A program made the translations under genes and the position numbers. The notes beneath the pieces are model-generated. The model did not search any database. It worked only from the letters and a program-made list of their open reading frames with translations, and was not told where the DNA came from. From the NCBI RefSeq assembly GCF_030285665.1, contig NZ_CP127295.1, forward strand, positions 62,001 through 126,000: DNA of 64,000 nt, in the 5' to 3' direction. This DNA is from Amycolatopsis mongoliensis. GTDB taxonomy: Bacteria > Actinomycetota > Actinomycetes > Mycobacteriales > Pseudonocardiaceae. Below, piece by piece: positions 1-64,000 of the stretch (its first letter is position 1; each line of letters starts with the position of its first letter).

Positions 1-475
1 GCGCGCCGATCCAGGCCAGCGCGGACGCGGCCAGCGGCGCGGTCCGGCCGGCGACGCCTGCCGGGTGCAGCACCTCCTGCTTCGGGACGCCACCGAGCGC
101 CGCCGCCCCGGCGGTGAGCGCCTGCTGCGCGACCTGGGTGCCGGCCGGGTTGACCGCCCCCGATGTCACCACGGTCGCGGCCGGTCCCGGCGCGAGTTCG
201 AGCACGCCGTAGACCTTCTTGTCCTCCAGCAGCTGCCGCGCGTCGGCCGGGTTGGTGACGGTCCAAGCGAGCTGACCGCCGCCGTGCGCGGCGACGCGCT
301 GCGCGATGCCCTGCAGCGGGCCCGGCGGGGCGGCGACCGCGACCGGGACGCCGTCCGGCGCGGCCGTGGCCTGTGCGCCGAAGGTGAGGAACCCGAGCAC
401 CACCGCCACCAGCGCGCCGGCCACGGCGGCGACCAGGGCGAGCGCCCCGGCGGGGCGCCGGACAGGACTGGTCAT
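1..475 (-). CDS. Membrane protein N-terminal part, YhgE/ABC-2-like (cut by window edge)
   Basis: Only the N-terminal ~158 residues lie in the window; the gene runs off the left edge. The protein begins with a basic stretch (MTSPVRRP) and one hydrophobic segment at about residues 10-32. An Ala/Gly/Pro-rich extracytoplasmic region follows, containing LEDKKVYGVLELAP. Short-lived soluble loops of this kind after a first membrane helix are typical of YhgE/Pip or ABC-2-type exporters in actinobacteria, where they often sit beside a TetR gene. That assignment is inference because the membrane-rich C-terminus is not visible. The ATG at 475 is the first in frame. The gene diverges from the HAD gene, and two copies of CGCGTGTTGAAT lie in the gap. 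Confidence 0.55.
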   Translation of the reverse strand, partial: MTSPVRRPAGALALVAAVAGALVAVVLGFLTFGAQATAAPDGVPVAVAAPPGPLQGIAQRVAAHGGGQLAWTVTNPADARQLLEDKKVYGVLELAPGPAATVVTSGAVNPAGTQVAQQALTAGAAALGGVPKQEVLHPAGVAGRTAPLAASALAWIGA

Positions 476-495
476 GACAGCCTCCAGCTATTCTT

Positions 496-556
496 CGCGT
501 GTTGAATTACTGGTCAAGGTACGACCGTGTCCACGGAAAGTCAACGCGTGTTGAAT
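496..556. promoter_or_regulatory. Paired operator-like sites in the divergent promoter region
   Basis: The 12-mer CGCGTGTTGAAT occurs at 496-507 and again at 545-556, 49 bp apart. The second copy lies in a perfect inverted repeat, TCAAC-GCGT-GTTGA (541-554), and the first in a weaker one (TTC...GAA). The size and symmetry suit a TetR-type repressor controlling the leftward membrane protein gene. No regulator gene is visible in the window, so the ligand protein is unknown. Confidence 0.45.
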
Positions 557-580
557 AGTGCCGCCGGTAACCTCGAACTC

Positions 581-1276
581 GTGACGAAGAAGCGGCTGGT
601 GCTCTGGGACATCGACCACACGCTGGTGGACTTCGCCGGGCTGGGCGCGTCCTGGTACGCGGCCGCGTTCACCGCCGCGACCGGGGCGCCGTTGCGCGTG
701 CACCCGGTCTTCGGCGGCCGCACCGAGCTGGCGACCACGACCGAACTGCTCGTCGAGAACGGCTTCGAACCCGTCCAGGACACGATCCGAGCGCTGTTCA
801 AGGCCCTGGTCGCGGAGTCGGAACGCGCGGCGCACCGCTTCGCGGCGGAGGCCCGGGTGCTGCCGGGCGCGGCCGAGGCGCTCACCGCGTTCGCCGGGCG
901 GGACGACGTCGTCCAGTCGCTCGTCACCGGGAACCTACCGGAGATCTCGCGGCACAAACTCGCCGCGTTCGACCTGCTCGAGCACCTCGACCTGGAGATC
1001 GGCGGCTACGGCACGCTGTCGGTGCACCGCCCGGACCTGGTCCCGCACGCGGTGGGACTGGCGGCGGCGAAGCACGGCACCCCGTTCGACGCCGACGCGG
1101 TCGTCGTCATCGGCGACACCCCGAACGACGTCAAAGCCGCCCTGGCCCACGGGGCGCTCTCGATCGCGGTGGCGACCGGGCTCTACAGCGCCGACGAACT
1201 GCGGGCCGCCGGCGCGCACGTCGTGCTGCCGGACCTCGCCGACACCGATGCCGTGAAAACCGCCGTGTTCAGCTGA
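581..1276 (+). CDS. HAD-superfamily hydrolase (phosphoglycolate phosphatase-like)
   Basis: A 231-residue soluble phosphohydrolase. The four HAD motifs are visible: DIDHT at 10-14 (nucleophile Asp10, acid Asp12), TGN at 116-118, a lysine near 126, and GDTPND at 178-183. The insertion between motifs I and II is helical, which fits a C1 cap as in phosphoglycolate phosphatase or beta-phosphoglucomutase relatives. Substrate cannot be named from sequence. The GTG at 581 was chosen because it places motif I at the usual distance from the N-terminus. An earlier GTG at 527 would add 18 poorly conserved residues and run through the palindrome at 541-554. The gene appears monocistronic and is followed by strong hairpins. 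Confidence 0.8.
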   Translation: MTKKRLVLWDIDHTLVDFAGLGASWYAAAFTAATGAPLRVHPVFGGRTELATTTELLVENGFEPVQDTIRALFKALVAESERAAHRFAAEARVLPGAAEALTAFAGRDDVVQSLVTGNLPEISRHKLAAFDLLEHLDLEIGGYGTLSVHRPDLVPHAVGLAAAKHGTPFDADAVVVIGDTPNDVKAALAHGALSIAVATGLYSADELRAAGAHVVLPDLADTDAVKTAVFS

Positions 1277-1298
1277 AAGCCGTCTTCGTCGTCCTCGG

Positions 1299-1356
1299 GA
1301 GGGTGTCAACCCTCATTCGAAGGGAGGACCCCTTAGGGGTAAATCTCCTTCCTTCG
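1299..1356. terminator. Tandem hairpins between HAD gene and MprF-like gene
   Basis: Two inverted repeats lie in the 121-bp gap. The first is GAGGGT-gtca-ACCCTC (1299-1314). The second is ACCCCT-t-AGGGGT (1328-1340), extended by CGAAGG (1318-1323) facing CCTTCG (1351-1356). They could end the HAD transcript or form a leader structure for the downstream gene. No T-run follows. Confidence 0.4.
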
Positions 1357-1397
1357 CCTGATGTGGCCGGAGACGGCCGTTCGCCACACTTCCGGGC

Positions 1398-3512
1398 ATG
1401 GCTGAAACAGCGTCGGCGGCCGGGCCCGCCGGAGGGGGACGCATCCGCGGCACGGTCGCGGTGCTCAGACAGCGCCTGCCGTTCACCAGCAGCGTGGTGC
1501 TCGCGATGCTCGTGCTGGCCGTCGCGTCGGGGGCGCTCTGGAACGCCGCCGAGGACCGCGCGGCCTACCCGTTCGTCGCCTACGGGCTGCCGTCGCTGGA
1601 GGCGGGCCGGTGGTGGACCATGCTCACCGGGCCGTTCTTCGCCGTCATCCCCTGGTTCTACCTCCCGATGGTCGGCAGCTTCGCGCTCTTCGCCGGCTTC
1701 GCCGAGTGGCAGCTGGGAACGCGGCGCGCGATGGCCGTGACCATCGGCGGCCAGTTCGTCTCGGTGCTCGTCGCGACGCAGTTCCTCGCGCTCTGCGGCA
1801 ACTCCGGCTGGCTCTGGGCCGAGCGCATGGCGGGCAGCCTCGACGTCGGGTTCTCCGGCGGCGCGCTCGCCGCGGTCGCCGTCGCCAGCGCGACGCTGCG
1901 GCCGCCGTGGGCGCTGCGGCTGCGGGCCGGGCTCTGCGTGTACGCCGGGGTCGCGATCGTCTACGTCGGCACGCTGGCCGACCTCGTCCACTTCTTCGCG
2001 CTGCTGCTGGCGATCCCGCTCGGCAACCGGCTCGTCGGGTCGCGGCGGGGGCCGTCGGCGGGGCCGAACCTGCGGGAGTGGCGGCTGCTGACCGTCGCCG
2101 GCCTGCTGCTGCTCACCATCGCCGAGATCGTGATGTTCCTGGTGCCCGGCGAAGGCCCGTTCGGCTCCACCGAAGGGGTTTCGCTGTCGGCGCCGGAGCT
2201 GGCGGTCCTCGTGCTGCTCGTCGTGCCGATGCTCAACGGGCTGCGCAAGGGCGGCCGCGTCGCGTGGCGGTGGGCCGTCGCGCTGTCGGTCTTCGTCACC
2301 CTGCAGGGGCTCGCCGCGGCCACGGTCTACGGCCTGGCCGACCTCTTCGGGGCGGACTACGACACCACCGGCCTGCCGCTGTTCTTCGTGGACAATCTCT
2401 TGTGGACGGTCGAGCTGGGCGTGCTGATCGCCGCGCGGCACGCCTTCCGCGTCCCTTCCCGGCGACGGCTCCGGCGCCACGCGCAGGGTCCCGGGGCGGC
2501 GCTGGCCCGCACGCTGCTCGGGCGGCACGGCGGCAGCACGCTGTCGTGGATGACGACCTGGCCGCGCAACACGTACTTCGTCCGCGAGGACGGCCGGTCC
2601 TACCTCGCCTACCGCCGGCACGCGGGCGTCGCCGTCGCGCTGGGCGACCCGATCGCGCCGGACGGCACGGCGGCGGCCACGGTCACCGAGTTCACCGCGA
2701 TGTGCGAGAACACCGGCCTGGTGCCGTGCGTGTTCTCGGCGACCGAGGCGACGGTCGCGGCGACGCGCGAGCAGGGCTGGCAGCACGTCCAGGTCGCCGA
2801 GGACAACGTGCTCGACCTGGAGGGGCTGGAGTTCCGCGGCAAGGCGTGGCAGGACGTCCGGTCGGCGCTGAACAAGGCCGCCAAGCAGGACATCGACTTC
2901 CGGCTGGTCCGCTTGGCCGACCAGCCGGAGCCCATCCTCGCCCAGGTCCGGGCGCTGTCGGAGGAGTGGATGTCGGGCAAGGGCATGCCGGAGATGGGGT
3001 TCACCCTCGGCGGCCTCGACGAGGCGATGGACCCGGCGACGCGGGTCGGCCTGGCGGTGGACGCCGAGGGCACGGTCCACGGCGTGACGTCGTGGCTGCC
3101 GGTCCACACGGGCGCGGGCAAGGTGGGCGGCTGGACGCTGGACGTCATGCGCCGCAGCCCCCACGGCTTCCGCCCGGTGATGGAGTTCCTGATCGCGTCG
3201 GCGTGCGTGCAGTTCCGCGCCGAGGGCGCGCGGTTCGTCTCGCTGTCGGGCGCGCCCCTGGCCCGGTCCGGCGACGACAGCCCGGCGCGCACGGTCGACC
3301 GGGCACTGGAGACGCTGGGCCGCGTGATGGAGCCGTACTACGGATTCCGTTCCCTGCACGCGTTCAAGGCGAAGTTCCAGCCCCGGCGCGTGCCGCTGTA
3401 CCTGGCCTACCGCGACGAGGCGGACCTGCCGCGGATCGGGCTGGCGCTGAGCCGGGCGTACCTGCCGGACGTCCGGCTGCGGGAGCTGGCGAAGCTGGCG
3501 CGCAAGCGCTGA
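1398..3512 (+). CDS. Rhomboid-like membrane domain fused to DUF2156 lysylphosphatidylglycerol synthase-type domain
   Basis: A 704-residue membrane protein. Residues 30-210 have the layout of a six-helix rhomboid core, with GFSGG at 151-155 (candidate Ser153) and DLVHFF at 195-200 (candidate His198). More membrane helices follow to about residue 345. Residues ~380-690 are a DUF2156 domain, the GNAT-fold aminoacyl-transferase part of MprF/LysX that modifies phosphatidylglycerol with an amino acid (WMTTWPRN and EDGRSYLAYR near its start). Likely role: aminoacylation of membrane lipid, which lowers surface charge and sensitivity to cationic peptides. Whether the N-terminus is a live protease or only a membrane anchor cannot be told. 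No tRNA synthetase domain is fused to it. The gene meets the leftward gene below with a one-base gap. Confidence 0.75.
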   Translation: MAETASAAGPAGGGRIRGTVAVLRQRLPFTSSVVLAMLVLAVASGALWNAAEDRAAYPFVAYGLPSLEAGRWWTMLTGPFFAVIPWFYLPMVGSFALFAGFAEWQLGTRRAMAVTIGGQFVSVLVATQFLALCGNSGWLWAERMAGSLDVGFSGGALAAVAVASATLRPPWALRLRAGLCVYAGVAIVYVGTLADLVHFFALLLAIPLGNRLVGSRRGPSAGPNLREWRLLTVAGLLLLTIAEIVMFLVPGEGPFGSTEGVSLSAPELAVLVLLVVPMLNGLRKGGRVAWRWAVALSVFVTLQGLAAATVYGLADLFGADYDTTGLPLFFVDNLLWTVELGVLIAARHAFRVPSRRRLRRHAQGPGAALARTLLGRHGGSTLSWMTTWPRNTYFVREDGRSYLAYRRHAGVAVALGDPIAPDGTAAATVTEFTAMCENTGLVPCVFSATEATVAATREQGWQHVQVAEDNVLDLEGLEFRGKAWQDVRSALNKAAKQDIDFRLVRLADQPEPILAQVRALSEEWMSGKGMPEMGFTLGGLDEAMDPATRVGLAVDAEGTVHGVTSWLPVHTGAGKVGGWTLDVMRRSPHGFRPVMEFLIASACVQFRAEGARFVSLSGAPLARSGDDSPARTVDRALETLGRVMEPYYGFRSLHAFKAKFQPRRVPLYLAYRDEADLPRIGLALSRAYLPDVRLRELAKLARKR

Positions 3513-3513
3513 G

Positions 3514-4443
3514 TCACCGGCGCGTGGTGGGCGGCGGGGTGGTCGTGGTCCGCTCCGCCGCCGGCACGAACCGGTAGCTCTTGAGGATCCCCACCAGGTC
3601 TTCGCGGATCGTCGGCCCGGAGCGGTCGCTGTCGGCGTAGGCCACCACCACGCCCGAGGCGCCCCCGGAGCCGAAGCCCATCGCCGCGACCAGAGCGTGC
3701 TTCGCCCAGCACGGACCGGTCTCGGTCGGGACGACCTCCGCGACCACGATCCGCGCCGCGATCTTCGTGCCGTCGGCCTTCGTGACCTGCGCGTCCGTGC
3801 CCGCGTCCGGGGTCACCTGCGCGAGCGGGCCGTTGTCCGGGCTGAACGCGCTCACTCCGAGGTCGGTCACGGCCTTGCGCGCGGCCTCCCCGGCGTCGGC
3901 CACCGGCACGGTGGTGACCCCCGCGCCGCCGAGGTCGGCGTGCTCGCAGAAGTCCTCGCCCAGGAACGCGCTCGTGACCAGCCGGATCCCCGGCGCCGCG
4001 GCGGTCTTTTCCCAGCCGTGCAGCGTGCCGGGTTCGGGCTTCCAGGACGGCGGCACGTCATAGGCGTACGAACCGTCCCGGGCCGCGACGGACTGCCAGC
4101 CGCTCACGACGGCGGGGACGCTCACCCGCGGCGACGGCGTCTCGACCACGGGCGTCCGCGGCGCGGGTGTCGACGCGGGCCGGTGCGCCTTGCCGACGCC
4201 CAGCGCGTTCAGCACGCCCGCGATCAGCGCGATGAGCACGAGCCCGACCCACGGCGCCCGCCGCCACTTCAGCGGCTTCGGCGCCGGGCGGATCCGCTTC
4301 GGCTGCGCTCTCGGTGGTTCGGGCGAAGGTGAGGGCACAGGCGTCGGCGCGTCCGCGGGTTCGTAGCCGCCGAACCCGCGAAGCGCCGCGTTGTCCTCGT
4401 ACCCCGGCGTCGTGTCGTCCGAGCGCCGGGAGAACAGCCCCAT
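3514..4443 (-). CDS. Single-pass membrane protein of unknown function, coupled to proS
   Basis: 309 residues. A Pro/Ala-rich cytoplasmic N-terminus (1-60) ends in a basic patch, then one membrane helix at about 64-84, a Pro/Thr-rich linker, and an extracytoplasmic domain of ~190 residues. That domain has WxxxxDGSYAYDVP near its start and two cysteines, in EDFCEH and GPCWAKH. The arrangement recalls actinobacterial surface proteins with a lipoprotein-like or sensor domain, but I do not recognise the family. The ATG overlaps the proS stop as TGATG, so the gene is translated from the proS message. A role in translation is not implied. Confidence 0.7.
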   Translation of the reverse strand: MGLFSRRSDDTTPGYEDNAALRGFGGYEPADAPTPVPSPSPEPPRAQPKRIRPAPKPLKWRRAPWVGLVLIALIAGVLNALGVGKAHRPASTPAPRTPVVETPSPRVSVPAVVSGWQSVAARDGSYAYDVPPSWKPEPGTLHGWEKTAAAPGIRLVTSAFLGEDFCEHADLGGAGVTTVPVADAGEAARKAVTDLGVSAFSPDNGPLAQVTPDAGTDAQVTKADGTKIAARIVVAEVVPTETGPCWAKHALVAAMGFGSGGASGVVVAYADSDRSGPTIREDLVGILKSYRFVPAAERTTTTPPPTTRR

Positions 4444-6191
4444 CAGGACCGGACGAGCTTGACCAGGTGCTCGACGACGGCGTCGACCGCGATCTCTTCG
4501 CGCTCGCCCGTCCGCCGGTCCTTGACCTCGACGACGCCGTTGGCCAGGCCACGCCCGACCACCAGGATGGTCGGCACGCCGACCAGCTCGGCGTCGGCGA
4601 ACTTGACGCCCGGCGTCGCCTTGCGGTCGTCGAGGATGACCTCGATGCCCGCCGCGTCCAGCTCGGCGGCGATCTTCTCGGCGCCGGCCGCGACGGCCTC
4701 GTCCTTGCCCGCGATGACGATGTGCACGTCGAACGGCGACACCTCGCGCGGCCAGATGATGCCGAGGTCGTCGTGGTTCTGCTCGGCGAGCACGCCGACC
4801 AGCCGCGAGACGCCGACGCCGTAGGAGCCCATCGTGATCCGGATCGGCTTGGAGTCGGGGCCGAGCGCGTCGAGCTCGAACGCGTCCGCGTACTTGCGGC
4901 CCAGCTGGAAGATGTGCCCGATCTCGATGCCGCGCGCGGCGACCAGGGTGCCCTGGCCGTCCGGCGACGCGTCGCCCTCGCGGACCTCGGCGGCCTCGAT
5001 GGTGCCGTCCGGGGTGAAGTCGCGGCCGGCCAGCAGGTCGACGACGTGGTGGTCGACCTTGTCGGCCCCGGTGACCCAGGCGGTGCCGGGCACGATCCGC
5101 GGGTCGGCGAGGTAGCGCACGCCGTTGTCCTGCAGCGCCTTCGGGCCGATGTAGCCCTTGACCAGGAACGGGTTCTTCGCGAAGTCGGCCTCGTCGAGCA
5201 GCGCGACCTCGGCGGGCTCCAGCGACGCTTCGAGGCGCTTCATGTCCACTTCGCGGTCACCGGGCAGCGCGACGCAGACCAGCTCCCACTCCTTCGCGCC
5301 GGGCTGACGCGTCTTGAGCATGACGTTCTTCAGCGTGTCCGCGGCGGTGAACTCGCGGCCGAGCCCGGCCGCGTTGAGGAAGTTCACCAGCGTCTCGATG
5401 GTCGGCGTGTTCGGCGTGTGGTGCACCTGCGCCTCGGGACGGCCTTCGATCGGCTGCGCGGGCGGCGCGGGCGTGACGACGGCTTCGACGTTCGCCGCGT
5501 AGCCCGACTCGGTGCTGCGGACGTAGGTGTCCTCACCCGTCTCGGCGACCGCGAGGAACTCCTCCGACGCCGAGCCGCCCATCGCGCCCGAGGTCGCCTT
5601 CACCACGACGTACTCGAGGCCGAGGCGGTCGAACAGCTTGGTGTAGGCGGCGCGGTGCGCCTGGTAGGAGCGCTCGAGGCCCTCGTCGTCGAGGTCGAAG
5701 GAGTACGAGTCCTTCATGACGAACTCGCGGCCGCGCAGGATGCCGGCGCGGGGACGCGCTTCGTCGCGGTACTTCGTCTGGATCTGGTACAGCGTGACCG
5801 GGTAGTCGCGGTAGGAGCTGAACTCGCCCTTGACGGTGAGGGTGAAGAGCTCTTCGTGCGTCGGGCCGAGGAGGTAGTCGGCGCCCTTGCGGTCCTTCAG
5901 GCGGAACAGGCTGTCGCCGTACTCGGTCCAGCGGCCGGTCGCCTCGTAGGGCTCCTTCGGCAGCAGCGCGGGGAACTGGATCTCCTGCGCGCCGATCGCG
6001 TTCATCTCGTCGCGCACGACGGCCTCGATGCGGCGCAGCACGCGCAGGCCCAGGGGCAGCCACGAGTACCCGCCCGGGGCGACCCGGCGGACGTAGCCGG
6101 CGCGCACCAGGAGCCGGTGGCTCGGCACCTCGGCGTCCGCCGGGTCCTCACGCAACGTGCGAAGGAACAACGACGAAGTCCTGGTGATCAC
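4443..6191 (-). CDS. proS: Prolyl-tRNA synthetase (bacterial type)
   Basis: 582 residues, the normal length of a bacterial-type ProRS, which charges tRNA-Pro with proline in the cytosol. The class II core opens with [16 protein letters not shown]. Motif 2 is in [18 protein letters not shown], and motif 3 is near [10 protein letters not shown]. Between them lies the ~180-residue editing insertion that removes mischarged alanine, and a C-terminal anticodon-binding domain ([10 protein letters not shown] onward) closes the protein. The ATG at 6191 gives the usual start. No T-box or other leader is evident in the 120-bp gap upstream. The next gene is coupled to it by TGATG. Confidence 0.97.
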
Positions 6192-6314
6192 TGCGGGTCT
6201 CCCTGCTCCGGGCGGGTGTGAAAGTCCCGCTCAGGGTAGTCAATCCCCCGGCCGTGACTCCAACGGGTTACTCGGCGGCCCGTTTTCGTCGGTGCCGGCC
6301 GCTAGCTTGGGGGC

Positions 6315-6656
6315 ATGGCGATCCGCATGGGCATGATCACGATCGACTGCGCGGACCCGCGCGGTCTGGCGGAGTTCTGGACGGCCGCGCTGGGCACGAC
6401 GGTCGACCGGGACTACGAAGGCGAGTTCCTCGTCCTGGCGCCGACGGAGGGCGGGCTCCCGCTGGGGCTGCAGCGGGTGCCGGAGCCGCGCGCCGGCAAG
6501 AACCGGGTGCACGTCGACTTCGGCGGGGACGACCGCGCGGCGGAGGTGAAACGACTGGTGGAGCTGGGCGCGAAGGAGGTGGCCGAGCACGAGGTGCCGG
6601 GCCTGGCCTGGACGGTGCTGACCGATCCGGAGGGCAACGTGTTCTGCGTGGGCTGA
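6315..6656 (+). CDS. VOC-superfamily (glyoxalase-like) protein
   Basis: A 113-residue single-domain protein with the beta-alpha-beta-beta-beta repeats of the vicinal-oxygen-chelate fold. It starts ITIDCADPRGLAEFW and ends VLTDPEGNVFCVG, both hallmarks of small actinobacterial glyoxalase-like proteins. The D-P-x-G-N-x-F/C ending normally supplies one metal or substrate contact; the other ligands are not certain, so enzymatic activity is unproven. A -10-like TAGCTT (6303-6308) lies exactly 6 nt before the ATG and no ribosome-binding site is present, so the message is probably leaderless. Confidence 0.8.
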   Translation: MAIRMGMITIDCADPRGLAEFWTAALGTTVDRDYEGEFLVLAPTEGGLPLGLQRVPEPRAGKNRVHVDFGGDDRAAEVKRLVELGAKEVAEHEVPGLAWTVLTDPEGNVFCVG

Positions 6657-6758
6657 CGCGAGGCAGTGCGTTTCCCACCGTGATGGCCCGGTCGCGCCGC
6701 GGATCCGGCCGGCGCCCGCGTTCTGCCGTGCTGTGCCCGCGGCGGGTAGAAAGACGGC

Positions 6759-7661
6759 ATGAACGCTCGCGTGCTGCTGCCGTGGACCGACATCGAGGTA
6801 CCGGAGGGACTCGGCGCCGCCTACTACGACGGGGTCGAGCCTCCCCCGGCCGGGCTGGACGACGTCGAGTTCTACGTGCTGCCCTACGACCGCGGGCCGG
6901 AGCCGCCGAAGCTCATCGGGGAGCTGCCGTCGCTGCGGGTGGTGCAGTCGCTGTCCGCCGGCGTCGAAACCCTCGTGCCGCTGCTGTCGGAAGGGGTGCT
7001 GCTGGCGAACGGGCGGGGGCTCCACGACCTGAGCGTCGCCGAGCACGCCCTCGCGCTGATCCACGCGGCGCAGCGCGACCTGCCGCGGTGGTTCGCGCAG
7101 CAGGCCCGCGGTGCATGGGTGCGCGAGCACACGCGGTCCCTCGCCGACAGCCGCGTCCTGCTGGTCGGCCACGGCTCGATCGGGCAGGCCATCGAACGCC
7201 AGCTCGTCGCCGCCGAGGCCGTCGTGACGCGAGTGGCGAGCCGCGCGCGGCCGGACGAGGACGTCCACGGCGTCGCCGAGCTGCCGAGCCTGCTTCCCGA
7301 GGCCGACATCGTGGTGCTGGTCCTCCCGGACACCCCCGCGACGCGCGGCCTGCTCGACGCGAAGGCCCTGGCCGCCCTCCCCGACGACGCCCTGGTGGTG
7401 AACGTCGGCCGCGGCACGGCGATCGACACGGACGCCCTCCTGGCGGAGACGCGCACCGGGCGCCTGCGCGCAGGCCTCGACGTCGTGGACCCGGAACCGC
7501 TGCCCGCAGACCATCCACTGTGGACGGTTCCGGGCGTGGTCATCACCCCGCACATCGCCGGCGGGTCGGCGTCGTTCTACCCCCGCGCGAAGAAGCTGGC
7601 GGCGGAGCAGCTGAAGCGGTACGCGCGGGGCGAGGAACTGCTCAACCTCGTGACGGGGTGA
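6759..7661 (+). CDS. D-isomer-specific 2-hydroxyacid dehydrogenase
   Basis: 300 residues. NAD(P)-dependent reduction of a 2-keto acid, or the reverse, is expected. The Rossmann motif is VGHGSIG, following SRVLL. The catalytic arginine is in NVGRGTAID, the glutamate in DPEPLPADHPLW and the histidine in TPHIAGG, so the R-E-H triad is complete. The N-terminal substrate lobe is short (SLSAGVETL), as in the glyoxylate/hydroxypyruvate reductase branch. The exact substrate is not readable. A TAGAAA hexamer ends 6 nt before the ATG, suggesting a leaderless message. The 3' end overlaps the convergent GNAT gene by 20 bp. Confidence 0.88.
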   Translation: MNARVLLPWTDIEVPEGLGAAYYDGVEPPPAGLDDVEFYVLPYDRGPEPPKLIGELPSLRVVQSLSAGVETLVPLLSEGVLLANGRGLHDLSVAEHALALIHAAQRDLPRWFAQQARGAWVREHTRSLADSRVLLVGHGSIGQAIERQLVAAEAVVTRVASRARPDEDVHGVAELPSLLPEADIVVLVLPDTPATRGLLDAKALAALPDDALVVNVGRGTAIDTDALLAETRTGRLRAGLDVVDPEPLPADHPLWTVPGVVITPHIAGGSASFYPRAKKLAAEQLKRYARGEELLNLVTG

Positions 7662-8607
7662 GCACGTAGACGTGCCATTCGTCGTCGACGCGATAACCGC
7701 ACCGCTCGTAGACCCCCAGGGCGCGGTGCGCGTTGTCGACGTCGACGTTCAGCGCCGACCGGTCGAACCCCGCGGCCTTCGCCGCCGAAAGCGTGTGCCC
7801 CAGCAGCCCTGACGCGACACCGCGGCCACGCAGCGCCGCCCGCGTTCCCACCCAGGTGGCGTAGTGCTCGCGAATACCCGTCGCCTCGGCTTCGGACGCG
7901 TAGAAGTGGCTCAGCACGAACGCGAGGACCTTGTCGCCGTCGAGGACGAGGAACGACAGGTCCGGGCGGAAGTCCTTCGAGCCGGTGACCAGGTGGCGCC
8001 AGGCGTCGGGCTCGTAGACCGTGCTGCCCCAGTGGTCGGCGAAGGTGTCGTTGCGGGCGTCGAGCGCGGCGAGGTCGTACTTGAAGTCGAACGGGACCGC
8101 GGTGAAGCCCTCCGGCAGCGGCGGCTGCGGCGGCAGGTCCGCGAGGCCGACACGCATGTTCACCATCGTGCGCGCGTGCGTGTACCCGGCGCCGGCGAGG
8201 ACGCCGGCGATCCAGCGCTCGTTCTGGTGCACGCCGTGGTGCAGCTCGATCGGCGCGCCCGGGAAGGTGCGCTCGTGGACCTCGCGGCTCGTCCGCGAAA
8301 ACCACTCGACCAGGTGAGCGCCGACGGCGTCGGTCCGGTGCTCCGGGTGCACGACCGACTGGAGCCGGATCATGTGGACCGGGTTCGCGGCGTCGCGCCG
8401 GCGGATCAGGCCGTAGCCGACGAGCCGGTCGCCCGCCCAGGCGCCGACGGTCGCCCCGGCCAGGTCGATGTTGGGGCCCTCCAGCTCTTCGCGGAGATCT
8501 TCGTCGGTGAAGTGGTCACCCGTCCGGTCGACCTCTTCGGCCGCCGCGTAGAGCCGGGTCAGCGCGGGGACGTCGTCGAGGGTCAACGGGCGCCAGGTGA
8601 GGTCCAT
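7642..8607 (-). CDS. Tandem GNAT-domain acetyltransferase
   Basis: 321 residues made of two GNAT folds, the arrangement of mycothiol synthase and related actinobacterial enzymes. The N-terminal half (1-150) keeps the fold but has a poor acetyl-CoA loop. The C-terminal half has a good one, RGRGVASGLLGH, followed by NVDVDNAHRALGVYERCGY, the alpha-4/beta-7 signature. One lobe is therefore probably catalytic and the other structural. It could act on a small amine or a thiol precursor; mycothiol synthase itself is not claimed because the substrate-binding residues cannot be checked here. It overlaps the convergent dehydrogenase gene by 20 bp. Confidence 0.82.
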   Translation of the reverse strand: MDLTWRPLTLDDVPALTRLYAAAEEVDRTGDHFTDEDLREELEGPNIDLAGATVGAWAGDRLVGYGLIRRRDAANPVHMIRLQSVVHPEHRTDAVGAHLVEWFSRTSREVHERTFPGAPIELHHGVHQNERWIAGVLAGAGYTHARTMVNMRVGLADLPPQPPLPEGFTAVPFDFKYDLAALDARNDTFADHWGSTVYEPDAWRHLVTGSKDFRPDLSFLVLDGDKVLAFVLSHFYASEAEATGIREHYATWVGTRAALRGRGVASGLLGHTLSAAKAAGFDRSALNVDVDNAHRALGVYERCGYRVDDEWHVYVLTPSRG

Positions 8608-8662
8608 GGCGGGAGGCTAGGCCGGACGGCGGCGTCCGCGCACCCCGATTTACGCTCGGCGC

Positions 8663-9409
8663 GTGCTGGTGCTCCTTCCTCCCTCCGAGACCAAGGCCGA
8701 CGGCGGCCGCGGCGGCCCTCTCGACCTCGGCGCGCTGTCGTTCCCCGAGCTGAACCCGGCGCGCGCGAAGCTCGCCGACGCGCTCGTCGAGCTGGCCCGT
8801 GACGTCCCGGCCAGCGTCTCGGCCCTGGGCCTCACCGAACGCCAAGCGGGGGAGGTCGCTCGCAATGCGGAGCTGCTGACGTCGCCGACGATGCCGGCGC
8901 TGCGCCGCTACACCGGCGTCCTGTACGACGCGCTGGACGTGAAGAGCTTCACGAAGGCGGGCCTGGAGAAGGCGCACCGGCGGCTGGCGGTGACGTCGTC
9001 GCTGTTCGGCGTGGTGTCGGCGACCGACCCGATTCCCGCGTACCGGCTGTCGGGCGGGAACTCGCTGCCGTCGCTCGGGACGGTCCGCGGGCACTGGAAG
9101 CCGGTGCTCGAACCGGTGCTGCAGCAGGTGGAGGGCCTGGTGGTGGACCTGCGCTCGGGCACGTACTCGGCGTTCGCGAAGCTGCGCCCGGACGCGGTGA
9201 CGGTCCGCGTGGTGACGGAGAACGCCCGCGGCGAGCGCGTGACGGTCAGCCACTTCAACAAGGCGTACAAGGGCCGGCTGGCCCGCGAACTGGCCGTCAC
9301 CCGGGCCGAACCGTCCACTGTGGACCAGCTGGTGAAGGTGATCACGAAGGCGGGCCTGGTGGTCGAACGCACCGGCGAGCACGCGCTGGAGCTGGTCACG
9401 GAGGGCTGA
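8663..9409 (+). CDS. yaaA: YaaA family peroxide-stress protein (DUF328)
   Basis: 248 residues covering the whole family. The start LLPPSETK and the late block VSHFNKAYKGRLAR are the two best-known YaaA signatures; in E. coli YaaA limits free iron and oxidative DNA damage and binds DNA. YTGVLYDALD and DLRSGTYSAF fit as well. A -10-like TACGCT (8651-8656) lies 6 nt before the GTG start and there is no ribosome-binding site, so a leaderless message is likely. The stop overlaps the 3' end of the convergent GNAT gene by 14 bp. Confidence 0.9.
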   Translation: MLVLLPPSETKADGGRGGPLDLGALSFPELNPARAKLADALVELARDVPASVSALGLTERQAGEVARNAELLTSPTMPALRRYTGVLYDALDVKSFTKAGLEKAHRRLAVTSSLFGVVSATDPIPAYRLSGGNSLPSLGTVRGHWKPVLEPVLQQVEGLVVDLRSGTYSAFAKLRPDAVTVRVVTENARGERVTVSHFNKAYKGRLARELAVTRAEPSTVDQLVKVITKAGLVVERTGEHALELVTEG

Positions 9410-10082
9410 CGGGCCGTTCGAAGAGGGCGCCGGAGGTGCGGTCTCCGGCGATCCGGACCAGCCGGAAGCCGTGGTTCCGGTAGTAGTCGTGCAGGCGGGT
9501 GTTGGTGGTCCAGGCGTCGAGCCGGACGGATCGCTTCCCGCGGCGGGCGGCTTCCGCGGCGGCCTGGTCGAGGAGCCAGGTCCCGATGCCCCGGCCGGCC
9601 AGGGCACGATCGACCGCGAGGTGGCTGAGGTAGAGCGCCGAGGCGGGGTCGTCGGCCGGACGCCAGAGCCCCTCGCCCGGGGCATCGCGCAGGGTCATGG
9701 TGGCGACCGGCGTCGGGATGTCGCGGGGACCTGACGCGGCCGGCCCGGACGCAGGCGAGCCGGCCGCCCCTGGCGCCGCGATTCCGCTCGGCGCAACCGG
9801 CGGCGCGCCGGCCTCAGCCGATCCTGCCCGGCCGGCCTGGCTCGGCACGCCAAGCTCGCCCGGCAAAGCCGGCGCGGTCGGGGCGGCCCGCATCTCCGCC
9901 ACGCGGAGCGCACCGGTCCGCAAGTCCGGGCGCAGCTCGTCCGCGCGCCAGCGGGCTCCCTGCCACTGGTCGAGGCCCCGGCCGCCGAGCCAGGTGATCG
10001 CGCCGTCCAGGATCGCCAGCAGTTCCCGCACGTCCCCCTCCGTCGCCGGGCGGAGGCGATAGGTGCGGCGACAGGTGCTCAG
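9396..10082 (-). CDS. GNAT acetyltransferase with Ala/Pro-rich insertion, start uncertain
   Basis: About 228 residues if started at the CTG overlapping the stop of the upstream FAD oxidase. The GNAT fold begins TYRLRPATEGDVRELL and has a good acetyl-CoA loop (LAGRGIGTWLLD) followed by LDAWTTNTRLHDYYRNHGF. Between the second and third strands sits a ~55-residue Ala/Pro/Gly-rich run with no secondary-structure character, unusual for this fold. No ATG, GTG or TTG lies in frame before strand 1; the first GTG (10031) would delete it. A coupled CTG start in CTGA is therefore proposed. It forms an operon with the oxidase. Confidence 0.7.
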   Translation of the reverse strand: MSTCRRTYRLRPATEGDVRELLAILDGAITWLGGRGLDQWQGARWRADELRPDLRTGALRVAEMRAAPTAPALPGELGVPSQAGRAGSAEAGAPPVAPSGIAAPGAAGSPASGPAASGPRDIPTPVATMTLRDAPGEGLWRPADDPASALYLSHLAVDRALAGRGIGTWLLDQAAAEAARRGKRSVRLDAWTTNTRLHDYYRNHGFRLVRIAGDRTSGALFERPVSPP

Positions 10083-11149
10083 AAGCGGTCCGGGGCGAAC
10101 GGGGTCAGGTCGAAGCCCGGGTCCTCCCCCAGCGCGATCGACGCGACCAGCTTCCCCGCGAACGGCGCGTTCGTCAGCCCGCCCGCGCCGAAGCCCGTCG
10201 ACACCGCCAGGCCCGGCCGGAGCAGACCCAGCACCGGCAGGCCGTCCGGCGTGCCCGGGCGGAAGCCGACCCGGGTCTCCGCCAGCGTCGCGTCCGCCAG
10301 GCCCGGTGCCACCGTCAGCGCGTTGGCCAGCACCTCGTGCTGGCCGGCCGCCGTCACGCGGTAGTCGAAGCCGGACTCCGCCTCGCGCGTCGCGCCCGCC
10401 ACCACCCGGCCGCCGCCGAAGGCCAGGAGGTAGTGGCTCGTGCGCGGGAGGACCACCGGCCACGCCGACGTGTCCGTGTCCGGCAGGTCGAAGTGGCTGA
10501 TCTGGCCGCGGTGCGGCGTCACCGGCAGGTCGATCCCCAGCGGCGCCAGCAGTTCCCGGCTCCACGCGCCGGCCGCGACCACGACGCTGTCCGCTTCCAG
10601 CGGGCCCGACGCGCTCGCGACCGTGCCGTCGGCCCGGAACGCGACCTCGCCTTCGACGAACTTCGCGCCCCGGCGCTCGGCGGCCGCCAACAGCGCCCGG
10701 CGCAGCTGGTGGCCATCGACGCGGCCGGCGCCGGACAGGTGCACCGCGCCCAGTTCGGGCGCCAGCGCGGGGAACAGTTCGCGCGCCTGCGCCGGGTCGA
10801 GCCGCCGGATCCCGCCGATCTCGGGCGCGTCCGCCGCCCGCGCGGTCAGCCGCTCGTGGGCCTCGGCCAGCTCGGTCTCGTCGGCCGACACGATCATGCC
10901 GCCGACGACCTCGAACGACGAATCCTCGAGCTCGGCCGTGAACTCGCGGTAGTACCGGCCGGCGGTCGACGCGAGCGGGTACAGCGCGTCTTCCCAGCGC
11001 GACGTCCACGGGCTGACGATCCCGGCGCCGGCTTCGGTGGCCGTCCCCGGCCGGGCCGCGTCCGCCACGACCACCTCCGCGCCCCGGCCCGCCAGGTGCC
11101 AGGCCGTTGCCGCGCCGCCGATTCCGCTTCCGATCACGAGCACTCGCAT
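10079..11149 (-). CDS. FAD-dependent amino-acid oxidase-like oxidoreductase (DAO family)
   Basis: 356 residues. The N-terminal dinucleotide fold is MRVLVIGSGIGGAATAWHL (GxGxxG at 7-12), followed by the acidic end of strand 2. The DAO core continues to the C-terminal FAD-contact block GFRPGTPDGLPVLG, then STGFGAGGLTNAP. These fit the glycine/D-amino-acid oxidase group that deaminates small amino acids or sarcosine-like substrates with FAD. Substrate cannot be fixed. The stop codon overlaps the proposed start of the downstream GNAT gene as CTGA, so both are likely one transcript. The ATG at 11149 places GxGxxG at the usual distance. Confidence 0.85.
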   Translation of the reverse strand: MRVLVIGSGIGGAATAWHLAGRGAEVVVADAARPGTATEAGAGIVSPWTSRWEDALYPLASTAGRYYREFTAELEDSSFEVVGGMIVSADETELAEAHERLTARAADAPEIGGIRRLDPAQARELFPALAPELGAVHLSGAGRVDGHQLRRALLAAAERRGAKFVEGEVAFRADGTVASASGPLEADSVVVAAGAWSRELLAPLGIDLPVTPHRGQISHFDLPDTDTSAWPVVLPRTSHYLLAFGGGRVVAGATREAESGFDYRVTAAGQHEVLANALTVAPGLADATLAETRVGFRPGTPDGLPVLGLLRPGLAVSTGFGAGGLTNAPFAGKLVASIALGEDPGFDLTPFAPDRF

Positions 11150-11233
11150 GTCCCCCACCCTGCCCGACGGTGCCGCGCCCGGGCCACCGGGATTGCCCCG
11201 CACGCCCGCCCGGCCGGCCGTATGCTGCGCGCC

Positions 11234-11788
11234 ATGCCGAGCCGTGCCGAGCGGTATGTCGCCCATCTCGACACCCTGACCGGGAGCACCGAGCCCCGGC
11301 TGCAGCCGATCCCGTCGACCCACCCCGGGCTCGACGACGTCATCTCGTTCGTCTACGTCGACGAACCCGAACCGAGATACCTGACCGGCGCGACGTACGG
11401 CCTCTCGCTCGCCGATCACACCGAATGGCACGGCGTGAAACCGGAACTGTGGATCAGCGTCCGGTCCGACGACCCGGTCTGGGCGCTGGCCATCGGCTAC
11501 CTCGCCGAGCAGCTGCGGGGCACCTGCCCGTTCGTCTACGGCGACACCATCGACTTCGGCGAGCCGATCGCCCCCGAGTCCGACATGACCGCTTTCGCCG
11601 TGTCGGCGCCCGCGGGCCTCGACGCGTACCAGTACACGCTGATCGACATCGGCGGCGCGCCGATCAGCGTCGCCGGCTGCTTCCCGGTGCACGACACCGA
11701 GCGGAAGTACATCCGCGAGCACGGCATCGACGCGTTCTGGCAGCTGGACTGGGACCTCTACGACGTCCGGCGCCCACCGGTCGTCTGA
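11234..11788 (+). CDS. Suppressor-of-fused (SUFU) domain protein
   Basis: 184 residues with the bacterial SUFU-like fold seen in many actinobacterial immunity or housekeeping proteins. Features include YLTGATYGLS, ELWISVRSDDPVWALAIGYLAEQL and the C-terminal FWQLDWDLYDVRRP. No catalytic motif is known for the family; in polymorphic toxin loci SUFU proteins serve as immunity factors, but no toxin neighbour is seen here. The ATG at 11234 is preferred to the one at 11222 because TATGCT (11221-11226) then forms a -10 with a 7-nt gap. The 3' end overlaps the convergent LysR gene by 31 bp. Confidence 0.75.
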   Translation: MPSRAERYVAHLDTLTGSTEPRLQPIPSTHPGLDDVISFVYVDEPEPRYLTGATYGLSLADHTEWHGVKPELWISVRSDDPVWALAIGYLAEQLRGTCPFVYGDTIDFGEPIAPESDMTAFAVSAPAGLDAYQYTLIDIGGAPISVAGCFPVHDTERKYIREHGIDAFWQLDWDLYDVRRPPVV

Positions 11789-12624
11789 TACGCGGCGGTC
11801 GCGAGCCGCACGAACGACCGGACCAGCGGGCCGGCGTCCTTCCAGGCGACGACCACCGGGTTCGGCGCCAGGTCGGTGAGCGGCACCACGGTCAGCTCGC
11901 CCGGCGGCCGGTGGCCGAGCGGCATCAGCCCGACGGTCCCGTTCCAGAGCACGGCCTGCAGGCATTCCTGGACGGCGCGCACCACCGGCCCCTCGCGCGG
12001 TTCGCCGCCGTGCCAGTACGACTGCCAGACCGGGTCGGTGCCGTCCGGGAACCGGAACCAGCGCCGGCCGGCCAGGTCGGCCAGCTCCAGGTGGTCGCGG
12101 CGGGCCAGCGGGTCGTCGGCGCGCAGCACCGCGCCCACCGGGTCGGTGCGCAGCCGGTGCACCGTCAGGCCGGTCTCGTCGAACGGTCCGCGGGTCAGCG
12201 CGACGTCGACCAGCCCGGCGCGCAGCCCGCACGTCGGGTCGGTCAGGTCCGTGTCGCGGACGCGGACCTCGACCTCCGGGTGCTGCCGGCGGTAGGCGTC
12301 GGCCAGCCGCGTCGCGTCCGGGTCGGCGCTGTCGGCGAGGAGGCCGACGGTGATCGTCGCGGCGCCGGCCGCGGCGGCCACGCGCACGCGCGCCCGGTCG
12401 GCCTGGTCGAGCAGGGCGCGTGCTTCGTCCAGCAGTGCCGCGCCGGCCGGGGTGAGCGTGACGCCCGCGGCCGAGCGCACCAGCAGGACAGCGCCGACGT
12501 CGGCTTCCAGCTGCTTGATCGCCCGGCTCAGCGGCGGCTGGCTCATGTGCAGCCGCACGGCGGCCCGGCCGAAGTGGAGTTCTTCGGCGACGGCCACGAA
12601 GTACCGCAGCGTGCGCAGCTCCAT
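11758..12624 (-). CDS. LysR-family transcriptional regulator
   Basis: 288 residues. The N-terminal winged HTH is classical: LRTLRYFVAVAEELHFGRAA, then LHMSQPPLSRAIKQLE, then a linker helix to about residue 90. The effector domain follows in two lobes (VGLLADSADP and DVALTRGPFDE). The gene is divergent from the metallo-hydrolase gene. A symmetrical T-N11-A box sits at 12635-12651, between the two starts. By family precedent the protein should repress itself and activate the divergent hydrolase when it binds an unknown small ligand. Confidence 0.9.
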   Translation of the reverse strand: MELRTLRYFVAVAEELHFGRAAVRLHMSQPPLSRAIKQLEADVGAVLLVRSAAGVTLTPAGAALLDEARALLDQADRARVRVAAAAGAATITVGLLADSADPDATRLADAYRRQHPEVEVRVRDTDLTDPTCGLRAGLVDVALTRGPFDETGLTVHRLRTDPVGAVLRADDPLARRDHLELADLAGRRWFRFPDGTDPVWQSYWHGGEPREGPVVRAVQECLQAVLWNGTVGLMPLGHRPPGELTVVPLTDLAPNPVVVAWKDAGPLVRSFVRLATAAYQTTGGRRTS

Positions 12625-12634
12625 GACCGGCGAC

Positions 12635-12651
12635 GATAGGCGCCCGGTATC
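12635..12651. promoter_or_regulatory. LysR box (T-N11-A) in the LysR/MBL divergent region
   Basis: GATAGGCGCCCGGTATC carries GATA/TATC arms and the T-N11-A spacing typical of LysR-family sites. It lies 11 bp upstream of the LysR start and 56 bp upstream of the divergent hydrolase start. Confidence 0.5.
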
Positions 12652-12706
12652 GGCGCACCGAAACCGGTCTTGGACGCGGTCGGAGTCCCGGCGGTGGAAT
12701 CGGGGC

Positions 12707-13594
12707 ATGACCGACCTGACCGATCCCGCCGTGCGAGTGGCCGGTGCCCGGGAACTCGCCCCGGACCTGCTGGTGATCCCGAACGCCCGCGTCGACCTCG
12801 TGCCCAACATCGGAATCGTCGGCGGCACGGAGGCCGTCCTCGTCGTCGACACGGGCCTGGGCACCGCGAACGCCGCGGAGGTCCTCGCCTTCGCCGTCGA
12901 AGTCGCCAAGGGCCGCCGCCTGTACCTGACCACGACGCACTTCCACCCCGAACACGCCTACGGCGCGCAGGTCTTCGCCGGCGAAGCGACCTACCTGGTC
13001 AACCGCGCCCAGGCGGACGACCTCGCCACGAAGGGCGCGGGCTACCTCGAGATGTTCCGCGGCCTCGGCGAGGTGGTCGCCCGCCGGCTGGAGGGCGTCC
13101 GGGTGCCCGTTCCCGACGTCGTCCACGACGGCGTTCACGAACTCGACCTGGGCGGCCGAACGGTCCTGCTCCGGCCCACGGGACGGGGCCACACCGCCGG
13201 TGACCAGGTCGTCGAGGTGCCGGACGCCGGCGTGCTGTTCACCGGCGACCTGGCCGAGACCGGGCAGTTCGCGATCCTCCCGTGGTTCCCGCCGCACGAC
13301 ACGGACGTCACCGGCATCGGCTGGCTCGCCGTCCTGGACCGGCTGGCGCTCGGCGCGCCCCGGGTGGTGGTGCCCGGGCACGGAGAGGTCGGTGGCGTTT
13401 CGGTGCTCACCGACGTCCGCGACTACCTGCGCGAACTGCGGGACGAGACCTGGCGCCGCCGGGACTCGGGTCTCGGCGTGGCCGAGATCGCCGCCGAGGT
13501 CCGGGACCTGCTGGTCGGACGCCACCCGGAGTGGGCCGGACGCGAGTGGATCGAGCCCGGCGTCGGGTGCCTGTGCGCCGAGCACGACGCCTGA
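12707..13594 (+). CDS. MBL-fold metallo-hydrolase
   Basis: 295 residues. The metallo-beta-lactamase metal motif is TTTHFHPEHAYG, in which the usual HxHxDH aspartate is glutamate. A later histidine lies in GRGHTAGDQV, the bridging aspartate in LFTGDLAE and the last histidine in VVPGHGEV. All metal ligands can be placed, with Asp replaced by Glu in the first motif. The fold hydrolyses esters, lactones, thioesters or beta-lactams; substrate is unknown. A C-terminal ~60-residue helical tail contains cysteine in GCLCAEHDA. It is divergent from, and probably controlled by, the LysR gene. Confidence 0.85.
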   Translation: MTDLTDPAVRVAGARELAPDLLVIPNARVDLVPNIGIVGGTEAVLVVDTGLGTANAAEVLAFAVEVAKGRRLYLTTTHFHPEHAYGAQVFAGEATYLVNRAQADDLATKGAGYLEMFRGLGEVVARRLEGVRVPVPDVVHDGVHELDLGGRTVLLRPTGRGHTAGDQVVEVPDAGVLFTGDLAETGQFAILPWFPPHDTDVTGIGWLAVLDRLALGAPRVVVPGHGEVGGVSVLTDVRDYLRELRDETWRRRDSGLGVAEIAAEVRDLLVGRHPEWAGREWIEPGVGCLCAEHDA

Positions 13595-13603
13595 CGGAGG
13601 CCG

Positions 13604-13644
13604 CCGGACGGGCCGCGGCCGGGCTCCCCCGGCGGTCCGTCCGG
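13604..13644. terminator. GC-rich hairpin between convergent genes
   Basis: CCGGACGG (13604-13611) faces CCGTCCGG (13637-13644) with a GC-rich inner part that also contains GGCCGCGGCC. It lies between the convergent MBL and CrtI-like genes and probably serves both. No T-run is present. Confidence 0.4.
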
Positions 13645-13688
13645 GCCCCGTGGGCGCCGGGTGCGCTCCGGTCGCCGGGAGTCGCTCC

Positions 13689-15227
13689 TCAGTCCGCTCG
13701 AACGCCCAGTACCGCCATCGCCGCGTTGTGGCCGGGAATGCCGCTGACACCACCTCCCCGCACCGCTCCCGCGCCGCAGAGCAGCACGCGTTCGTGGGTC
13801 GTCTCGACGCCCCACCTGCCCGCCTGCGCCGGGTCCGAGGCGAACGGCCAGGCCAGGTCCCGGTGGAAGATGTGCCCGGCCGGCAGGCCCAGCTCGGCCT
13901 CCAGGTCGAGCGGGGTCTTCGCCTCCACGCAGGGCTTTCCGCCCGGCCCGGTCAGCAGGCAGTCCTCGATCGGCTCGGCCAGCACGCTGTTCAGCGAAGC
14001 CAGCGTCGCGCGCAGCGCCGCTTCGCGCGCCTCGTCGTTGCGCCCTTCGAAGAGCCGGGCAGGCATGTGCAGGCCGAACAGCGTCAGGGTCTGCGCGCCG
14101 GCCGCGCGTTCGGCCGGGCCGAGGATCGACGGATCCGTCAGCGAGTGGCAGTAGATCTCGCACGGCGGCAGCGTGGGGATCTTCCCCGCCGCCGCCTCGC
14201 GATAGGCCGTCTCCAGCTGGGTGAACGTCTCGTTGACGTGGAACGTGCCGCCGAACGCCTCGGCCGGGTCGACGTGCGGGTCGCGCAGCTTCGGCAGCCG
14301 CGACAGCACCATGTTCACCTTCAGCTGCGCGCCTTCCGGCCGCTCCGGGGGCTCCTCGCCGAGCAGCCGCGCCAGGGCCGACGGCGCGACGTTCGCCAGG
14401 ACGTGCCCGCCGCGCACGACGTGTTCGGCGTCGTCACGGCGGTAGCGCACCTCGCCGTCCGGGTCGATCGACAGCACCTCCGCGCCGGTCACGAGCCTCG
14501 CGCCCGCCCCGGCGGCCACCGCCGCGAGCGAGCCGGTCACCGCGCCCATGCCGCCGACCGGGACGTCCCAGTCGCCGGTGCCGTTGCCGATCACGTGGTA
14601 GAGCAGGCAGCGGTTCTGCCGCAGGTCGCCGTAATCCGCTCCGGCGAACGTGCCGATCAGCGCGTCGGTGAGCACGACGCCGCGGACCGTGTCGTCGCCG
14701 AACCACGACGTGAGCGTCTCGCCGATCGGCCGCTCGAACAGCAGTGACCACGTTTCGGCGTCACCGACGCGGTCGCGGAAGTCCACTTCGGACAGCAGTG
14801 GCTCGGTGAGGGTGCCGAAGACGCGTTCGGCGACACCGCCGGTCAGCTCATAGAACCGGCGCCACGCCGCGAAGTCCGATGTGGACCCGGTGACCGCGCG
14901 GAACGACGCCGCCGTCCGGCCGTCGTCCCCCGTGTCGACAAGGAGACCCGAGTCGCCCGTGGGCGTGTAGGACGACATCCGGCGCCGCTTCAGCCGCACG
15001 TCCAGGCCGAGGTCGGCCACGATCTTCTTCGGCAGCAGGCTGACCAGGTAGGAATAGCGCGAAAGCCGGACGTCGACCCCGTCGAACGCGCGGAACGACA
15101 CGGCGGCGCCACCGGTCTCCCCGCGCCGTTCGAGCACGAGCACCGACCGGCCCGCCCGCGCCAGGTACGCGGCCGCCACCAGCCCGTTGTGGCCGCCGCC
15201 GACGACCACGACGTCGTAGGAATCCAT
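13689..15227 (-). CDS. Phytoene desaturase-like FAD-dependent oxidoreductase (CrtI/PYROXD2 type)
   Basis: 512 residues. It opens with the FAD-binding motif VVVVGGGHNGLVAAAYLARAG and the following ERRGETGG, standard for CrtI-type amine oxidase/desaturase flavoproteins. The C-terminal FAD block is LLCGAGAVRGGGVSGIPGHNAA. The middle (HVNETFTQLETAY, PPCEIYCHSLTDPS) matches the PYROXD2-like branch that is widespread in actinobacteria and not tied to carotenoid clusters. No carotenoid biosynthesis gene lies nearby, so a pigment role is not supported. The ATG at 15227 is the natural start. The 273-bp gap upstream leads to the RIO kinase gene. Confidence 0.82.
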   Translation of the reverse strand: MDSYDVVVVGGGHNGLVAAAYLARAGRSVLVLERRGETGGAAVSFRAFDGVDVRLSRYSYLVSLLPKKIVADLGLDVRLKRRRMSSYTPTGDSGLLVDTGDDGRTAASFRAVTGSTSDFAAWRRFYELTGGVAERVFGTLTEPLLSEVDFRDRVGDAETWSLLFERPIGETLTSWFGDDTVRGVVLTDALIGTFAGADYGDLRQNRCLLYHVIGNGTGDWDVPVGGMGAVTGSLAAVAAGAGARLVTGAEVLSIDPDGEVRYRRDDAEHVVRGGHVLANVAPSALARLLGEEPPERPEGAQLKVNMVLSRLPKLRDPHVDPAEAFGGTFHVNETFTQLETAYREAAAGKIPTLPPCEIYCHSLTDPSILGPAERAAGAQTLTLFGLHMPARLFEGRNDEAREAALRATLASLNSVLAEPIEDCLLTGPGGKPCVEAKTPLDLEAELGLPAGHIFHRDLAWPFASDPAQAGRWGVETTHERVLLCGAGAVRGGGVSGIPGHNAAMAVLGVRAD

Positions 15228-15405
15228 CCGCTCCTCCTCGATCGGCTTGCCCGTTCATCGTGGCCACGCCCGTCCGCGGAATTCAAGGAAAGCGCACGAA
15301 CGGTCCGTTCGCGCTATTCGGTTGCGCGCGCCCGGATCGGTCCGGCAAGCTGGAGCGCACCCGGCAGGGAGCCGGTGCGGAAGAGAGCGGGAGGTGCCTG
15401 TCGTG

Positions 15406-15456
15406 ATGACTGTCCGGGCCCTTTCGCGCCCTCACCCACCCGCCCCCCGAGGCTGA
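15406..15456 (+). CDS. Possible 16-residue leader peptide upstream of RIO kinase
   Basis: In the 273-bp gap before the RIO kinase gene, AGGTG precedes GTG-ATG and a 16-codon frame, MTVRALSRPHPPAPRG, ending in TGA at 15454-15456. It is Pro/Arg/His-rich. A GC-rich segment follows that could pair with itself before the real ribosome-binding site. Translation-coupled control is possible, but nothing beyond position supports expression. The rest of the gap shows no other gene. Confidence 0.2.
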   Translation: MTVRALSRPHPPAPRG

Positions 15457-15500
15457 CCACGCGCCCGGTGGGGCATCCCTGACCAAGGAGAACCCCACCA

Positions 15501-16487
15501 GTGCGCCAGCACGACTTCGAAGACTCCGACCTGTTCGGCGAACGTCCGTCCCGCCGTCGCAAGCGGTCCGAGGACGACACCCCGCGGGCCCGCCGGGCCA
15601 CGCGGTTCGACGACGAACCCGAACCCACCCGCAGCGGCCGGCTGACCGAAGGCGAACGCGTCCGGCTCGCCAAGCTCCGCGACGACGCCTACACCGAAAA
15701 CCAGCTGCCGGACGGCGCCGACCGCTGGTCCACCTGGGACGACGCCGAGCACGGCCCGCTCCCCCGGCCGGACTGGGTCGTCACCGAGCTCGCCGCCGTC
15801 GACACCGACCTCGGCGTCCTCAAGACCGGCAAGGAGGCCGACGTCCACCTGCTGCGGCGCGGCCTGCCCGGCACCCCCGGCACGCTGCTCGCCGCGAAGC
15901 GCTACCGCAGCGACGAACACAAGCTGTTCCACCGCGACGCGGGCTACCTCGAAGGACGGCGGATGCGCCGCTCCCGGGAGACCCGGGCGATGGCGCAGCG
16001 CAGCGCGTTCGGCCGCAACCTGATCGCCGAACAGTGGACCGTCGCGGAGTTCGCCGCGTTGAGTCGCTTGTGGACGCTCGGCGCACCCGTGCCGTACCCG
16101 GTGCAGCGCAACGGCACCGAGCTGCTCCTCGAGTTCCTCGGCGAGGACGACGGGACGGCCGCACCCCGGCTGGCCCAGGTGCGCCCGGAGCCGGACGAGC
16201 TCGAGGACCTGTGGTTCCAGGCCACCGCGGCGCTCGAACTGCTCGCCTCGGAAGGGCTCGCGCACGGCGACCTCTCGGCGTACAACCTGCTGGTGCACCG
16301 CGGCCGGCTGGTGGTGATCGACCTGCCGCAGGTGGTCGACGTCGTCGCCAACCCCGGCGGCGTCGAGTTCCTCGCGCGGGACGTGCGCAACCTCGCCGGC
16401 TGGTTCCACGGCCGCGGGCTCGGGGAGCACGTCACGAACACCGATGAGCTGCTGGCGGAACTCGTTTCCGCCGCCGGGCTCGGGTGA
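15501..16487 (+). CDS. RIO-type serine/threonine kinase
   Basis: 328 residues. A basic, disordered N-terminus (1-90) precedes a compact RIO kinase: TGKEADVH at 109-116 (nucleotide-binding turn), AAKRY (Lys133), the catalytic loop HGDLSAYN at 255-262 and the metal-binding IDLPQ at 273-277. RIO kinases of archaea and eukaryotes act in small-subunit ribosome maturation, mostly as ATPases; a subset of bacteria, including actinobacteria, carry one of unknown substrate. The neighbouring DEAD-box helicase gene hints at an RNA or ribosome link, which is inference. GTG start, preceded by AAGGAGAA. Confidence 0.9.
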   Translation: MRQHDFEDSDLFGERPSRRRKRSEDDTPRARRATRFDDEPEPTRSGRLTEGERVRLAKLRDDAYTENQLPDGADRWSTWDDAEHGPLPRPDWVVTELAAVDTDLGVLKTGKEADVHLLRRGLPGTPGTLLAAKRYRSDEHKLFHRDAGYLEGRRMRRSRETRAMAQRSAFGRNLIAEQWTVAEFAALSRLWTLGAPVPYPVQRNGTELLLEFLGEDDGTAAPRLAQVRPEPDELEDLWFQATAALELLASEGLAHGDLSAYNLLVHRGRLVVIDLPQVVDVVANPGGVEFLARDVRNLAGWFHGRGLGEHVTNTDELLAELVSAAGLG

Positions 16488-16493
16488 TTCCGC

Positions 16494-16537
16494 GGCGGCG
16501 TCGCGGATGTGGCACGGAACACGTCTGCGACGCCGCC
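16494..16537 (+). terminator. Terminator hairpin after RIO kinase
   Basis: GGCGGCGTCGC (16494-16504) pairs perfectly with GCGACGCCGCC (16527-16537) across a 22-nt loop. It starts 7 bp after the RIO kinase stop and separates that gene from the helicase leader. Confidence 0.6.
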
Positions 16538-16580
16538 CACAACCGGTTACCTCCATGCGGAGGACCAGGCCCCCCTCAGG

Positions 16581-16813
16581 TACTATCGATTCAGACCGCA
16601 ACCGGCGGCGTGGATGAGTTGGTGTCCGTCGCCTCCAGAGCCACCGAATGGCTCGCGGTGATCCGCAACCCCCCAAGCGGCGCGCAGTGTCGGAAAAGCG
16701 CAAGACACAGTGTGCCGGGTCCGTCCCTGTGAACGCCCACGCACACCATCTTGCCCTGCCTGCGCGCGGGGAGCCCGGGCCTCCTTGTGACGAACCACGT
16801 CCGAGAGGCATTT
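16581..16813 (+). promoter_or_regulatory. Promoter and ~220-nt leader of the DEAD-box helicase
   Basis: The 326-bp gap before the helicase holds no convincing gene. TACTAT (16581-16586) is a fair -10 element; a transcript from it would carry an untranslated leader of about 220 nt. Two short frames lie near the leader start: ATG at 16614 (15 codons, Pro-rich) and GTG at 16622 (36 codons). They overlap in different frames. Long leaders are common on cold-induced RNA helicase messages, where they mediate autoregulation; that role is inferred. Confidence 0.4.
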
Positions 16814-18406
16814 GTGACAGTCACGTTCAACTCTGGTCCTTCCTCGACGTCCGCGCACGCGGGCCGTCCCGACCGTCGGCCGCGTCAGCGCCCCGCCGGT
16901 GGGGACACGCTGCGCGACGACGCGGTCGAGACGGTGGCGACCAGGACCTTCGCCGAGCTGGGCCTGCCGGAGCCGCTGCTCCGCGCGCTGGCCGAGGCCG
17001 GCATCACCAGCCCCTTCCCGATCCAGTCCGCGACCATCCCGGACGCCCTGGCCGGCCGCGACGTGCTGGGCCGCGCCCAGACCGGCTCCGGCAAGACCCT
17101 CGCCTTCGGCCTGGCCATGCTGGCCCGGCTCGCCGACGGCAAGGCCCGGCCGAAGCGCCCCCGCGCGCTGATCCTCGTCCCGACCCGCGAGCTGGCCATG
17201 CAGGTGGCCGACTCGCTGACCCCGCTGGCCAAGTCGCTCGGCCTGTGGTGCCGCACGGCCGTCGGCGGCATGGCCTTCGCCCGCCAGGCCGACGCGCTCT
17301 CCCGCGGCGTCGACCTGCTGATCGCCACCCCGGGGCGGCTGTCGGACCACGTCCGCCAGGGCACCGCGCACCTGGGCGACTGCAACTTCATCGCCCTCGA
17401 CGAGGCCGACCAGATGGCCGACATGGGCTTCATGCCGCAGGTCCGCGAGATCATGGACCTCACCCCGCCGGGCGGGCAGCGGCTGCTGTTCTCGGCGACG
17501 CTCGACGGTGACGTCAACCGCCTCGTGCGGCAGTACCTGAGCGACCCGGTCACGCACTCGGTCGCGCCGTCGACCGCGAGCGTGACGACCATGGACCACC
17601 ACGTGCTCCAGGTGTCGCACCAGGACAAGCAGGACATCATCACGCAGATCGGCGCCCGCGAGGGCCGCACGATCATGTTCGTCCGCACCAAGCACCACGT
17701 CGACCGCCTCACCGAGCGCCTGCGCGAGCAGGGCGTGAACGCGCAGGCCCTGCACGGCGGCAAGACGCAGGGGCAGCGCAACCGCGTCCTCGCCGACTTC
17801 AAGGAAGGCCACGCCCCGGTGCTGGTCGCCACGGACGTCGCCGCGCGCGGCATCCACGTCGACGACATCTCGCTGGTGCTGCACGTCGACCCGGCGGCCG
17901 ACCACAAGGACTACCTCCACCGCGCGGGCCGCACGGCGCGCGCCGGGGCGTCCGGTGTCGTCGTCACGCTGGTCACCAACGACCAGCGCCGCATGGTCAA
18001 GCGGATGACCGACCGGGCCGGCGTCCGCGCCGAGTCCACGATGGTCCGCCCGGGTGACGAAGCACTGAACCGCATCACCGGTGCCCGCGAGCCCAGCGGC
18101 GAGCCGGTCATCGAGCGCCGGCGCGAGAACCCGCGTCGCGGCGGCGGCGGTGGCTTCCGCGGCGACCGCGGTTACGGCGGCGCGAGCCGCGGTGGCTACC
18201 GCGGCGACCGCAGCCAGGGCGAGCGCGGCGGCAGCAGCTACGGCGGCGACCGCGGTGACCGCGGTGGCGACCGTGGCGGTTACGGCCAGCGCTCCGGCGA
18301 GGGTCGCCCCGGCGGCTTCGGCGGCCGCGGCCGTCAGCCCCGCTCCGGCAACGGCGGCGGCTACGGCCGCCCGAGCCGTGGCCCGCGTCGCGGCTACGAC
18401 AGCTGA
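16814..18406 (+). CDS. DEAD-box ATP-dependent RNA helicase
   Basis: 530 residues. Helicase motifs in order: the Q motif with GITSPFPIQ (63-71), Walker A AQTGSGKT (88-95), PTREL, DEAD (196-199), SAT, then TDVAARGIHVD and HRAGRTARAG in the second RecA lobe. The last ~100 residues (from about 430) are a disordered Gly/Arg/Ser tail rich in RGD and RGG steps, typical of actinobacterial RhlE/DeaD helicases that bind structured RNA during ribosome assembly or cold growth. GTG at 16814 was chosen because GAGAGG lies just upstream and the earlier ATG-type start adds only poorly conserved residues. A perfect terminator follows. Confidence 0.93.
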   Translation: MTVTFNSGPSSTSAHAGRPDRRPRQRPAGGDTLRDDAVETVATRTFAELGLPEPLLRALAEAGITSPFPIQSATIPDALAGRDVLGRAQTGSGKTLAFGLAMLARLADGKARPKRPRALILVPTRELAMQVADSLTPLAKSLGLWCRTAVGGMAFARQADALSRGVDLLIATPGRLSDHVRQGTAHLGDCNFIALDEADQMADMGFMPQVREIMDLTPPGGQRLLFSATLDGDVNRLVRQYLSDPVTHSVAPSTASVTTMDHHVLQVSHQDKQDIITQIGAREGRTIMFVRTKHHVDRLTERLREQGVNAQALHGGKTQGQRNRVLADFKEGHAPVLVATDVAARGIHVDDISLVLHVDPAADHKDYLHRAGRTARAGASGVVVTLVTNDQRRMVKRMTDRAGVRAESTMVRPGDEALNRITGAREPSGEPVIERRRENPRRGGGGGFRGDRGYGGASRGGYRGDRSQGERGGSSYGGDRGDRGGDRGGYGQRSGEGRPGGFGGRGRQPRSGNGGGYGRPSRGPRRGYDS

Positions 18407-18416
18407 GTTTCTCCCT

Positions 18417-18446
18417 GGAAGCCCCGGACCGCGGTCCGGGGCTTCC
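18417..18446 (+). terminator. Strong intrinsic-type terminator after helicase
   Basis: GGAAGCCCCGGACC (18417-18430) and its exact complement at 18433-18446 form a 14-bp stem with a 2-nt centre. It begins 10 bp after the helicase stop codon. The following GGCGTTT is only weakly T-rich. Confidence 0.75.
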
Positions 18447-18502
18447 GGCGTTTCCGGGCCCGCTTCCCGGTCGCGCGGAGCCCGGGTGGGAGACTGCGGG
18501 AC

Positions 18503-19678
18503 GTGACTACGCCGCCGACACTGCCGCCCGACGAGGTTTTCGACTGGCTCGACACCGAGGCGGAGAAGCGGGCGAACGCGGGGCTCGTGCGGCAGCTGCG
18601 GCCGCGTCCCGCCAAGGCGGACGAGCTGGACCTGGCCGGCAACGACTACCTCGGGCTGGCCCGTGACAAGCGCGTCGCCGGGGCTTCCGCGGCGGCCGCG
18701 CTGCGCTGGGGCGCCGGGTCGACCGGGTCACGGCTGGTCACCGGTTCGACCGAGCTGCACACCGAGCTGGAGCTGGAGCTCGCCCGGTTCTGCGGCGTGC
18801 AGGCGGCACTGGTGTTCTCGTCCGGGTTCACCGCGAACCTGGGCGCGGTGACGGCGCTGTCGGGGTCCGAGTCCGCGATCGTCACCGACAAGTACATCCA
18901 CGCGTCGCTGATCGAGGGCTGCCGGCTCTCGCGGGCCGACGTCGCCGCGGTCGCGCACGCAACGCCGTCGGCAATCAAGAACGCGCTGGCGACCCGGCGG
19001 AAGCCGCGGGCGCTGGTGGTGACCGACTCGGTGTTCTCGGTCGACGGCGACCTCGCCCCGCTCGGCGAGCTGGCGGGGATCTGCCGCGAGCACGGCGCGG
19101 CGATGGTGGTCGACGACGCGCACGGGTTCGGCATCCTGGGCGACGGCGGCCGCGGCGCGGTCCACGCGGCCGGGCTGGCGGGCGCGCCCGACGTCGTCAC
19201 GACGTTGACGCTGTCGAAGTCCCTCGGCGCTCAGGGCGGGGCGGTGCTGGGGCCGCGTCGGGTGATCAAGCACCTGATCGACACGGCTCGCAGCTTCATC
19301 TTCGACACCGCACTGGCGCCCGCGAGCGCCGCCGCCGCTTTGGCCGCGTTGCACGCGCTCAAGGAGGAGCCGGGGCTGGCGGAGAAGGTGCTGGAGAACG
19401 CGGGCAACCTGGCGATGTCGTTGCAGGCGGCCGGGTTGAAGGTGAGCCTGCCGGACGCCGCCGTGATCTCGGTTCAGGCGCCGTCCGCCGAGACGGCGGT
19501 GGCGTGGGCGGCGGCGTGCGCGGAGCAGGGCATCCGCGTCGGGTGCTTCCGGCCGCCGTCGGTGCCGGACGGCATTTCGCGGCTGCGGCTGACCGCACGG
19601 GCCGACCTCACGGAGTCCGATGTGGACCGCGCGGTGAAGGTGATCACGGCGACGGCTCCCCGCGGTGCGACCGCCTGA
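18503..19678 (+). CDS. bioF: 8-amino-7-oxononanoate synthase (KAPA synthase) or related alpha-oxoamine synthase
   Basis: 391 residues. PLP-dependent condensation of alanine with pimeloyl-ACP or -CoA is the BioF reaction in biotin synthesis. The aspartate that contacts the PLP ring is in VVDDAHGFG (204-210) and the Schiff-base lysine is Lys239 in TLSKSLGAQGG. GNDYLGL near residue 47 and STGSRLVTGST are also standard. No bioA, bioB or bioD lies in the window, so assignment to biotin rests on the protein family alone; a serine palmitoyltransferase-like role is possible. GTG start. A 21-bp tandem repeat follows the stop directly. Confidence 0.8.
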   Translation: MTTPPTLPPDEVFDWLDTEAEKRANAGLVRQLRPRPAKADELDLAGNDYLGLARDKRVAGASAAAALRWGAGSTGSRLVTGSTELHTELELELARFCGVQAALVFSSGFTANLGAVTALSGSESAIVTDKYIHASLIEGCRLSRADVAAVAHATPSAIKNALATRRKPRALVVTDSVFSVDGDLAPLGELAGICREHGAAMVVDDAHGFGILGDGGRGAVHAAGLAGAPDVVTTLTLSKSLGAQGGAVLGPRRVIKHLIDTARSFIFDTALAPASAAAALAALHALKEEPGLAEKVLENAGNLAMSLQAAGLKVSLPDAAVISVQAPSAETAVAWAAACAEQGIRVGCFRPPSVPDGISRLRLTARADLTESDVDRAVKVITATAPRGATA

Positions 19679-19804
19679 GCCGTACCCGGACGTTCGGCTC
19701 GCGTACCTGGAGGGTCGGCTCACGTGATTCCGGGCGGGACTCGCGTGATTGGGCGGGTATCTCGTGTGATCAGAGGGGCATCACGCGTGATTGGGGGGTC
19801 GACA
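19679..19804. repeat. Six-unit tandem repeat with exact 21-bp period
   Basis: From the base after the bioF stop, the sequence divides into six 21-bp units at 19679, 19700, 19721, 19742, 19763 and 19784. Four units share a core close to CGCGTGATTGGGCGGG; the first two begin CCGTACC and CGCGTACC. The period is constant while the units have diverged. The block fills the space between the bioF and convergent GNAT stop codons. Confidence 0.7.
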
Positions 19805-19808
19805 CGGG

Positions 19809-20243
19809 CTACTGCGGGAGGCGGCGCATGGTGATGTGCGGGATTCCGTCGTCGTCGACGTACTCCGCGCCTTCCGCGACGAAGCCGTAGCGCGCGTAGA
19901 AGCCTTGGACGTAGGTCTGGGCGTCCAGGACGTACTCGCCGGGGACCGTGAGGGCCGCGTCCATCAGCTGGGCCGCCAGGCCGCGGCCGCGGGCGGAGGC
20001 CGCCGTCACCACCCGGCCGATGCGGCGGACGCCGTCCGGGTCGAGGAGGACCCGCAGGTACGCCGTGACCCCGCCGTCGTCCTCGAACCACAGGTGGCGG
20101 GTGTCCGGCCGCAGGTCACGACCGTCCAGCTCGGGGTACGCCGCTTTCTGCTCCACCACGAACACGTCCACGCGCAGGCGGAGGATGTCGTGCAGCTGGG
20201 CGGCGGTCAGCTCGGGCCCGGTCGCGTCGTGCAGGGTCGGCAT
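19809..20243 (-). CDS. ElaA-like GNAT N-acetyltransferase
   Basis: 144 residues, the size of the single-domain ElaA group. It has RVDVFVVEQKAAYPELDGRD, in which V-F-V-V-E-Q is the family signature, and an acetyl-CoA loop in SARGRGLAAQLMDAAL. The end FYARYGFVAEGAEYVDDDGIPHITM is also characteristic. Acetyl acceptor is unknown. It is convergent with bioF across the 21-bp repeat, with only 4 bp between the last repeat unit and this gene's stop. Confidence 0.88.
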   Translation of the reverse strand: MPTLHDATGPELTAAQLHDILRLRVDVFVVEQKAAYPELDGRDLRPDTRHLWFEDDGGVTAYLRVLLDPDGVRRIGRVVTAASARGRGLAAQLMDAALTVPGEYVLDAQTYVQGFYARYGFVAEGAEYVDDDGIPHITMRRLPQ

Positions 20244-20261
20244 GCTCCCTGCTTATCACGC

Positions 20262-21077
20262 TCAGCCGAAGATGCGCGGCTTGGCCTGGGCCTCGATGTC
20301 GTCCGTGTACGCCGAGACGCGGGTGTAGACGCCCGGCTTGCCCGCCTTGCCGCAACCGTCACCGAACGACACGATCCCGATCAGCGTGTCGCCCACGACG
20401 AGCGGGCCGCCGGAGTCGCCCTGGCAGGCGTCGACGCCGCCCTCGGCGTACCCCGCGCAGACCATCGTCTTCTGGTCGTACACGGAGTAGTCGGAGCGGC
20501 AGGCGCTGTCCGACACCACCGGGACCTGGGCGCTGCGCAGGTAGTCGGAGCGGTCGCCGCCGTCGGCGACGCGGCCCCAGCCGAGCACCGTCGCTTGCGT
20601 GCCTTCGCGGTACGAAGCCGAGTCACCGTTGCCCGGCAGCTTCGCGGGCCGGTAGCCGAACTGGCCGCGGACGGTCATGACCGCGATGTCGTCGCCCTGC
20701 GTCGGGTCGGTGTAGCCCTTGCTGATCCAGACCTTCGACACGCTCAGGACGTCACCCTCGTCGGTGCGCTTGTCCTCCCGGCCGGCCACCACGCGGACGT
20801 CCTGCTTCGCGACCGCCTTGGCGCAGTGCGCCGCCGTCGCGACCGCCGTCGAGCTGACGATCACCGCGCCGCAGAACTGGTTCCCGCCCGAGTCGGTCAG
20901 GTACACCGCGTACGGGTGGTCCGAAAGGGACGCCTTGTCACCGCCCACGATCCGGGGCTGGTTGGCGGACGCCGGGTCCGCCGACGCCGTGCCGACCACG
21001 ACCGGGACGGCCACCGCCGCGACCGCGAGGAGCGCGCCGCTCGCGAGCAGCAGGGATCGGCGGGACTTCACGGACAT
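20262..21077 (-). CDS. Secreted trypsin-like serine protease (S1A)
   Basis: 271 residues. A signal peptide (basic MSVKSRR, hydrophobic 8-30) and a short propeptide lead to the activation site at IVGG (43-46). The triad is complete: His84 in TAAHC, Asp130 in DDIAV and Ser222 in GDSGGP. Asp216, six residues before the serine, occupies the trypsin specificity position, so cleavage after Lys/Arg is expected. Six cysteines can form the usual disulphides. The ATG at 21077 follows GAGGGGGAA at good spacing; earlier in-frame starts would put the signal peptide internally. The enzyme should be exported and mature by proteolysis. Confidence 0.93.
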   Translation of the reverse strand: MSVKSRRSLLLASGALLAVAAVAVPVVVGTASADPASANQPRIVGGDKASLSDHPYAVYLTDSGGNQFCGAVIVSSTAVATAAHCAKAVAKQDVRVVAGREDKRTDEGDVLSVSKVWISKGYTDPTQGDDIAVMTVRGQFGYRPAKLPGNGDSASYREGTQATVLGWGRVADGGDRSDYLRSAQVPVVSDSACRSDYSVYDQKTMVCAGYAEGGVDACQGDSGGPLVVGDTLIGIVSFGDGCGKAGKPGVYTRVSAYTDDIEAQAKPRIFG

Positions 21078-21258
21078 GGGACGTTCCCCCTCTTTCAAAA
21101 GCACGAGCAAGACCAGCACAAGACGAAGCACTCGGCACCCGGATGACTCCGGTGCGTGAACGAGCGGCGCTGAATACCCTAATCGGAGTGGGCCCGAAAC
21201 GGTGTCACTGAAACGGGTGGACTCCGCGCTCACCGAACGCTTCTGTCAGGCTGGAGGA

Positions 21259-22131
21259 ATGCGACGGACAGCGACGGCGGCCTGCGGGGCGGTCATGGCC
21301 CTCACACTGGCCGCCTGCACGTCGGAAGTCCCGCAAACCCCGCAGCCGGTGGCCGCGACGCCGTTCTCGACCGCGGTGGCCAAACCCCCCGCTCCGGTGA
21401 CTTCGGCGCCACCGGCGACGTCGAGCGCGCCTGCCGTCACCTGGCAGGTGGGTGCCCGTCCGCTCCCCCTCCGCCCGGACGGGTTCGGCGAGATCGAGCC
21501 GACGCCACCCGAACTGGTGAACCGGGCACTTCCGACAAAAGACCTCTTGCCGCCGCCGGAGAACGACAGGTACCAGGCGACGGTCAGCGCCGTGTCCGCC
21601 GACGTCCTCGCGCGCAGCACCTGGCAGCCCGCCTGCCCGGTCAAGGCCGGCGACCTGCGCTACCTGACGATGTCGTTCTGGGGTTTCGACGGCCGCGCGC
21701 ACACCGGGGAGATGCTGGTCAACGCGAAGGGCGCTGCCAGGATCACCCAGGTCTTCGGGCAGCTCTTCGCGGCGCGCTTCCCCCTGGAAGAGATGCGCGT
21801 GACCAGCCCCGAGGAGCTGACCGCGCCGCCGACCGGCGACGGCAACAACACCAGCGCGTTCGTCTGCCGCCCGGCGCGCGGACAGACGTCCTGGTCGGCG
21901 CACGCGTACGGGCTCGCGGTGGACGTCAACCCGTTCTGCAACCCCTACACCCAGGGCGACCTCGTGCTGCCCGAACTGGCTTCGGCCTACCTCGACCGGT
22001 CGCGTCGCCGACCGGGCATGGTCCTGGCCGGCGACGCGACCGTGCGCGCGTTCGCCGCGATCGGCTGGAGCTGGGGCGGCGCGTGGACCAGCCCGAAGGA
22101 CCGGATGCACTTCACCGGCAACGGCCACTGA
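21259..22131 (+). CDS. Lipoprotein M15-family peptidase (VanY/D-Ala-D-Ala carboxypeptidase-like)
   Basis: 290 residues. The lipobox LAAC puts the acylated cysteine at 20, after a short signal peptide, so the protein is anchored outside the membrane. A Pro/Ala/Thr-rich tether (25-100) leads to a peptidase domain with SAHAYGLAVDVN (zinc ligands His215, Asp222) and a closing DRMHF (His284). These are the M15 zinc ligands. The expected substrate is the stem peptide of peptidoglycan. ATG at 21259 has GGAGGA ahead of it. Upstream, GAAACGG occurs twice, 14 bp apart (21196-21216), in the gap shared with the divergent trypsin gene. Confidence 0.85.
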   Translation: MRRTATAACGAVMALTLAACTSEVPQTPQPVAATPFSTAVAKPPAPVTSAPPATSSAPAVTWQVGARPLPLRPDGFGEIEPTPPELVNRALPTKDLLPPPENDRYQATVSAVSADVLARSTWQPACPVKAGDLRYLTMSFWGFDGRAHTGEMLVNAKGAARITQVFGQLFAARFPLEEMRVTSPEELTAPPTGDGNNTSAFVCRPARGQTSWSAHAYGLAVDVNPFCNPYTQGDLVLPELASAYLDRSRRRPGMVLAGDATVRAFAAIGWSWGGAWTSPKDRMHFTGNGH

Positions 22132-22228
22132 CCACGTAATACGACGTTGAGCACAGGCGGGAACACCCGCCTCGCGCAGACGGTTGGCTAGGGTGAATCG
22201 ACCGGACCCCAGCCCCGCGGAGGATGCA

Positions 22229-23624
22229 GTGCCCCACTACGACCTGGTGATCGTCGGGACGGGATCGGGGAACTCCATCCTCGGCCCCGATTTCGCCGGC
22301 AAGAAGACGGCGATCGTGGAGAAGGGCACCTTCGGCGGGACCTGCCTGAACGTCGGCTGCATTCCGACGAAGATGTTCGTGTACGCCGCCGACGTCGCGT
22401 ACACGCCTTCGCACAGCGCGAAGTACGGCATCGACGAAGAGCTGAAGGGCGTGCGCTGGCGCGACATCCGCGACCGCATCTTCGGCCGGATCGACCCGAT
22501 CGCCGCGGGTGGCGCGGAGTACCGCCGCAGCCACGAGGACAACAAGAACGTCGACGTCTACGAAGGCACCGGCCGCTTCACCGGGCACAAGGAGCTGCGC
22601 GTCAGCTTCCCCGACGGCCGCCCCGACGAGGTGCTGACGGCCGACAAGTTCGTGCTGGCCGCCGGCGGGCGCCCGGTCATCCCGGACATCCCGGGCCTGG
22701 AGGGTGTCGACTACTCCACGTCCGACACGGTCATGCGGCTCGACGAGCTGCCCGAGCGCATCGTCATCCTCGGCGGCGGGTACATCGCGGCCGAGTTCGC
22801 GCACGTCTTCGCGTCGTTCGGCGTGCAGGTCACGCTCGTCAACCGCTCGGCGAGGCTGCTGCGCGGGGAGGACGAGGACGTCAGCGCGCGTTTCACCGAA
22901 CTGGCGTCGGAACGCTTCGACGTCCGCCTGGAGCGCAAGACCGTGCGCGCCCGCAAGACCGACACCGGCGTCGCGCTGGACCTCGAAGGCCCGCGGGGCG
23001 CCGAGACCGTCGAGGCCGACTTGCTGCTGATCGCCACCGGCCGGAAGCCGAACTCGGACCTGCTCGACGTCGCCGCCACCGGAGTGACCACAATGGACAG
23101 TGGGCACGTCGTCGTGGACGACTACCAGGAGACCGTGGTCGAGGGCATCTACGCGCTCGGCGACCTCTCCTCGCCGCACGAGCTGAAGCACGTCGCGAAC
23201 CACGAAGCCCGGGTGGTGCAGCACAACCTGCTGCACCCGGACGAGCGGATCACCGCCGACCACCGGTTCGTGCCGCACGCGGTGTTCACCCACCCGCAGG
23301 TCGCGTCGGTCGGGCTCACCGAGCAGAAGGCTCGCGAGAAGGGCGTCTCCTGATGTGACGTCCAAGCAGGACTACGCCGGGATCGCGTACGGCTGGGCGA
23401 TGGAGGACACCACGGGCTTCGCGAAGCTCCTGGCCGACCCGGCGACCGGGCAGCTGCTCGGCGCGCACATCATCGGGCCGCAGGCGTCGTCGGTGATCCA
23501 GCCGCTCATCCAGGCGATGAGTTTCGGCCTGAACGCGCACTCGATGGCGCGCGGGCAGTACTGGATCCACCCGGCGATGCCGGAGCTGGTCGAGAACGCC
23601 CTGCTCAACCTGCCGCTGGACTGA
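22229..23624 (+). pseudogene. mtr: Mycothione reductase, split by a single-base insertion
   Basis: An NADPH-dependent disulfide reductase that restores reduced mycothiol. The first 375 codons contain the FAD motif IVGTGSGN, the redox pair in GGTCLNVGC and the NADPH motif ILGGGYIAAEFA. The frame then stops at 23351-23353 (KGVS then TGA). Deleting G at 23352 turns TCC-TGA-TGT into TCC-TAT-GTG and restores [11 protein letters not shown], which continues to LNLPLD with the catalytic His in the YWIHPAMPE block. So one extra base separates two otherwise intact parts. It could be a genuine recent mutation or a sequencing error. GTG at 22229 has GCGGAGGAT upstream. Confidence 0.9.
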
Positions 23625-23631
23625 CGTAGGT

Positions 23632-23682
23632 CCGTGAATGTCGCATTGAGGGACTTGAAGTCCCTCAATGCGACATTCACGG
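23632..23682. repeat. Intergenic palindrome, family A copy 1
   Basis: A perfect inverted repeat with 24-bp arms (23632-23655 and 23659-23682) around TGA. The outer part reads CCGTGAATG and the inner part GAGGGACT. It lies between the convergent mtr and S1 protease genes and could end both transcripts. A second copy with paired changes is at 60490-60540. Confidence 0.9.
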
Positions 23683-23685
23683 CTT

Positions 23686-25491
23686 TCAGAGGGTGATCGA
23701 CCAGGTGTCCAGCGTGCCGGTGTCGCCGGGGCCGTAGTCGGTCACGCGCAGCTGCCACCGGCCGGCCGCCGGGGTCGCCGTCGCCGGCACGGTGAACGTC
23801 CGCGCACCACTCCACGGCGTGCACGTGCTGCCGCCGCTGTACTTGAGCGCGTACGCCTTGCCCTTCGGGTCCAGCAGCGTGATGCCGAGGTCTTCGGCGC
23901 ACGTGTGGCGGATGGTCAGCGAGACGCCGATCGTGGTGGCCGCGCTGCCGGTGAGCGTCGAGGCGATCGGGCTGAACACCTGCTGGTAGTCACGGATGGC
24001 GTAGTCGGTGTCGTCGGTCAGCGTCCGGCCGCCACCACCGGCCTGAGTCCGTGCGGACACCGCCGCGCTCGCGGGTGAAGCGTTCCCGGCAGCGTCCTTC
24101 GCCTTGACCGTGAACGAGTACGCCGTGTCCGGGTTCAGTCCGGTGACCGTGGCGCTGGTCCCCGCGACGCTCGTGGCGAGGGCGGAGCCGTTGTAGACGT
24201 CGTAGCCGGTGACGCCGACGTCGTCGGTCGACGCGTCCCACGCGAGCGAGACGCTGTCCGACGTCGTGCCGGTGGACCGCGGGTTGCCGGGCGCGCTCGG
24301 CGCCGTCGTGTCCCCGGTACCGCCGCTGGTGACCAGGGTGAGCTGCCACTTGTTCAGCGCCTCGATGACCGGCTGGAACATCGACAGGTCACCGTCGCCC
24401 GGGTTCTGGACGCACTGCGCCGGGCCGCCGTCGTGCAGGCCGGTGGCCTTGTCGCCGAGCAGCCACCCGCCGCCCGAATCGCCGCCGAGGGAACACGCGG
24501 TCGTCCAGGTCAGGTCGTCGATGATCAGGCCCCCGCCGTAGTCGACGGACTTGTGCGTGTACTTGACCTCGCCGCACTGCCAGTGCGAGGTGTTGCCGGA
24601 GTGGCACACGCGGTCGCCGACCATCGCCTCGGCGGCGCCGGTGAGCGTGACCGCCGGCTGGCCCCAGGTGTTGACCGACGCCGAAAGGTTCCAGGCCGCC
24701 TCCGTCACCGCGACGACGCCCATGTCGCCTTCGCGGGCGTTGACGCTGTGCGTGCCGCCGACGTTCGACGTGCCGATCCTGTTCTGCTGTCCCGAAGCGC
24801 CGTACGCGGCCTGGTCGCGGTCGTTCGTGCAGTGACCGGCCGTCAGGAAGTGCTTGGCACCGCCGGAATCCGTCGCCGGGAAGCCGACCGAGCAGTTGGA
24901 CTCGCTGCCCGGCCACCACGGGTTGCCGGTCTGGATCGTCCCCGACTGCTGCCGCGGCGACGTGGACGTCTCGGTGATCCGGACGCCGAGATCCTTGACG
25001 CGGGAAAGGAAACTGTCCGTCTCCGCGGTCTTCTTCGTCCGGTCGACGTTCACGCCGACCTCGTTGCCGCGGACGTCGACACCCCAGCCGTAGACGCCGG
25101 GGACGCCCTTGCCGACCAGCGCGCGGACGGCCGCGTCGGTGCGGTCCAGGTCGGCCTGGCTGCGGGCGACGACCCGGGCCGCGGCACCGGCCGCCCTGGC
25201 CTGGCCGGCGGCGCTCGACGAGGTGACGGCGACGGTCAGCTTCCCGGTCGTGGCGTCGAACCACTGCCCGGCCGACTGCTGCCGCACCGAAGCGGGCAGG
25301 GCGGCGGCCAGCCGGTGGGCGTCGTCCTGGGCGGTGAGCTGGGCGCGCGCCTGGTCCGCGGTGAGCCCGAAGGCGGCGGCCACGCCCGCCACCTCGGCGT
25401 CCGGGTGGGCCGGTGCCGCTTCGGCGGGCGCCAGGCCCAAGCCGAGCGCGGCCAAGGCGGCCACCCCCGTGACGGAAACGAATCTGCGCAT
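23686..25491 (-). CDS. Secreted S1 serine protease with prodomain, FN3 and P domains
   Basis: 601 residues. Signal peptide (1-26), then an alpha-lytic-protease-type prodomain to about 190 that should fold the enzyme and be cleaved. The chymotrypsin-fold domain has His220 (LTAGHC), Asp256 (EGDMGVV) and Ser339 (GGDSGGG), the streptogrisin pattern. A fibronectin type III module spans ~398-482. A proprotein-convertase P domain spans ~490-601 (DLGITLLDPKG, WQLRVTDYGPGDTG), probably for substrate or cell-wall binding. The gene starts 79 bp downstream of a TTAACAGTTAA palindrome shared with the neighbouring XRE regulator gene, pointing to control by that regulator. Confidence 0.93.
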   Translation of the reverse strand: MRRFVSVTGVAALAALGLGLAPAEAAPAHPDAEVAGVAAAFGLTADQARAQLTAQDDAHRLAAALPASVRQQSAGQWFDATTGKLTVAVTSSSAAGQARAAGAAARVVARSQADLDRTDAAVRALVGKGVPGVYGWGVDVRGNEVGVNVDRTKKTAETDSFLSRVKDLGVRITETSTSPRQQSGTIQTGNPWWPGSESNCSVGFPATDSGGAKHFLTAGHCTNDRDQAAYGASGQQNRIGTSNVGGTHSVNAREGDMGVVAVTEAAWNLSASVNTWGQPAVTLTGAAEAMVGDRVCHSGNTSHWQCGEVKYTHKSVDYGGGLIIDDLTWTTACSLGGDSGGGWLLGDKATGLHDGGPAQCVQNPGDGDLSMFQPVIEALNKWQLTLVTSGGTGDTTAPSAPGNPRSTGTTSDSVSLAWDASTDDVGVTGYDVYNGSALATSVAGTSATVTGLNPDTAYSFTVKAKDAAGNASPASAAVSARTQAGGGGRTLTDDTDYAIRDYQQVFSPIASTLTGSAATTIGVSLTIRHTCAEDLGITLLDPKGKAYALKYSGGSTCTPWSGARTFTVPATATPAAGRWQLRVTDYGPGDTGTLDTWSITL

Positions 25492-25569
25492 CGGTTTCTC
25501 CTCGGATCGGCGAGTGGAGTGCGCAGACCGTAGAACGCGGGAAACACCGGATTGAAGATCCGGAAGTCC

Positions 25570-25580
25570 TTAACAGTTAA
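25570..25580. promoter_or_regulatory. TTAACAGTTAA palindrome upstream of S1 protease
   Basis: A perfect palindrome (TTAAC-A-GTTAA) 79 bp upstream of the protease start. Its right half supplies the TAA stop of the XRE gene. The same 11 bases recur 38 bp upstream of the XRE start at 26512. Close by, CCGGAT and ATCCGG (25547-25563) form a second inverted repeat in the protease leader. Confidence 0.65.
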
Positions 25581-26473
25581 CTGGCGGGCCAGTCCCATTC
25601 GAACCCGTACCGGCCCGGGCCGAAGTTCAGCGCGACCCCGTGCACCGCACCGGATTCCGGGACCACCTCGGTGCATTCGCCGGGCTCGGCGAATCGACGG
25701 CACACCGCCGGGACCGCCTCGGGCGAGAACCGGATTTCTAGCACGTATTCGCGGACCGGCAGCCGGAACTTGCGTTCGTAGTTCGTCGCGACCGGGTGCG
25801 GCGCGCGATTCACGAGCGTGTGCTCGGTGAGCACCGTTTCCCCGCGCAGGAGTGGCCGGGCGAAGAGCAGTTCGACCACGAGGAGGCCGTCCCCGGGCCG
25901 GTGCACACTGCGGCCCGCCCGGCACCCGCGCAGGCCCCGCAGCTCCGGCAGCGGCCGGTCGTGCTCGTCGAGGTGCAGGATCACCACCCAGCGGTCGGGG
26001 CCGTCGGCCTCGGCGCGCAGTACCTGCCGCGACCGGAACTCCAGCTCCTCACGGCCGGGGCCGACGAGGACCACGTCGTGCTGGCTGAGCCTGGTCAGCC
26101 GCTCGTCCCACCGGGTGTCCACATCGGACACGGCGGTGTCGATGCGCCGTTCGTCCGGCCAGAAGCGGCCGATCTCCGCGGGCGCGGACCGGCGCGCTCG
26201 CGGCGGCCCGAGCAGCGAGACGAGCGAACCCGCAGGCAGCTCGAGGACGGCTTCGAGCTCGCGGAGCCCGCGCACCGAATCACGCCGCTCAGGCCGGCTG
26301 CGGCCGGACTGCCAGTAGCTCAACGTCGCCGTCGTCACCGTGACACCGCGGGCCCGCAGGTGCTCGCGCAGCCGGTCCAGGCTCAGGCCGCGGGCGCGGA
26401 TGGCCGCGCGCAGGGCGGCGTCGAACGGGCCCACGCGCAGCAGCGTCCCGAGGTCCGGCGACGGCACGGCCAT
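25577..26473 (-). CDS. XRE-type regulator with C-terminal sensor-like domain
   Basis: 298 residues. An N-terminal helix-turn-helix resembles the Cro/C1 type (ATLSYWQSGRSRPERRDSV around residues 48-68, LELPAGSL following). The remaining ~220 residues, from RWDERLTRLSQHDVVL, are a mostly beta domain with LLVVELLFARPLLRGETVL and a final WDWPAS. This C-terminal domain type is frequent in actinobacteria, but its ligand is unknown to me. Identical TTAACAGTTAA palindromes lie upstream of this gene and between it and the protease gene that follows on the same strand. Autoregulation and control of the protease are therefore likely. Confidence 0.75.
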   Translation of the reverse strand: MAVPSPDLGTLLRVGPFDAALRAAIRARGLSLDRLREHLRARGVTVTTATLSYWQSGRSRPERRDSVRGLRELEAVLELPAGSLVSLLGPPRARRSAPAEIGRFWPDERRIDTAVSDVDTRWDERLTRLSQHDVVLVGPGREELEFRSRQVLRAEADGPDRWVVILHLDEHDRPLPELRGLRGCRAGRSVHRPGDGLLVVELLFARPLLRGETVLTEHTLVNRAPHPVATNYERKFRLPVREYVLEIRFSPEAVPAVCRRFAEPGECTEVVPESGAVHGVALNFGPGRYGFEWDWPAS

Positions 26474-26511
26474 CCGGTGATCTTAAGCCGCCGGCACCCG
26501 GACGAACGGCG

Positions 26512-26522
26512 TTAACAGTTAA
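26512..26522. promoter_or_regulatory. TTAACAGTTAA palindrome upstream of XRE regulator gene
   Basis: Same 11-bp palindrome as at 25570, here 38 bp upstream of the XRE start and 3 bp beyond the stop of the MFS gene. In sequence this GC-rich, two identical AT-rich palindromes bracketing one regulator gene are best read as its own operators. Confidence 0.65.
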
Positions 26523-26525
26523 GAA

Positions 26526-27743
26526 TCAGACGAACCGGCGGCGGCCGGCGAGCGCGCCGAACACCATCTGGACCAGCAACAAGCCCAGCAGCATCGCCAG
26601 GGGCACCGACCAGCCGCCGGCGACGTCGTGCAGCAGGCCGAACAGGAACGGCCCCAGCGCGGCGAAGAGGTAGCCGAAGCCCTGCGCCATGCCGGACAGC
26701 CGGGCGGTGTCGGCTCCGGTCCGGGCGCGCAGCGCGATCACCGTCAGCGCGAGGGAGAACACGCTCATCCCGAGCCCGACCAGCAGGCTCCACAACAGCG
26801 GCGACCACGCCGGCGCGAGCATCAGCCCGGTCGTCCCGGCGAAGCCGAAGACGCCGAGGGTGACGATCCACCGGCCCTGGCCGCGCTGACGGGCGGCCAT
26901 CGGCGCGACGACCAGGCTGATCGGCACGGCGATCAGCGAGACCAGGCCGAACAGCAGGCCCGCCTCGTCGCGCGGCACCCCGGCGTCCATCAGCACCTGC
27001 GGGAACCAGCCCATCGCGGCGTAGGCGTAGAAGGCCTGCAGGCCGAAGAAGACCGTGACGATCCAGGCGAGCCGGTTGCGCAGCAGCGACCGGCCGGCGT
27101 CGGCGGCGTCGGCGTGACGCGGTGCCCGGCCGGTCCCGCGGGCTGCGAGAATCCACGCCAGCAGCGCGACGACGGCCACCACCGCCCAGGAGCCCAGGGC
27201 CGGGCGCCAGCCGCCGAACGCGTCGCCGAGCTGCGGGGTCACCGCCGACCCCAGGGCGCCGCCGCCCTGCAGGGCCGCGGTGTAGACGCCGGTCATGACG
27301 CCGATGCGGGCCGGGAAGGAGTCCTTGATGACCACCGGGATGAGCACGTTGATCAGGGCGATCCCGGCGGTGGCGACGAGCGTCCCGCCGAGCACCACGG
27401 CCGGGCCGTCGAGCACGCGCAGCACGAGCCCGGCCGCGAGCGCGGTGAGGGCGATCGCGATGGCGGCGCCGATCCCGGCCCGGCGGGCCAGCAGCGGCGC
27501 GGCCAGCCCGGCACCGGCGAAGCAGAGCGTCGGCACCGTCGTGAGCACGCCCGCCCAGACCACGGAGGCGCCCAGGTCCGCGCGCATTTCGGCGAGCATG
27601 GGGCCGACCCCGGTGATGGCCGGGCGCAGGTTGAGGGCGGTGAGCACCACCGCGACCGCGAGCAGCGCGCCGGCGGTGACCACACCCGGCGTCCGGACCT
27701 CCACGGCGCCGTCCAGTTCGAGTTCACGGTTTCCGACGCGCAT
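26526..27743 (-). CDS. CynX/NimT-family MFS transporter
   Basis: 405 residues with twelve membrane helices. The stretch TALNLRPAITGVGPML in helix 1 is the family signature of CynX/NimT-type MFS carriers (cyanate or nitroimidazole transport in E. coli). Substrate here is unknown. It is divergent from an FCD-type GntR regulator with only 40 bp between the starts, a typical regulator-target pair. The ATG at 27743 starts a short hydrophilic N-terminus (about 20 residues) before helix 1. Confidence 0.85.
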   Translation of the reverse strand: MRVGNRELELDGAVEVRTPGVVTAGALLAVAVVLTALNLRPAITGVGPMLAEMRADLGASVVWAGVLTTVPTLCFAGAGLAAPLLARRAGIGAAIAIALTALAAGLVLRVLDGPAVVLGGTLVATAGIALINVLIPVVIKDSFPARIGVMTGVYTAALQGGGALGSAVTPQLGDAFGGWRPALGSWAVVAVVALLAWILAARGTGRAPRHADAADAGRSLLRNRLAWIVTVFFGLQAFYAYAAMGWFPQVLMDAGVPRDEAGLLFGLVSLIAVPISLVVAPMAARQRGQGRWIVTLGVFGFAGTTGLMLAPAWSPLLWSLLVGLGMSVFSLALTVIALRARTGADTARLSGMAQGFGYLFAALGPFLFGLLHDVAGGWSVPLAMLLGLLLVQMVFGALAGRRRFV

Positions 27744-27783
27744 GACCGCTACTATCGCATACGTAGGATGATTGGATGAAGGG
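27744..27783. promoter_or_regulatory. Shared promoter/operator region of MFS and GntR genes
   Basis: The 40-bp gap is AT-rich compared with its surroundings and contains TACGTA (27760-27765) flanked by ATCGCA and GGATGAT. A GntR (FadR-type) operator probably lies here, but no clear symmetrical consensus beyond TACGTA can be drawn. Confidence 0.35.
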
Positions 27784-28476
27784 ATGACTTCTGTGCCTCT
27801 GGCCACCACCCGGCGCACCGGCCTGGTCGACCAGGTCATCGAGCAGCTGCGGGCCGCGGTCGCGCAGGGCGACTGGCCCCTGGGCACGCGCATCCCCACC
27901 GAGGTCGAACTGGGCGAACAGCTCGGCGTCGGGCGCAACACCGTCCGCGAAGCCGTGCGCGCGCTCGCGCACACGGGCCTGCTCGAAGTGCGCCAAGGCG
28001 ACGGCACGTACGTGCGCGCCACCAGCGAAGTGTCCGGCGCGATCCGCCGGCTCTGCGGCTCGGAGCTGCGCGAGGTGCTGCAGGTCCGGCGCACCCTCGA
28101 AGCCGAGGGCGCCCGGCTCGCCGCGCTGTCGCGCACCGAGGAGGAGGTCGCGGAGCTGTGGTCGCTGTTGGCCCGTCGCGAGACGGAGCTGCGCGAGCGG
28201 CGCTGGGAGGACTTCGCACACACGGATGCCGAGTTCCACACGGCCGTCGTCCGCGCCGGGCACAACGGGCTGCTCACCGAGCTCCACCGCGGGCTGACGG
28301 AGGTCATCACGGCGAGCGTCGCGGCGACGTCGAGCATCACGCCGGGTGTGCACCACGTGCCGGAGATCGGCCACGAAGGCCTCGCCGAAGCCATCGCCGA
28401 GCGCGATCCCGACCGCGCCGCCGCCGAGGCCTGCGGCTTCCTGGACGAGCTCCTGGAGCGCGTCGAACGCGCCTGA
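27784..28476 (+). CDS. GntR-family (FadR/FCD) transcriptional regulator
   Basis: 230 residues from the ATG at 27784 (an ATG four codons earlier is possible). The winged HTH has IPTEVELGEQLGVGRNTVREAVRAL and VRQGDGTYV. The C-terminal FCD domain is all-helical, with LEAEGARLAA, DAEFHTAVVRAGHN and a histidine in GHEGLAEAI; these Asp/His positions bind a metal and the effector in the family. It probably represses the divergent MFS gene and itself. The palindromic repeat block begins 6 bp after its stop. Confidence 0.9.
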   Translation: MTSVPLATTRRTGLVDQVIEQLRAAVAQGDWPLGTRIPTEVELGEQLGVGRNTVREAVRALAHTGLLEVRQGDGTYVRATSEVSGAIRRLCGSELREVLQVRRTLEAEGARLAALSRTEEEVAELWSLLARRETELRERRWEDFAHTDAEFHTAVVRAGHNGLLTELHRGLTEVITASVAATSSITPGVHHVPEIGHEGLAEAIAERDPDRAAAEACGFLDELLERVERA

Positions 28477-28481
28477 CCGGC

Positions 28482-28675
28482 GCCCCCAATGTGGCCTTGG
28501 GTACGTCCCACGCACCCAAGGGGCCCTCCGGTGCGTTGAACGCACCGAAGGCCACATTGGGGCGCTTGCCCGGCCCCGGCTCGCTTGCGCCCCAATGCCA
28601 CATTGGGTGCGTCCCACGCACCGAACGCCACATTGGGTGCGTCCCACGCACCCAATGCCACATTGGGGCGCTTGC
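28482..28675. repeat. Compound palindromic repeat block, family C
   Basis: The 306-bp gap between the GntR and RHH genes holds two compound elements. In the first, CCCCAATGTGGCCTT (28484-28498) pairs with its exact complement at 28548-28562, enclosing two hairpins: GGGTACGT/ACGCACCC (28499-28517) and CGGTGCGT/ACGCACCG (28529-28547). In the second (28587-28671), GCGCCCCAATG faces CATTGGGGCGC around repeated TTGGGTGCGT-CCC-ACGCACC units. No gene is seen inside. A relative lies at 45531-45615. Confidence 0.85.
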
Positions 28676-28709
28676 CCCGCGCCGCACTGAGCTGCAGGTT
28701 CGTCGAATC

Positions 28710-28784
28710 TGGCACCGCTCTTGACCCTTAAGGGTGCCAATTCAGGGTTGTCGTGGTGCCACCGTGGTGCCACGGTAGTGCCAT
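28710..28784 (+). promoter_or_regulatory. Array of TGGTGCCA-type sites over the RHH operon promoter
   Basis: TGGTGCCAC at 28754 and 28765 and TAGTGCCAT at 28776 form three direct repeats at an exact 11-bp step, ending on the start codon. Further upstream, TGGCACC (28710-28716) and GGGTGCCA (28732-28739) flank TTGACC (28721-28726), the likely -35, and CCCTTAAGGG (28725-28734). Short phased repeats are how ribbon-helix-helix repressors bind. Confidence 0.6.
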
Positions 28785-29274
28785 GGACCTGACGCCCTTC
28801 GTGGACGAACTCCGCCGGGAGCTCGCGGTCGCCGCCGAAGCGGCGGGCGAGGAAGCCGTCGCCCTCGCCGAGCGACTCACCGCGCCGCTCGAATCGGCGA
28901 TCCGGCTCACCCTGCTCGACGCGCTCTCGGCCGCTGCCGACGAGATCACCCGCGACCTCGCCCCCGGCTCCGTCGAAGTACGCCTTCGCCGCCGTGAGGC
29001 CGAGTTCGCCGTTTCACTGCCCACCACACCCGAACCGGCGCCCGCGGAAGCGCCGCCGCCTCCGCCCGAGGCCGACGACGGCGCCGTCGCGCGGATCAAC
29101 CTGCGGCTGCCCGAACAGCTCAAGCAGCGCGTCGAAGAAGCCGCCGGCCGGGACCGGATCTCCATCAACGCCTGGCTCGTCCGGGCCGCGAGCTCCGCGC
29201 TCGGTCCCGACCGCAGCCACACCACCCAGCGCCGGTCCGTCTTCGGCGAGAAGTACACCGGCTGGGTCCGGTAA
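28783..29274 (+). CDS. Ribbon-helix-helix (HicB/Arc-type) DNA-binding protein
   Basis: 163 residues. The first 85 residues are amphipathic helices and a short beta segment, followed by a Pro/Ala/Glu linker (~86-105). Then comes an RHH domain: RINLRLPEQLKQRVEEAA, then ISINAWLVRAASSAL, the pattern of HicB-type antitoxins and omega repressors. No HicA toxin gene is adjacent, so this is probably a plain repressor. It heads an operon with a DUF4097 protein and a DrrA/DrrB-type exporter. Its promoter carries an 11-bp phased array of TGGTGCCA sites, so it most likely represses its own operon. Confidence 0.78.
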   Translation: MDLTPFVDELRRELAVAAEAAGEEAVALAERLTAPLESAIRLTLLDALSAAADEITRDLAPGSVEVRLRRREAEFAVSLPTTPEPAPAEAPPPPPEADDGAVARINLRLPEQLKQRVEEAAGRDRISINAWLVRAASSALGPDRSHTTQRRSVFGEKYTGWVR

Positions 29275-29344
29275 CTCCCACTCTTCTTCCTTCACGTCTC
29301 CGACCTGCGGAGACGCCACCCGAGCACCCCAGAAGGGCGCAGCC

Positions 29345-30187
29345 ATGCCCGTTTTCCCCACTCCCGAGCCGATCACGGCCACGATCGACGTGAGCGTCGC
29401 CGACGTCCGGATCGTCGCCGGCGAGCGCGCGGACACCACCGTCGAGGTCACCCCGGCCGACCCGGGCGACAACGAGGACGTCAAGGCCGCGGCCCGGACC
29501 CGCGTCGAGTTCGCCCACGGCGAGCTGCTGGTCAAGGGCCCGAAGTACGTCACCAAGCTCTGGGGCAAGGCCGGTGCCCTGCACGTCACCGTCGAGCTGC
29601 CGGCCGGCTCGCGGGTCAACGCGACCTCTGCGATGGGCGACTTCCGCGTCAGCGGCCGCGTCGGGGACAGCCGGTTCAAGACGTCCGTCGGTGACATCCA
29701 CCTCGACGAGTCCACCCGCCTCGAGGCGCACACGGCGACCGGCGACGTCACCGTCGAGCGGGCCAGCGGGCACGCCGAGATCGGCACCGGCTCCGGCGAG
29801 CTGCGGATCCGCGAGATCGACGGCACCGCGGTGCTGAAGAACTCCAACGGCGAGACCCGCGTCCACGAGGTCACCGGTGACGTGCGGGTCAACACCGCCA
29901 ACGGCGACATCCTCGTCGACCTCGCCCACGCGGGCGTGCACGCCAAGACCGCGTCCGGTGACATCCGGGTCGGGGAGGTCGTGCGCGACCGGGTCGTGCT
30001 CGAAACCGCCGTCGGCGAGATCGAGGTCGGCATCCGCGAGGGCAGTGCCGCGTGGCTCGAGCTCAACTCCCTGACCGGCTCCGTGCGCAACACGCTCAGC
30101 GCCACCGACGGACCCGGCGGCAGCACCGAGACCGTCGAGGTCAAGGCCCACACCTACACCGGCGACATCGTCATCCGCCGCGCCTGA
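29345..30187 (+). CDS. DUF4097-family beta-strand repeat protein
   Basis: 280 residues with no signal peptide or membrane helix. From about residue 80 it repeats a short beta-helix rung of the type TATGDVTVERASGHAEIG and TANGDILVDLAHAG, with G-D/E-hydrophobic steps roughly every 18-20 residues (about ten rungs). That is the DUF4097 pattern, thought to form a right-handed beta-helix. Function in this family is unknown; in actinobacteria it often precedes ABC-2 exporter genes, as here. A Gly/Ser-rich terminal loop precedes the last strand. It lies 70 bp after the RHH gene and 27 bp before the ATPase gene, so an operon is likely. Confidence 0.8.
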   Translation: MPVFPTPEPITATIDVSVADVRIVAGERADTTVEVTPADPGDNEDVKAAARTRVEFAHGELLVKGPKYVTKLWGKAGALHVTVELPAGSRVNATSAMGDFRVSGRVGDSRFKTSVGDIHLDESTRLEAHTATGDVTVERASGHAEIGTGSGELRIREIDGTAVLKNSNGETRVHEVTGDVRVNTANGDILVDLAHAGVHAKTASGDIRVGEVVRDRVVLETAVGEIEVGIREGSAAWLELNSLTGSVRNTLSATDGPGGSTETVEVKAHTYTGDIVIRRA

Positions 30188-30214
30188 AGACTCCACGAAC
30201 AAAGGGGAAGATCC

Positions 30215-31171
30215 ATGTCAGACGCCATCGTGGCCGAGGGACTGGTCAAGAGGTACGGGAAGGTCACCGCGCTCGACGGAATGTCGCTGCGGGTACCGGA
30301 AGGCACGGTGCTCGGCGTGCTCGGGCCCAACGGCGCCGGGAAGACCACCACGGTCCAGATCCTCACGACGCTGCAGCAGCCGGACGAGGGCCACGCGACG
30401 GTCGCCGGGTTCGACGTCGTGAAGGACGCGCACGAGCTGCGTTCGCACATCGGCGCGTCGGGGCAGTACGCCGCCGTCGACCTCGAACTGACCGGGGCCG
30501 AAAACCTCGAGATGGTCGGCAGGCTGTACCACCTGGGCACCAAGCGCGCCAAGGCGCGCGGCCGGGAGCTGCTGGCCCGGTTCAGCCTGGGCGACGCCGC
30601 CGACCGCCCGGTCAAGGGCTACTCCGGCGGCATGCGGCGCCGGCTCGACCTGGCCGGCGCGCTGGTCGCCAACCCGCCGGTGCTGTTCCTCGACGAGCCC
30701 ACGACCGGGCTCGACCCGCGGGCCCGCACCGAGCTGTGGGACGTCATCACCGAACTGGTCGCCGGCGGCACCACGCTGCTGCTCACCACCCAGTACCTCG
30801 AAGAGGCCGACCGGCTGGCCGACAGCATCGCCGTCGTCGACCACGGGCGCGTGATCGCCCGCGGCACCGCCGACGAGCTCAAGGACCTCGTCGGCGGCGA
30901 GCGGATCGAGCTGACCGTCGGCACGCACGACGACGTCGTCGTCGCGCAGCGAGCGCTGGCCCGGCTGGCCAGCGGCGAGCCGCAGGCCGAGGGCTTCCGG
31001 CTCACCGTGCCCGTGACCCACGGCGCGAAAGCGCTTACCGAAGCGCTGGCGCTGCTCGCCGTGGACGGTGTCGAAGTCCGTGACGTCGGCGTCCGCCGCC
31101 CCACCCTCGACGACGTTTTCCTGTCCCTCACCGGCCACGAGGTGGCCGAAACCGCGAAGGAGGCCGTGTGA
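30215..31171 (+). CDS. ABC transporter ATP-binding protein, DrrA-type
   Basis: 318 residues. Walker A is GPNGAGKT (37-44), the signature YSGGM (136-140), and Walker B LFLDEP (157-162) with D-loop GLDPR; the switch histidine is replaced by glutamine in LLTTQYLEEAD, as is normal for DrrA-type daunorubicin-resistance ATPases. A ~90-residue C-terminal extension (from VGGERIELTV) matches the regulatory domain of that group. It powers the permease encoded next, whose ATG shares one base with this stop codon. Substrate is likely a hydrophobic drug or lipid, not identifiable here. Confidence 0.92.
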   Translation: MSDAIVAEGLVKRYGKVTALDGMSLRVPEGTVLGVLGPNGAGKTTTVQILTTLQQPDEGHATVAGFDVVKDAHELRSHIGASGQYAAVDLELTGAENLEMVGRLYHLGTKRAKARGRELLARFSLGDAADRPVKGYSGGMRRRLDLAGALVANPPVLFLDEPTTGLDPRARTELWDVITELVAGGTTLLLTTQYLEEADRLADSIAVVDHGRVIARGTADELKDLVGGERIELTVGTHDDVVVAQRALARLASGEPQAEGFRLTVPVTHGAKALTEALALLAVDGVEVRDVGVRRPTLDDVFLSLTGHEVAETAKEAV

Positions 31172-31974
31172 TGAACGCGGTGCAGATGGCCGTGACCGAC
31201 GGCGCGACCGTCGCCAAGCGCAACTCGATCAAGATCTTCCGGTCGCTGGACCTGCTCGGGTCCCTCGTGTTCACGCCGGTGATGTTCGTGCTGCTCTTCG
31301 GGTACGTGTTCGGCAGCGTGATCGACATCCCCGGCTTGTCCTACCGCGAGTTCATGCTGCCGGGGATCTTCACCCTCGCGGTCGCGATGGGCGGCATCGT
31401 CACCGGCTACGGGCTGACCGACGACCTGCAGAAGGGCATCATCGACCGGTTCCGCTCCCTGCCCATGTCACCGGCCGCGGTGCTGATCGGGCGGACCACC
31501 GCCGACCTCATCCTCAGCACGGCGAGCCTGCTCATCATGGGCCTGGTCGGCCTGCTGGTCGGCTGGCGCATCCACACCGGCGTGCTGGAGGCGCTGGGCG
31601 GGATCGTCCTGCTGCTGGCGTTCTCCTACGCGCTGTCGTGGGTGATGGGCGCGCTCGGCCTGGCCGTGCGCAAGCCCGAGGTGTTCAACAACGTCTCGAT
31701 GGTGGTCGTCTTCCCGCTGACGTTCCTGGCCAACACGTTCGTCGACAGCGGCCGGCTGCCCGGCCCGCTGCGGGCGATCGCGGACTGGAACCCGGTCTCG
31801 GCGGTCACCCAGGCGGCGCGGGAGCTGTTCGGCAACACGAGCGCGGCACTGCCGCCGCGCGACGTCTGGCCGATGCAGCACGCGGTCTTGGCTTCGGTGC
31901 TGTGGATCGCGGTGCTGCTGGCGGTCTTCGTGCCGCTTTCGGTGCGCTGCTACAAGAAGGCGACCAGCCACTGA
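31171..31974 (+). CDS. ABC-2 type permease, DrrB-type
   Basis: 267 residues with six membrane helices. YREFMLPGIFTLAVAMGG and the block LTDDLQKGIIDRFRSLPMS are the ABC-2 signature found in DrrB and NodJ exporters. WNPVSAVTQAARELFG near the C-terminus is also typical. It pairs with the preceding ATPase, whose stop codon it overlaps by one base (TGATG), so translation is coupled. The operon ends 6 bp later at a perfect 22-bp palindrome, a likely terminator shared with the convergent map gene. Confidence 0.92.
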   Translation: MNAVQMAVTDGATVAKRNSIKIFRSLDLLGSLVFTPVMFVLLFGYVFGSVIDIPGLSYREFMLPGIFTLAVAMGGIVTGYGLTDDLQKGIIDRFRSLPMSPAAVLIGRTTADLILSTASLLIMGLVGLLVGWRIHTGVLEALGGIVLLLAFSYALSWVMGALGLAVRKPEVFNNVSMVVVFPLTFLANTFVDSGRLPGPLRAIADWNPVSAVTQAARELFGNTSAALPPRDVWPMQHAVLASVLWIAVLLAVFVPLSVRCYKKATSH

Positions 31975-31979
31975 AAAAG

Positions 31980-32025
31980 CTCGTGAGTGTTTAGGGCGGT
32001 TAGAACCGCCCTAAACACTCACGAG
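31980..32025. repeat. Intergenic palindrome, family B copy 1
   Basis: Perfect inverted repeat with 22-bp arms (31980-32001 and 32004-32025) around AG. The arm is CTCGTGAGTG-TTTA-GGGCGGTT. It lies between the convergent exporter operon and map. The second copy at 37482 has ATCA in place of TTTA, with the matching change on the other arm. Confidence 0.9.
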
Positions 32026-32027
32026 AC

Positions 32028-32885
32028 TCACGGCAGGGTCAGGATCTCGCTGCCGTCGGCCGTCACCACGAGGGTGTGCTCGAACTGAGCCGTCCACTTC
32101 TTGTCCTTCGTGGTGACGGTCCAGTCGTCGGCCCAGATGTCGTAGTCGATGGTGCCGAGGGTGATCATCGGCTCGATCGTGAAGGTCATGCCCTCCTCGA
32201 TCACCGTGTCGACGGAGGGCTCTTCGTAGTGCAGGACCGTCGGGGGCGTGTGGAACGCCGGGCCGACGCCGTGGCCGGTGAAGTCGCGGACCACGCCGTA
32301 GCCGAAGCGCTTCGCGTAGGCCTCGATGACCCGGCCGATGACGTTGAGCTGCCGGCCCGGCCGGACCGCCTTGATCGCCCGCATCGTCGCCTCGCGGGTG
32401 CGCTCCACCAGCAGGCGGGCCTCCTCGGAGACGTCGCCGGCCAGGAACGTCGCGTTCGTGTCGCCGTGGACGCCGCCGATGTAGGCCGTCACGTCGATGT
32501 TGCAGATGTCGCCGTCCTCGATCACCGTCGAATCCGGGATGCCGTGGCAGATGACCTCGTTGAGCGAGGTGCAGCACGACTTCGGGAACCGGCGGTAGCC
32601 CAGCGTCGAGGGGTAGGCGCGGTGGTCGAGCAGGAACTCGTGCACCACCTTGTCGATGTCGTCCGTGGTGGCACCCGGCTTGACCGCCTTGCCGCCCTCC
32701 TCCAGGGCCTGCGCCGCGATGCGGCTCGCGACCCGCATCGCCTCGATCACCTCGGGCGTGCGCACGCCGTTGCCGGTGTCCCGCTTCGGCGCCGGCTTGT
32801 CCACGTACTCGGGACGGGCGATGGAACTGGGGACGTCACGGCGCGGCGTCTGGACGCCGGGAACCAGCGGGGCACGAACGGACAT
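32028..32885 (-). CDS. map: Type I methionine aminopeptidase
   Basis: 285 residues; removes the initiator methionine from new proteins in the cytosol. The five metal ligands can be placed: Asp in [10 protein letters not shown], Asp in HGDTNATF, His in GHGVGPAFH, Glu in TIEPMI and Glu in [22 protein letters not shown] is the family signature. A ~40-residue N-terminal extension ([14 protein letters not shown] onward) resembles the linker-bearing actinobacterial MapB type, without a zinc finger. It lies in the housekeeping block with PBP, GNAT, ispG, rip1 and dxr. The ATG at 32885 is the natural start. Confidence 0.96.
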
Positions 32886-32908
32886 GCCCCCACTTTACGA
32901 CGGCCCGC

Positions 32909-34705
32909 TCAGCCGACCCCCGCCAGGAACCGGTGCGCGGCCTGCACCGCCGGTTTGGACGATCCGGCCTCGGTCAGCAGCACGGCGAACGCCAGGTCAC
33001 CGCGGTATCCGACGAACCAGCCGTGCGAGCGGGAGCCGTCCCCGAACTGGGCGGTGCCGGTCTTGCCCGCGACGTCGGGGATGTCACGCAGGCCGGTCGC
33101 GGTCCCCGCCGTGACGACCTCGCGCATCATCGCGCGCAACGCGCCCAGGACGTCGTCCGACGGCGGGTCGCCGACGTTCTGCGTGGTCGCGGGCATGCCC
33201 TTGACGATCGACGGCGTCGGCACCTTCCCGGCCTGCACGGTGGCCGCGGCCAGCGCCATACCGAACGGGCTGGTCACCACCGTGCCCTGGCCGAAGCCGT
33301 TCTCCGCCCGCTGGACGGCCGAGTCGCTGGGCGGGACCGTGCCGGTCACCGTGGTCAGGCCGGGGACGACGAAGTCCGCGCCGATCCCGAACGAGCGGGC
33401 GGCGTCGGTGAGCGCCGTCGACGGCAGCCCGGCGGCGAGCCGGGCGAAGGTCGTGTTGCACGAGCGCGCGAACGCCGTCTTCAGCGGGACGCGCCCCAGG
33501 TCGAACCGGCCTTCGTTCGGGACGACGCGGTTCTCGATCGTCGTGGTGCCGGGGCAGTCGACGGGGCTGCCGGCCTCGACGTCACCGGCCGACAGCGCGG
33601 CCGCCGCCGTCACGATCTTGAACGTCGACCCGGGCGGGTAGCGCCCGGACAGGGCCAGTGAGCCCTCTTCGTCGGCGGCTTCGTTCTGCGCGACGGCCAG
33701 GATGTCCCCGCTCGACGGCTGGATCGCCACCAGCGCGCCCGGGTACTGCTCGGTGGCCAGGGCCTGCTCGGCGGCGGCCTGGATCCGCGCGCTGAGCGTG
33801 CTGGTGACCGCGGGCGACGGGCTCGGCGGCTCGGCCTTGAGCTCGGAGACCTCGCCGCCGGTGACGTCCCGGGTGACGATCCGCCAGCCCGCCGCCCCGG
33901 CCAGCTGCTGCTCGACCAGCGCGCGGATGCCGGGGAGGACCTGCTGCCCGGAGCCTCGGGTGACCGGCAGCAGCCGCTCCTGGCTGGCGAACCGGACGCC
34001 GGGCAGGTCGTAGATCACCGGTTTGACCCGCTGGTAGTCGCCGGCCCGCAGGGTGATCACCGGGTAGGCGTCGCCGGGCTTGGTCTTGTTCATCCCGTCG
34101 AGCACCGACCGGCCGGTGACCGACGGCTCGTACCGGTGCAGCGCCTTCGCAAGCGAGCCGGCGACGGCGCTCGCGTTGCCCGTCTTCTGCGGGTCGACGA
34201 CCACCCCGATCACGGTCTGCGGGCGCATCAGCGGCACGCCGTCGCGGTCGAGGACCGGCGCGGTCTCGGGCAGCTGCGGCAGCAGGCCGAGGGTCTGGCC
34301 GACGGCCAGCTGCGGGTGCACGACCGTCGGCTGCCAGTGCACCTGCCAGCCGTTCTCGGCCGCGCGCAGCTGGGCGTCGGCGCGGTAGGTCCAGGTGCGG
34401 CCGTGCGGCAGGTGCCAGGTGAGCCGGTAGCCGGCGGTGACGGTGTCGCCGTTCGCCGGCTCCTTCACCTCTTCGTCGTCGACGTCCAGGGACTCTGGCT
34501 CGAGCACGCCGCGGACCTGGGACAGCACGGTCGTGGCCGCGTCCGGCGAATCGGTGTTCGCGGCCGCGGCGGCGACGTCCCCGGCCGCGACGGCGTCGAG
34601 GAAGGCGGAGAGGGCGTCCTCGGGACCGTCGCCCGAGCACCCGGCGGTGGTCGCGGCGGCGAGCAGCAGCACCGCGAGCGCACCGCGGCGTCGACGTGCA
34701 CTCAT
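32909..34705 (-). CDS. Lipoprotein penicillin-binding protein (class B-like transpeptidase, MecA_N domain)
   Basis: 598 residues. Lipobox TAGC gives an acylated cysteine at 23, so the protein is tethered outside the membrane. Residues ~28-140 form an NTF2-like MecA_N domain, ~145-290 a dimerisation domain, and ~300-598 the transpeptidase. Active-site motifs are complete: STFK (360-363, nucleophile Ser360), SCN (415-417) and KTGT (548-551). The type matches the M. tuberculosis Rv2864c lipoprotein PBP (from memory). It should cross-link peptidoglycan with low beta-lactam affinity. The gene is in the same housekeeping block as map. Confidence 0.92.
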   Translation of the reverse strand: MSARRRRGALAVLLLAAATTAGCSGDGPEDALSAFLDAVAAGDVAAAAANTDSPDAATTVLSQVRGVLEPESLDVDDEEVKEPANGDTVTAGYRLTWHLPHGRTWTYRADAQLRAAENGWQVHWQPTVVHPQLAVGQTLGLLPQLPETAPVLDRDGVPLMRPQTVIGVVVDPQKTGNASAVAGSLAKALHRYEPSVTGRSVLDGMNKTKPGDAYPVITLRAGDYQRVKPVIYDLPGVRFASQERLLPVTRGSGQQVLPGIRALVEQQLAGAAGWRIVTRDVTGGEVSELKAEPPSPSPAVTSTLSARIQAAAEQALATEQYPGALVAIQPSSGDILAVAQNEAADEEGSLALSGRYPPGSTFKIVTAAAALSAGDVEAGSPVDCPGTTTIENRVVPNEGRFDLGRVPLKTAFARSCNTTFARLAAGLPSTALTDAARSFGIGADFVVPGLTTVTGTVPPSDSAVQRAENGFGQGTVVTSPFGMALAAATVQAGKVPTPSIVKGMPATTQNVGDPPSDDVLGALRAMMREVVTAGTATGLRDIPDVAGKTGTAQFGDGSRSHGWFVGYRGDLAFAVLLTEAGSSKPAVQAAHRFLAGVG

Positions 34706-34767
34706 GGCGGGATGATGCCTGGTCAGCAGGGGTGTCCCGGCCTCGAAACGCCGCCACGGAAGAGTGG

Positions 34768-35622
34768 CTAGAAGAGCACCGTCGCGTACTGGCCGACCTG
34801 CTGGAAGCCGATCTTGCGGTAGGCCGCGAGGGCGGGGGTGTTGAAGGCGTTGACGTAGAGGCTGGCGGTGCGGCCCAGGCCTTTCACGAGCCGGTTGACC
34901 ACGGCGGCGGTGCCGGCGGTGCCCAGGCCGTCGCCCCGGCGTCCGGGGTGCACCCAGACGCCCTGGATCTGCCCGACCGTCGCCGACATCGCGCCGATCT
35001 CGGCCTTGAAGACGACCTCGCCGTTCTCGAACCGGGCGAACGCGCGCCCGGCGCCGATCAGCTCGGTGACGCGGGCGCGGTAGCTGGCGCCGCCGTCGCC
35101 GCTGCGCGGGTCGACGCCGACCTCCTCGATGAACATCGCGACGGCCGCGGGCAGGTACCGCTCGAGCTCGTCCGGCCGGACGGGGCGGACCAGCGGGTCG
35201 GCCGCGACCAGCGGCGTCGAGTCCAGGGCCATCAGCGGCTGGTCGTCGCGGACCTCGCGGGCCGGGCCCCACTCGTCGGAGAGCTCGTCCCAGAGGCCGA
35301 TGACCTGCTCGGCCGGGCCGACGAGCGACGAGCAGGTTCGCTGGCGGCGTAGCGCGCGGTCGGCGAAGGAGCGCAACGCGGGCGCGTTGCCGCGCAAGGG
35401 GATCAGGTTGGGGCCGGAGAAGCACAGCCCTTGGAGCCGCCCGGCGCGGACCGGGCGGTTGTCGGCGGCCCAGAGCTCGCCACCGAGCCGCCACGGGTCG
35501 AGGCCCGCGGCCTCGACCCGGGCGCTGACCATGCAGCTGCCCACCGGGTCGGCGGCGAGCGCGGCACGGACCGCCGGATAGTCCCGATCATCGAGCAGCC
35601 GTGCACCTGCAAGCCGCAACAC
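34768..35622 (-). CDS. DUF4081-containing GNAT acetyltransferase
   Basis: 284 residues. The first ~140 residues are the DUF4081 lead domain (WGGELWAADN-like, SGPNLIPLRG), and the second half is a GNAT fold with GQIQGVWVHPGRRGDGLGTAGTAAVV and YVNAFNTPALAAYRKIGF. The pair is characteristic of an actinobacterial protein encoded next to ispG and rip1 (Rv2867c in M. tuberculosis, from memory). Acceptor unknown. The GTG at 35622, immediately followed by TTG, was chosen because the conserved region begins there; upstream in-frame starts extend through non-conserved sequence. Confidence 0.82.
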   Translation of the reverse strand: MLRLAGARLLDDRDYPAVRAALAADPVGSCMVSARVEAAGLDPWRLGGELWAADNRPVRAGRLQGLCFSGPNLIPLRGNAPALRSFADRALRRQRTCSSLVGPAEQVIGLWDELSDEWGPAREVRDDQPLMALDSTPLVAADPLVRPVRPDELERYLPAAVAMFIEEVGVDPRSGDGGASYRARVTELIGAGRAFARFENGEVVFKAEIGAMSATVGQIQGVWVHPGRRGDGLGTAGTAAVVNRLVKGLGRTASLYVNAFNTPALAAYRKIGFQQVGQYATVLF

Positions 35623-35721
35623 GGGGTCCAGGGTGCCAGATTCGGCGCCTGAACGGAACGCGAGGCCCCGGACACGGTGAGATGAACAGCCCGGGTCGCG
35701 GTTCGCGGGGAGAATGAGTGT

Positions 35722-35928
35722 ATGCAGCGGTATACGTACAAGGTCGTAGAGGTCCGGGAGAAGCTCGTCGGGGGCAAGATGTCCGGCGGGAAGCTCGAGA
35801 AGCTGCTCAACGACCACGCCGCCGACGGCTGGCAGCTGAAGGCGATCACTTCGGCGGAGGTGAAGGGCCGTGTCGGGCCCGGCGGCGTGGACGGGTTGCT
35901 GGTCACCTTCGAGAAGCCGGTCGGCTGA
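35722..35928 (+). CDS. DUF4177 domain small protein
   Basis: 68 residues: MQRYTYKVVEVREKLVGGKM followed by LEKLLNDHAADGWQLKAIT. The Y-K-V-V start and the D-G-W-x-L core are the DUF4177 signature, a small alpha/beta fold of unknown function. GGGGAG lies about 8 nt before the ATG. It is divergent from the DUF4081 GNAT gene and convergent with the VOC gene 15 bp away. Confidence 0.8.
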   Translation: MQRYTYKVVEVREKLVGGKMSGGKLEKLLNDHAADGWQLKAITSAEVKGRVGPGGVDGLLVTFEKPVG

Positions 35929-35943
35929 GGCGCGGCCAGCCCC

Positions 35944-36336
35944 TCAGGGCGCGCCGCGGTAGGTGCCGAACGTCCAGGCGTTGCCCTCCGGGTCGCGCAG
36001 GCTGAACGTGTGCGAGCCGTAGTCCGTGTCGGTCAGCTCCGCGGTGATCTCCGCGCCCGCGGCCTTCGCCTTCGCGTGGATCTCGTCGACGTGGTCCGAA
36101 ACCACGTACACCGCGCCGGTGCCGGGTTTCACGGCGTCGTGGACACCGTCCGGCGGGCGGACGCTGCCCAGCATCACCGCGCCGCCTTCGGGCCAGCGCA
36201 GCTCGGCGTGCGCGATCAGGTCGCCTTCGGGCACCACCAGCGTCTCGGTGAAGCCCAGGACGTCGACGAGGAAACGGACCGCCGCCGGGGCGTCGTCGTA
36301 ACGCAGGGCGGGCCAGACGTTCGGTTCAGGAGTCAT
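35944..36336 (-). CDS. VOC-superfamily (glyoxalase/bleomycin-resistance-like) protein
   Basis: 130 residues, a single VOC module pair: VWPALRYDDAPAAVRFLVDVLGF at the start and SHTFSLRDPEGNAWTFGTY at the end. The type (P-x-L-x-Y-D-D-A-x-A-A) is common in actinobacteria and often found beside AraC or sigma genes. Metal or substrate is unknown. Its ATG lies inside the last codons of the upstream AraC gene (11-bp overlap), so the two are one transcript and probably share a function. Confidence 0.82.
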   Translation of the reverse strand: MTPEPNVWPALRYDDAPAAVRFLVDVLGFTETLVVPEGDLIAHAELRWPEGGAVMLGSVRPPDGVHDAVKPGTGAVYVVSDHVDEIHAKAKAAGAEITAELTDTDYGSHTFSLRDPEGNAWTFGTYRGAP

Positions 36337-37138
36337 GCCCGCGAGTCTTGCCCGCCGCCACTCCCTCGTCTTGGAGGAACGGGAGCTCCTCGGCGATCCA
36401 CGTCCCCGGCGTGCACCCGGCCAGCGCCCGCCACTCGTTGCTCAGGTGCGCCTGGTCGTAGTAGCCGCACTCGACGGCCAGCCCGGCCAGGTCCGAGCGC
36501 CCCTGCCGCAACAACCGCCCGGCCCGCTCGAACCGCAGTACCCGCGCCGCCTGCTTGGGCGCCAGGCCCAGCACCGCCCGGAACCGCTCACCCAGGTGAC
36601 GGCGGCTCCAGCCGACCTCGTCCGCCAGGTCCGTGACGCGCACCCGGCCGTCCGCGCCCCGCATCCGGCGCCAGGCCTCCCCCAGCTCGGGCGGCGGCGC
36701 CACCGGATCGACCGCCCGCGCCGCCAGCACGTCGTCGAGCAGGGCGAACCGCTCGCCCCAGGTCGGCAGCTCCCGCAGCCGGTCCGGCAGCGAGCCCAGG
36801 CCGAACTCGGCCAGGTCGCACACCTCGCCGCTCAGCTCCGCCGCCGTGACCCCGAACAACGTCCGCACGCCCAGCGGGTCGAGCTCCAGCTGCAGCCCTT
36901 CCTGGCTGCGATCCTGCCGGATCAGCACCGCGCGCGTGTGCAGCCCGCCGACGAGCCCCTGCAGGCTGTGCCCGGCCATCCGGACCGGCCCCGCCAGGCT
37001 GATGACCAGCGTCACATGCCGGGACGGCAGACCTCGGTGCACGGGCAGCGTCACCTCGTCCTGCGCGTACCCGACATAGCGCGTGACCAGCGGCCGCACC
37101 ACCGGGTGCGGCTGCCGGACGGCCCAGGTCACGCTCAC
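36326..37138 (-). CDS. AraC-family transcriptional regulator
   Basis: 270 residues. The first ~150 residues are a beta-rich sensor (VTLVISLAGPVRM, GLVGGLHTRAVLI). The C-terminal AraC DNA-binding domain has two HTH units: VTDLADEVGWSRRHLGERFRAVLG and LAVECGYYDQAHLSNEWRALAG, with the closing G-C-T-P-G. GTG at 37138 was chosen as it starts the sensor domain. The 3' end overlaps the VOC gene by 11 bp, which suggests the regulator and the VOC protein respond to the same compound. Confidence 0.88.
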   Translation of the reverse strand: MSVTWAVRQPHPVVRPLVTRYVGYAQDEVTLPVHRGLPSRHVTLVISLAGPVRMAGHSLQGLVGGLHTRAVLIRQDRSQEGLQLELDPLGVRTLFGVTAAELSGEVCDLAEFGLGSLPDRLRELPTWGERFALLDDVLAARAVDPVAPPPELGEAWRRMRGADGRVRVTDLADEVGWSRRHLGERFRAVLGLAPKQAARVLRFERAGRLLRQGRSDLAGLAVECGYYDQAHLSNEWRALAGCTPGTWIAEELPFLQDEGVAAGKTRGHDS

Positions 37139-37220
37139 GAATACCAGCGTAAACGTCACCACCGGCAGTTCGGGTTCTGCTAACACGGACAGTGCGTCCC
37201 CACCGCGGAAGGAACCCCCG

Positions 37221-37475
37221 ATGACGATCCAGGAGCAGGCGCAGCAGCTGGAGCTGCTCGCCGACCAGGTGCCCACCGGCATCGCGCTCGCCACGAAGAG
37301 CGACCTCGAAGATCTGCAGGCACAGGTGATGGGCCTGCTCGGGGAGACGTCGACCGCGACCGCGATCCAGGGTTCGATCCAGCTGGCGTCGCAGCAGATC
37401 GACGAGGTCGCCGCCGCGCTGGAGAACGTCCGCCTGCAGATCCGCGACGCCGCCCAGCACCACCTGCAGGGCTGA
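37221..37475 (+). CDS. Small helical (coiled-coil) protein of unknown function
   Basis: 84 residues, almost wholly helical, with heptad-like spacing: EQAQQLELLADQV, LEDLQAQVMGLL, SIQLASQQIDEVAAALENV. No cysteine, no membrane helix, no signal peptide. GGAAGGAAC precedes the ATG and TAACAC upstream could be a -10. I do not recognise the family; a self-associating structural or partner-binding protein is plausible. It is followed 6 bp after its stop by a family B palindrome. Confidence 0.65.
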   Translation: MTIQEQAQQLELLADQVPTGIALATKSDLEDLQAQVMGLLGETSTATAIQGSIQLASQQIDEVAAALENVRLQIRDAAQHHLQG

Positions 37476-37481
37476 CCCCGA

Positions 37482-37531
37482 CGGTCGTGAGTGATCAGGG
37501 CGGTTCTAACCGCCCTGATCACTCACGACCG
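37482..37531. repeat. Intergenic palindrome, family B copy 2
   Basis: Perfect inverted repeat with 24-bp arms (37482-37505 and 37508-37531) around CT. The arm carries CGTGAGTG-ATCA-GGGCGGTT. Compared with the copy at 31980, TTTA/TAAA has become ATCA/TGAT on both arms. It lies between the convergent small helical protein gene and ispG. Confidence 0.9.
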
Positions 37532-37551
37532 GCTGCGGAAGAGCGCCTGGG

Positions 37552-38703
37552 TCAGCCGGCGGTGACGACCGGCTCGCCCTCGCCGAGGGACTCGCCCGCT
37601 TCTTCGGCGATGCGCATGGCCTCTTCGATCAGCGTCTCGACGATCGCGTGCTCGGGCACGGTCTTGATGACCTCGCCCTTCACGAAGATCTGGCCCTTGC
37701 CGTTGCCCGAAGCGACGCCGAGGTCGGCTTCGCGGGCCTCGCCCGGGCCGTTGACGACGCAGCCCATGACCGCGACGCGCAGCGGGATCTCCATGCCCTC
37801 GAGCCCGGCGGTGACCTGCTCGGCGAGCGTGTAGACGTCCACCTGCGCGCGCCCGCACGACGGGCACGACACGATCTCCAGCTTGCGCTGCTTCAGGTTC
37901 AGCGACTGCAGGATCTGGATGCCGACCTTGACCTCTTCGACCGGCGGCGCGGAGAGCGACACGCGGATCGTGTCGCCGATGCCCTGGCGCAGCAGCGCGC
38001 CGAACGCGACGGCCGACTTGATCGTGCCCTGGAACGCCGGGCCCGCCTCGGTGACGCCGAGGTGCAGCGGGTAGTCGCACTGCTCGGCGAGGATCTCGTA
38101 GGCGCGCACCATGACCACCGGGTCGTTGTGCTTGACCGAGATCTTGATGTCGTGGAAGTCGTGCTCGGCGAACAGCGACGCCTCCCACAGGGCCGACTCG
38201 GCGAGCGCCTCCGGCGTCGCCTTGCCGTACTTCTCGAGCAGGCGCTTGTCCAGCGAGCCCGCGTTGACGCCGATCCGGATCGGCGTGCCGTGGTCCTTCG
38301 CGGCCTGCGCGATCTCCTTGACCTGGTCGTCGAACTTCCGGATGTTGCCCGGGTTCACGCGCACCGCGGCGCAACCGGCCTCGATCGCGGCGAAGACGTA
38401 CTTCGGCTGGAAGTGGATGTCGGCGATCACCGGGATCTGCGACTTCTTCGCGATGGCGGGCAGCGCCTCGGCGTCGTCGGCCGACGGGCACGCGACGCGG
38501 ACGATGTCGCAGCCCGCGGCGGTCAGCTCGGCGATCTGCTGCAGGGTCGCGTTGACGTCGGAGGTGAGCGTCGTCGTCATCGACTGGACGGAGATCGGGT
38601 GGTCGCTGCCGACACCGACCGGGCCCACCTGGAGCTGGCGGGTCTTGCGGCGCTCGGACAGGACGGGCGGGGGCAGGGCAGGCATACCGAGTGCGACGGT
38701 CAC
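37552..38703 (-). CDS. ispG: 4-hydroxy-3-methylbut-2-en-1-yl diphosphate synthase (GcpE/IspG)
   Basis: 383 residues. Catalyses the penultimate step of the MEP isoprenoid pathway with a [4Fe-4S] cluster. The N-terminal TIM-barrel half has [20 protein letters not shown]. The cluster cysteines lie in [10 protein letters not shown] and [12 protein letters not shown], the standard C-terminal pattern. It is separated from rip1 and dxr by a 14-bp terminator but is in the same order as in other actinobacteria. Dxr, the first committed enzyme of the same pathway, is encoded 1.3 kb upstream. GTG at 38703 was taken; an ATG at 38685 is possible. Confidence 0.96.
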
Positions 38704-38783
38704 GGCCTCCAGCGTACCTACCCCGACCGGGCCACCTTCACCATGTCAACCGTCACGGTGAGCAGCATTACGCCCCGTGCGAC

Positions 38784-38817
38784 CCGCCACGGAGGGGCCG
38801 GAACCCCTCCGTGGCGG
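38784..38817 (-). terminator. Terminator after the dxr-rip1 operon
   Basis: CCGCCACGGAGGGG (38784-38797) and its exact complement (38804-38817) form a 14-bp stem with a 6-nt loop, 4 bp beyond the rip1 stop. It separates rip1 from ispG. Confidence 0.75.
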
Positions 38818-38821
38818 AGCA

Positions 38822-40036
38822 CTACTGCAGACGAATCGGGTTGACGATGTCCGCCGTGACCGTGAGCAGGGTCACCGCGCCACCGATGAGCACCAGCACC
38901 ATCGTGATCCCGGACAGCCTCGTGTAGTCGACGGGCCCGCCGGCCACCTTGCCCCGCCGGGCGCGGATCCAGTCGCGGACGCGCTCGTACCAGACCACCG
39001 CGATGTGCCCGCCGTCGAGCGGCAGCAGCGGCAGCAGGTTGAACACGCCGATGAAGAAGTTCAGGCTGGCCAGCAGGAAGAAGAACAGCACCCAGATGCC
39101 CCGCTCGACGGCCTCGCCGCCGATCCGGCTCGCGCCGACGACGCTGACCGGGGTGTTCGGGTCGCGCTCGCCGCCGAAGATCGCGGTGACGACGGCGGGG
39201 ATGCGCTCCGGGAACTCGACGAGCCGCTGGGCCGTCTCGGAGAACATCGTGCCGGTGAAGCTGAACGTGGCGCCGACCGCGGCGACCGGGCCGTACTGCG
39301 TGGTGGCGGCCGGCAGCTGCGGCGAGGCGCCGATCATGCCGACCTCCTTGACGCCCGAGCTGCTCCAGCGCTGCACCTTCGGCACGTCGACGACGAGCGA
39401 CAGGCGCTGGTCGCCGCGCTGGACGTCGAACTCCGTCGGGCCGCTGGTGGCCTGCACGGTGGCGAGCATCTCGTCCCAGGTCGCGATCGGCTTGCCGCCG
39501 ATCGCGACGATCTTGTCACCGGCCCGCAGCCCGGCGGCCTGCGCGGGACGCGCGGCGCCCGGCGGGCAGGTGGGGTCCTGGGCCTGCTCCTTCGTCGTGG
39601 CCGAGCGGGCGCAGGAGGTCGAAGCCAGCACCGGCTCGGTCGTGGTGGGGCCGGCCAGGTTCGGCAGCCCCATCGTCACGGCCATCAGGTAGAGCACGAC
39701 GAAGCCGAGGATGAAGTGCGTGATCGACCCGGCGGACATGACGACCGTGCGCTTCCAGGTCTTGAACCGCCACATCGCGCGGGGAGCCTCGTCCGGCGTC
39801 ACCTCGTCGAGCGCTGTCATGCCGGCGATGTCGCAGAAGCCGCCGAGCGGGATCCACTTCAGGCCGTATTCGGTCTCCCCGCGACGCCAGGAGAACACCG
39901 TGGGCCCGAAGCCCACGAAGTACCGGCGGACCTTCATGCCGAAGGCCTTCGCGGTGACCATGTGGCCGGCCTCGTGCAGTGCGACGGAGACACAGATCCC
40001 CAGCGCGAAGAGCACCACACCGATGATGTAGGACAC
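38822..40036 (-). CDS. rip1: Site-2 intramembrane metalloprotease (RseP/Rip1 type)
   Basis: 404 residues. The zinc-binding HEAGH is at 21-25 in the first membrane helix, and the third ligand lies in LLPLLPLDGGHIAV near residue 340. One PDZ domain (around GLRAGDKIVAIGGKPI) lies between. The family cleaves membrane-embedded anti-sigma factors and other regulators inside the bilayer; M. tuberculosis Rip1 controls several sigma pathways and virulence. The N-terminus has the expected short lead before helix 1. It follows dxr by 3 bp, so both are co-transcribed. GTG start at 40036. Confidence 0.95.
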   Translation of the reverse strand: MSYIIGVVLFALGICVSVALHEAGHMVTAKAFGMKVRRYFVGFGPTVFSWRRGETEYGLKWIPLGGFCDIAGMTALDEVTPDEAPRAMWRFKTWKRTVVMSAGSITHFILGFVVLYLMAVTMGLPNLAGPTTTEPVLASTSCARSATTKEQAQDPTCPPGAARPAQAAGLRAGDKIVAIGGKPIATWDEMLATVQATSGPTEFDVQRGDQRLSLVVDVPKVQRWSSSGVKEVGMIGASPQLPAATTQYGPVAAVGATFSFTGTMFSETAQRLVEFPERIPAVVTAIFGGERDPNTPVSVVGASRIGGEAVERGIWVLFFFLLASLNFFIGVFNLLPLLPLDGGHIAVVWYERVRDWIRARRGKVAGGPVDYTRLSGITMVLVLIGGAVTLLTVTADIVNPIRLQ

Positions 40037-40039
40037 CCG

Positions 40040-41242
40040 CTACTTCCCCTCGATGATCGAACCGGCCCGCGCGCGAGCCCAGCGCTCGGCGGCGAGAACG
40101 TCGTCGACGTCGCGCGGTTCGCGACGCCACTCGTCGGCGGCTCCCACCACCTCGGAAACAGTGTCCACTATCGACGTGAAGCCGGTGTTCTGCGCCAGGA
40201 ACGCCGCGACGAGCTCCTCGTTCGCGGCGTTGTACACCGCGGGCAGGCAGCCGCCCGCGGTGCCGCAGTGCCGGGCCAGCTCGACGGCCGGGAAGGCCTC
40301 GTCGTCCAGCGGCTCGAAAGTCCAGGTCGCGGCCTTGTCCCAGGTGCACGCGGGGGCGGCGTCGGGCACCCGGTCGGGCCAGTGCAGGGCGAGCGCGATC
40401 GGCAGCCGCATGTCGGGCGGGCTGGCCTGGGCGATCGTCGAGCCGTCGGTGAAGGTCACCATCGAGTGCACGATCGACTGCGGGTGCACGGTGACGTCGA
40501 TCCGGTCGGGCTCGATGCCGAACAGCAGCGCCGCCTCGATCAGCTCCAGGCCCTTGTTGACCAGGGTGGCGGAGTTGATGGTGATCAGCGGGCCCATCGA
40601 CCAGGTCGGGTGCGCCATCGCCTGCTCGACGGTGACGTCGGCCAGCTCGGCCCGCTTGCGGCCGCGGAACGGGCCGCCGGAGGCGGTGAGCACGAGCCGG
40701 GCGACTTCGTCCTGGCGGCCGGCGCGCAGGGCCTGCGCGATGGCGGAGTGCTCGGAGTCGACCGGCACGAGCTGCCCGGGCTTGGCCGCGGCGAGCACCA
40801 GCGGCCCGCCGGCGATGAGCGACTCCTTGTTGGCCAGCGCGAGGGTGGCGCCGGTGGCGAGCGCCCGCAGCGTCGGCTCGAGGCCGCGGGAGCCGGGCAG
40901 CGCGTTGAGGACGGTGTCGACGGGCACGGCGTCGATCAGCTCGGTGACCGCGTCGGAGCCCGCGAAGAGCCGCGGGAGCTTGAACTCGCCCTGCGAATAG
41001 CCGCGCTTCTGCGCTTCGGCGTACAGCGCGAGCTGCACGTCTTCGGCGGCGGTGGCCTTGGTCACGGCGACGGCCTCGACGCCGTGGGCGAGCGCCTGCG
41101 CGGCGAGCGCGGCCGGATCGGCGCCACCCGCCGCGATGCCGGCCACCCGGAAGAGGTGCGGGTTGCGGGCCGCGACGTCCAGGGCCTGCACGCCGATGGA
41201 CCCGGTGGAGCCGAGCACGAGAACGCTTCGCGAGGTAGTCAT
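40040..41242 (-). CDS. dxr: 1-deoxy-D-xylulose-5-phosphate reductoisomerase
   Basis: 400 residues. NADPH-dependent rearrangement of DXP to MEP, first committed step of the MEP isoprenoid pathway. It opens with the Rossmann motif [14 protein letters not shown]. The catalytic/metal region is [14 protein letters not shown] (Asp, Glu) and the substrate-binding block TASGGPFRG; the flexible loop includes [23 protein letters not shown]. The C-terminal helical domain completes it. It leads an operon with the site-2 protease gene; ispG of the same pathway follows further on. ATG at 41242 is the clear start. Confidence 0.97.
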
Positions 41243-41336
41243 CGCGAGTCATTGTCGCGCGGGGCGTCTCCGCGGCGCACCCGGAGGTGTGGGATCATCG
41301 GCGCGTCCGTGGTTCAAGGGTCTTGAGGAGTTCATC

Positions 41337-41591
41337 GTGGCAGGCAAGGCGGTCGAGAAGCGGCCCGAGGTCGACCCCCGCGACGAGCCGTCCGCGGCCT
41401 GGGGCTGGCACGGTTCGTTCCCGAAGGCCACCCGCATCGCCGGCTGGGTCAGCGCGATCATCCTGCTCGTGATGATCAAGGGCAACCACGAGAACAACAC
41501 CGAGAACGTGTGGCTCGTCGGCCTCTCGCTGTTCCTGATCCTGCTGCTGGTGCTCGACATCCGTAAGCAGCGCACGGCCTGGCGCAAGTAG
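41337..41591 (+). CDS. DUF2631 two-helix membrane protein
   Basis: 84 residues. A hydrophilic N-terminus (VEKRPEVDPRDEPSAAWGWHG) precedes two membrane helices, about 35-46 and 58-75, separated by GNHENNTENVW, and the tail RKQRTAWRK is basic. The pattern and its position next to dxr match DUF2631, an actinobacterial protein of unknown function. GTG at 41337 with GAGGAG upstream is the preferred start. It is divergent from dxr. Confidence 0.82.
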   Translation: MAGKAVEKRPEVDPRDEPSAAWGWHGSFPKATRIAGWVSAIILLVMIKGNHENNTENVWLVGLSLFLILLLVLDIRKQRTAWRK

Positions 41592-41617
41592 TTGGTGACC
41601 CGCTAACGTCGCGGGTC

Positions 41618-42277
41618 ATGAAGCTGCGCTGGGGTTTGGCTCTCGTCGGTGTCCTGGGTGCGTTGCTGGTGGCGCCGGCTTCGGCTTCGGCAGCCCCGGT
41701 GGTCACGCGGTGCGAGTTCACCCCGACCCCCGACAACCCCGCGGCACGTCCCGTGGTGCGGCCGCTGCCGTTCGCTTTGACGCGCGGGACGGTCGACGTG
41801 ACGTTCCGCTTCAACTACGGCCCGGTGACGGTGCGGCTGAACCGCGCCGGGGCGGCGCCGTGCGCGGTGCACAACATGGTTTCGCTCATCCTGCAGCGGT
41901 TCTACGACCGGTCGCAGTGCTGGCGGCTGTCCAACTCCGCTCGGCTCGGCGTTCTCCAGTGCGGGGACATCTACGAGGTCGAGAAGGGCGGACCGGGGTA
42001 CAAGTTCCCCGATGAGGTTTCCGGTACCGAGACCTACCCGCGCGGGACCGTGGCGATGGGGAACCAGGGGCCGGGGACCAACGGGTCCGAGTTCTTCATC
42101 GTGCACTCGTTCGCGAACATCCCGGCGAACTACTCGGTGCTGGGCCGCGTGGTGCGCGGCATGGAGGCGCTGGACCACATGGTGGCCGACGGCATCATCC
42201 CGACCGACCCGAACGGCCCGCTGGACGGCGCACCGGCGCACCCGGTGAAGATCCAGCGGGCGTCGCTCGGCTGGTAG
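41618..42277 (+). CDS. Secreted cyclophilin-type peptidyl-prolyl isomerase
   Basis: 219 residues. A signal peptide of ~26 residues (MKLRWGLALVGVLGALLVAP, then Ala-rich cleavage region) leads to a cyclophilin domain. Recognisable parts are NYGPVTVRLNRAGAAPCAVHN, FYDRSQCWRLSNS, GTVAMGNQGPGTNGSEFFIV and YSVLGRVVRGMEALDHM. Three cysteines in the mature part suggest disulphides. The active-site arginine that in human CypA sits in the first sheet is not identifiable, so activity is uncertain. TAACGT lies 8 nt before the ATG and no ribosome-binding site is seen, so the message is probably leaderless. Confidence 0.88.
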   Translation: MKLRWGLALVGVLGALLVAPASASAAPVVTRCEFTPTPDNPAARPVVRPLPFALTRGTVDVTFRFNYGPVTVRLNRAGAAPCAVHNMVSLILQRFYDRSQCWRLSNSARLGVLQCGDIYEVEKGGPGYKFPDEVSGTETYPRGTVAMGNQGPGTNGSEFFIVHSFANIPANYSVLGRVVRGMEALDHMVADGIIPTDPNGPLDGAPAHPVKIQRASLGW

Positions 42278-42440
42278 CCAATCGCTTCACGCCCCCACCC
42301 TCGGATGGCGCGGAGATCACGAGCGTGTTCACGCTCATGGACCACTACCAGCTTCGACGCCCGAATCGTCACCCCAAAGAGTGAATGGCCCGCTCGCCCA
42401 ATTACATTGTGCGAGTCAGCAGCCTGAGGGGTCTCACTCG

Positions 42441-43526
42441 ATGATGACGCACGACCAGTACCTGGCCACGCGCAGGTTCGCCGCCCTCGACGGGGTCCGG
42501 GCCATCGCCGCCGTGCTCGTCGTCTTCTTCCATTACGGGGGCCCCAACTGGGAGCGGGCCAACGGCTGGATCGGCGTCCACCTGTTCTTCGTGCTCTCCG
42601 GCTTCCTGATCACCACCCTGGCCCTGCGCGAGGAAGCCCGCGATGGCCGGATCTCGCTCGCAGAGTTCTACATCCGGCGGGTGTTCCGGATCCTCCCCGT
42701 CTACTACGTCGTCCTCGGGGTGGTCGTCGTCTTCGCCTACTTCCGGGGCATGGGCCTGCGGCACAGCGGGATCCTCGCCGCCCTTCCGTGGAACGCCGCC
42801 TTCCTCGGCGAGTTCCACCAGATGATCATGTTCGGCCAGGCCTGGACGCTCGGCGTCGAGCAGAAGTTCTACCTCGTCTGGCCGCTGCTCGCGTTCGGCC
42901 TCGGCGCGCTCGGCTTCGTGAAACGCCTGAGTCTCGCCGCCGGCCTCGTCGTGCTCATGTTCGCGCTGATCTCCTTCCTGCCTTATGCGACCTCGTACTC
43001 GCCGATCCTCATCGGCTGCGCGCTGGCGATCGTGCTGCACCACCGCAAGGGATTCGCCGCATTGCGCGTGTTCACGCACCCCGTCGCCGGGCTGGTGGTC
43101 GCCGCCGCACTGATCACGGTCCAGACCACATTCGGCGAGATCAGCGAGCTGCTCAGCGACGAACACGGTGTTGTCACCAGCACGGTCTACATCCTGCTCG
43201 CCGCGCTGCTGGTACCGTCGCTGGTCGCCGGCGGGCCGCTCGCCTGGGTCCTGTCCCTGCGGCCGATGCGGTTCATCGGGGAGCGGTCGTATTCGCTCTA
43301 CCTCATGCAGGGCGTCATCGCGGTGGCGCTCGCGGGCGCGATCCCGCAGTTCGCCCCGCACCGGACGCTCACCGCGGTCGCCGTGACTTTCGTCGGGCTG
43401 CTGGCTGCCGATCTGCTCTACCGCTGGGTCGAGATCCCGATGATCGACGTCGGTCGCCGCATCATCGCGCGGCGCCGGGCCAAGAAGACGGAACCGGCGG
43501 AGGAGGTCGCGCTGGTCGCGGCCTGA
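42441..43526 (+). CDS. Acyltransferase-3 family membrane protein (OafA/YrhL-like)
   Basis: 361 residues with about ten membrane helices. The acyltransferase-3 signatures are present: ALDGVRAIAAVLVVFFHYG (catalytic His in the first helix), GVHLFFVLSGFLI, YIRRVFRILPVYYVV and SLYLMQG. Such proteins O-acylate cell-surface sugars, peptidoglycan or secreted natural products. No SGNH domain is attached and no sugar cluster is adjacent, so the target is unknown. ATG at 42441 was preferred over earlier in-frame starts as the conserved part begins ~10 residues on; TACATT upstream may be its -10. A terminator follows. Confidence 0.9.
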   Translation: MMTHDQYLATRRFAALDGVRAIAAVLVVFFHYGGPNWERANGWIGVHLFFVLSGFLITTLALREEARDGRISLAEFYIRRVFRILPVYYVVLGVVVVFAYFRGMGLRHSGILAALPWNAAFLGEFHQMIMFGQAWTLGVEQKFYLVWPLLAFGLGALGFVKRLSLAAGLVVLMFALISFLPYATSYSPILIGCALAIVLHHRKGFAALRVFTHPVAGLVVAAALITVQTTFGEISELLSDEHGVVTSTVYILLAALLVPSLVAGGPLAWVLSLRPMRFIGERSYSLYLMQGVIAVALAGAIPQFAPHRTLTAVAVTFVGLLAADLLYRWVEIPMIDVGRRIIARRRAKKTEPAEEVALVAA

Positions 43527-43538
43527 CTCCGGACGGGA

Positions 43539-43571
43539 AAGCCGGGTGCCGCGCAGTGCAGCACCCGGCTT
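43539..43571. terminator. Bidirectional terminator between convergent genes
   Basis: AAGCCGGGTGC (43539-43549) pairs with GCACCCGGCTT (43561-43571) around an 11-nt loop. It lies between the acyltransferase stop and the convergent exporter stop, and its T-tail reads on either strand only weakly. Confidence 0.6.
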
Positions 43572-43582
43572 CGAAACCACCG

Positions 43583-45352
43583 TCAGCGTTCGCTCGCCGG
43601 CGACACCAGTTCGCTCGGCCCGCCGCCGGACTCGCCGGCCACCGCGGCCAGCTCCTCGCCCACCGACTCGCGGTCCTTCGGGCGCGCGTCCTTCGTCAGC
43701 AACGACGCCACCGCGCCGATCAGGCAGACCGCGATCGCGAAGCCGAACGCCACCGCCAGGCCGGACTGGAACGGGCCCGAGATCAGGTTCGGGAAGAAGC
43801 TGCGGCCCGTCAGGAACGACGCCTGGTCCGGCGGCAGCGCCGTCAGCTGACCGCCCAGGAGCTGCTGGATCGGGTTGTAGCCCAGGAACGCCGCGAACAG
43901 CACCGCCACCGCCGGCAGGTGCGCCACCTGCGTGGCCGCCGCCTCGGGGACGCCGTGGGCGATCAGGCCGTCGTGCATCGTCGACGGGAGGCTGCTCGAC
44001 AGGCCCGAGATGATCAGGCTGAAGAAGAAGCCGATCGACAGGACCATCGCCGCGTTCTGGAACGTCGTCATCATGCCCGCGCCGGAGCCGCGGGCGTCCG
44101 CCGGCAGGCTGTTCATCACCTCGGCGCGGTTGGGCGAGGAGAACATGCCCATGCCGATGCCGTTGATCAGCAGGATCGCCGCGAACGCCCAGTAGTCGAA
44201 GTTCACCGGCAGGATGATCAGCAGCAGGAACGTGATCGCCGTGATCAGCAGGCCGCTGGAGGCGAGCAGGCGGCTGCCGATCCGGTCGGCGAGGATGCCC
44301 GACGTCGGGGCGGCCAGCAGGAAGCCGACCGTCATCGGGAGCATGTAGATGCCCGCCCACAACGGCGTCTGCTCGAACGTGTAGCCGTGCTGCGGCAGCC
44401 AGATGCCCTGCAGCCAGATGATCAGGATGAACTGCAGGCCACCGCGCCCGAGCGACGCCGTCAGGTTCGCGATGTTGCCCCAGGTGAACGACCGGATCTT
44501 GAACAGCGACAGCCGGAACAGCGGGTTGTCGACCTTGGTCTCGATGATCACGAACGCGACCAGCACCGCGACGCCGCCGATCAGGCAGCTCAGGACCATC
44601 GGGCTGCCCCAGCCGGTCGGCGACGAGCCGTAGGGCTGGATGCCGTAGGTGATCCCGATCAGGACGGCGATCAGGCCGAGCGCGAAGGTGATGTTGCCCC
44701 ACCAGTCCATCCGCGCGTGCTTGCGAACGCCGGTGTCGTGCAGCTTGAGGTACGCCCAGATCGTGCCGATCACGCCGAAGGGCACCGACACCAGGAAGAT
44801 CAGGTTCCAGTCGACCGGCGCGAGCACGCCGCCGACGACCAGGCCGAGGAACGAGCCCGCGATGGCCGCGACGCCGTTCATGCCGAGCGCGAGGCCGCGC
44901 TGGTTGGCCGGGAAGGCGTCGGTGAGGATCGCCGAGGAGTTCGCCATCAGGAAGGCGCCGCCGACGCCCTGCACGATGCGCCAGCCGATCAGCCACAACG
45001 CGGCCGCGTCGCCGTCGAACCAGGTGACGGCCAGCATGATGGAGGAAACGGTGAAGACGGCGAAGCCGAGGTTGTACATCCTCGCGCGGCCGTACATGTC
45101 GCCGAGCCTGCCGAAGCTCACCACCAGCACCGCGGTGACCACGAGGAAGCCCATGATCATCCACAGCAGGTAGCTGGTGTTGGCCGGTTCGAGGGGGTTG
45201 ATGCCGATGCCCTTGAAGATGTCGGGCAGCGCGATCAGCACGATCGAGGAGTTGATCGTGGCGATCAGCATGCCCAGCGTCGTGTTGGACAGCGCGATCC
45301 ACTTGTACCGCGGCCCCAGTTCCGCGATCGAATACGTCCGGCGTTCCGCCAC
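43583..45352 (-). CDS. DHA2-family MFS exporter (14 TMS)
   Basis: 589 residues. Fourteen membrane helices are expected from length and pattern. SFGRLGDMYGRARMYNLG is the motif A loop after helix 2; GWRIVQGVGGAFLMANSSAIL matches motif C-type antiporter sequences. The C-terminal tail (ESVGEELAAVAGE) is hydrophilic. DHA2 proteins export drugs, dyes or lipids by proton antiport. GTG at 45352 was chosen because the upstream extension would overlap the promoter: TTGCCA, 17 nt, TAGCCT. That promoter is covered by two palindromes, so the gene is probably repressed by a regulator not encoded beside it. Confidence 0.9.
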   Translation of the reverse strand: MAERRTYSIAELGPRYKWIALSNTTLGMLIATINSSIVLIALPDIFKGIGINPLEPANTSYLLWMIMGFLVVTAVLVVSFGRLGDMYGRARMYNLGFAVFTVSSIMLAVTWFDGDAAALWLIGWRIVQGVGGAFLMANSSAILTDAFPANQRGLALGMNGVAAIAGSFLGLVVGGVLAPVDWNLIFLVSVPFGVIGTIWAYLKLHDTGVRKHARMDWWGNITFALGLIAVLIGITYGIQPYGSSPTGWGSPMVLSCLIGGVAVLVAFVIIETKVDNPLFRLSLFKIRSFTWGNIANLTASLGRGGLQFILIIWLQGIWLPQHGYTFEQTPLWAGIYMLPMTVGFLLAAPTSGILADRIGSRLLASSGLLITAITFLLLIILPVNFDYWAFAAILLINGIGMGMFSSPNRAEVMNSLPADARGSGAGMMTTFQNAAMVLSIGFFFSLIISGLSSSLPSTMHDGLIAHGVPEAAATQVAHLPAVAVLFAAFLGYNPIQQLLGGQLTALPPDQASFLTGRSFFPNLISGPFQSGLAVAFGFAIAVCLIGAVASLLTKDARPKDRESVGEELAAVAGESGGGPSELVSPASER

Positions 45353-45379
45353 TGTGCAACCCTTCTGCTCGCAAAGTCC

Positions 45380-45415
45380 CTTAGCTAGGCTAAGCAACTT
45401 GCTTGCGTATGGCAA
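45380..45415 (-). promoter_or_regulatory. Promoter of DHA2 exporter with two overlapping palindromes
   Basis: On the minus strand, TTGCCA (45415-45410) and TAGCCT (-10) are 17 nt apart. Two palindromes overlap the spacer and -10: AAGCAAGTTGCTT (45392-45404) and CTTAGCCTAGCTAAG (45380-45394). This is the usual layout of a MarR- or TetR-type repressor site on an exporter gene. Beyond it to 45530, no gene is seen; a plus-strand TTGACT-N17-TACTCG reads toward the repeat. Confidence 0.6.
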
Positions 45416-45530
45416 CCAACTGGGCGATCCCCCTGCGAGAGCATGATCACACTCGCTTGACTGTCCTTTGTGGACCCTTTACTCGAACGGCCGGGGAGTG
45501 TGACGGCAGGGGCTCCTCGGCGGCCTGCCA

Positions 45531-45615
45531 GCGCCCCAATGTGGCCTTCGGTGCGTCTCACGCACCGAAGGCGGCCTTGGGTGCGTGAGACGCAACCAAG
45601 GCCGCCTTGGGGCGC
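45531..45615. repeat. Compound palindromic repeat, family C second locus
   Basis: GCGCCCCAA (45531-45539) closes with TTGGGGCGC (45607-45615). Inside are two hairpins: GCCTTCGGTGCGT facing its complement around CTC (45544-45572), and GGCCTTGGGTGCGT facing a one-mismatch complement around GAG (45573-45603). Same design and words as the block at 28482-28675. The remaining sequence to 45746 shows no gene. Confidence 0.85.
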
Positions 45616-45746
45616 TTGCGGTCTGGGGAAGTTCGCAGCGGGTGTGGACAACTCGGCCGCACGCGTCAGGGACTGTCGGTGCCTGCCGGTAACGGTGAAA
45701 TCGGGGGTCCCCCTCACGGCCGGGCGGAGTCGGCGGCGGTCGGGTG

Positions 45747-47192
45747 TCAACGGACCAGGCGGCCGAGCAGCGCGACCCCCTCGGCGATCTCCGTCGACGT
45801 CCGGGCCGCGTACCCCAGCACCAGCCCCGGGCGCCCCGGGAGCTGCCGGTGCCACGACAACGGCTGGACCTTCACCCCCTCCGCCAGCGCGGCCGCCGCC
45901 AGCGCGACGTCGTCCAGGTCCGCGTCGAACGTGATCGTCAGGTGCAGGCCCGCCGCCGCGCCGTGGACGACCGCCGAGGGCAGGTCCGTCGCCAGTGACC
46001 GGATCATCGCGTCGCGGCGGCGGCGGTGCCGGGAGCGGACCACCCGCAGCTGACGCTCCAGCTCGCCCGTCTCCATCAACCGGGCCAGGACCAGCTGGGC
46101 CAGCACCGGGTTGCCCAGATCGGCGAACCGCTTCGCCGCCACCAGGTCGTCACGGAACCGCGCAGGCGCCAACAGCCAGCCGACGCGCAAAGCCGGCGCC
46201 AGCAGCTTCGACACACTGCCCGTGTACAGCACCTCCGGCAACATCGACCGGACCGCGGGCACCGGCGCGCGGTCGTAGCGGTGCTCCGCGTCGTAGTCGT
46301 CCTCCACGACGATGCCGCCCTCGGCCGCCCAGCGCATCAAGGCGCGGCGGCGCTCGCCGCCCAGGACCACGCCCATCGGGAACTGGTGGGCCGGGGTCAG
46401 CAGCACGGCCGGAGCGCGCAGGCCGGCGACCCGCAGGCCGTCTTCGTCCACCGGGACCGGTGGCGTCGCCAGGCCGCAGTGGTGCAGGTGCTGCCGAGCG
46501 CCCAGCGAGCTCGGGTCCTCCACGGCGACCTCGTCGATGCCGTGCTGCCGCAGCACCTCCCCCACCAGCGTCAACGCCTGCGCGACGCCGGCCACCACGA
46601 TGATCCCGCCGGGGTCGACGCGGATGCCGCGGCTGCGCGCCAGCCAGTGCGACACCGCGAGCCGCATCGCCGGCGCGCCGCGGGGGTCGCCGTAGCCGAA
46701 ATGGGACGGCTCCAGCTCGTCCAGCACCGCCCGTTCGGCCCGCAGCCACGCCGCGCGCGGGAACGCCGTCAGGTCCGGGACACCCGGGGTGAGGTCGATC
46801 CGGGCCGGGGCCGCGCGGACCGCGTCGAACACCTCGACGCCCGGCATCGACGTGATCACCTTCGACGGCGGCCGGATGTGCGCGGGCGCCGGCGGGAGCA
46901 CCGGCGCAGCCACCACCACCGTGCCGGCCCGGCCGCGGCCCGCCGCGTGGCCGTCGTCGATCAGGCGCTGGTAGGCCTCGGTGACCACACCCCGCGACAC
47001 GCGCAGCTCGGCGGCCAGGACCCGGGACGCGGGCAGCCGGCTCCCGACCGGGAGGCGGCCGTCGGCGACGGCGGCGCGCAGCTGCCCGGCGAGCCAGTCC
47101 GCGAGCCCGCCCGGCGGCGCCTCGCGGACGTCGAGCTGGAGGAAGTCCGAGCCTATGGACCCCTCAGAGAGCGACGTTTTGGCTCTGTCCAT
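45747..47192 (-). CDS. MocR-type (GntR-aminotransferase) transcriptional regulator
   Basis: 481 residues. An N-terminal GntR winged HTH (LPVGSRLPASRVLAAELRVSRGVVTEAYQRL, residues ~45-75) is joined by a linker to a fold-type I aminotransferase domain with PLP lysine in YTGSVSKLLAPALRVGW and DDYDAEHRYDR contacting the cofactor. MocR regulators use PLP as sensor, most often controlling PLP or amine metabolism genes. It is divergent from a methyltransferase gene with 28 bp between starts, so that gene is the likely target. ATG at 47192 fits the domain start; an earlier start is possible. Confidence 0.9.
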   Translation of the reverse strand: MDRAKTSLSEGSIGSDFLQLDVREAPPGGLADWLAGQLRAAVADGRLPVGSRLPASRVLAAELRVSRGVVTEAYQRLIDDGHAAGRGRAGTVVVAAPVLPPAPAHIRPPSKVITSMPGVEVFDAVRAAPARIDLTPGVPDLTAFPRAAWLRAERAVLDELEPSHFGYGDPRGAPAMRLAVSHWLARSRGIRVDPGGIIVVAGVAQALTLVGEVLRQHGIDEVAVEDPSSLGARQHLHHCGLATPPVPVDEDGLRVAGLRAPAVLLTPAHQFPMGVVLGGERRRALMRWAAEGGIVVEDDYDAEHRYDRAPVPAVRSMLPEVLYTGSVSKLLAPALRVGWLLAPARFRDDLVAAKRFADLGNPVLAQLVLARLMETGELERQLRVVRSRHRRRRDAMIRSLATDLPSAVVHGAAAGLHLTITFDADLDDVALAAAALAEGVKVQPLSWHRQLPGRPGLVLGYAARTSTEIAEGVALLGRLVR

Positions 47193-47220
47193 CGAGCCAT
47201 TGTCGCAGCACGCTGGTCGT

Positions 47221-48018
47221 ATGGACACCACTTACGTGCACGGATACACCGCACCCGAGGCCCGGCGCCTCGGCGACCAGGCCGACACCCTGGCCGGGCT
47301 GCTGCACGCCGGGACGGCCTATCCCGCCGGGAGCCGCGTGCTGGAGGTCGGCTGCGGCGTCGGCGCGCAGACCGTCCACCTCGTGGCCCGCAGCCCGGGC
47401 GCGCACCTGACCGCGGTCGACGTCTCCGAAGACTCCCTGGACCAAGCCAGGCGGAGAGTCCCGGGCGTCGAGTTCCGCCAGGCCGACCTCTTCGCCCTCG
47501 ACGGCGAGTGGGACCACCTCTTCGTCTGCTTCGTGCTCGAACACCTGCCGGAGCCGGAGAAAGCGTTGGCACACCTGCAAACCCTGCTGCGGCCGGGCGG
47601 CACGATCACCGTCATCGAGGGCGACCACGGCTCGGCGTTCTTCCACCCGCGCAGCGAGCACGCCCAGGCGGCGATCGACTGCCTCGTGCGCCTGCAGGCC
47701 GACGCCGGTGGAGACGGGCTCCTCGGCCGGCGCCTCTACCCACTGCTCGCCGACGCCGGTTTCGACGACGTCAGGGTCGAACCGCGGACGGTCTACGCGG
47801 ACGCGTCGAAGCCGGAGCTCGTCACCGGCTTCACCCGCGACACCTTCACCGCGATGGTCGAAGGCGTCGGCGAAACCGCTGTCGCGAACGGCCTCATCTG
47901 CGAGGCCGACTGGGCGCGCGGGATCCGCGACCTTTACCGCACCACCAGGGAATACGGAGCCTTCCACTACACGTTCTTCAAGGCAACAGCTCGCCGCACT
48001 CCGGGAGGAGCGTCATGA
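47221..48018 (+). CDS. Class I SAM-dependent methyltransferase
   Basis: 265 residues. Motif I is VLEVGCGVGAQT, the acidic end of strand 2 is TAVDVSEDSL, and motif II/III are WDHLFVCFVLEHLPEPEKAL and LLRPGGTITVIEGDHG. The ~110-residue C-terminal part (YADASKPELVTGFTRD onward) forms the substrate cap and matches small-molecule methyltransferases. Substrate unknown. It is divergent from the MocR gene, and its stop codon overlaps the ATG of a small membrane protein gene as ATGA. Confidence 0.9.
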   Translation: MDTTYVHGYTAPEARRLGDQADTLAGLLHAGTAYPAGSRVLEVGCGVGAQTVHLVARSPGAHLTAVDVSEDSLDQARRRVPGVEFRQADLFALDGEWDHLFVCFVLEHLPEPEKALAHLQTLLRPGGTITVIEGDHGSAFFHPRSEHAQAAIDCLVRLQADAGGDGLLGRRLYPLLADAGFDDVRVEPRTVYADASKPELVTGFTRDTFTAMVEGVGETAVANGLICEADWARGIRDLYRTTREYGAFHYTFFKATARRTPGGAS

Positions 48019-48251
48019 TCATCGCCGTTCTCGCCGCCGTTGTCCTGCTCGCCTGGGCGCTCGACCACGCGTACCGCCGCCGTCCGTACCCGCGCAACCG
48101 CTTGGCGGGCAGCACGAACGTCTTCGACCGGGACGTCCAGCGGCTCGAAGGCGACCTGGTCGCCGACGAACGCCACTACCCGGCGGCCCGGTCCAAGGCC
48201 GCCAAGTGGTCCTTGACCCGGATCGCGCCGGGCACGCACTCCCCGGCGTAA
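48015..48251 (+). CDS. Small membrane protein coupled to the methyltransferase
   Basis: 78 residues: one membrane helix at 1-17 (MIIAVLAAVVLLAWALDHAY), then a basic stretch and a soluble tail ending RIAPGTHSPA. The ATG lies in GGAGGAGCGTCATGA, overlapping the methyltransferase stop, with a good ribosome-binding site. The last 76 bp overlap the 3' end of the convergent SARP regulator gene, which is unusual but not rare for such pairs. Family not recognised. Confidence 0.6.
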   Translation: MIIAVLAAVVLLAWALDHAYRRRPYPRNRLAGSTNVFDRDVQRLEGDLVADERHYPAARSKAAKWSLTRIAPGTHSPA

Positions 48252-51200
48252 CAAGCCAGCGCGCGTTCCCAGTGCCCGCGCGCCGTTTCCGGCTCACCAA
48301 GTCCACAGTGGACTTCACCGAGCCCGCAGTAGGCCTTGCCCTGCTCGGGACGGCAGCCCGTTTCCTTCGCCACGGCCAGGGCTTCGCGGTGGTAGCCGAG
48401 CGCGTCCGAGGGCGCGCCCCGGGCCGCGGCCAGCGCGCCGAGACTGTTGAGCACCCGGGACTCCACGCCCCGGTCGCCGCATTCGCGGGCCAGGCCCAGC
48501 GCCTCCTCGAGGTGCTGGGCCGCCTCGTCGGGCCGGCCCTGCGCCAGCCGGACGTCTCCGAGGTGCTTGAGCGCGACGCTGCGGTTGGTCGGGCTTCCCG
48601 TCTCCTGCGCGATTTCCAGTGCCCGCTCGAGGTGCGCGGCGGCTTCGTCGTACCGGCCGCGCGCGTGCTCGACGTCGCCGAGGATGCCCAGCGCGTACCC
48701 CTCGCTGACCCGCACGCCCATGGCGCCGAAGTGCTCCAGCCCTTCCTCCAGTGCACGGACCGCTTCGTCGTGGCGCCCCAGAGCTGAGAGCGCGTCGCCC
48801 ATGTTGACCAGCGCATACCCCTCGCTGGTGCGGTCGGCGGTGTCGCGGGCGAGGGCGTGCGCTTCCTCGAAATAGCCGATCGCTTCGCCGTACCGGCCGA
48901 TGCCGCGGCAGGAACAGCCGAGCACCACCAGCACGAGGCCTTCGCTGGTGCGGTCGCCCGCCTTGCGGGCCAGTGACAGGGCTTCCGTCGAGTACGTGAT
49001 CGCCTCGGCGAACCGGCCCAGCGCCCGGCAGACCAGGCCGAGGGTGTTGACCGCGTGGATCTCGGTGCGCTGGTCGCCGGTCTCGCGGGCGAGGACGAGC
49101 GCCTCCTCGAGGTACCGCCGCGCTTCCCGCGATCGGCCGACGCGCCAGTGGCCGAGCGCGATCAGGATGAGCGGCTCGGCTTCGGCCACCCGGTCGCCGG
49201 CGTCGCGGGCCAGCGCCGACGCGTGCGAGTGCAGCACCAGCGATTCCTCGTGGTAGCCGCCGACGTCCAGGTAGTGCCACAGGATCCCGGACAGCAGCCG
49301 GAGGTGGTCGGCCCACCCGTGCCGCGTCGCGTGCGCCGCGACGGCCAGGAGGTTGCGGCGCTCGGCTTCCAGCCACGCCGGCGCGTCGATGACCTTGATG
49401 TCCGGGTCGGGCACGTCCGGGCGCAGGTGCCGTTCCTGCGGCAGGACGGCGTCCATGGCCTGCGCGGCCGAGCGGACGTAGAAGTCGAACAGCCGCTGCT
49501 GCGCGTCGTGGCTCTCGGTCTCGTCCCGCGCCGCGAGCTCGGCGGCGTAGACGCGCAGCAGGTCGTGCTGCTGGACGCGGTCGTCGCCGGTCTCCTGCGC
49601 GAGGTGGGCGCGGACCAGGGTGCCGGTCAGCCGTTCCGCCTCCGGCAGGGGGACGCCGGCGAGCGCGGCGATCGCGGCGGGGGTCAGGTCGCGGCCCGGG
49701 TGCAGGCCGCAGAGCCGGAACACGCGCGCGGCGTCGGCCGCGAGGTGCCGGTAGGACCACGAGAAGACCGCGCGGACCGCGGTCAGCGGGTCGCCGCCGC
49801 CGTCGAGCAGGTCGAGCCGCCGGCGTTCGTCGGCCAGCTCGTCCGCGAGCGCGGCGAGCCGCTCCCCCGGCCGGCTCAGCGCCAGCTCGGCGACCAGCCG
49901 CAACGCCAGCGGCAGCCGGGCGGAGTACCCGATCAGCGCCTCGGCGGCGTCCGGCTCGTCGTCGACGCGCGCGCCGAGCAGCGTTCGCAGCAGGTCGAGG
50001 GCTTCGTCTTCGGTCAGCAGGTCCACGAGCACGCGGCGGGCGCCGTGCCGCGCGACCAGCCCGGGCAGCGCGTCGCGGCTGGTCACCAGGACCAGGCACG
50101 ACGCCGAGCCGGGCAGCAGCGGGCGGACCTGCCCGACCGAGCCGGCGTTGTCCAGCAGCAGCACCATCCGCCGGCCGGTGAGCGCGGTGCGGAACTTCGC
50201 GGCCCGCTCCTCCTGCTCGGCGGGGATGTCCGCGCCGTCGACGCCGAGGGCGCGCAGGAACCCGGACAGCGCGTCGCCCGGCTCGACCGGCCGGACCGGG
50301 CCGTAGCCGTGCAGGTCGAGGTGGAGCTGGCCGTCCGGGAACTCGCCGAGGTGCCGCTGGGCCCAGTGGACGGCGAGGGCGGTCTTGCCGACCCCGCCGG
50401 TGCCGGACAGGACGGCGATCCGCGCGCCGGTCCCGTCGCCTTCGAGGAGGGCGTCCAGCTCGGCCAGCTGGTCGGTGCGGCCGCGGAAGCCGGCGACGTC
50501 GGCGGGCAGCTGGGCGGGGACGCGGGCCGGCGGCTCCGGGGCGGCGAAGTCCTGCCGCAGCACCTGCCGCTGGGCCGCGCGCAGCTCGGGGCCGGGTTCG
50601 ATGCCCAGTTCGCCGTCCAGCCGCTGCCGGACCTCCTCGAACACCGCCAGCGCGGCGGCCTGCCGCCCGGACGCGGCGAGCACCTGCATGAGCCGGGCGT
50701 GCGCGGACTCGTTCAGCGGCTCCTCGGCGGTGAGCACGCGCAGCTGGACCGCCGCGTCCTCGGGGTCCGCGACCTCGGCGTACGCCATCACCGCCTTCGC
50801 GCGCTTCATCGCCAGGGCCAGCCGGGCGGGGTGCTGCCGGAGCCGTCCGACGTCGGCGAGCGCCGGGCCGCGCCAGAGCTCCAAGGCCTCGCGGTGGGCG
50901 CCTTCGGCCAAGAACGCTTCGAAACGCAGGAGGTCGAGGTCGTCCGCACCGGCGGACAGCCGGTAGCCGCCCTTGTCGGTGGCGATGAGGTCGGCGGGCC
51001 GCAGTGCCCGCCGCAGCCGCGCGACGTAGGTGTGCAGCAGGTCCAGGCACGACGGCGGCGGCTCGTCCCAGATGACGTCGACGAGGTCCTCGCGCCGGAC
51101 GGTGTGGTTCGGCTGCACCGCCAGCATCGCGAGCAGCAGGCGCTGCTTCTCGGCGCCGATCTCGACCGGGGAATCCCCGCGCAGCACGGTGAGCGGGCCC

Positions 51201-51415
51201 AGGACGCCGATCCGCACCGGCTCCGGAGGTGCTTCGGCAAGCGCTTCCCGCAGCCGGCGTTCGGTCTCCGGCCGGGGCCGGCGGACGCTGCCGAGCTCGG
51301 CGTTGCGCACCGCGCGCAGGCTCAGCCCGGCGCGGCCGGCCAGCTGGGCCTGGGTGAGGCCGGCGAGCACGCGCCGCTCCCGCAGCCACCGGGCGAACGG
51401 CAGGCCATCGTCCAC
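48176..51415 (-). CDS. AfsR/SARP-family regulator: XRE-SARP-NB-ARC-TPR
   Basis: 1079 residues in four parts. Residues 1-60 hold a Cro/C1-type HTH (LTQAQLAGRAGLSLRAVRNAE). About 70-310 is a SARP module: an OmpR-like winged HTH (VLRGDSPVEIGAEKQRLLLA) plus a BTAD helical domain (LRFEAFLAEGAHREALELW). About 330-620 is an NB-ARC ATPase with Walker A SGTGGVGKTALA and RMVLLLDNA as Walker B. The C-terminal ~350 residues are nine or so TPR/PPR-like repeats of the type GRYDEAAAHLERALEIAQETG. The added N-terminal HTH distinguishes it from AfsR. Such proteins control secondary metabolism; no cluster is adjacent. GTG at 51415 follows GGGGAGAGG. Confidence 0.9.
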   Translation of the reverse strand: MDDGLPFARWLRERRVLAGLTQAQLAGRAGLSLRAVRNAELGSVRRPRPETERRLREALAEAPPEPVRIGVLGPLTVLRGDSPVEIGAEKQRLLLAMLAVQPNHTVRREDLVDVIWDEPPPSCLDLLHTYVARLRRALRPADLIATDKGGYRLSAGADDLDLLRFEAFLAEGAHREALELWRGPALADVGRLRQHPARLALAMKRAKAVMAYAEVADPEDAAVQLRVLTAEEPLNESAHARLMQVLAASGRQAAALAVFEEVRQRLDGELGIEPGPELRAAQRQVLRQDFAAPEPPARVPAQLPADVAGFRGRTDQLAELDALLEGDGTGARIAVLSGTGGVGKTALAVHWAQRHLGEFPDGQLHLDLHGYGPVRPVEPGDALSGFLRALGVDGADIPAEQEERAAKFRTALTGRRMVLLLDNAGSVGQVRPLLPGSASCLVLVTSRDALPGLVARHGARRVLVDLLTEDEALDLLRTLLGARVDDEPDAAEALIGYSARLPLALRLVAELALSRPGERLAALADELADERRRLDLLDGGGDPLTAVRAVFSWSYRHLAADAARVFRLCGLHPGRDLTPAAIAALAGVPLPEAERLTGTLVRAHLAQETGDDRVQQHDLLRVYAAELAARDETESHDAQQRLFDFYVRSAAQAMDAVLPQERHLRPDVPDPDIKVIDAPAWLEAERRNLLAVAAHATRHGWADHLRLLSGILWHYLDVGGYHEESLVLHSHASALARDAGDRVAEAEPLILIALGHWRVGRSREARRYLEEALVLARETGDQRTEIHAVNTLGLVCRALGRFAEAITYSTEALSLARKAGDRTSEGLVLVVLGCSCRGIGRYGEAIGYFEEAHALARDTADRTSEGYALVNMGDALSALGRHDEAVRALEEGLEHFGAMGVRVSEGYALGILGDVEHARGRYDEAAAHLERALEIAQETGSPTNRSVALKHLGDVRLAQGRPDEAAQHLEEALGLARECGDRGVESRVLNSLGALAAARGAPSDALGYHREALAVAKETGCRPEQGKAYCGLGEVHCGLGEPETARGHWERALACYAGECVPGAIRVKDHLAALDRAAG

Positions 51416-51615
51416 AGGCGTCCTCTCCCCGCGTGCCCCGCAGCGAACGTACCCCTCCAGCATTCCGATCGTGCCGCTCCACCTGTACCACCGAACGGCG
51501 AAGATAACCGTTTCCGCAGGTACCGACCGTGACGACGGAGCGGGCGGCGGGTACAGGCGCTCGTCCACCACGGTTTCCTAGGCTTTCCGGGTCCGGTGGT
51601 GGCGAGGGGTTCGGA

Positions 51616-51644
51616 GCAGCCGTCGCATGGGGTACGACGGCTGC
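51616..51644. terminator. Hairpin after the alpha/beta hydrolase gene
   Basis: GCAGCCGTCG (51616-51625) pairs with CGACGGCTGC (51635-51644) around a 9-nt loop. It lies 10 bp past the hydrolase stop, in the 239-bp gap before the SARP regulator, which otherwise holds only that regulator's promoter and no gene. Confidence 0.6.
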
Positions 51645-51654
51645 ACCCGAGCCT

Positions 51655-52383
51655 TCAGACGCCGAAGCGCCCGAGGAGGGCGCGCACGGCGGCTGGTTCC
51701 TCGACGTGGGCGTTGTGCCCGAGGCCGGTGAGGGTGACCGCGTCCGGGTCCAGCGCGCACAGCTGCTCCGGTCGGCTCATCGGGTCGTTCTCACCTGCCG
51801 CCAGCACGACCGGGCACCGCGCCGCGGCGAGCAGCGCCGGCATGTCCGGTGCGCCGACGCCGAACGCGGCCGGGTCCATCGCGAGGCGCCAACCTCCCTC
51901 GGTCTCGCGAAGCCCGGCCGGGTCCGCGGGCGCGATGCCGAGCAGCCCGGACACCTTCAGGTACGCCTGGTCGGCGTCGGCCTGCGTCTCGAACACCCGG
52001 GGCGGCCGCGCCGCGAACGTCGCCGCGCGCCCCAGGTCGTCCTGGGTCCACTCGACCTTCACCCCGAGGGCGAGCACGCCCGCGACCTCGACGTCGTACT
52101 TGCCGGACGCGAGTTCCAGCCCGAGCACCCCGCCGAGCGAGTGCCCGGCGACGAGGAACGGGCCGCTCCCGGGCAGCGCCCGCGCGACGGCCGTCGTCAG
52201 CGTCTCGAAGCTGTAGTGCGGGAGCGGCGCGGACGGCCCGTGGCCGGGCAGGTCGGGCACCAGCACGCGCCGGGGCACCAGTTCGGTCAGGTGGGCCCAC
52301 ACCGCGCCGGTCGCGCCGAGACCGTGCAGGAACAGGACGGCCGGTTCGCCCTCGCCGCCGGTGCGCATGTTCAGCGTGTCCAT
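51655..52383 (-). CDS. Alpha/beta-hydrolase fold esterase/lipase-like protein
   Basis: 242 residues. The oxyanion region is LFLHGLGATGAVWAHL, the nucleophile elbow GHSLGGVLG (Ser), the acid in LAAGENDPMSRPE and the histidine in GLGHNAHVEEP. All triad parts are present. Substrate unknown. It is divergent from the P450 gene with 45 bp between starts, and both may belong to one catabolic or modification unit. The ATG at 52383 was used; MRTGGEGEP six codons on is an alternative start. Confidence 0.85.
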   Translation of the reverse strand: MDTLNMRTGGEGEPAVLFLHGLGATGAVWAHLTELVPRRVLVPDLPGHGPSAPLPHYSFETLTTAVARALPGSGPFLVAGHSLGGVLGLELASGKYDVEVAGVLALGVKVEWTQDDLGRAATFAARPPRVFETQADADQAYLKVSGLLGIAPADPAGLRETEGGWRLAMDPAAFGVGAPDMPALLAAARCPVVLAAGENDPMSRPEQLCALDPDAVTLTGLGHNAHVEEPAAVRALLGRFGV

Positions 52384-52428
52384 CGGAGCAGCCTGCCCCA
52401 GGACGGCGTGCGGAGCTAGGGTCGGCCT

Positions 52429-53691
52429 GTGGGGATCACCGATCCGGACACCTACGTGCGAGGTGTCCCGTACGACGAGCTGGCGCGGCTGCGGCGGGCG
52501 TCGCCGGTGGTGCGCGTCGACGACTTCTGGGCCGTGCTGCGGCACGCCGACGTGCGGCGCGTCCTGCGCGATCCCGCCCTGTTCTCCTCGCAGCTCGGCG
52601 GGACGCAGATCCGCGACCCGGCTTCGGCGGCCGACCTCGCGTACGTGCGCCGGATGATGCTCAACATGGACCCGCCGGAGCACGGCCGGCTGCGCGGGCT
52701 GCTGACGCGGGCGTTCACGCCCCGCGCGATCGCGAAGCTGACCGAGCGGATCGAGACGTCGGCGCGGGACCTGGTGGCGAGCGTCGCCGGCCAGGGCGCC
52801 TGCGACTTCGCGGCCCTGGCCGCCGACCTGCCGCTGCTGACGCTGGCGGCGGTGTTCGGTGTGCCGGAGCAGGACCGGCGGCTGATGTACGACTGGAGCA
52901 ACCGCGTGATCGGCTACCAGGACGCCGAGTACGCGGTCAGCTCGACGGTCGACGCCTCGTCGGTGAGCGACCTCGCGCGGGCCGCCCTCGCCGTCCGCCC
53001 GTCCCCGGGTCCGGACGGGTCGATGCCGGACCCGCGCACGCGCGCCGGCATGCCGGACCTCTACGCGTACGCCAACGCGCTCGGCGAGTACAAGCGCGAG
53101 CACCCGGGCGACGACGTCATGAGCAACCTGATGCAGCACGTCGGCGACGACGGCGGGCGCGTCTCGCTCGCCGAGTTCGAAAACCTCTTCTGGCTGTTTT
53201 CCGTGGCGGGCAACGAAACCCTCCGCAACGGCCTGCCCGGCGGGATGCTGGCGCTGCTCTCGCACCCCGCGCAGTACCGGCGGCTGCTGGCCGACCGGGC
53301 GCTGCTGCCGTCCGCGGTCGAAGAGATGCTGCGGTGGTGGGCGCCGGTCATGCACTTCCGGCGCACCGCCACCGCCGACGTTTCACTGTCCGATGTGGAC
53401 ATCCGGGCCGGGGACAAGGTGGTGGTCTGGTTCTCCGCGGCCAACCGCGACGAGGCCGTGTTCGAGGACCCGGACGCGTTCGACGTCGGCCGCACCCCGA
53501 ACGACCACCTGACCTTCGGCCACGGCCCGCACTTCTGCCTGGGCGCGCACCTCGCCCGCGTCCAGCTGCGGGCGATGTTCGGCGCGGTGCTGGACCTGCT
53601 CGGCGAAGTGTCACTCGCCGGTGAGCCGGTGCGGCTGCGGTCGAACTTCCAGAACGGCCTGAAGTCGTTGCCGATCCGGTGGGCGCGCTGA
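52429..53691 (+). CDS. Cytochrome P450 (CYP124/125/126-like)
   Basis: 420 residues. The heme ligand is Cys370 in FGHGPHFCLG, the I-helix oxygen pocket AGNET (260-264), and the ExxR pair is Glu299/Arg302. The heme-contact block RMMLNMDPPEHGRLRGLL and AGNETLRNG are characteristic of the actinobacterial CYP124/125/126/142 group that oxidises sterol side chains or branched lipids. No ferredoxin gene is adjacent. TAGGGT (52417-52422) lies exactly 6 nt before the GTG start, and no ribosome-binding site is present. The stop overlaps the ATG of the LysR gene by one base. Confidence 0.92.
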   Translation: MGITDPDTYVRGVPYDELARLRRASPVVRVDDFWAVLRHADVRRVLRDPALFSSQLGGTQIRDPASAADLAYVRRMMLNMDPPEHGRLRGLLTRAFTPRAIAKLTERIETSARDLVASVAGQGACDFAALAADLPLLTLAAVFGVPEQDRRLMYDWSNRVIGYQDAEYAVSSTVDASSVSDLARAALAVRPSPGPDGSMPDPRTRAGMPDLYAYANALGEYKREHPGDDVMSNLMQHVGDDGGRVSLAEFENLFWLFSVAGNETLRNGLPGGMLALLSHPAQYRRLLADRALLPSAVEEMLRWWAPVMHFRRTATADVSLSDVDIRAGDKVVVWFSAANRDEAVFEDPDAFDVGRTPNDHLTFGHGPHFCLGAHLARVQLRAMFGAVLDLLGEVSLAGEPVRLRSNFQNGLKSLPIRWAR

Positions 53692-54602
53692 TGGAGATCC
53701 GCGAGATGCGGGCGTTCGTCGCGGTCGCGGAGGCGGGCGTGCTGTCCAGGGCGGCGCGGCAGCTGCACGTGAGCCAGCCGGCGCTGTCCCAGACGATCAC
53801 CGCGCTGGAACGCCGCCTCGGCGTCCAGCTGCTGGTCCGCACCAGCACGGGCGTCCAGGTGACCGACGCCGGGGCGACGTTGCTCGGCGAGGCCCGCGCG
53901 GTGCTGGCCCGCCACGACCAGGCCGTCGCGGCCATGGCCCGGCACACGACGGCCGGCGGCGGCGTGCTGCGCGTCGGCATCCCCTTGGAGCTGCCGCCGG
54001 AGCTGCTGCCGTCGGCCCTCGCGCGGCTGGCCGGGGACTGCCCGGACACGCGGGTGCAGGCCCGCCACCTGTCGTCGGTGGCGCAGGTGGCGGCGCTGCG
54101 GGCGGACGAGCTGGACGTCGGCCTGGTCCGCGAACGCCCGGCCGGGCCGGACCTCGACGCGCTGCTCGTCGTCTCGGAGAACGTGGGGGTCCTGCTCGCG
54201 GCGGACCTCGCGGAGAAGCTCGAAGGGCCGGCCGGGGTGCGCCTGGAGAGCCTGGCCGGGCTCGACTGGTTCGCCTTCGCCCGCGCGGGCAGCCCGGCCT
54301 GGTACGACGAGCTGGCGGCGACGCTGCGCAGCCACGGCCTCGACGTCGGCCCGGAGGTGCCGGAGGACCAGCGGCTGATCGTCGAGCTCAAGATCCCGGC
54401 GGTCAGCTCGGGTGCGGCTTACGCCTTCGCCCCGCCCGAGTGGCCGTACCCGATGCCGGACACGGTCCGGTGGCTTCCGCTGGCGGGGAATCCGATCGTG
54501 CGGCGGACCTGGGCCGTGTGGCCGGCGACGTCGCACCGCCGGGACCTCGCGAAGTTCGTCGCCGCGCTGGAAGACCATCGGCGCGGCGAATCGCGGGCAT
54601 AA
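53691..54602 (+). CDS. LysR-family transcriptional regulator
   Basis: 303 residues. The N-terminal winged HTH reads [20 protein letters not shown], then [24 protein letters not shown]. Effector-binding lobes follow ([21 protein letters not shown] and [19 protein letters not shown]). Its ATG overlaps the P450 stop (TGATG), so it is translated from the same message and probably controls the P450 operon. LysR genes usually diverge from their target, so this coupled arrangement is somewhat unusual. Confidence 0.9.
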
Positions 54603-54693
54603 GGAGCGCCGAACGCCGGACCGGAAGTCCGGTCCGGTGCTTTCGCTTGAACCCGGTGACCGGGGAAACACCCCGGCCACGAGGAGTTGAGTG

Positions 54694-55440
54694 ATGACTG
54701 AAGGACTGTCCGGGACCACGGCGCTGGTGACCGGCGGAACCAGCGGAATCGGGCGGGCGACGGCGGTCGCGCTGGCCGGGCTCGGGGCCCACGTGGTGCT
54801 GTCCGGCCGGGACGCGGCCCGCGGGGCGGAGGTCGTCTCGCGAATCCGGGCGGCGGGCGGGAAGGCCGACTTCGTCGCAGCCGACCTGAAGGACGCTTCG
54901 TCGGCGCGTGAGCTGGCGGCGCGGGCGCGGGAGGTGGGCGGGCACGTCGACGTGCTGGTGAACAACGCCGGGATCTTCCCCACCGGGTCCACTTCGGACA
55001 CGGCCGAGGCCGACTTCGACCGCGTGTACGAGACGAACGTGAAGGTGCCGTTCTTCCTCGTCGCTTCGCTGGCCCCGGAGATGGTTTCGCGCGGCCGCGG
55101 TGCGATCGTCAACGTGTCGACGATGGTCGCGGCGCGGGGCATGGCGGGCATGGCGCTCTACGGCTCGTCGAAGGCGGCGGTCGAGCTGATGACCAAGGCG
55201 TGGGCGGCGGAGTACGGCCCGTCCGGCGTGCGCGTCAACGCGGTCAGCCCCGGCCCGACCCGCACCGAAGGCACGGCGGCGTTCGGTGACGGCCTCGACG
55301 AGCTGGCCTCGGCGGGCCCGGCCGGCCGGGTGGCCGCACCCGAGGAGATCGCCGCGGCGATCGCGTTCCTGGTGACCGAGGAGTCGAGCTTCGTCCAGGG
55401 CGCGATCCTCCCGGTGGACGGCGGGCGCTTGGCGGTGTGA
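54694..55440 (+). CDS. Short-chain dehydrogenase/reductase (SDR)
   Basis: 248 residues. [15 protein letters not shown] is the NAD(P) glycine motif, NNAG the structural motif, and catalysis is provided by Ser in NVSTM and the YGSSK Tyr/Lys pair. The basic residue in SGRDAARG points to NADPH. The C-terminal PVDGGRLAV is standard for classical SDRs of the FabG/3-oxoacyl reductase type. Substrate unknown. It follows the LysR gene by 91 bp with its own ribosome-binding site (GAGGAG) and ends at a perfect hairpin shared with the convergent nitrilase gene. Confidence 0.9.
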
Positions 55441-55449
55441 GTCCCGCCG

Positions 55450-55482
55450 GGACGGCGTCACCGCAGGAAGGTGACGCCGTCC
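55450..55482. terminator. Bidirectional terminator overlapping the nitrilase 3' end
   Basis: GGACGGCGTCACC (55450-55462) and its exact complement (55470-55482) form a 13-bp stem with a 7-nt loop. It begins 10 bp after the SDR stop and includes the nitrilase stop and last codons. Confidence 0.7.
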
Positions 55483-56268
55483 TGGGGACGCTCGTCCACG
55501 GTCAGCGCGAAGACGTCCGGCCGCGCGTAGTGCCCCGACACGTCGAGGCTCTTCCGCGCCGCCACGATCTCCTCGCGGTCGATCGATGCCGTGATCAGGC
55601 CTTCGCCGTCGCGCAGCGGTCCCGCCAGGACGTCGCCCAGCGGGCCGACGATCACGCTCCCGCCGCGGAACGGGTCGTCGCCCTCGCTCTCGTACGGGCA
55701 CGCCGAAATCACGAAACCGGCCCTCGTCGGCGATGTGGCGCATCGACGCCTGCCAGACCTCGCGGTCGTCCGCCGTCGGGGCGCACCAGATCTCCACGCC
55801 CTTCGCGTACATCGCCGCGCGCAGCAGCGGCATGTGGTTCTCCCAGCAGATCGCCGCCCCGGCCAGGCCCACCGCCGTGGGGATCGCCGGGAGCGTCGAG
55901 CCGTCGCCGCGGCCCCAGAAGAGGCGTTCGCGCGCGGTCGGGACCAGCTTCCGGTGCTTCGCCACCAGCCCGAGATCGGGGTCGAAGAACACCGCCGTGC
56001 TGTACAGCGTCGAGCCGTCCCGCTCGATCACGCCGACGACCAGGCTCGCGCCCGTGCGCGCCGCGAGGCCGGCCAGCGCGGTCGTCTCCGGCCCAGGCAC
56101 GGCCACCGACGCGCGGAAGTACTCGGGGAACGGCTGCCGGCCCGGGTACCCGCCGAGCACGGCTTCGGGCAGCACCACCAGCGAGGCACCGCGGAGCTCG
56201 TCCTCGAACTCCAGGATCCGGTCGACGGAGACACCGGTCCCGAGCTGCAGCGCCGCGACGACCGTCAC
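55458..56268 (-). pseudogene. Carbon-nitrogen hydrolase (nitrilase family), broken by a frameshift
   Basis: About 270 codons. The first part reads [12 protein letters not shown] onward with the nitrilase triad: Glu in [13 protein letters not shown], Lys in KHRKLVPT and Cys in [10 protein letters not shown]. The frame runs to MRHIADEGR and then continues in a wrong frame; the correct ending, [16 protein letters not shown], through to QDGVTFLR, lies in the next frame. One extra C near 55717-55723, or two missing bases, joins the two. It could be a mutation or a sequencing error. Its GTG overlaps the stop of the DUF1295 gene upstream as GTGA, so they are one operon. Confidence 0.85.
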
Positions 56269-57059
56269 GAGCGGGCAGGCTCGCGCCGCGGCCGCCACGG
56301 CACCACCGCGGACACCCGGCGCTGGTAGTCCGCGTACTCCGGGTAGCGGGACTTGGTGATGCTCTCGGTGAACTTCGTCGACCCGACGAACAGCAGCGTC
56401 AGCAGGACCGCGCCCACCACCGTCCACTGCAGACCGCCGGCGACGACGCCGAACGCCGCGACCGCCCACCACTGCGCCTGCTCGAAGAAGAAGTTCGGGT
56501 GCCGCGAGTAGCGGAACAGCCCCTCCTGGAGGAACCGCGTCGACGCGCGGCCCGCGTGCTTCTCCCGGTGGAACACCCACTGCTGCTGGTCGGCGACCGT
56601 CTCCCCGACGAGGAACGCGGCGAAGACCACCGCGACGACGACGTCGGCGACACCGAACGAGCCCTGGTGCTCCAGCGCTGTGTACGCGGGCAGCGTGATC
56701 AGCAGCAGGATCGCGTTCTGGTAGAGCGAGATGAAGAAGAAGTTGAACACCTGGAACTGCCACGGCGCCATCCGCTCGCGCAGCACCGCCCACCGGTAGT
56801 CCTCGCCGCCGCGGGCGTAACCACCCTTCCGGGCGAAGTTGAACGTCAGCCGGATCCCCCACAGGGTGACCAGCGCGAACATCACGTCCAGGCGCGCGTC
56901 GGCGAACCCGGCCGCGCCGGCGAAGATCGCCAGGTAGGCCACCGGGACGATCGACCAGATCCGGTCGACCCAGGAGTATTCCCTGGTCAGCACCGACATC
57001 ACCCAAGTGCCGAGCGTCACCCCGGCGAAGACGTACAGGCAGACCCGCAGCGCGTCCAT
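56265..57059 (-). CDS. DUF1295 membrane protein (steroid 5-alpha-reductase/ICMT-like)
   Basis: 264 residues with six or seven membrane helices. Signature parts are [39 protein letters not shown], and the C-terminal [19 protein letters not shown] with [18 protein letters not shown]. The motif R-H-P-N is the DUF1295 mark, shared with isoprenylcysteine methyltransferases and 5-alpha-reductases; these reduce or methylate lipophilic compounds with NADPH or SAM. Substrate unknown. The stop overlaps the nitrilase GTG, and the EXPERA gene diverges from it with 30 bp between starts. Confidence 0.85.
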
Positions 57060-57089
57060 CCCCTCACCATAAGACCTAGGATCGCTCTC

Positions 57090-57581
57090 ATGAACCTGCC
57101 GCTGCGGGACCGCAAGATCGACGTGTTCTTCGCGGTGCTGTTCTCGGCCTTCACGGTGACGTCGCTGATCAGCGACCTGCTGCCGACCGTCGGGGTCGAC
57201 TTCTCGAAGCCGTCGGGCAACTTCTTCGTGAACTCGAACTACTGGTACGCCCACGACGCCGACCCGCTGTTCATGCACCCACCGGACTGGATGCGGATCG
57301 TCACCGGGCTCTCGGCGTTCGTCTACATGCCGTTCTACGTCGTGCTCGTGTTCGCGCTGCTGACCGGCCGCAACTGGATCCAGCTGCCGTCGGTGATCTA
57401 CGCGACGATGATCGTCACGCTGACCGGGGTCGTCGTGTTCGGCGTCGAGTTCTTCGGCGACCCGGCCACCCGCACCGGCAACCCGGCGAAGTTCCTCGCG
57501 TTCAACCTGCCCTACGTCCTGGTGCCGCTCCTGCTGCTGGTCCGGATGCGCAAGCCACTCCCGTTCACCCGCCGTTTCTGA
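57090..57581 (+). CDS. EXPERA-domain (emopamil-binding protein-like) membrane protein
   Basis: 163 residues with four membrane helices. HDADPLFMHPPDWMRI and the late VVVFGVEFFGDP fit the EXPERA fold of sterol isomerase EBP and TMEM97-type proteins. The protein is short and ends basic (RKPLPFTRRF). In eukaryotes the fold isomerises or binds sterols; bacterial members are uncharacterised. TAGGAT lies 7 nt before the ATG, so the message may be leaderless. Threonine synthase starts 12 bp after its stop on the same strand. Confidence 0.75.
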   Translation: MNLPLRDRKIDVFFAVLFSAFTVTSLISDLLPTVGVDFSKPSGNFFVNSNYWYAHDADPLFMHPPDWMRIVTGLSAFVYMPFYVVLVFALLTGRNWIQLPSVIYATMIVTLTGVVVFGVEFFGDPATRTGNPAKFLAFNLPYVLVPLLLLVRMRKPLPFTRRF

Positions 57582-57592
57582 CCGGAGGCGCC

Positions 57593-58804
57593 GTGCCGTA
57601 CTCGTTCCTCAGCCACCTCGAATGCGCCCGGACCGGCGAGAGCCTCGACGCCGACGCGGTCCAGGGCCTCTCGCCGGCGGGCGCGCCGCTGCTCGCGCGG
57701 TACGACCTCGACGGCGTCCGCGAAGCCGTGACGCCGAAGGAGATCGCCGGGCGCGAGCCGACGCTGTGGCGTTACCACGAGGTGCTGCCGGTGCGCTCGC
57801 CCGAGCGGATCGTGAGCCTGGGCGAGGGCATGACGCCGTTGCTGCGCCTGCCGCGCTACGGTCGTGAGCTGGGGCTTTCGCGGCTGTGGATGAAGGACGA
57901 AGGGCTGGTCCCGACCGGCACGTTCAAGGCGCGGGGCGCCGCGGTCGGCGTCTCGCGGGCGGCCGAGCTGGGCGTGGGCGGGATCGCGATGCCCACGAAC
58001 GGCAACGCCGGCGCGGCGTGGGCGCTGTACGCGGCCCGCGCGGGCCTGTCGAGCCTGATCGCCATGCCGGACGACGCCCCGGCGATCACCATGCGCGAGT
58101 GCGTCGCCGCGGGTGCCGAGCTGTACCGGGTGGACGGTCTCATCGGCGACGCCGGGAAGCTCGTCGCCGAGGCGGTTTCGCGTCGTCCGGGAGTGCAGGA
58201 CGTTTCGACGTTGAAGGAGCCGTACCGCATCGAGGGCAAGAAGACGATGGGGTACGAGATCGCCGAGCAGTTCGGCTGGCGGCTGCCCGACGTGATCCTC
58301 TACCCGACCGGCGGCGGGGTCGGGATCATCGGGATCTACAAGGCGCTGCGGGAAATGCTCGAGCTGGGTTGGGTTTCCGGGCCGCTACCGCGGCTGGTGG
58401 CGGTGCAGGCGACCGGGTGCGCGCCGATCGTCCAGGCCTTCTCGCAGGGGGCCCGGGAGAGCGTGGTGTTCCCCGACGCCCGGACGGTCGCTTTCGGCAT
58501 CACCGTGCCCAAGGCGCTGGGCGACTTCCTGGTGCTCGACGCGGTGTACGCGACCGGCGGCACCGCGGTGGCCGTCACCGACGAGGAACTGCTCGCCTCG
58601 CAACGGGAACTGACCACTTTCGAGGGCACGTTCATCTGCCCGGAGGGCGGGGCGTGCTTCGCCGCGTTGCGGCACCTGCGCGAGTCGGGGTGGCTCGGCG
58701 GCGACGAAGACGTCGTCGTCCTCAACACCGGCGCCGGAATCAAATACCCGGAGACGGTGCCCCTGGACGTCCCGCTGCTCGCTCGGGACGGTCGCATTCC
58801 CTAG
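57593..58804 (+). CDS. thrC: Threonine synthase-like PLP enzyme
   Basis: 403 residues, fold-type II PLP protein. The Schiff-base lysine is Lys112 in PTGTFKARG, and the cofactor phosphate cup is GGGVGIIG. The N-terminal SHLECARTGESLDADAVQGL and SLGEGMTPLLRLP are features of the threonine synthase branch in which a cysteine-containing leader precedes the core. The reaction would convert O-phosphohomoserine to threonine. A second threonine synthase in the usual hom-thrC-thrB operon is likely elsewhere, so this copy may have another substrate. GGAGG precedes the GTG start. Confidence 0.85.
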   Translation: MPYSFLSHLECARTGESLDADAVQGLSPAGAPLLARYDLDGVREAVTPKEIAGREPTLWRYHEVLPVRSPERIVSLGEGMTPLLRLPRYGRELGLSRLWMKDEGLVPTGTFKARGAAVGVSRAAELGVGGIAMPTNGNAGAAWALYAARAGLSSLIAMPDDAPAITMRECVAAGAELYRVDGLIGDAGKLVAEAVSRRPGVQDVSTLKEPYRIEGKKTMGYEIAEQFGWRLPDVILYPTGGGVGIIGIYKALREMLELGWVSGPLPRLVAVQATGCAPIVQAFSQGARESVVFPDARTVAFGITVPKALGDFLVLDAVYATGGTAVAVTDEELLASQRELTTFEGTFICPEGGACFAALRHLRESGWLGGDEDVVVLNTGAGIKYPETVPLDVPLLARDGRIP

Positions 58805-59154
58805 AGGACCGAGCGGACCGTTTCGGGGTCGCGGGCGACGACCGTCGTGCCGTCGTCGGCCGTGATGATCGGGCGCTGGATCAGCTTCGGATGCTCGGCC
58901 AGGGCCTCGATCCACTTCGGCCGGTCCGCGGCGGTGCGGCCCCACGTCTTGAGGCCCAGTTCCTTCGCGATCGGTTCCGCGGTGCGCGTGATGTCCCACG
59001 GCTCCAGGCCGAGCCGCTTCAGGACGGCCTTCAGTTCCTTGGCGGTCGGCGGGTCGTCGAGGTAGCGGCGCACGGTGTACTGCGCGCCGGCTTCGTCCAG
59101 CAGCGACACGGCGGACCGGCACTTCGAGCACGCCGGGTTGACCCAGATCTCCAC
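58801..59154 (-). CDS. ArsC/Spx-family arsenate reductase-like protein
   Basis: 117 residues. The CxxC motif in VNPACSKCRSAVSLLDE lies at the N-terminus, followed by YLDDPPTAKELKAVLKRLG and ITADDGTTVVARDPETV, as in ArsC/YffB-type thioredoxin-fold proteins. Many such proteins are not true arsenate reductases; no ars operon is present, so a general redox role is more likely. GTG at 59154 was chosen since it starts at the first beta strand. The last 4 bp overlap the convergent threonine synthase stop. Confidence 0.85.
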   Translation of the reverse strand: MEIWVNPACSKCRSAVSLLDEAGAQYTVRRYLDDPPTAKELKAVLKRLGLEPWDITRTAEPIAKELGLKTWGRTAADRPKWIEALAEHPKLIQRPIITADDGTTVVARDPETVRSVL

Positions 59155-59208
59155 GGGCGGCAGCTTACCGTCCTGGTTTTGGAGCACGTGTTCTGTTACG
59201 GTCGCGGC

Positions 59209-59802
59209 ATGCCCCGCCCCCGCGTCCACGACCTCGACGCGCTGCTCGACGTCGCCGAGCGGCTGGTCGCGTCGTCCGGCGAGGTCACCGTGCGTGGCCT
59301 GGCCGCGGCCGCGGGCGTGCCGAACGGGACGATCTACCACGCTTTCGGCTCGCTCAGCGCGCTGCTGGCGCAGGTCTGGCTGCGCGCGGCGACCGCGTTC
59401 CTCGACCTGCAGACCTCACGGGTGGACGCCGCTTCCTCCCCGGTGGACGCCGTCGTCGCGGCGGCCGACACGCCCGCGGTGTTCGCCTCCCTGCGTCCCG
59501 ACGGGGCGCGGATGCTGCTGAAGGTGCGGGGCGATCGGCTGTTCGGGCCCGAGCTGCCCGACGAGCTGGCGGACGCCCTGCACGCGCTGGACAAGCGCCT
59601 GGTCGCGCTGCTCGTGCGGCTCGCGCGCGGGCTGTGGGACCGCGGCGACGGCCTGGCCGTCGAGGTGATCACCACCTGCGTCGTCGACCTGCCGACCGCG
59701 TTCTTCCGGCGGGACATCACCGATCCCCTGGTGCGGGAGAGGCTCGCCGCCGCCGTGCGGGCCGTGCTGACCGTGCCCCCTCGAGAGAAGGACCGACCGT
59801 GA
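59209..59802 (+). CDS. TetR-family transcriptional regulator
   Basis: 197 residues. The N-terminal HTH reads VTVRGLAAAAGVPNGTIYHAFGSLSALLAQVW. The ligand-binding part (50-197) is helical and less conserved. TACGGT lies exactly 6 nt before the ATG with no ribosome-binding site, so the message is likely leaderless. GAGCACGTGTTC, a 12-bp near-palindrome at about 59182-59193, overlaps the promoter and is a candidate operator for itself. It overlaps the next gene (GTGA), an enoyl-CoA hydratase, so it probably controls that enzyme. Confidence 0.88.
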   Translation: MPRPRVHDLDALLDVAERLVASSGEVTVRGLAAAAGVPNGTIYHAFGSLSALLAQVWLRAATAFLDLQTSRVDAASSPVDAVVAAADTPAVFASLRPDGARMLLKVRGDRLFGPELPDELADALHALDKRLVALLVRLARGLWDRGDGLAVEVITTCVVDLPTAFFRRDITDPLVRERLAAAVRAVLTVPPREKDRP

Positions 59803-60416
59803 CCGTTTTGCACCTGGGCGACGACGAAAACCGCTTCTCGCCGGAGTGGCTGCAGCGCGTCCATTCCACTTTGGACGAAGTGGACGACGTGCTGGTGACC
59901 ACCGGCGGCGGCAAGTTCTACTCGAACGGCCTCGACCTCGAATGGCTGATGGCCAACGGGGACAAGGCTGCCGAGTACGTCGCCGACGTGCAGGAGCTGT
60001 TCGCGCGCGTGCTGACGCTGCCGGTCCCGACGGTCGCGGCGGTCAACGGCCACGCGTTCGGCGCGGGCGCGATGCTGGCGATGGCGCACGACTTCCGCGT
60101 GATGCGCGGCGATCGCGGGTACTTCTGCTTCCCGGAGGCCGACATCAACATCCCGTTCACGCCGGGGATGGCGGCGTTGATCCAGGGCAAGCTGACGCCG
60201 GCTTCGGCGATCGCGTCGATGACGACGGGACGCCGGTTCGGCGGCGCGGACGCGTTGTCTTTCGGGCTGGTGGACGAGATCGCGGCCGAGGACGAGGTCG
60301 TGAAGGTGGCTTCGGAGCGGGTCCGCGCCCTGGCGGGCAAGGACCGCGGCACGCTGGGCGCGATCAAGGCGACGATGTTCGCCCCGGCGGTCACGGCTCT
60401 GCGGACTCCGGCTTAG
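59799..60416 (+). CDS. Enoyl-CoA hydratase/isomerase family protein
   Basis: 205 residues, shorter than the ~255 of typical crotonases, since the C-terminal trimerisation helix region is reduced. Core motifs are GGKFYSNGLDLEWL (oxyanion loop 1) and VNGHAFGAGAMLAMAHDFRVM (oxyanion loop 2). The usual catalytic glutamate pair: one lies in FPEADINIPF, the other is not clear, so it may act as an isomerase or a non-hydratase member. The GTG start overlaps the TetR stop as GTGA, so the pair is co-translated. Confidence 0.85.
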   Translation: MTVLHLGDDENRFSPEWLQRVHSTLDEVDDVLVTTGGGKFYSNGLDLEWLMANGDKAAEYVADVQELFARVLTLPVPTVAAVNGHAFGAGAMLAMAHDFRVMRGDRGYFCFPEADINIPFTPGMAALIQGKLTPASAIASMTTGRRFGGADALSFGLVDEIAAEDEVVKVASERVRALAGKDRGTLGAIKATMFAPAVTALRTPA

Positions 60417-60489
60417 GCCTCCGGCCCCCGGTATCCAGCTTATCGGGAGCCACCGACAGTTCCGGGTGGCCGCGACCCCGCCTCGAAGT

Positions 60490-60540
60490 CCGTGAATGGC
60501 ACATCGAGGGACTTGAAGTCCCTCGATGTGCCATTCACGG
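60490..60540. repeat. Intergenic palindrome, family A copy 2
   Basis: Perfect inverted repeat with 24-bp arms (60490-60513 and 60517-60540) around TGA. Relative to the copy at 23632, three positions differ and each is matched on the other arm. The right arm contains the TGA stop of the sigma factor gene (60535-60537), so the repeat defines that protein's C-terminus. Confidence 0.9.
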
Positions 60541-61776
60541 CTTTGCGACCTCGGCCAGGCGGCGGCGCAGGTGGGCACGCTCGGGCTCGGTGCCCGCCAG
60601 GGCCAGGGCTTCGCGGTAGGCCTCGGCCGCATCGGTGTGGCGCCCGAGGCGCCTGAGCAGGTCTCCCCGCGCCGCCGGGAACGGGCTGTACTCGCGCAGG
60701 CGGGGTTCGTCCGCCAGGGCGTCGAGCAGCGGGAGGCCCGCCGCCGGGCCGTCGCGCATCGCCACCGCCACCGCGCGGTTCAGCTCCACCACCGGGGACG
60801 GCGCCAGCCCGCGCAGCACGTCGTACAGCCCCACGATCTGCGGCCAGTCCGTGCCCGCCACGTCCGGGGCTTCGTCGTGCAGGGCCGCAATCGCCGCCTG
60901 GACGCCGTACAGCCCCGGCGGCCCGCCCGTCAGCGCGACCTCGACCAGCGCGGTCCCCTCCGAGATCATCGCGCGGTCCCAGCGGCCGCGGTCCTGGTCG
61001 TCGAGCAGCACCAGGTCGCCGTCGGGACCCGTGCGGGCGTCGCGGCGCGCGTGGATCAGCAGCATCAGCGCCAGCAACCCCGCGACCTCCCGCTCCCCCG
61101 GCAGCAGCCGGCGCAGGATCCGGGCCAGCCGGATCGCCTCCTCCGCCAGGTCGAGCCGCTGCAGGTCCGGCCCCGAGCTCGCCGCGTACCCCTCGGTGAA
61201 GATCGAGTAGACGACCTGGAGCACGCCCGGCAGCCGCCCGGGCAGCTCGGCGGCGTCCGGCACCCGGAACGGGATCCGGGCCGTGCGGATCCGGTTCTTC
61301 GCCCGCACGATCCGCTTGCCCATCGTCGCGCTGGGCACCAGGAACGCGCGCGCCACCTCCGGCGTCGTCAGCCCGGCGAGGCAACGCAGGGTCAGCGCCG
61401 TCCGGTCCTCGGCGGGCAGCGCGGGATGGGCGCAGGTGAAGAACAGCTGGAGCCGCTCGTCCGGCAGCTGGCCGTCCGGCGACGGGGCGGGCGCGGCGCG
61501 GTCGGCCTCGACCTGCAGCACCGCGAGCCGGGCCGCGTAGGCCTGGTCGCGGCGCAGCCGGTCGACGGCCTTGCGCCGCGCGGTCGTCATCAGCCAGGCC
61601 CCCGGCTTCGGCGGCACGCCGTCGACGGGCCAGCGCACCAGCGCGGCCTCGATCGCCTCCGACGTCACCTCCTCGGCCAGGTCGAGGTCGCCGAACCGGC
61701 GGACGAGCGCGGCGAGCAGCAACCCGCGCTCCTCCCGGAACACCGCCTGGACCGTGGCTTCCACCCGCCCCGCCAC
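60535..61776 (-). CDS. ECF42-type RNA polymerase sigma factor with C-terminal TPR-like extension
   Basis: 413 residues. Sigma region 2 covers FGDLDLAEEVTSEAIEAALVRW, region 4 LRCLAGLTTPEVARAFLVPSATMGKRIVRAK. A ~230-residue C-terminal extension follows (LQVVYSIFTEGYAAS, LLALMLLIHARRDAR, SPVVELNRAVAVAM, YREALALAGTEPERAHL), which is the ECF42 mark. ECF42 sigmas are nearly always encoded next to a DGPF/YCII-family protein, as here (61782). They lack a classical anti-sigma factor; the extension probably controls activity. GTG at 61776 is the start, and the stop lies within a repeat. Confidence 0.93.
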   Translation of the reverse strand: MAGRVEATVQAVFREERGLLLAALVRRFGDLDLAEEVTSEAIEAALVRWPVDGVPPKPGAWLMTTARRKAVDRLRRDQAYAARLAVLQVEADRAAPAPSPDGQLPDERLQLFFTCAHPALPAEDRTALTLRCLAGLTTPEVARAFLVPSATMGKRIVRAKNRIRTARIPFRVPDAAELPGRLPGVLQVVYSIFTEGYAASSGPDLQRLDLAEEAIRLARILRRLLPGEREVAGLLALMLLIHARRDARTGPDGDLVLLDDQDRGRWDRAMISEGTALVEVALTGGPPGLYGVQAAIAALHDEAPDVAGTDWPQIVGLYDVLRGLAPSPVVELNRAVAVAMRDGPAAGLPLLDALADEPRLREYSPFPAARGDLLRRLGRHTDAAEAYREALALAGTEPERAHLRRRLAEVAKP

Positions 61777-61781
61777 CGGTG

Positions 61782-62132
61782 TCAGCTCTCGTAGTCGGCG
61801 AGCGGGCGCACCACGATCGACCCGCCGTCGCGCGAACCGGGGCAGCGGGCCGCCCAGTCGAGCGCGACGTCGAGGTCCGGGACGTCGACGACGAAGTAGC
61901 CGCCGAGCACCTCGCGGGACTCGGCGAACGGCCCGTCGGTGATCACCCTCTCCCCGCGGTCGTCGACCCGGACGGTGGCAGCCGTCGTGAAGTCGGCGAG
62001 CGGGTTCCCGTGGAGGTGGACGCCCGCCTCCTTGATCTCCTTGTAGAACAGCTGCCAGCCCTCCGGCGTGCAGCCGCCGGTGACGTCGCCTTCGTCGTTC
62101 AGGCCGGCGTTGATCAGCATCAGGTACTTCAC
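61782..62132 (-). CDS. YCII/DGPF-domain protein, partner of ECF42 sigma
   Basis: 116 residues. MKYLMLINAG at the start and VITDGPFAESREVLGGYFVVDV in the middle are the DGPF (YCII-related) signature. The DGPF histidine/aspartate pair that acts in YciI-type enzymes can be assigned only in part (HLHGNPLADF and DGPF). The stop is 5 bp from the start of the downstream sigma gene, and the two are one operon. In the ECF42 group this protein is thought to sense or modify a signal, but its exact role is unknown. Confidence 0.88.
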   Translation of the reverse strand: MKYLMLINAGLNDEGDVTGGCTPEGWQLFYKEIKEAGVHLHGNPLADFTTAATVRVDDRGERVITDGPFAESREVLGGYFVVDVPDLDVALDWAARCPGSRDGGSIVVRPLADYES

Positions 62133-62216
62133 GGGATCCTCCGGTTGCTCGGTTGCCGTACGCGGTGACTACGAACGGCCGGCGCCGCCTTGGACACCCT
62201 CGCCGAGAATTTTCTC

Positions 62217-62258
62217 ATGTCAAGAAACTTTGACATGATGTCTGCTTTGTTTTACCTT
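62217..62258 (+). promoter_or_regulatory. Promoter with operator over the -35 of the membrane protein/XRE operon
   Basis: TTGACA (62230-62235), 17-nt spacer and TACCTT (62253-62258) form a near-consensus promoter whose -10 is 6 nt before the GTG at 62265. ATGTCAA (62217-62223) and TTGACAT (62230-62236) form an inverted repeat whose right arm is the -35. GAGAATTTTCTC (62205-62216) lies just upstream. Confidence 0.75.
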
Positions 62259-62264
62259 GGCGAC

Positions 62265-62687
62265 GTGACCCACGAAGAGAAGCGCGCCTGGATCCTCGGG
62301 ATCGCCGCGATCGCGAGCTACGCGGTGTACCTCGTCCTGGTCCTCGGCCGGGCCGGCGAGCGACCGCTGGCCGAAGTCCCCTACGTCGCGACGCTGCTGT
62401 GGACGGTCGGCGCGTCGATCGTCGCGACGATCGTGCTGAGCATCGTCGCCGCGATCGCCTCGAAGGACGGTGGGAAGGACCAGCGCGACCGCGAGATCGG
62501 CCGGTTCGGCGAGTACGTCGGCCACTCGTTCGTCGTCCTCGGCGCCGTCGCGGCACTGGTGCTGGCGATGGCCGAGGCGCCGTACTTCTGGATCGCCAAC
62601 GCCGTCTACCTGGCCTTCACCCTCTCGGCGATCCTCGGGTCGGTCGCCCGGATCTTCGCCTACCGCCGGGGTTTCCAGCCGTGGTGA
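62265..62687 (+). CDS. Four-helix membrane protein, leaderless
   Basis: 140 residues. Four membrane helices are predicted at about residues 8-24, 38-60, 78-98 and 104-126, with polar connecting loops (KDGGKDQRDREIGRFGEY between the second and third). Resembles DUF2178-type membrane proteins found with small XRE regulators; no catalytic motif. GTG at 62265 was preferred to the ATG at 62217, because the latter lies inside the operator. The stop overlaps the GTG of the XRE gene, so the two are coupled. Confidence 0.78.
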   Translation: MTHEEKRAWILGIAAIASYAVYLVLVLGRAGERPLAEVPYVATLLWTVGASIVATIVLSIVAAIASKDGGKDQRDREIGRFGEYVGHSFVVLGAVAALVLAMAEAPYFWIANAVYLAFTLSAILGSVARIFAYRRGFQPW

Positions 62688-62905
62688 AACCGACCCGCGT
62701 CACGAACTCGCTCCGCGCCCTCCGGTTCGCGCACGGCCGGATGACCCAGGCCGACCTCGCCACCCGGATCGGCGTCACCCGCCAGACCGTCATCGCCATC
62801 GAGCAGGGCCGCTACTCCCCGTCGCTCGAAATGGCCTTCCAGATCGCGCACGTGTTCGGCGTCCCGCTCGAAGAAGTGTTCCAGTACCCGGAGAAGTCAC
62901 CGTGA
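62684..62905 (+). CDS. Small XRE-family transcriptional regulator
   Basis: 73 residues, a bare HTH of the YgzD/immunity type: TNSLRALRFAHGRMTQADLATRIGVTRQTVIAIEQGRYSPSLEMAF, followed by VFGVPLEEVFQYPE. It starts at a GTG overlapping the stop of the membrane protein gene and its own stop overlaps the oxidoreductase GTG as GTGA. The strong inverted repeat over the operon's -35 (62217-62236) is the expected binding site, so autorepression is likely. The signal that lifts it is unknown. Confidence 0.88.
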   Translation: MKPTRVTNSLRALRFAHGRMTQADLATRIGVTRQTVIAIEQGRYSPSLEMAFQIAHVFGVPLEEVFQYPEKSP

Positions 62906-63864
62906 AAGCCATCGTCCAAGACCGCTACGGCAGCCCGGACGTCCTCGAGTTCCGCGACGTCGGCAGACCGTCGCCCGGTGGCGGCGAGGTCCTCGTGCGC
63001 GTGCACGCGGCCGGTGTCGACGCGGGCGTGGGGCACCTGACCACCGGGCAGCCCTACCTGCTGCGCCTCCTGGGTTTCGGGTTGCGCCGGCCGAAGCTGC
63101 CGGTGCGTGGCCTCGACTTCGCCGGCACGGTCGAGGAGGTCGGCGACGGCGTCACGCGGGTCCGGCCGGGCGACGAGGTGTTCGGCGTCTGCCAGGGCGC
63201 GTTCGCCGAGCACGCCGTGGCACGGCAGGACCTCGTCGCGGCGAAACCCGGCGGCCTTTCGTTCGAGCAGGCGGCGGCCGTCCTGGTTTCCGGCGGCACC
63301 GCCCTGCAGGCCCTGCGCGACGTGGGCCGCGTCCGGCCCGGGCAGCGCGTCCTGGTCATCGGGGCGGCGGGCGGCGTCGGCTCCTTCGCGGTCCAGCTGG
63401 CCAAGGCCTTCGGCGCGGACGTCACCGGAGTGTGCAGCACCGCCAAGACGGACCTGGTCCGCTCCCTCGGCGCCGAGCACGTCGTCGACTACACGCGCGA
63501 GGACTTCGCGGCGCGGCGGTACGACCTGATCGTGGACACCGCGGGCCTGCGCTCGCTGACCGACCTGCGCCGGGCGCTGACCCCGCGCGGCACGCTCGTG
63601 ATCGTCGGCGGCGAAGGCGGCAAGTGGATCGGCGGAATCCAGCGGGTCTTCCGGGCGGCGCTGCTGAACCCGTTCGTGCGGCAGCGGCTGTGCGGGCTCG
63701 TCTCCCGCGTGCGCGCCGCGGACCTCGAAGACCTGCGGGACCTGATCGAGGCCGGGCGGCTCACGCCGGCACTCGACCGGACGTACCCCCTCGCCGACGC
63801 CGCCGCCGCGATCGGCCACCTGCACGCGGGCCGCGCGGCGGGCAAGGTCGTGCTCATCCCCTGA
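62902..63864 (+). CDS. Zinc-independent quinone oxidoreductase-like MDR protein
   Basis: 320 residues. Medium-chain dehydrogenase fold without the structural-zinc cysteines: MKAIVQDRYGSPDVLEFRDV, then GLDFAGTVEEVGDGVTRVRPGDEVFG, and the NADPH Rossmann motif VLVIGAAGGVGSFAVQLAK. The catalytic-zinc ligands are absent, as in quinone oxidoreductases. Substrate may be a quinone, enone or aldehyde. Its GTG overlaps the XRE gene's stop, so it is the third gene of the membrane protein/XRE operon and probably its functional output. Confidence 0.88.
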   Translation: MKAIVQDRYGSPDVLEFRDVGRPSPGGGEVLVRVHAAGVDAGVGHLTTGQPYLLRLLGFGLRRPKLPVRGLDFAGTVEEVGDGVTRVRPGDEVFGVCQGAFAEHAVARQDLVAAKPGGLSFEQAAAVLVSGGTALQALRDVGRVRPGQRVLVIGAAGGVGSFAVQLAKAFGADVTGVCSTAKTDLVRSLGAEHVVDYTREDFAARRYDLIVDTAGLRSLTDLRRALTPRGTLVIVGGEGGKWIGGIQRVFRAALLNPFVRQRLCGLVSRVRAADLEDLRDLIEAGRLTPALDRTYPLADAAAAIGHLHAGRAAGKVVLIP

Positions 63865-64000
63865 AGCCGTGGTCCTTCAGCTTCTTGATCCGGTCGATGT
63901 GCGCCGGATGGCCGGCCAGCAGCCGGGCCCAGAGGCGCCGCTCGTCACCGCCGCCCAGCCGGATCCACTCGCGCAGCAGCCTGATCAGCTCCGCTCCGTA
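63854..64000 (-). CDS. C-terminal part of an unidentified protein (window edge)
   Basis: Only the last 48 residues are visible, ending in IKKLKDHGFRG. The piece is helical and Arg/Leu-rich (YGAELIRLLREWIRL, ERRLWARLLAGHPAHIDRI). The 3' end overlaps the oxidoreductase gene by 11 bp. The family cannot be recognised from this fragment. Confidence 0.5.
   Translation of the reverse strand, partial: YGAELIRLLREWIRLGGGDERRLWARLLAGHPAHIDRIKKLKDHGFRG

Follow-up and report, generated by a model that had tools for sequence, protein, structure and literature searches.

Two palindromes of an Amycolatopsis genome belong to a large family of dispersed repeats, mostly located at gene 3' ends

Two long, perfect palindromes of Amycolatopsis mongoliensis differ from each other within their arms, each difference being matched on the partner arm. 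Is such pairing kept by selection on the fold or by a copying mechanism, and are these elements anything other than ordinary terminators? The window, i.e. the whole stretch of 64,000 nucleotides analyzed, corresponds to positions 62001-126000 of a 10.81-Mb single-contig genome (G000:C1:62001-126000; the genome is indicated as G000). Genes were called by a codon-usage script and are not curated annotations. The features discussed are, in window coordinates:

22184..23624, plus strand: pyridine-nucleotide-disulphide oxidoreductase gene, in two frames (22184-23353, 23355-23624), ending 7 bp before copy 1
23632..23682, no strand assigned: 49-bp-class repeat, family A, copy 1, between two convergent genes
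23686..25491, minus strand: protease-like gene (Pro_Al_protease prodomain, fn3, P_proprotein), with its stop 3 bp after copy 1
31980..32025, no strand assigned: 42-bp-class repeat, family B, with convergent genes on either side; the orthologous site of a related genome, G067, is without repeat
37482..37531, no strand assigned: 42-bp-class repeat, family B variant, with convergent genes on either side
59799..60416, plus strand: enoyl-CoA hydratase-type gene, with the start as given by the gene-calling script; 73 bp separate its end from copy 2
60490..60540, no strand assigned: 49-bp-class repeat, family A, copy 2, containing the TGA stop of the minus-strand sigma-factor gene
60535..61764, minus strand: sigma-70-type factor gene (Sigma70_r2, Sigma70_r4_2, DUF6596), with its stop codon within copy 2

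The oxidoreductase gene, presumably mycothione-reductase-like, is split, with an open frame of 400, into 389 aa followed by 89 aa; among the best matches listed, the others have open frames of at least 469 codons.

Both family A palindromes are 51 bp long, with perfect 24-bp arms and a TGA loop (25+1+25, when considered as DNA). Positions, arms and loops described in the initial annotation were all borne out on re-check, as were the three arm differences between copy 1 and copy 2 (T/G, G/A, T/C), each compensated on the opposite arm. Simulating the window ten times with an order-1 Markov model yields no perfect hairpin arm longer than 11 bp, versus 25 in the family A copies, for which RNA folds of -45.0 and -47.4 kcal/mol are predicted. 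Two further perfect palindromes, with CGTGAGTG ends, are present within the window (31980-32025 and 37482-37531); the whole window produced no Rfam match at the gathering score. Tandem or nested palindromes of a different family (CCCAATGTGG...GGTGCGT), recurring elsewhere in the genome, are located at 28484-28671 and 45527-45619.

The initial annotation stated that finding only these two copies would speak against a structured element. A search by the pattern CGTGARTGN{20,45}CAYTCACG identifies 262 palindromes in G000, while the reversed pattern, used as a control, finds none. Over the genus, at least one copy is found in 76 of 80 genomes (G000 included), with numbers per genome ranging from 0 to 499; the reversed control scores 0 in 78 genomes and 1 in two. 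Within 1.664 Mb of G000, 62 pattern-defined copies are found: 39 are 42 bp long, 22 are 49 bp and one is 41 bp. The CGTGARTG-type ends are common to several interior families, and a TTAGA/TCTAA-type centre is featured by many copies of the superfamily. In a pattern-free survey of 1.664 Mb, 175 hairpins score 13 or above and 121 score 16 or above, 47 of the latter having CGTGARTG-type ends; G000 also contains unique hairpins and repeated palindromes whose ends are different (families F to I in our labelling). Two family A copies, at G000:C1:1515386 and 1516500, lie about 1.1 kb apart, each beside one of two convergent genes, with no gene called between them.

The hosts, among the matches listed, which are a sample, include Amycolatopsis, Kibdelosporangium, Saccharopolyspora, Pseudonocardia, Lentzea, Haloechinothrix, Rhodococcus and Rhodococcoides. 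The exact 42-bp form is present in 13 of 249 genomes of the order, 8 out of 8 in the genus itself and scattered among the others. Spread within the order is patchy: a genome with 46 copies has a sampled genus mate with 0, and a genome with 16 copies, from another family, also has a mate with 0. The 19 off-clade loci retrieved by the contig scan are chance-like. The two palindromes are, in conclusion, copies of a large dispersed palindromic repeat family of Amycolatopsis and its relatives.

Pairing was evaluated on the interior positions, which are not selected by the pattern. In 97 distinct actinobacterial 42-mers, 940 of 1067 interior pairs (88%) are Watson-Crick, versus 65 of 267 (24%) in the 19 off-clade loci; the count covers exact 42-mers, leaving aside L244 and L302, two hits in unassigned actinobacterial MAGs whose interiors are unpaired, and elements that differ in length (Solihabitans, A. 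regifaucium, A. thailandensis, A. pretoriensis and an Actinomycetes MAG). In a set of 62 named sequences, 93.8% of the cells pair, a value reduced to 32–41% when the pairing is slid, and two-sided changes number 239, versus 80 in shuffles (none of 500 as high). The covariation score, 0.485 against 0.124 in shuffles, is also reached by none of 500, and agrees well with the proposal of a structured repeat with covarying pairs. Of the five measures, two are weak: 269 of 500 shuffles reach the observed number of pairs with a two-sided change, and 20 of 500 the observed value for further pair types.

The pattern does not select the base immediately outside it either; this base is invariant in G000 (76/76), in named Amycolatopsis sequences (62/62), in G067 (24/24), in G026, another genome of the genus (30/30), and in Kibdelosporangium (18/18). 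A different base is found in Pseudonocardia (17/20) and Saccharopolyspora (4/4), while Rhodococcus is mixed (4 and 2 of 6). This indicates that conservation of the ends extends past the search pattern, and differs between genera. Such ends, together with a 42-bp length maintained over several genera, would suit a DNA-binding or recombination site, with the conserved ends and centre being read by a dimeric protein and the palindrome acting as DNA rather than as RNA. Binding, however, needs no complementary variable interior, yet the interiors of the 42-mers are largely paired, and placement tracks gene 3' ends, as described below; a role of this kind is regarded as very improbable. One candidate binder of CGTGAGTG, KfrA, was rejected: in the accessible part of the source, the string appears only in primers. 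DNA-uptake-signal pairs were rejected as well: outside the elements, CGTGAGTG counts 24 versus 50, and CGTGAATG 15 versus 10, in a comparison with one order-2 Markov simulation.

Localization relative to genes is far from uniform. Of the 62 copies in 1.664 Mb of G000, 39 fall in convergent gaps, 20 in tandem gaps, one in a divergent gap and two inside a gene; convergent gaps thus host 39 of the 60 intergenic copies, though they make up 17.8% of the intergenic bases (binomial p ~9e-16). The 66 copies found in named actinobacterial records behave similarly, with 33 convergent, 16 tandem, 2 divergent and 2 inside genes, 13 being without context. For 50 of 59 copies, no more than 30 bp separate the repeat from the nearest 3' end, the median distance being 4 bp. 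When all 98 facing 3' ends are considered, 27 are inside the repeat, 20 of which stop at the repeat's own CGTGA, and 20 are more than 30 bp away. When gaps of at least 40 bp are considered, a hairpin of any kind scoring 16 or above is found in 58 of the 143 convergent gaps, in 47 of the 461 tandem ones and in 5 of the 265 divergent ones. In tandem copies, scored over 240 pairs only, 212 are Watson-Crick, 7 G-U, 2 A-C and 19 other.

A stable hairpin directly 3' of a stop codon, as found here, is a mark of an intrinsic (rho-independent) terminator. Another, the U-tract, is poorly represented: at least three T in the next 8 nt are found in 5 of 76 flanks of the 42-bp class, which has almost no U-tract, and in 21 of 44 flanks of the 49-bp class, where it is weak and to which the two window copies belong. 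Structured 3' ends without a U-tract, and bidirectional 3' ends, are described in Streptomyces clavuligerus, also a high-GC actinomycete with strong hairpins at 3' ends; the accessible part of that description, unlike what is found here, does not include a dispersed, inserting family of related sequences (PMC8269248). The window palindromes had been proposed to be something other than ordinary terminators; this is not supported, as all four window copies are in convergent gaps, near or overlapping stop codons, where bidirectional terminators sit. The repeats are probably bidirectional terminators, as suggested by their position. Yet, of 86 conserved convergent pairs, 57 have no hairpin scoring 14 or above in either of the two species compared (G000 and G067): the presence of many convergent gaps without such a hairpin indicates that it is not required there.

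This localization would also be expected if the repeats were ordinary intrinsic terminators, with stems kept by stepwise compensatory selection and their likeness reflecting common descent from a few terminators. Compensated changes are in fact known for ordinary terminators, according to the portion of the literature accessible (PMC5381666), and also occur at the unique hairpins of G000. Related copies numbering in the hundreds and scattered over sites that are not homologous, along with ends and length conserved across genera and a 42-bp class lacking the U-tract, argue against such a reading, which is further strained by copies residing within coding genes and by the replacement of interior blocks on both arms at orthologous sites. 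It is considered improbable.

The sites of the two window copies were compared among 30 loci each, the own one included; loci L154 and L108 are poorly anchored in this comparison. At the site of copy 1, a hairpin scoring 10 or above follows the same gene in 15 of 30 loci and none is found in the other 15. These hairpins fall into several unrelated sequence types, namely family A, A-like, G-like and B-like ones, besides unique types rich in GC. In 7 of the 30 loci compared for copy 2, the sigma gene uses the TGA of the hairpin as its stop; several others feature a degenerate hairpin or none.

A more extended comparison involved G000 and 0.8 Mb of G067, which share 508 conserved neighbouring gene pairs, with a median orthologue protein identity of 94%. 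A hairpin scoring 14 or above is present in both species for 10 of the convergent pairs, in G000 only for 16 and in G067 only for 3, the remaining 57 having none. Seven shared repeat sites are of equal length. In five of them (390622, 414328, 626762, 685029, 703020) the interior of a different family is found on both arms, with the same place and the same ends; family C is present in both species at the other two (231275, 326011). At a further site, 313224, a 49-bp copy in one species corresponds to a 42-bp copy in the other. Over the seven sites, 22 pairs show a two-sided change with Watson-Crick pairing kept, 14 a one-sided change and 4 are changed otherwise, while 100 are unchanged. Ten alignable unique hairpins (167 pairs) show 5 two-sided changes, 1 one-sided and 1 other, and these compensatory changes suggest that selection on pairing acts in G000 too.

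Imperfect copies are also informative; they were scored over ten interior pairs in two samples, 49 of the first 50 listed plus-strand copies, out of 499, for the genome G079, and the first 50 listed plus-strand copies, out of 191, for G026. In G079, 7 copies are perfect, 5 have one mismatch and 37 two or more, the mismatches being adjacent in 29 of the 37; in G026 the corresponding numbers are 28, 3 and 19, with adjacent mismatches in 18 of the 19. When the 19 asymmetric G026 copies are oriented by the central CT, the sets of left and right arms are disjoint, as a site for a DNA-reading protein might predict; three arms of G079, unlike those of G026, are found on both sides, which counts against it. 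In family C, a T-C (or G-A) mismatch recurs at one pair, in 7 of 11 copies of the G000 stretch and in 6 of 12 of the G067 stretch. The recurrent mismatch and the mixed arms fit a copied, asymmetric master better than selection for perfect pairing.

Judging from these comparisons, the arms appear to be modules, replaced in blocks, rather than simply changed in steps. The initial annotation attributed the preserved fold to either selection or copying: the second suggestion gains from the both-arm interior swaps at five of seven sites, while selection on the fold is apparently not the whole story. Uncompensated arm changes, which it had named as evidence to the contrary, are found in part: in 37 of 49 G079 copies, in 13 of 23 family C copies and in the 14 one-sided changes beside the 22 two-sided ones.

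Are new copies generated by insertion? At site 93974, corresponding to the family B repeat of window positions 31980..32025, the two genes of G067 abut, with no repeat between them, which may reflect either a gain in G000 or a loss in G067. An intact polyketide synthase gene of 5275 codons (G000:C1:852949-868773; L059 and neighbours) contains two different palindromes, both in frame. The family C copy, compared in 12 loci taken from a longer list of orthologues, is present in G000 and G067 and missing from the 10 other aligned orthologues, about 21 nt being replaced, in frame. For the family B copy, among 18 orthologues, a similar palindrome is found in G012 and a degenerate one in G022, at the same codons; the remaining orthologues are without a clear palindrome, G056 featuring a look-alike left end. 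Two sites were considered for target-site duplication, that of the PKS gene and 93974, and neither showed one.

Insertions into genes are also found outside the genus. In Lentzea, an acyltransferase-family gene carries an in-frame copy missing from all 41 aligned homologues (41 of 120 listed). In Pseudonocardia, a FAD-binding-subunit gene carries a copy where 12 of 30 aligned homologues (30 of 120 listed) show a gap, many others having variant peptides of the same type. The Pseudonocardia FAD-binding subunits (L261, homologues P0002-P0018) feature a variable, VVSG...HSR-like segment, as if palindromes had successively replaced each other. The four gene-inserted copies and the G012 copy are all read in the same frame, VVS...HSR. 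Copies are shown, by alignment with homologues, to arise by insertion; since homologues lack the in-frame copies, insertion is independent of a terminator function. Insertions into genes are a minority (2 of 62 copies in G000).

These insertions, together with the 0-499 copies found between congeners and the patchy presence in the order, may be seen as an indication for a purely selfish, non-autonomous mobile element, MITE-like, which gathers behind stops as the least harmful location and is useless to the cell. Such an element would, however, be expected to spread through safe gaps rather than hug the stop codon, and pairing is largely retained in orthologous copies; the lack of a target-site duplication at the two sites mentioned might also speak against it. 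A purely selfish nature is therefore rather unlikely.

The search for a mover gave negative results. None of the 80 genomes of the genus gives a match to the RAYT domain (Y1_Tnp, PF01797), for which the control matched in 5 of 14 named genomes, and a RAYT origin was accordingly rejected. The IS91-type Y2 transposase (PF04986) was also found in 0 of 80, in a search that is uninformative, the control being without any match as well. A half-arm scan of 1.66 Mb (15% of the genome) revealed no autonomous parent having these arms as terminal repeats. For family B, 24 out of 24 arms are paired and none is unpaired; for families A, C and D, the rows scored as unpaired read as palindromes missed by the script. 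The family E row at 780369 lies within a nested array of E arms, the F rows are mostly arrays, and the G rows include four weak ones, with 5 mismatches each, of which one is a palindrome.

Among known systems, the closest are REP elements and BIMEs, associated with RAYT, described as short, high-copy, extragenic palindromes, located behind coding regions, mainly in convergent and unidirectional gaps, some being intragenic; the Amycolatopsis repeats resemble them in copy number, in palindromic nature and in location in convergent and tandem gaps, or occasionally within genes, but differ, as far as that source could be consulted, by the absence of a GTAG or CGTC end tag and of PF01797 (PMC3733652). 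Their ends are CGTGARTG/CAYTCACG, followed in Amycolatopsis by A-C or A-G, and neither tag is found among the commonest flank bases. In-frame insertion into protein genes (PKS, Lentzea acyltransferase, Pseudonocardia FAD-binding subunit) recalls the Rickettsia palindromic elements (RPE), which, by the description available, end in CGTC, unlike these repeats, mostly located at gene 3' ends (PMC3733652). The best reading is that of a REP/RPE-like dispersed palindrome without RAYT, scoring negative for both RAYT and tag. A previous description of the CGTGARTG palindrome family was not found in titles and abstracts of the top matches from open-licence literature, and may exist elsewhere; the accessible main text of REP surveys contains no mention of Amycolatopsis or Rhodococcus.

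The explanation that we favour, and hold to be fairly probable, is a dispersed palindrome superfamily, whose copies insert, overwrite one another, and are kept behind stops as putative bidirectional terminators. New copies would arise by insertion, including in-frame insertion into genes. Resident copies would then be rewritten from other copies, or one arm from its partner, through ectopic conversion and hairpin template switching, two processes suggested by the both-arm swaps at orthologous sites, the arms of mixed type and the recurrent asymmetric mismatch. Template switching during replication is described, in the part of the source available, as making and maintaining hairpins by multi-base paired changes in a single event, a likeness to the stem-preserving changes seen here; it is a correction within one hairpin, while the interiors of these repeats also vary from site to site and from species to species, as if they had been passed from copy to copy (PMC8794818). 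It could turn mixed arms into perfect ones, and arm covariation would reflect block replacement more than stepwise compensation. Most copies would be retained right behind stops, mainly in convergent gaps, where the transcribed hairpin would most likely act as a U-poor bidirectional terminator or as a 3'-end guard, in agreement with its position.

Some points count against this explanation: the 42-bp class is almost devoid of U-tracts, hairpin-free convergent gaps exist, no mobile enzyme was found, unique hairpins feature compensated changes as well, two of seven sites carry the same family, and three arms of G079 are present on both sides. RecA-mediated conversion between copies sharing only short ends and a core would also be unusual, which counts against the conversion step. 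A bolder proposal is tentatively advanced, as a possibility somewhat short of even: a RAYT-independent mobile system would write fixed-end 42- and 49-bp hairpins into gene 3' ends and, occasionally, in frame into genes, and exchange the interiors of copies already in place, one arm at a time, rewriting the terminators of a genome in concert.

Compensatory changes are usually considered to prove that an RNA stem is under selection. In the present case, both arms differ in blocks between two related species at the same site, as if rewritten, and such shared sites constitute a natural test of copying versus selection. If the repeats terminate transcription, a mobile repeat would be a source of both stop codons and bidirectional terminators for a whole genus of antibiotic producers and, at times, of new peptide segments within enzymes.
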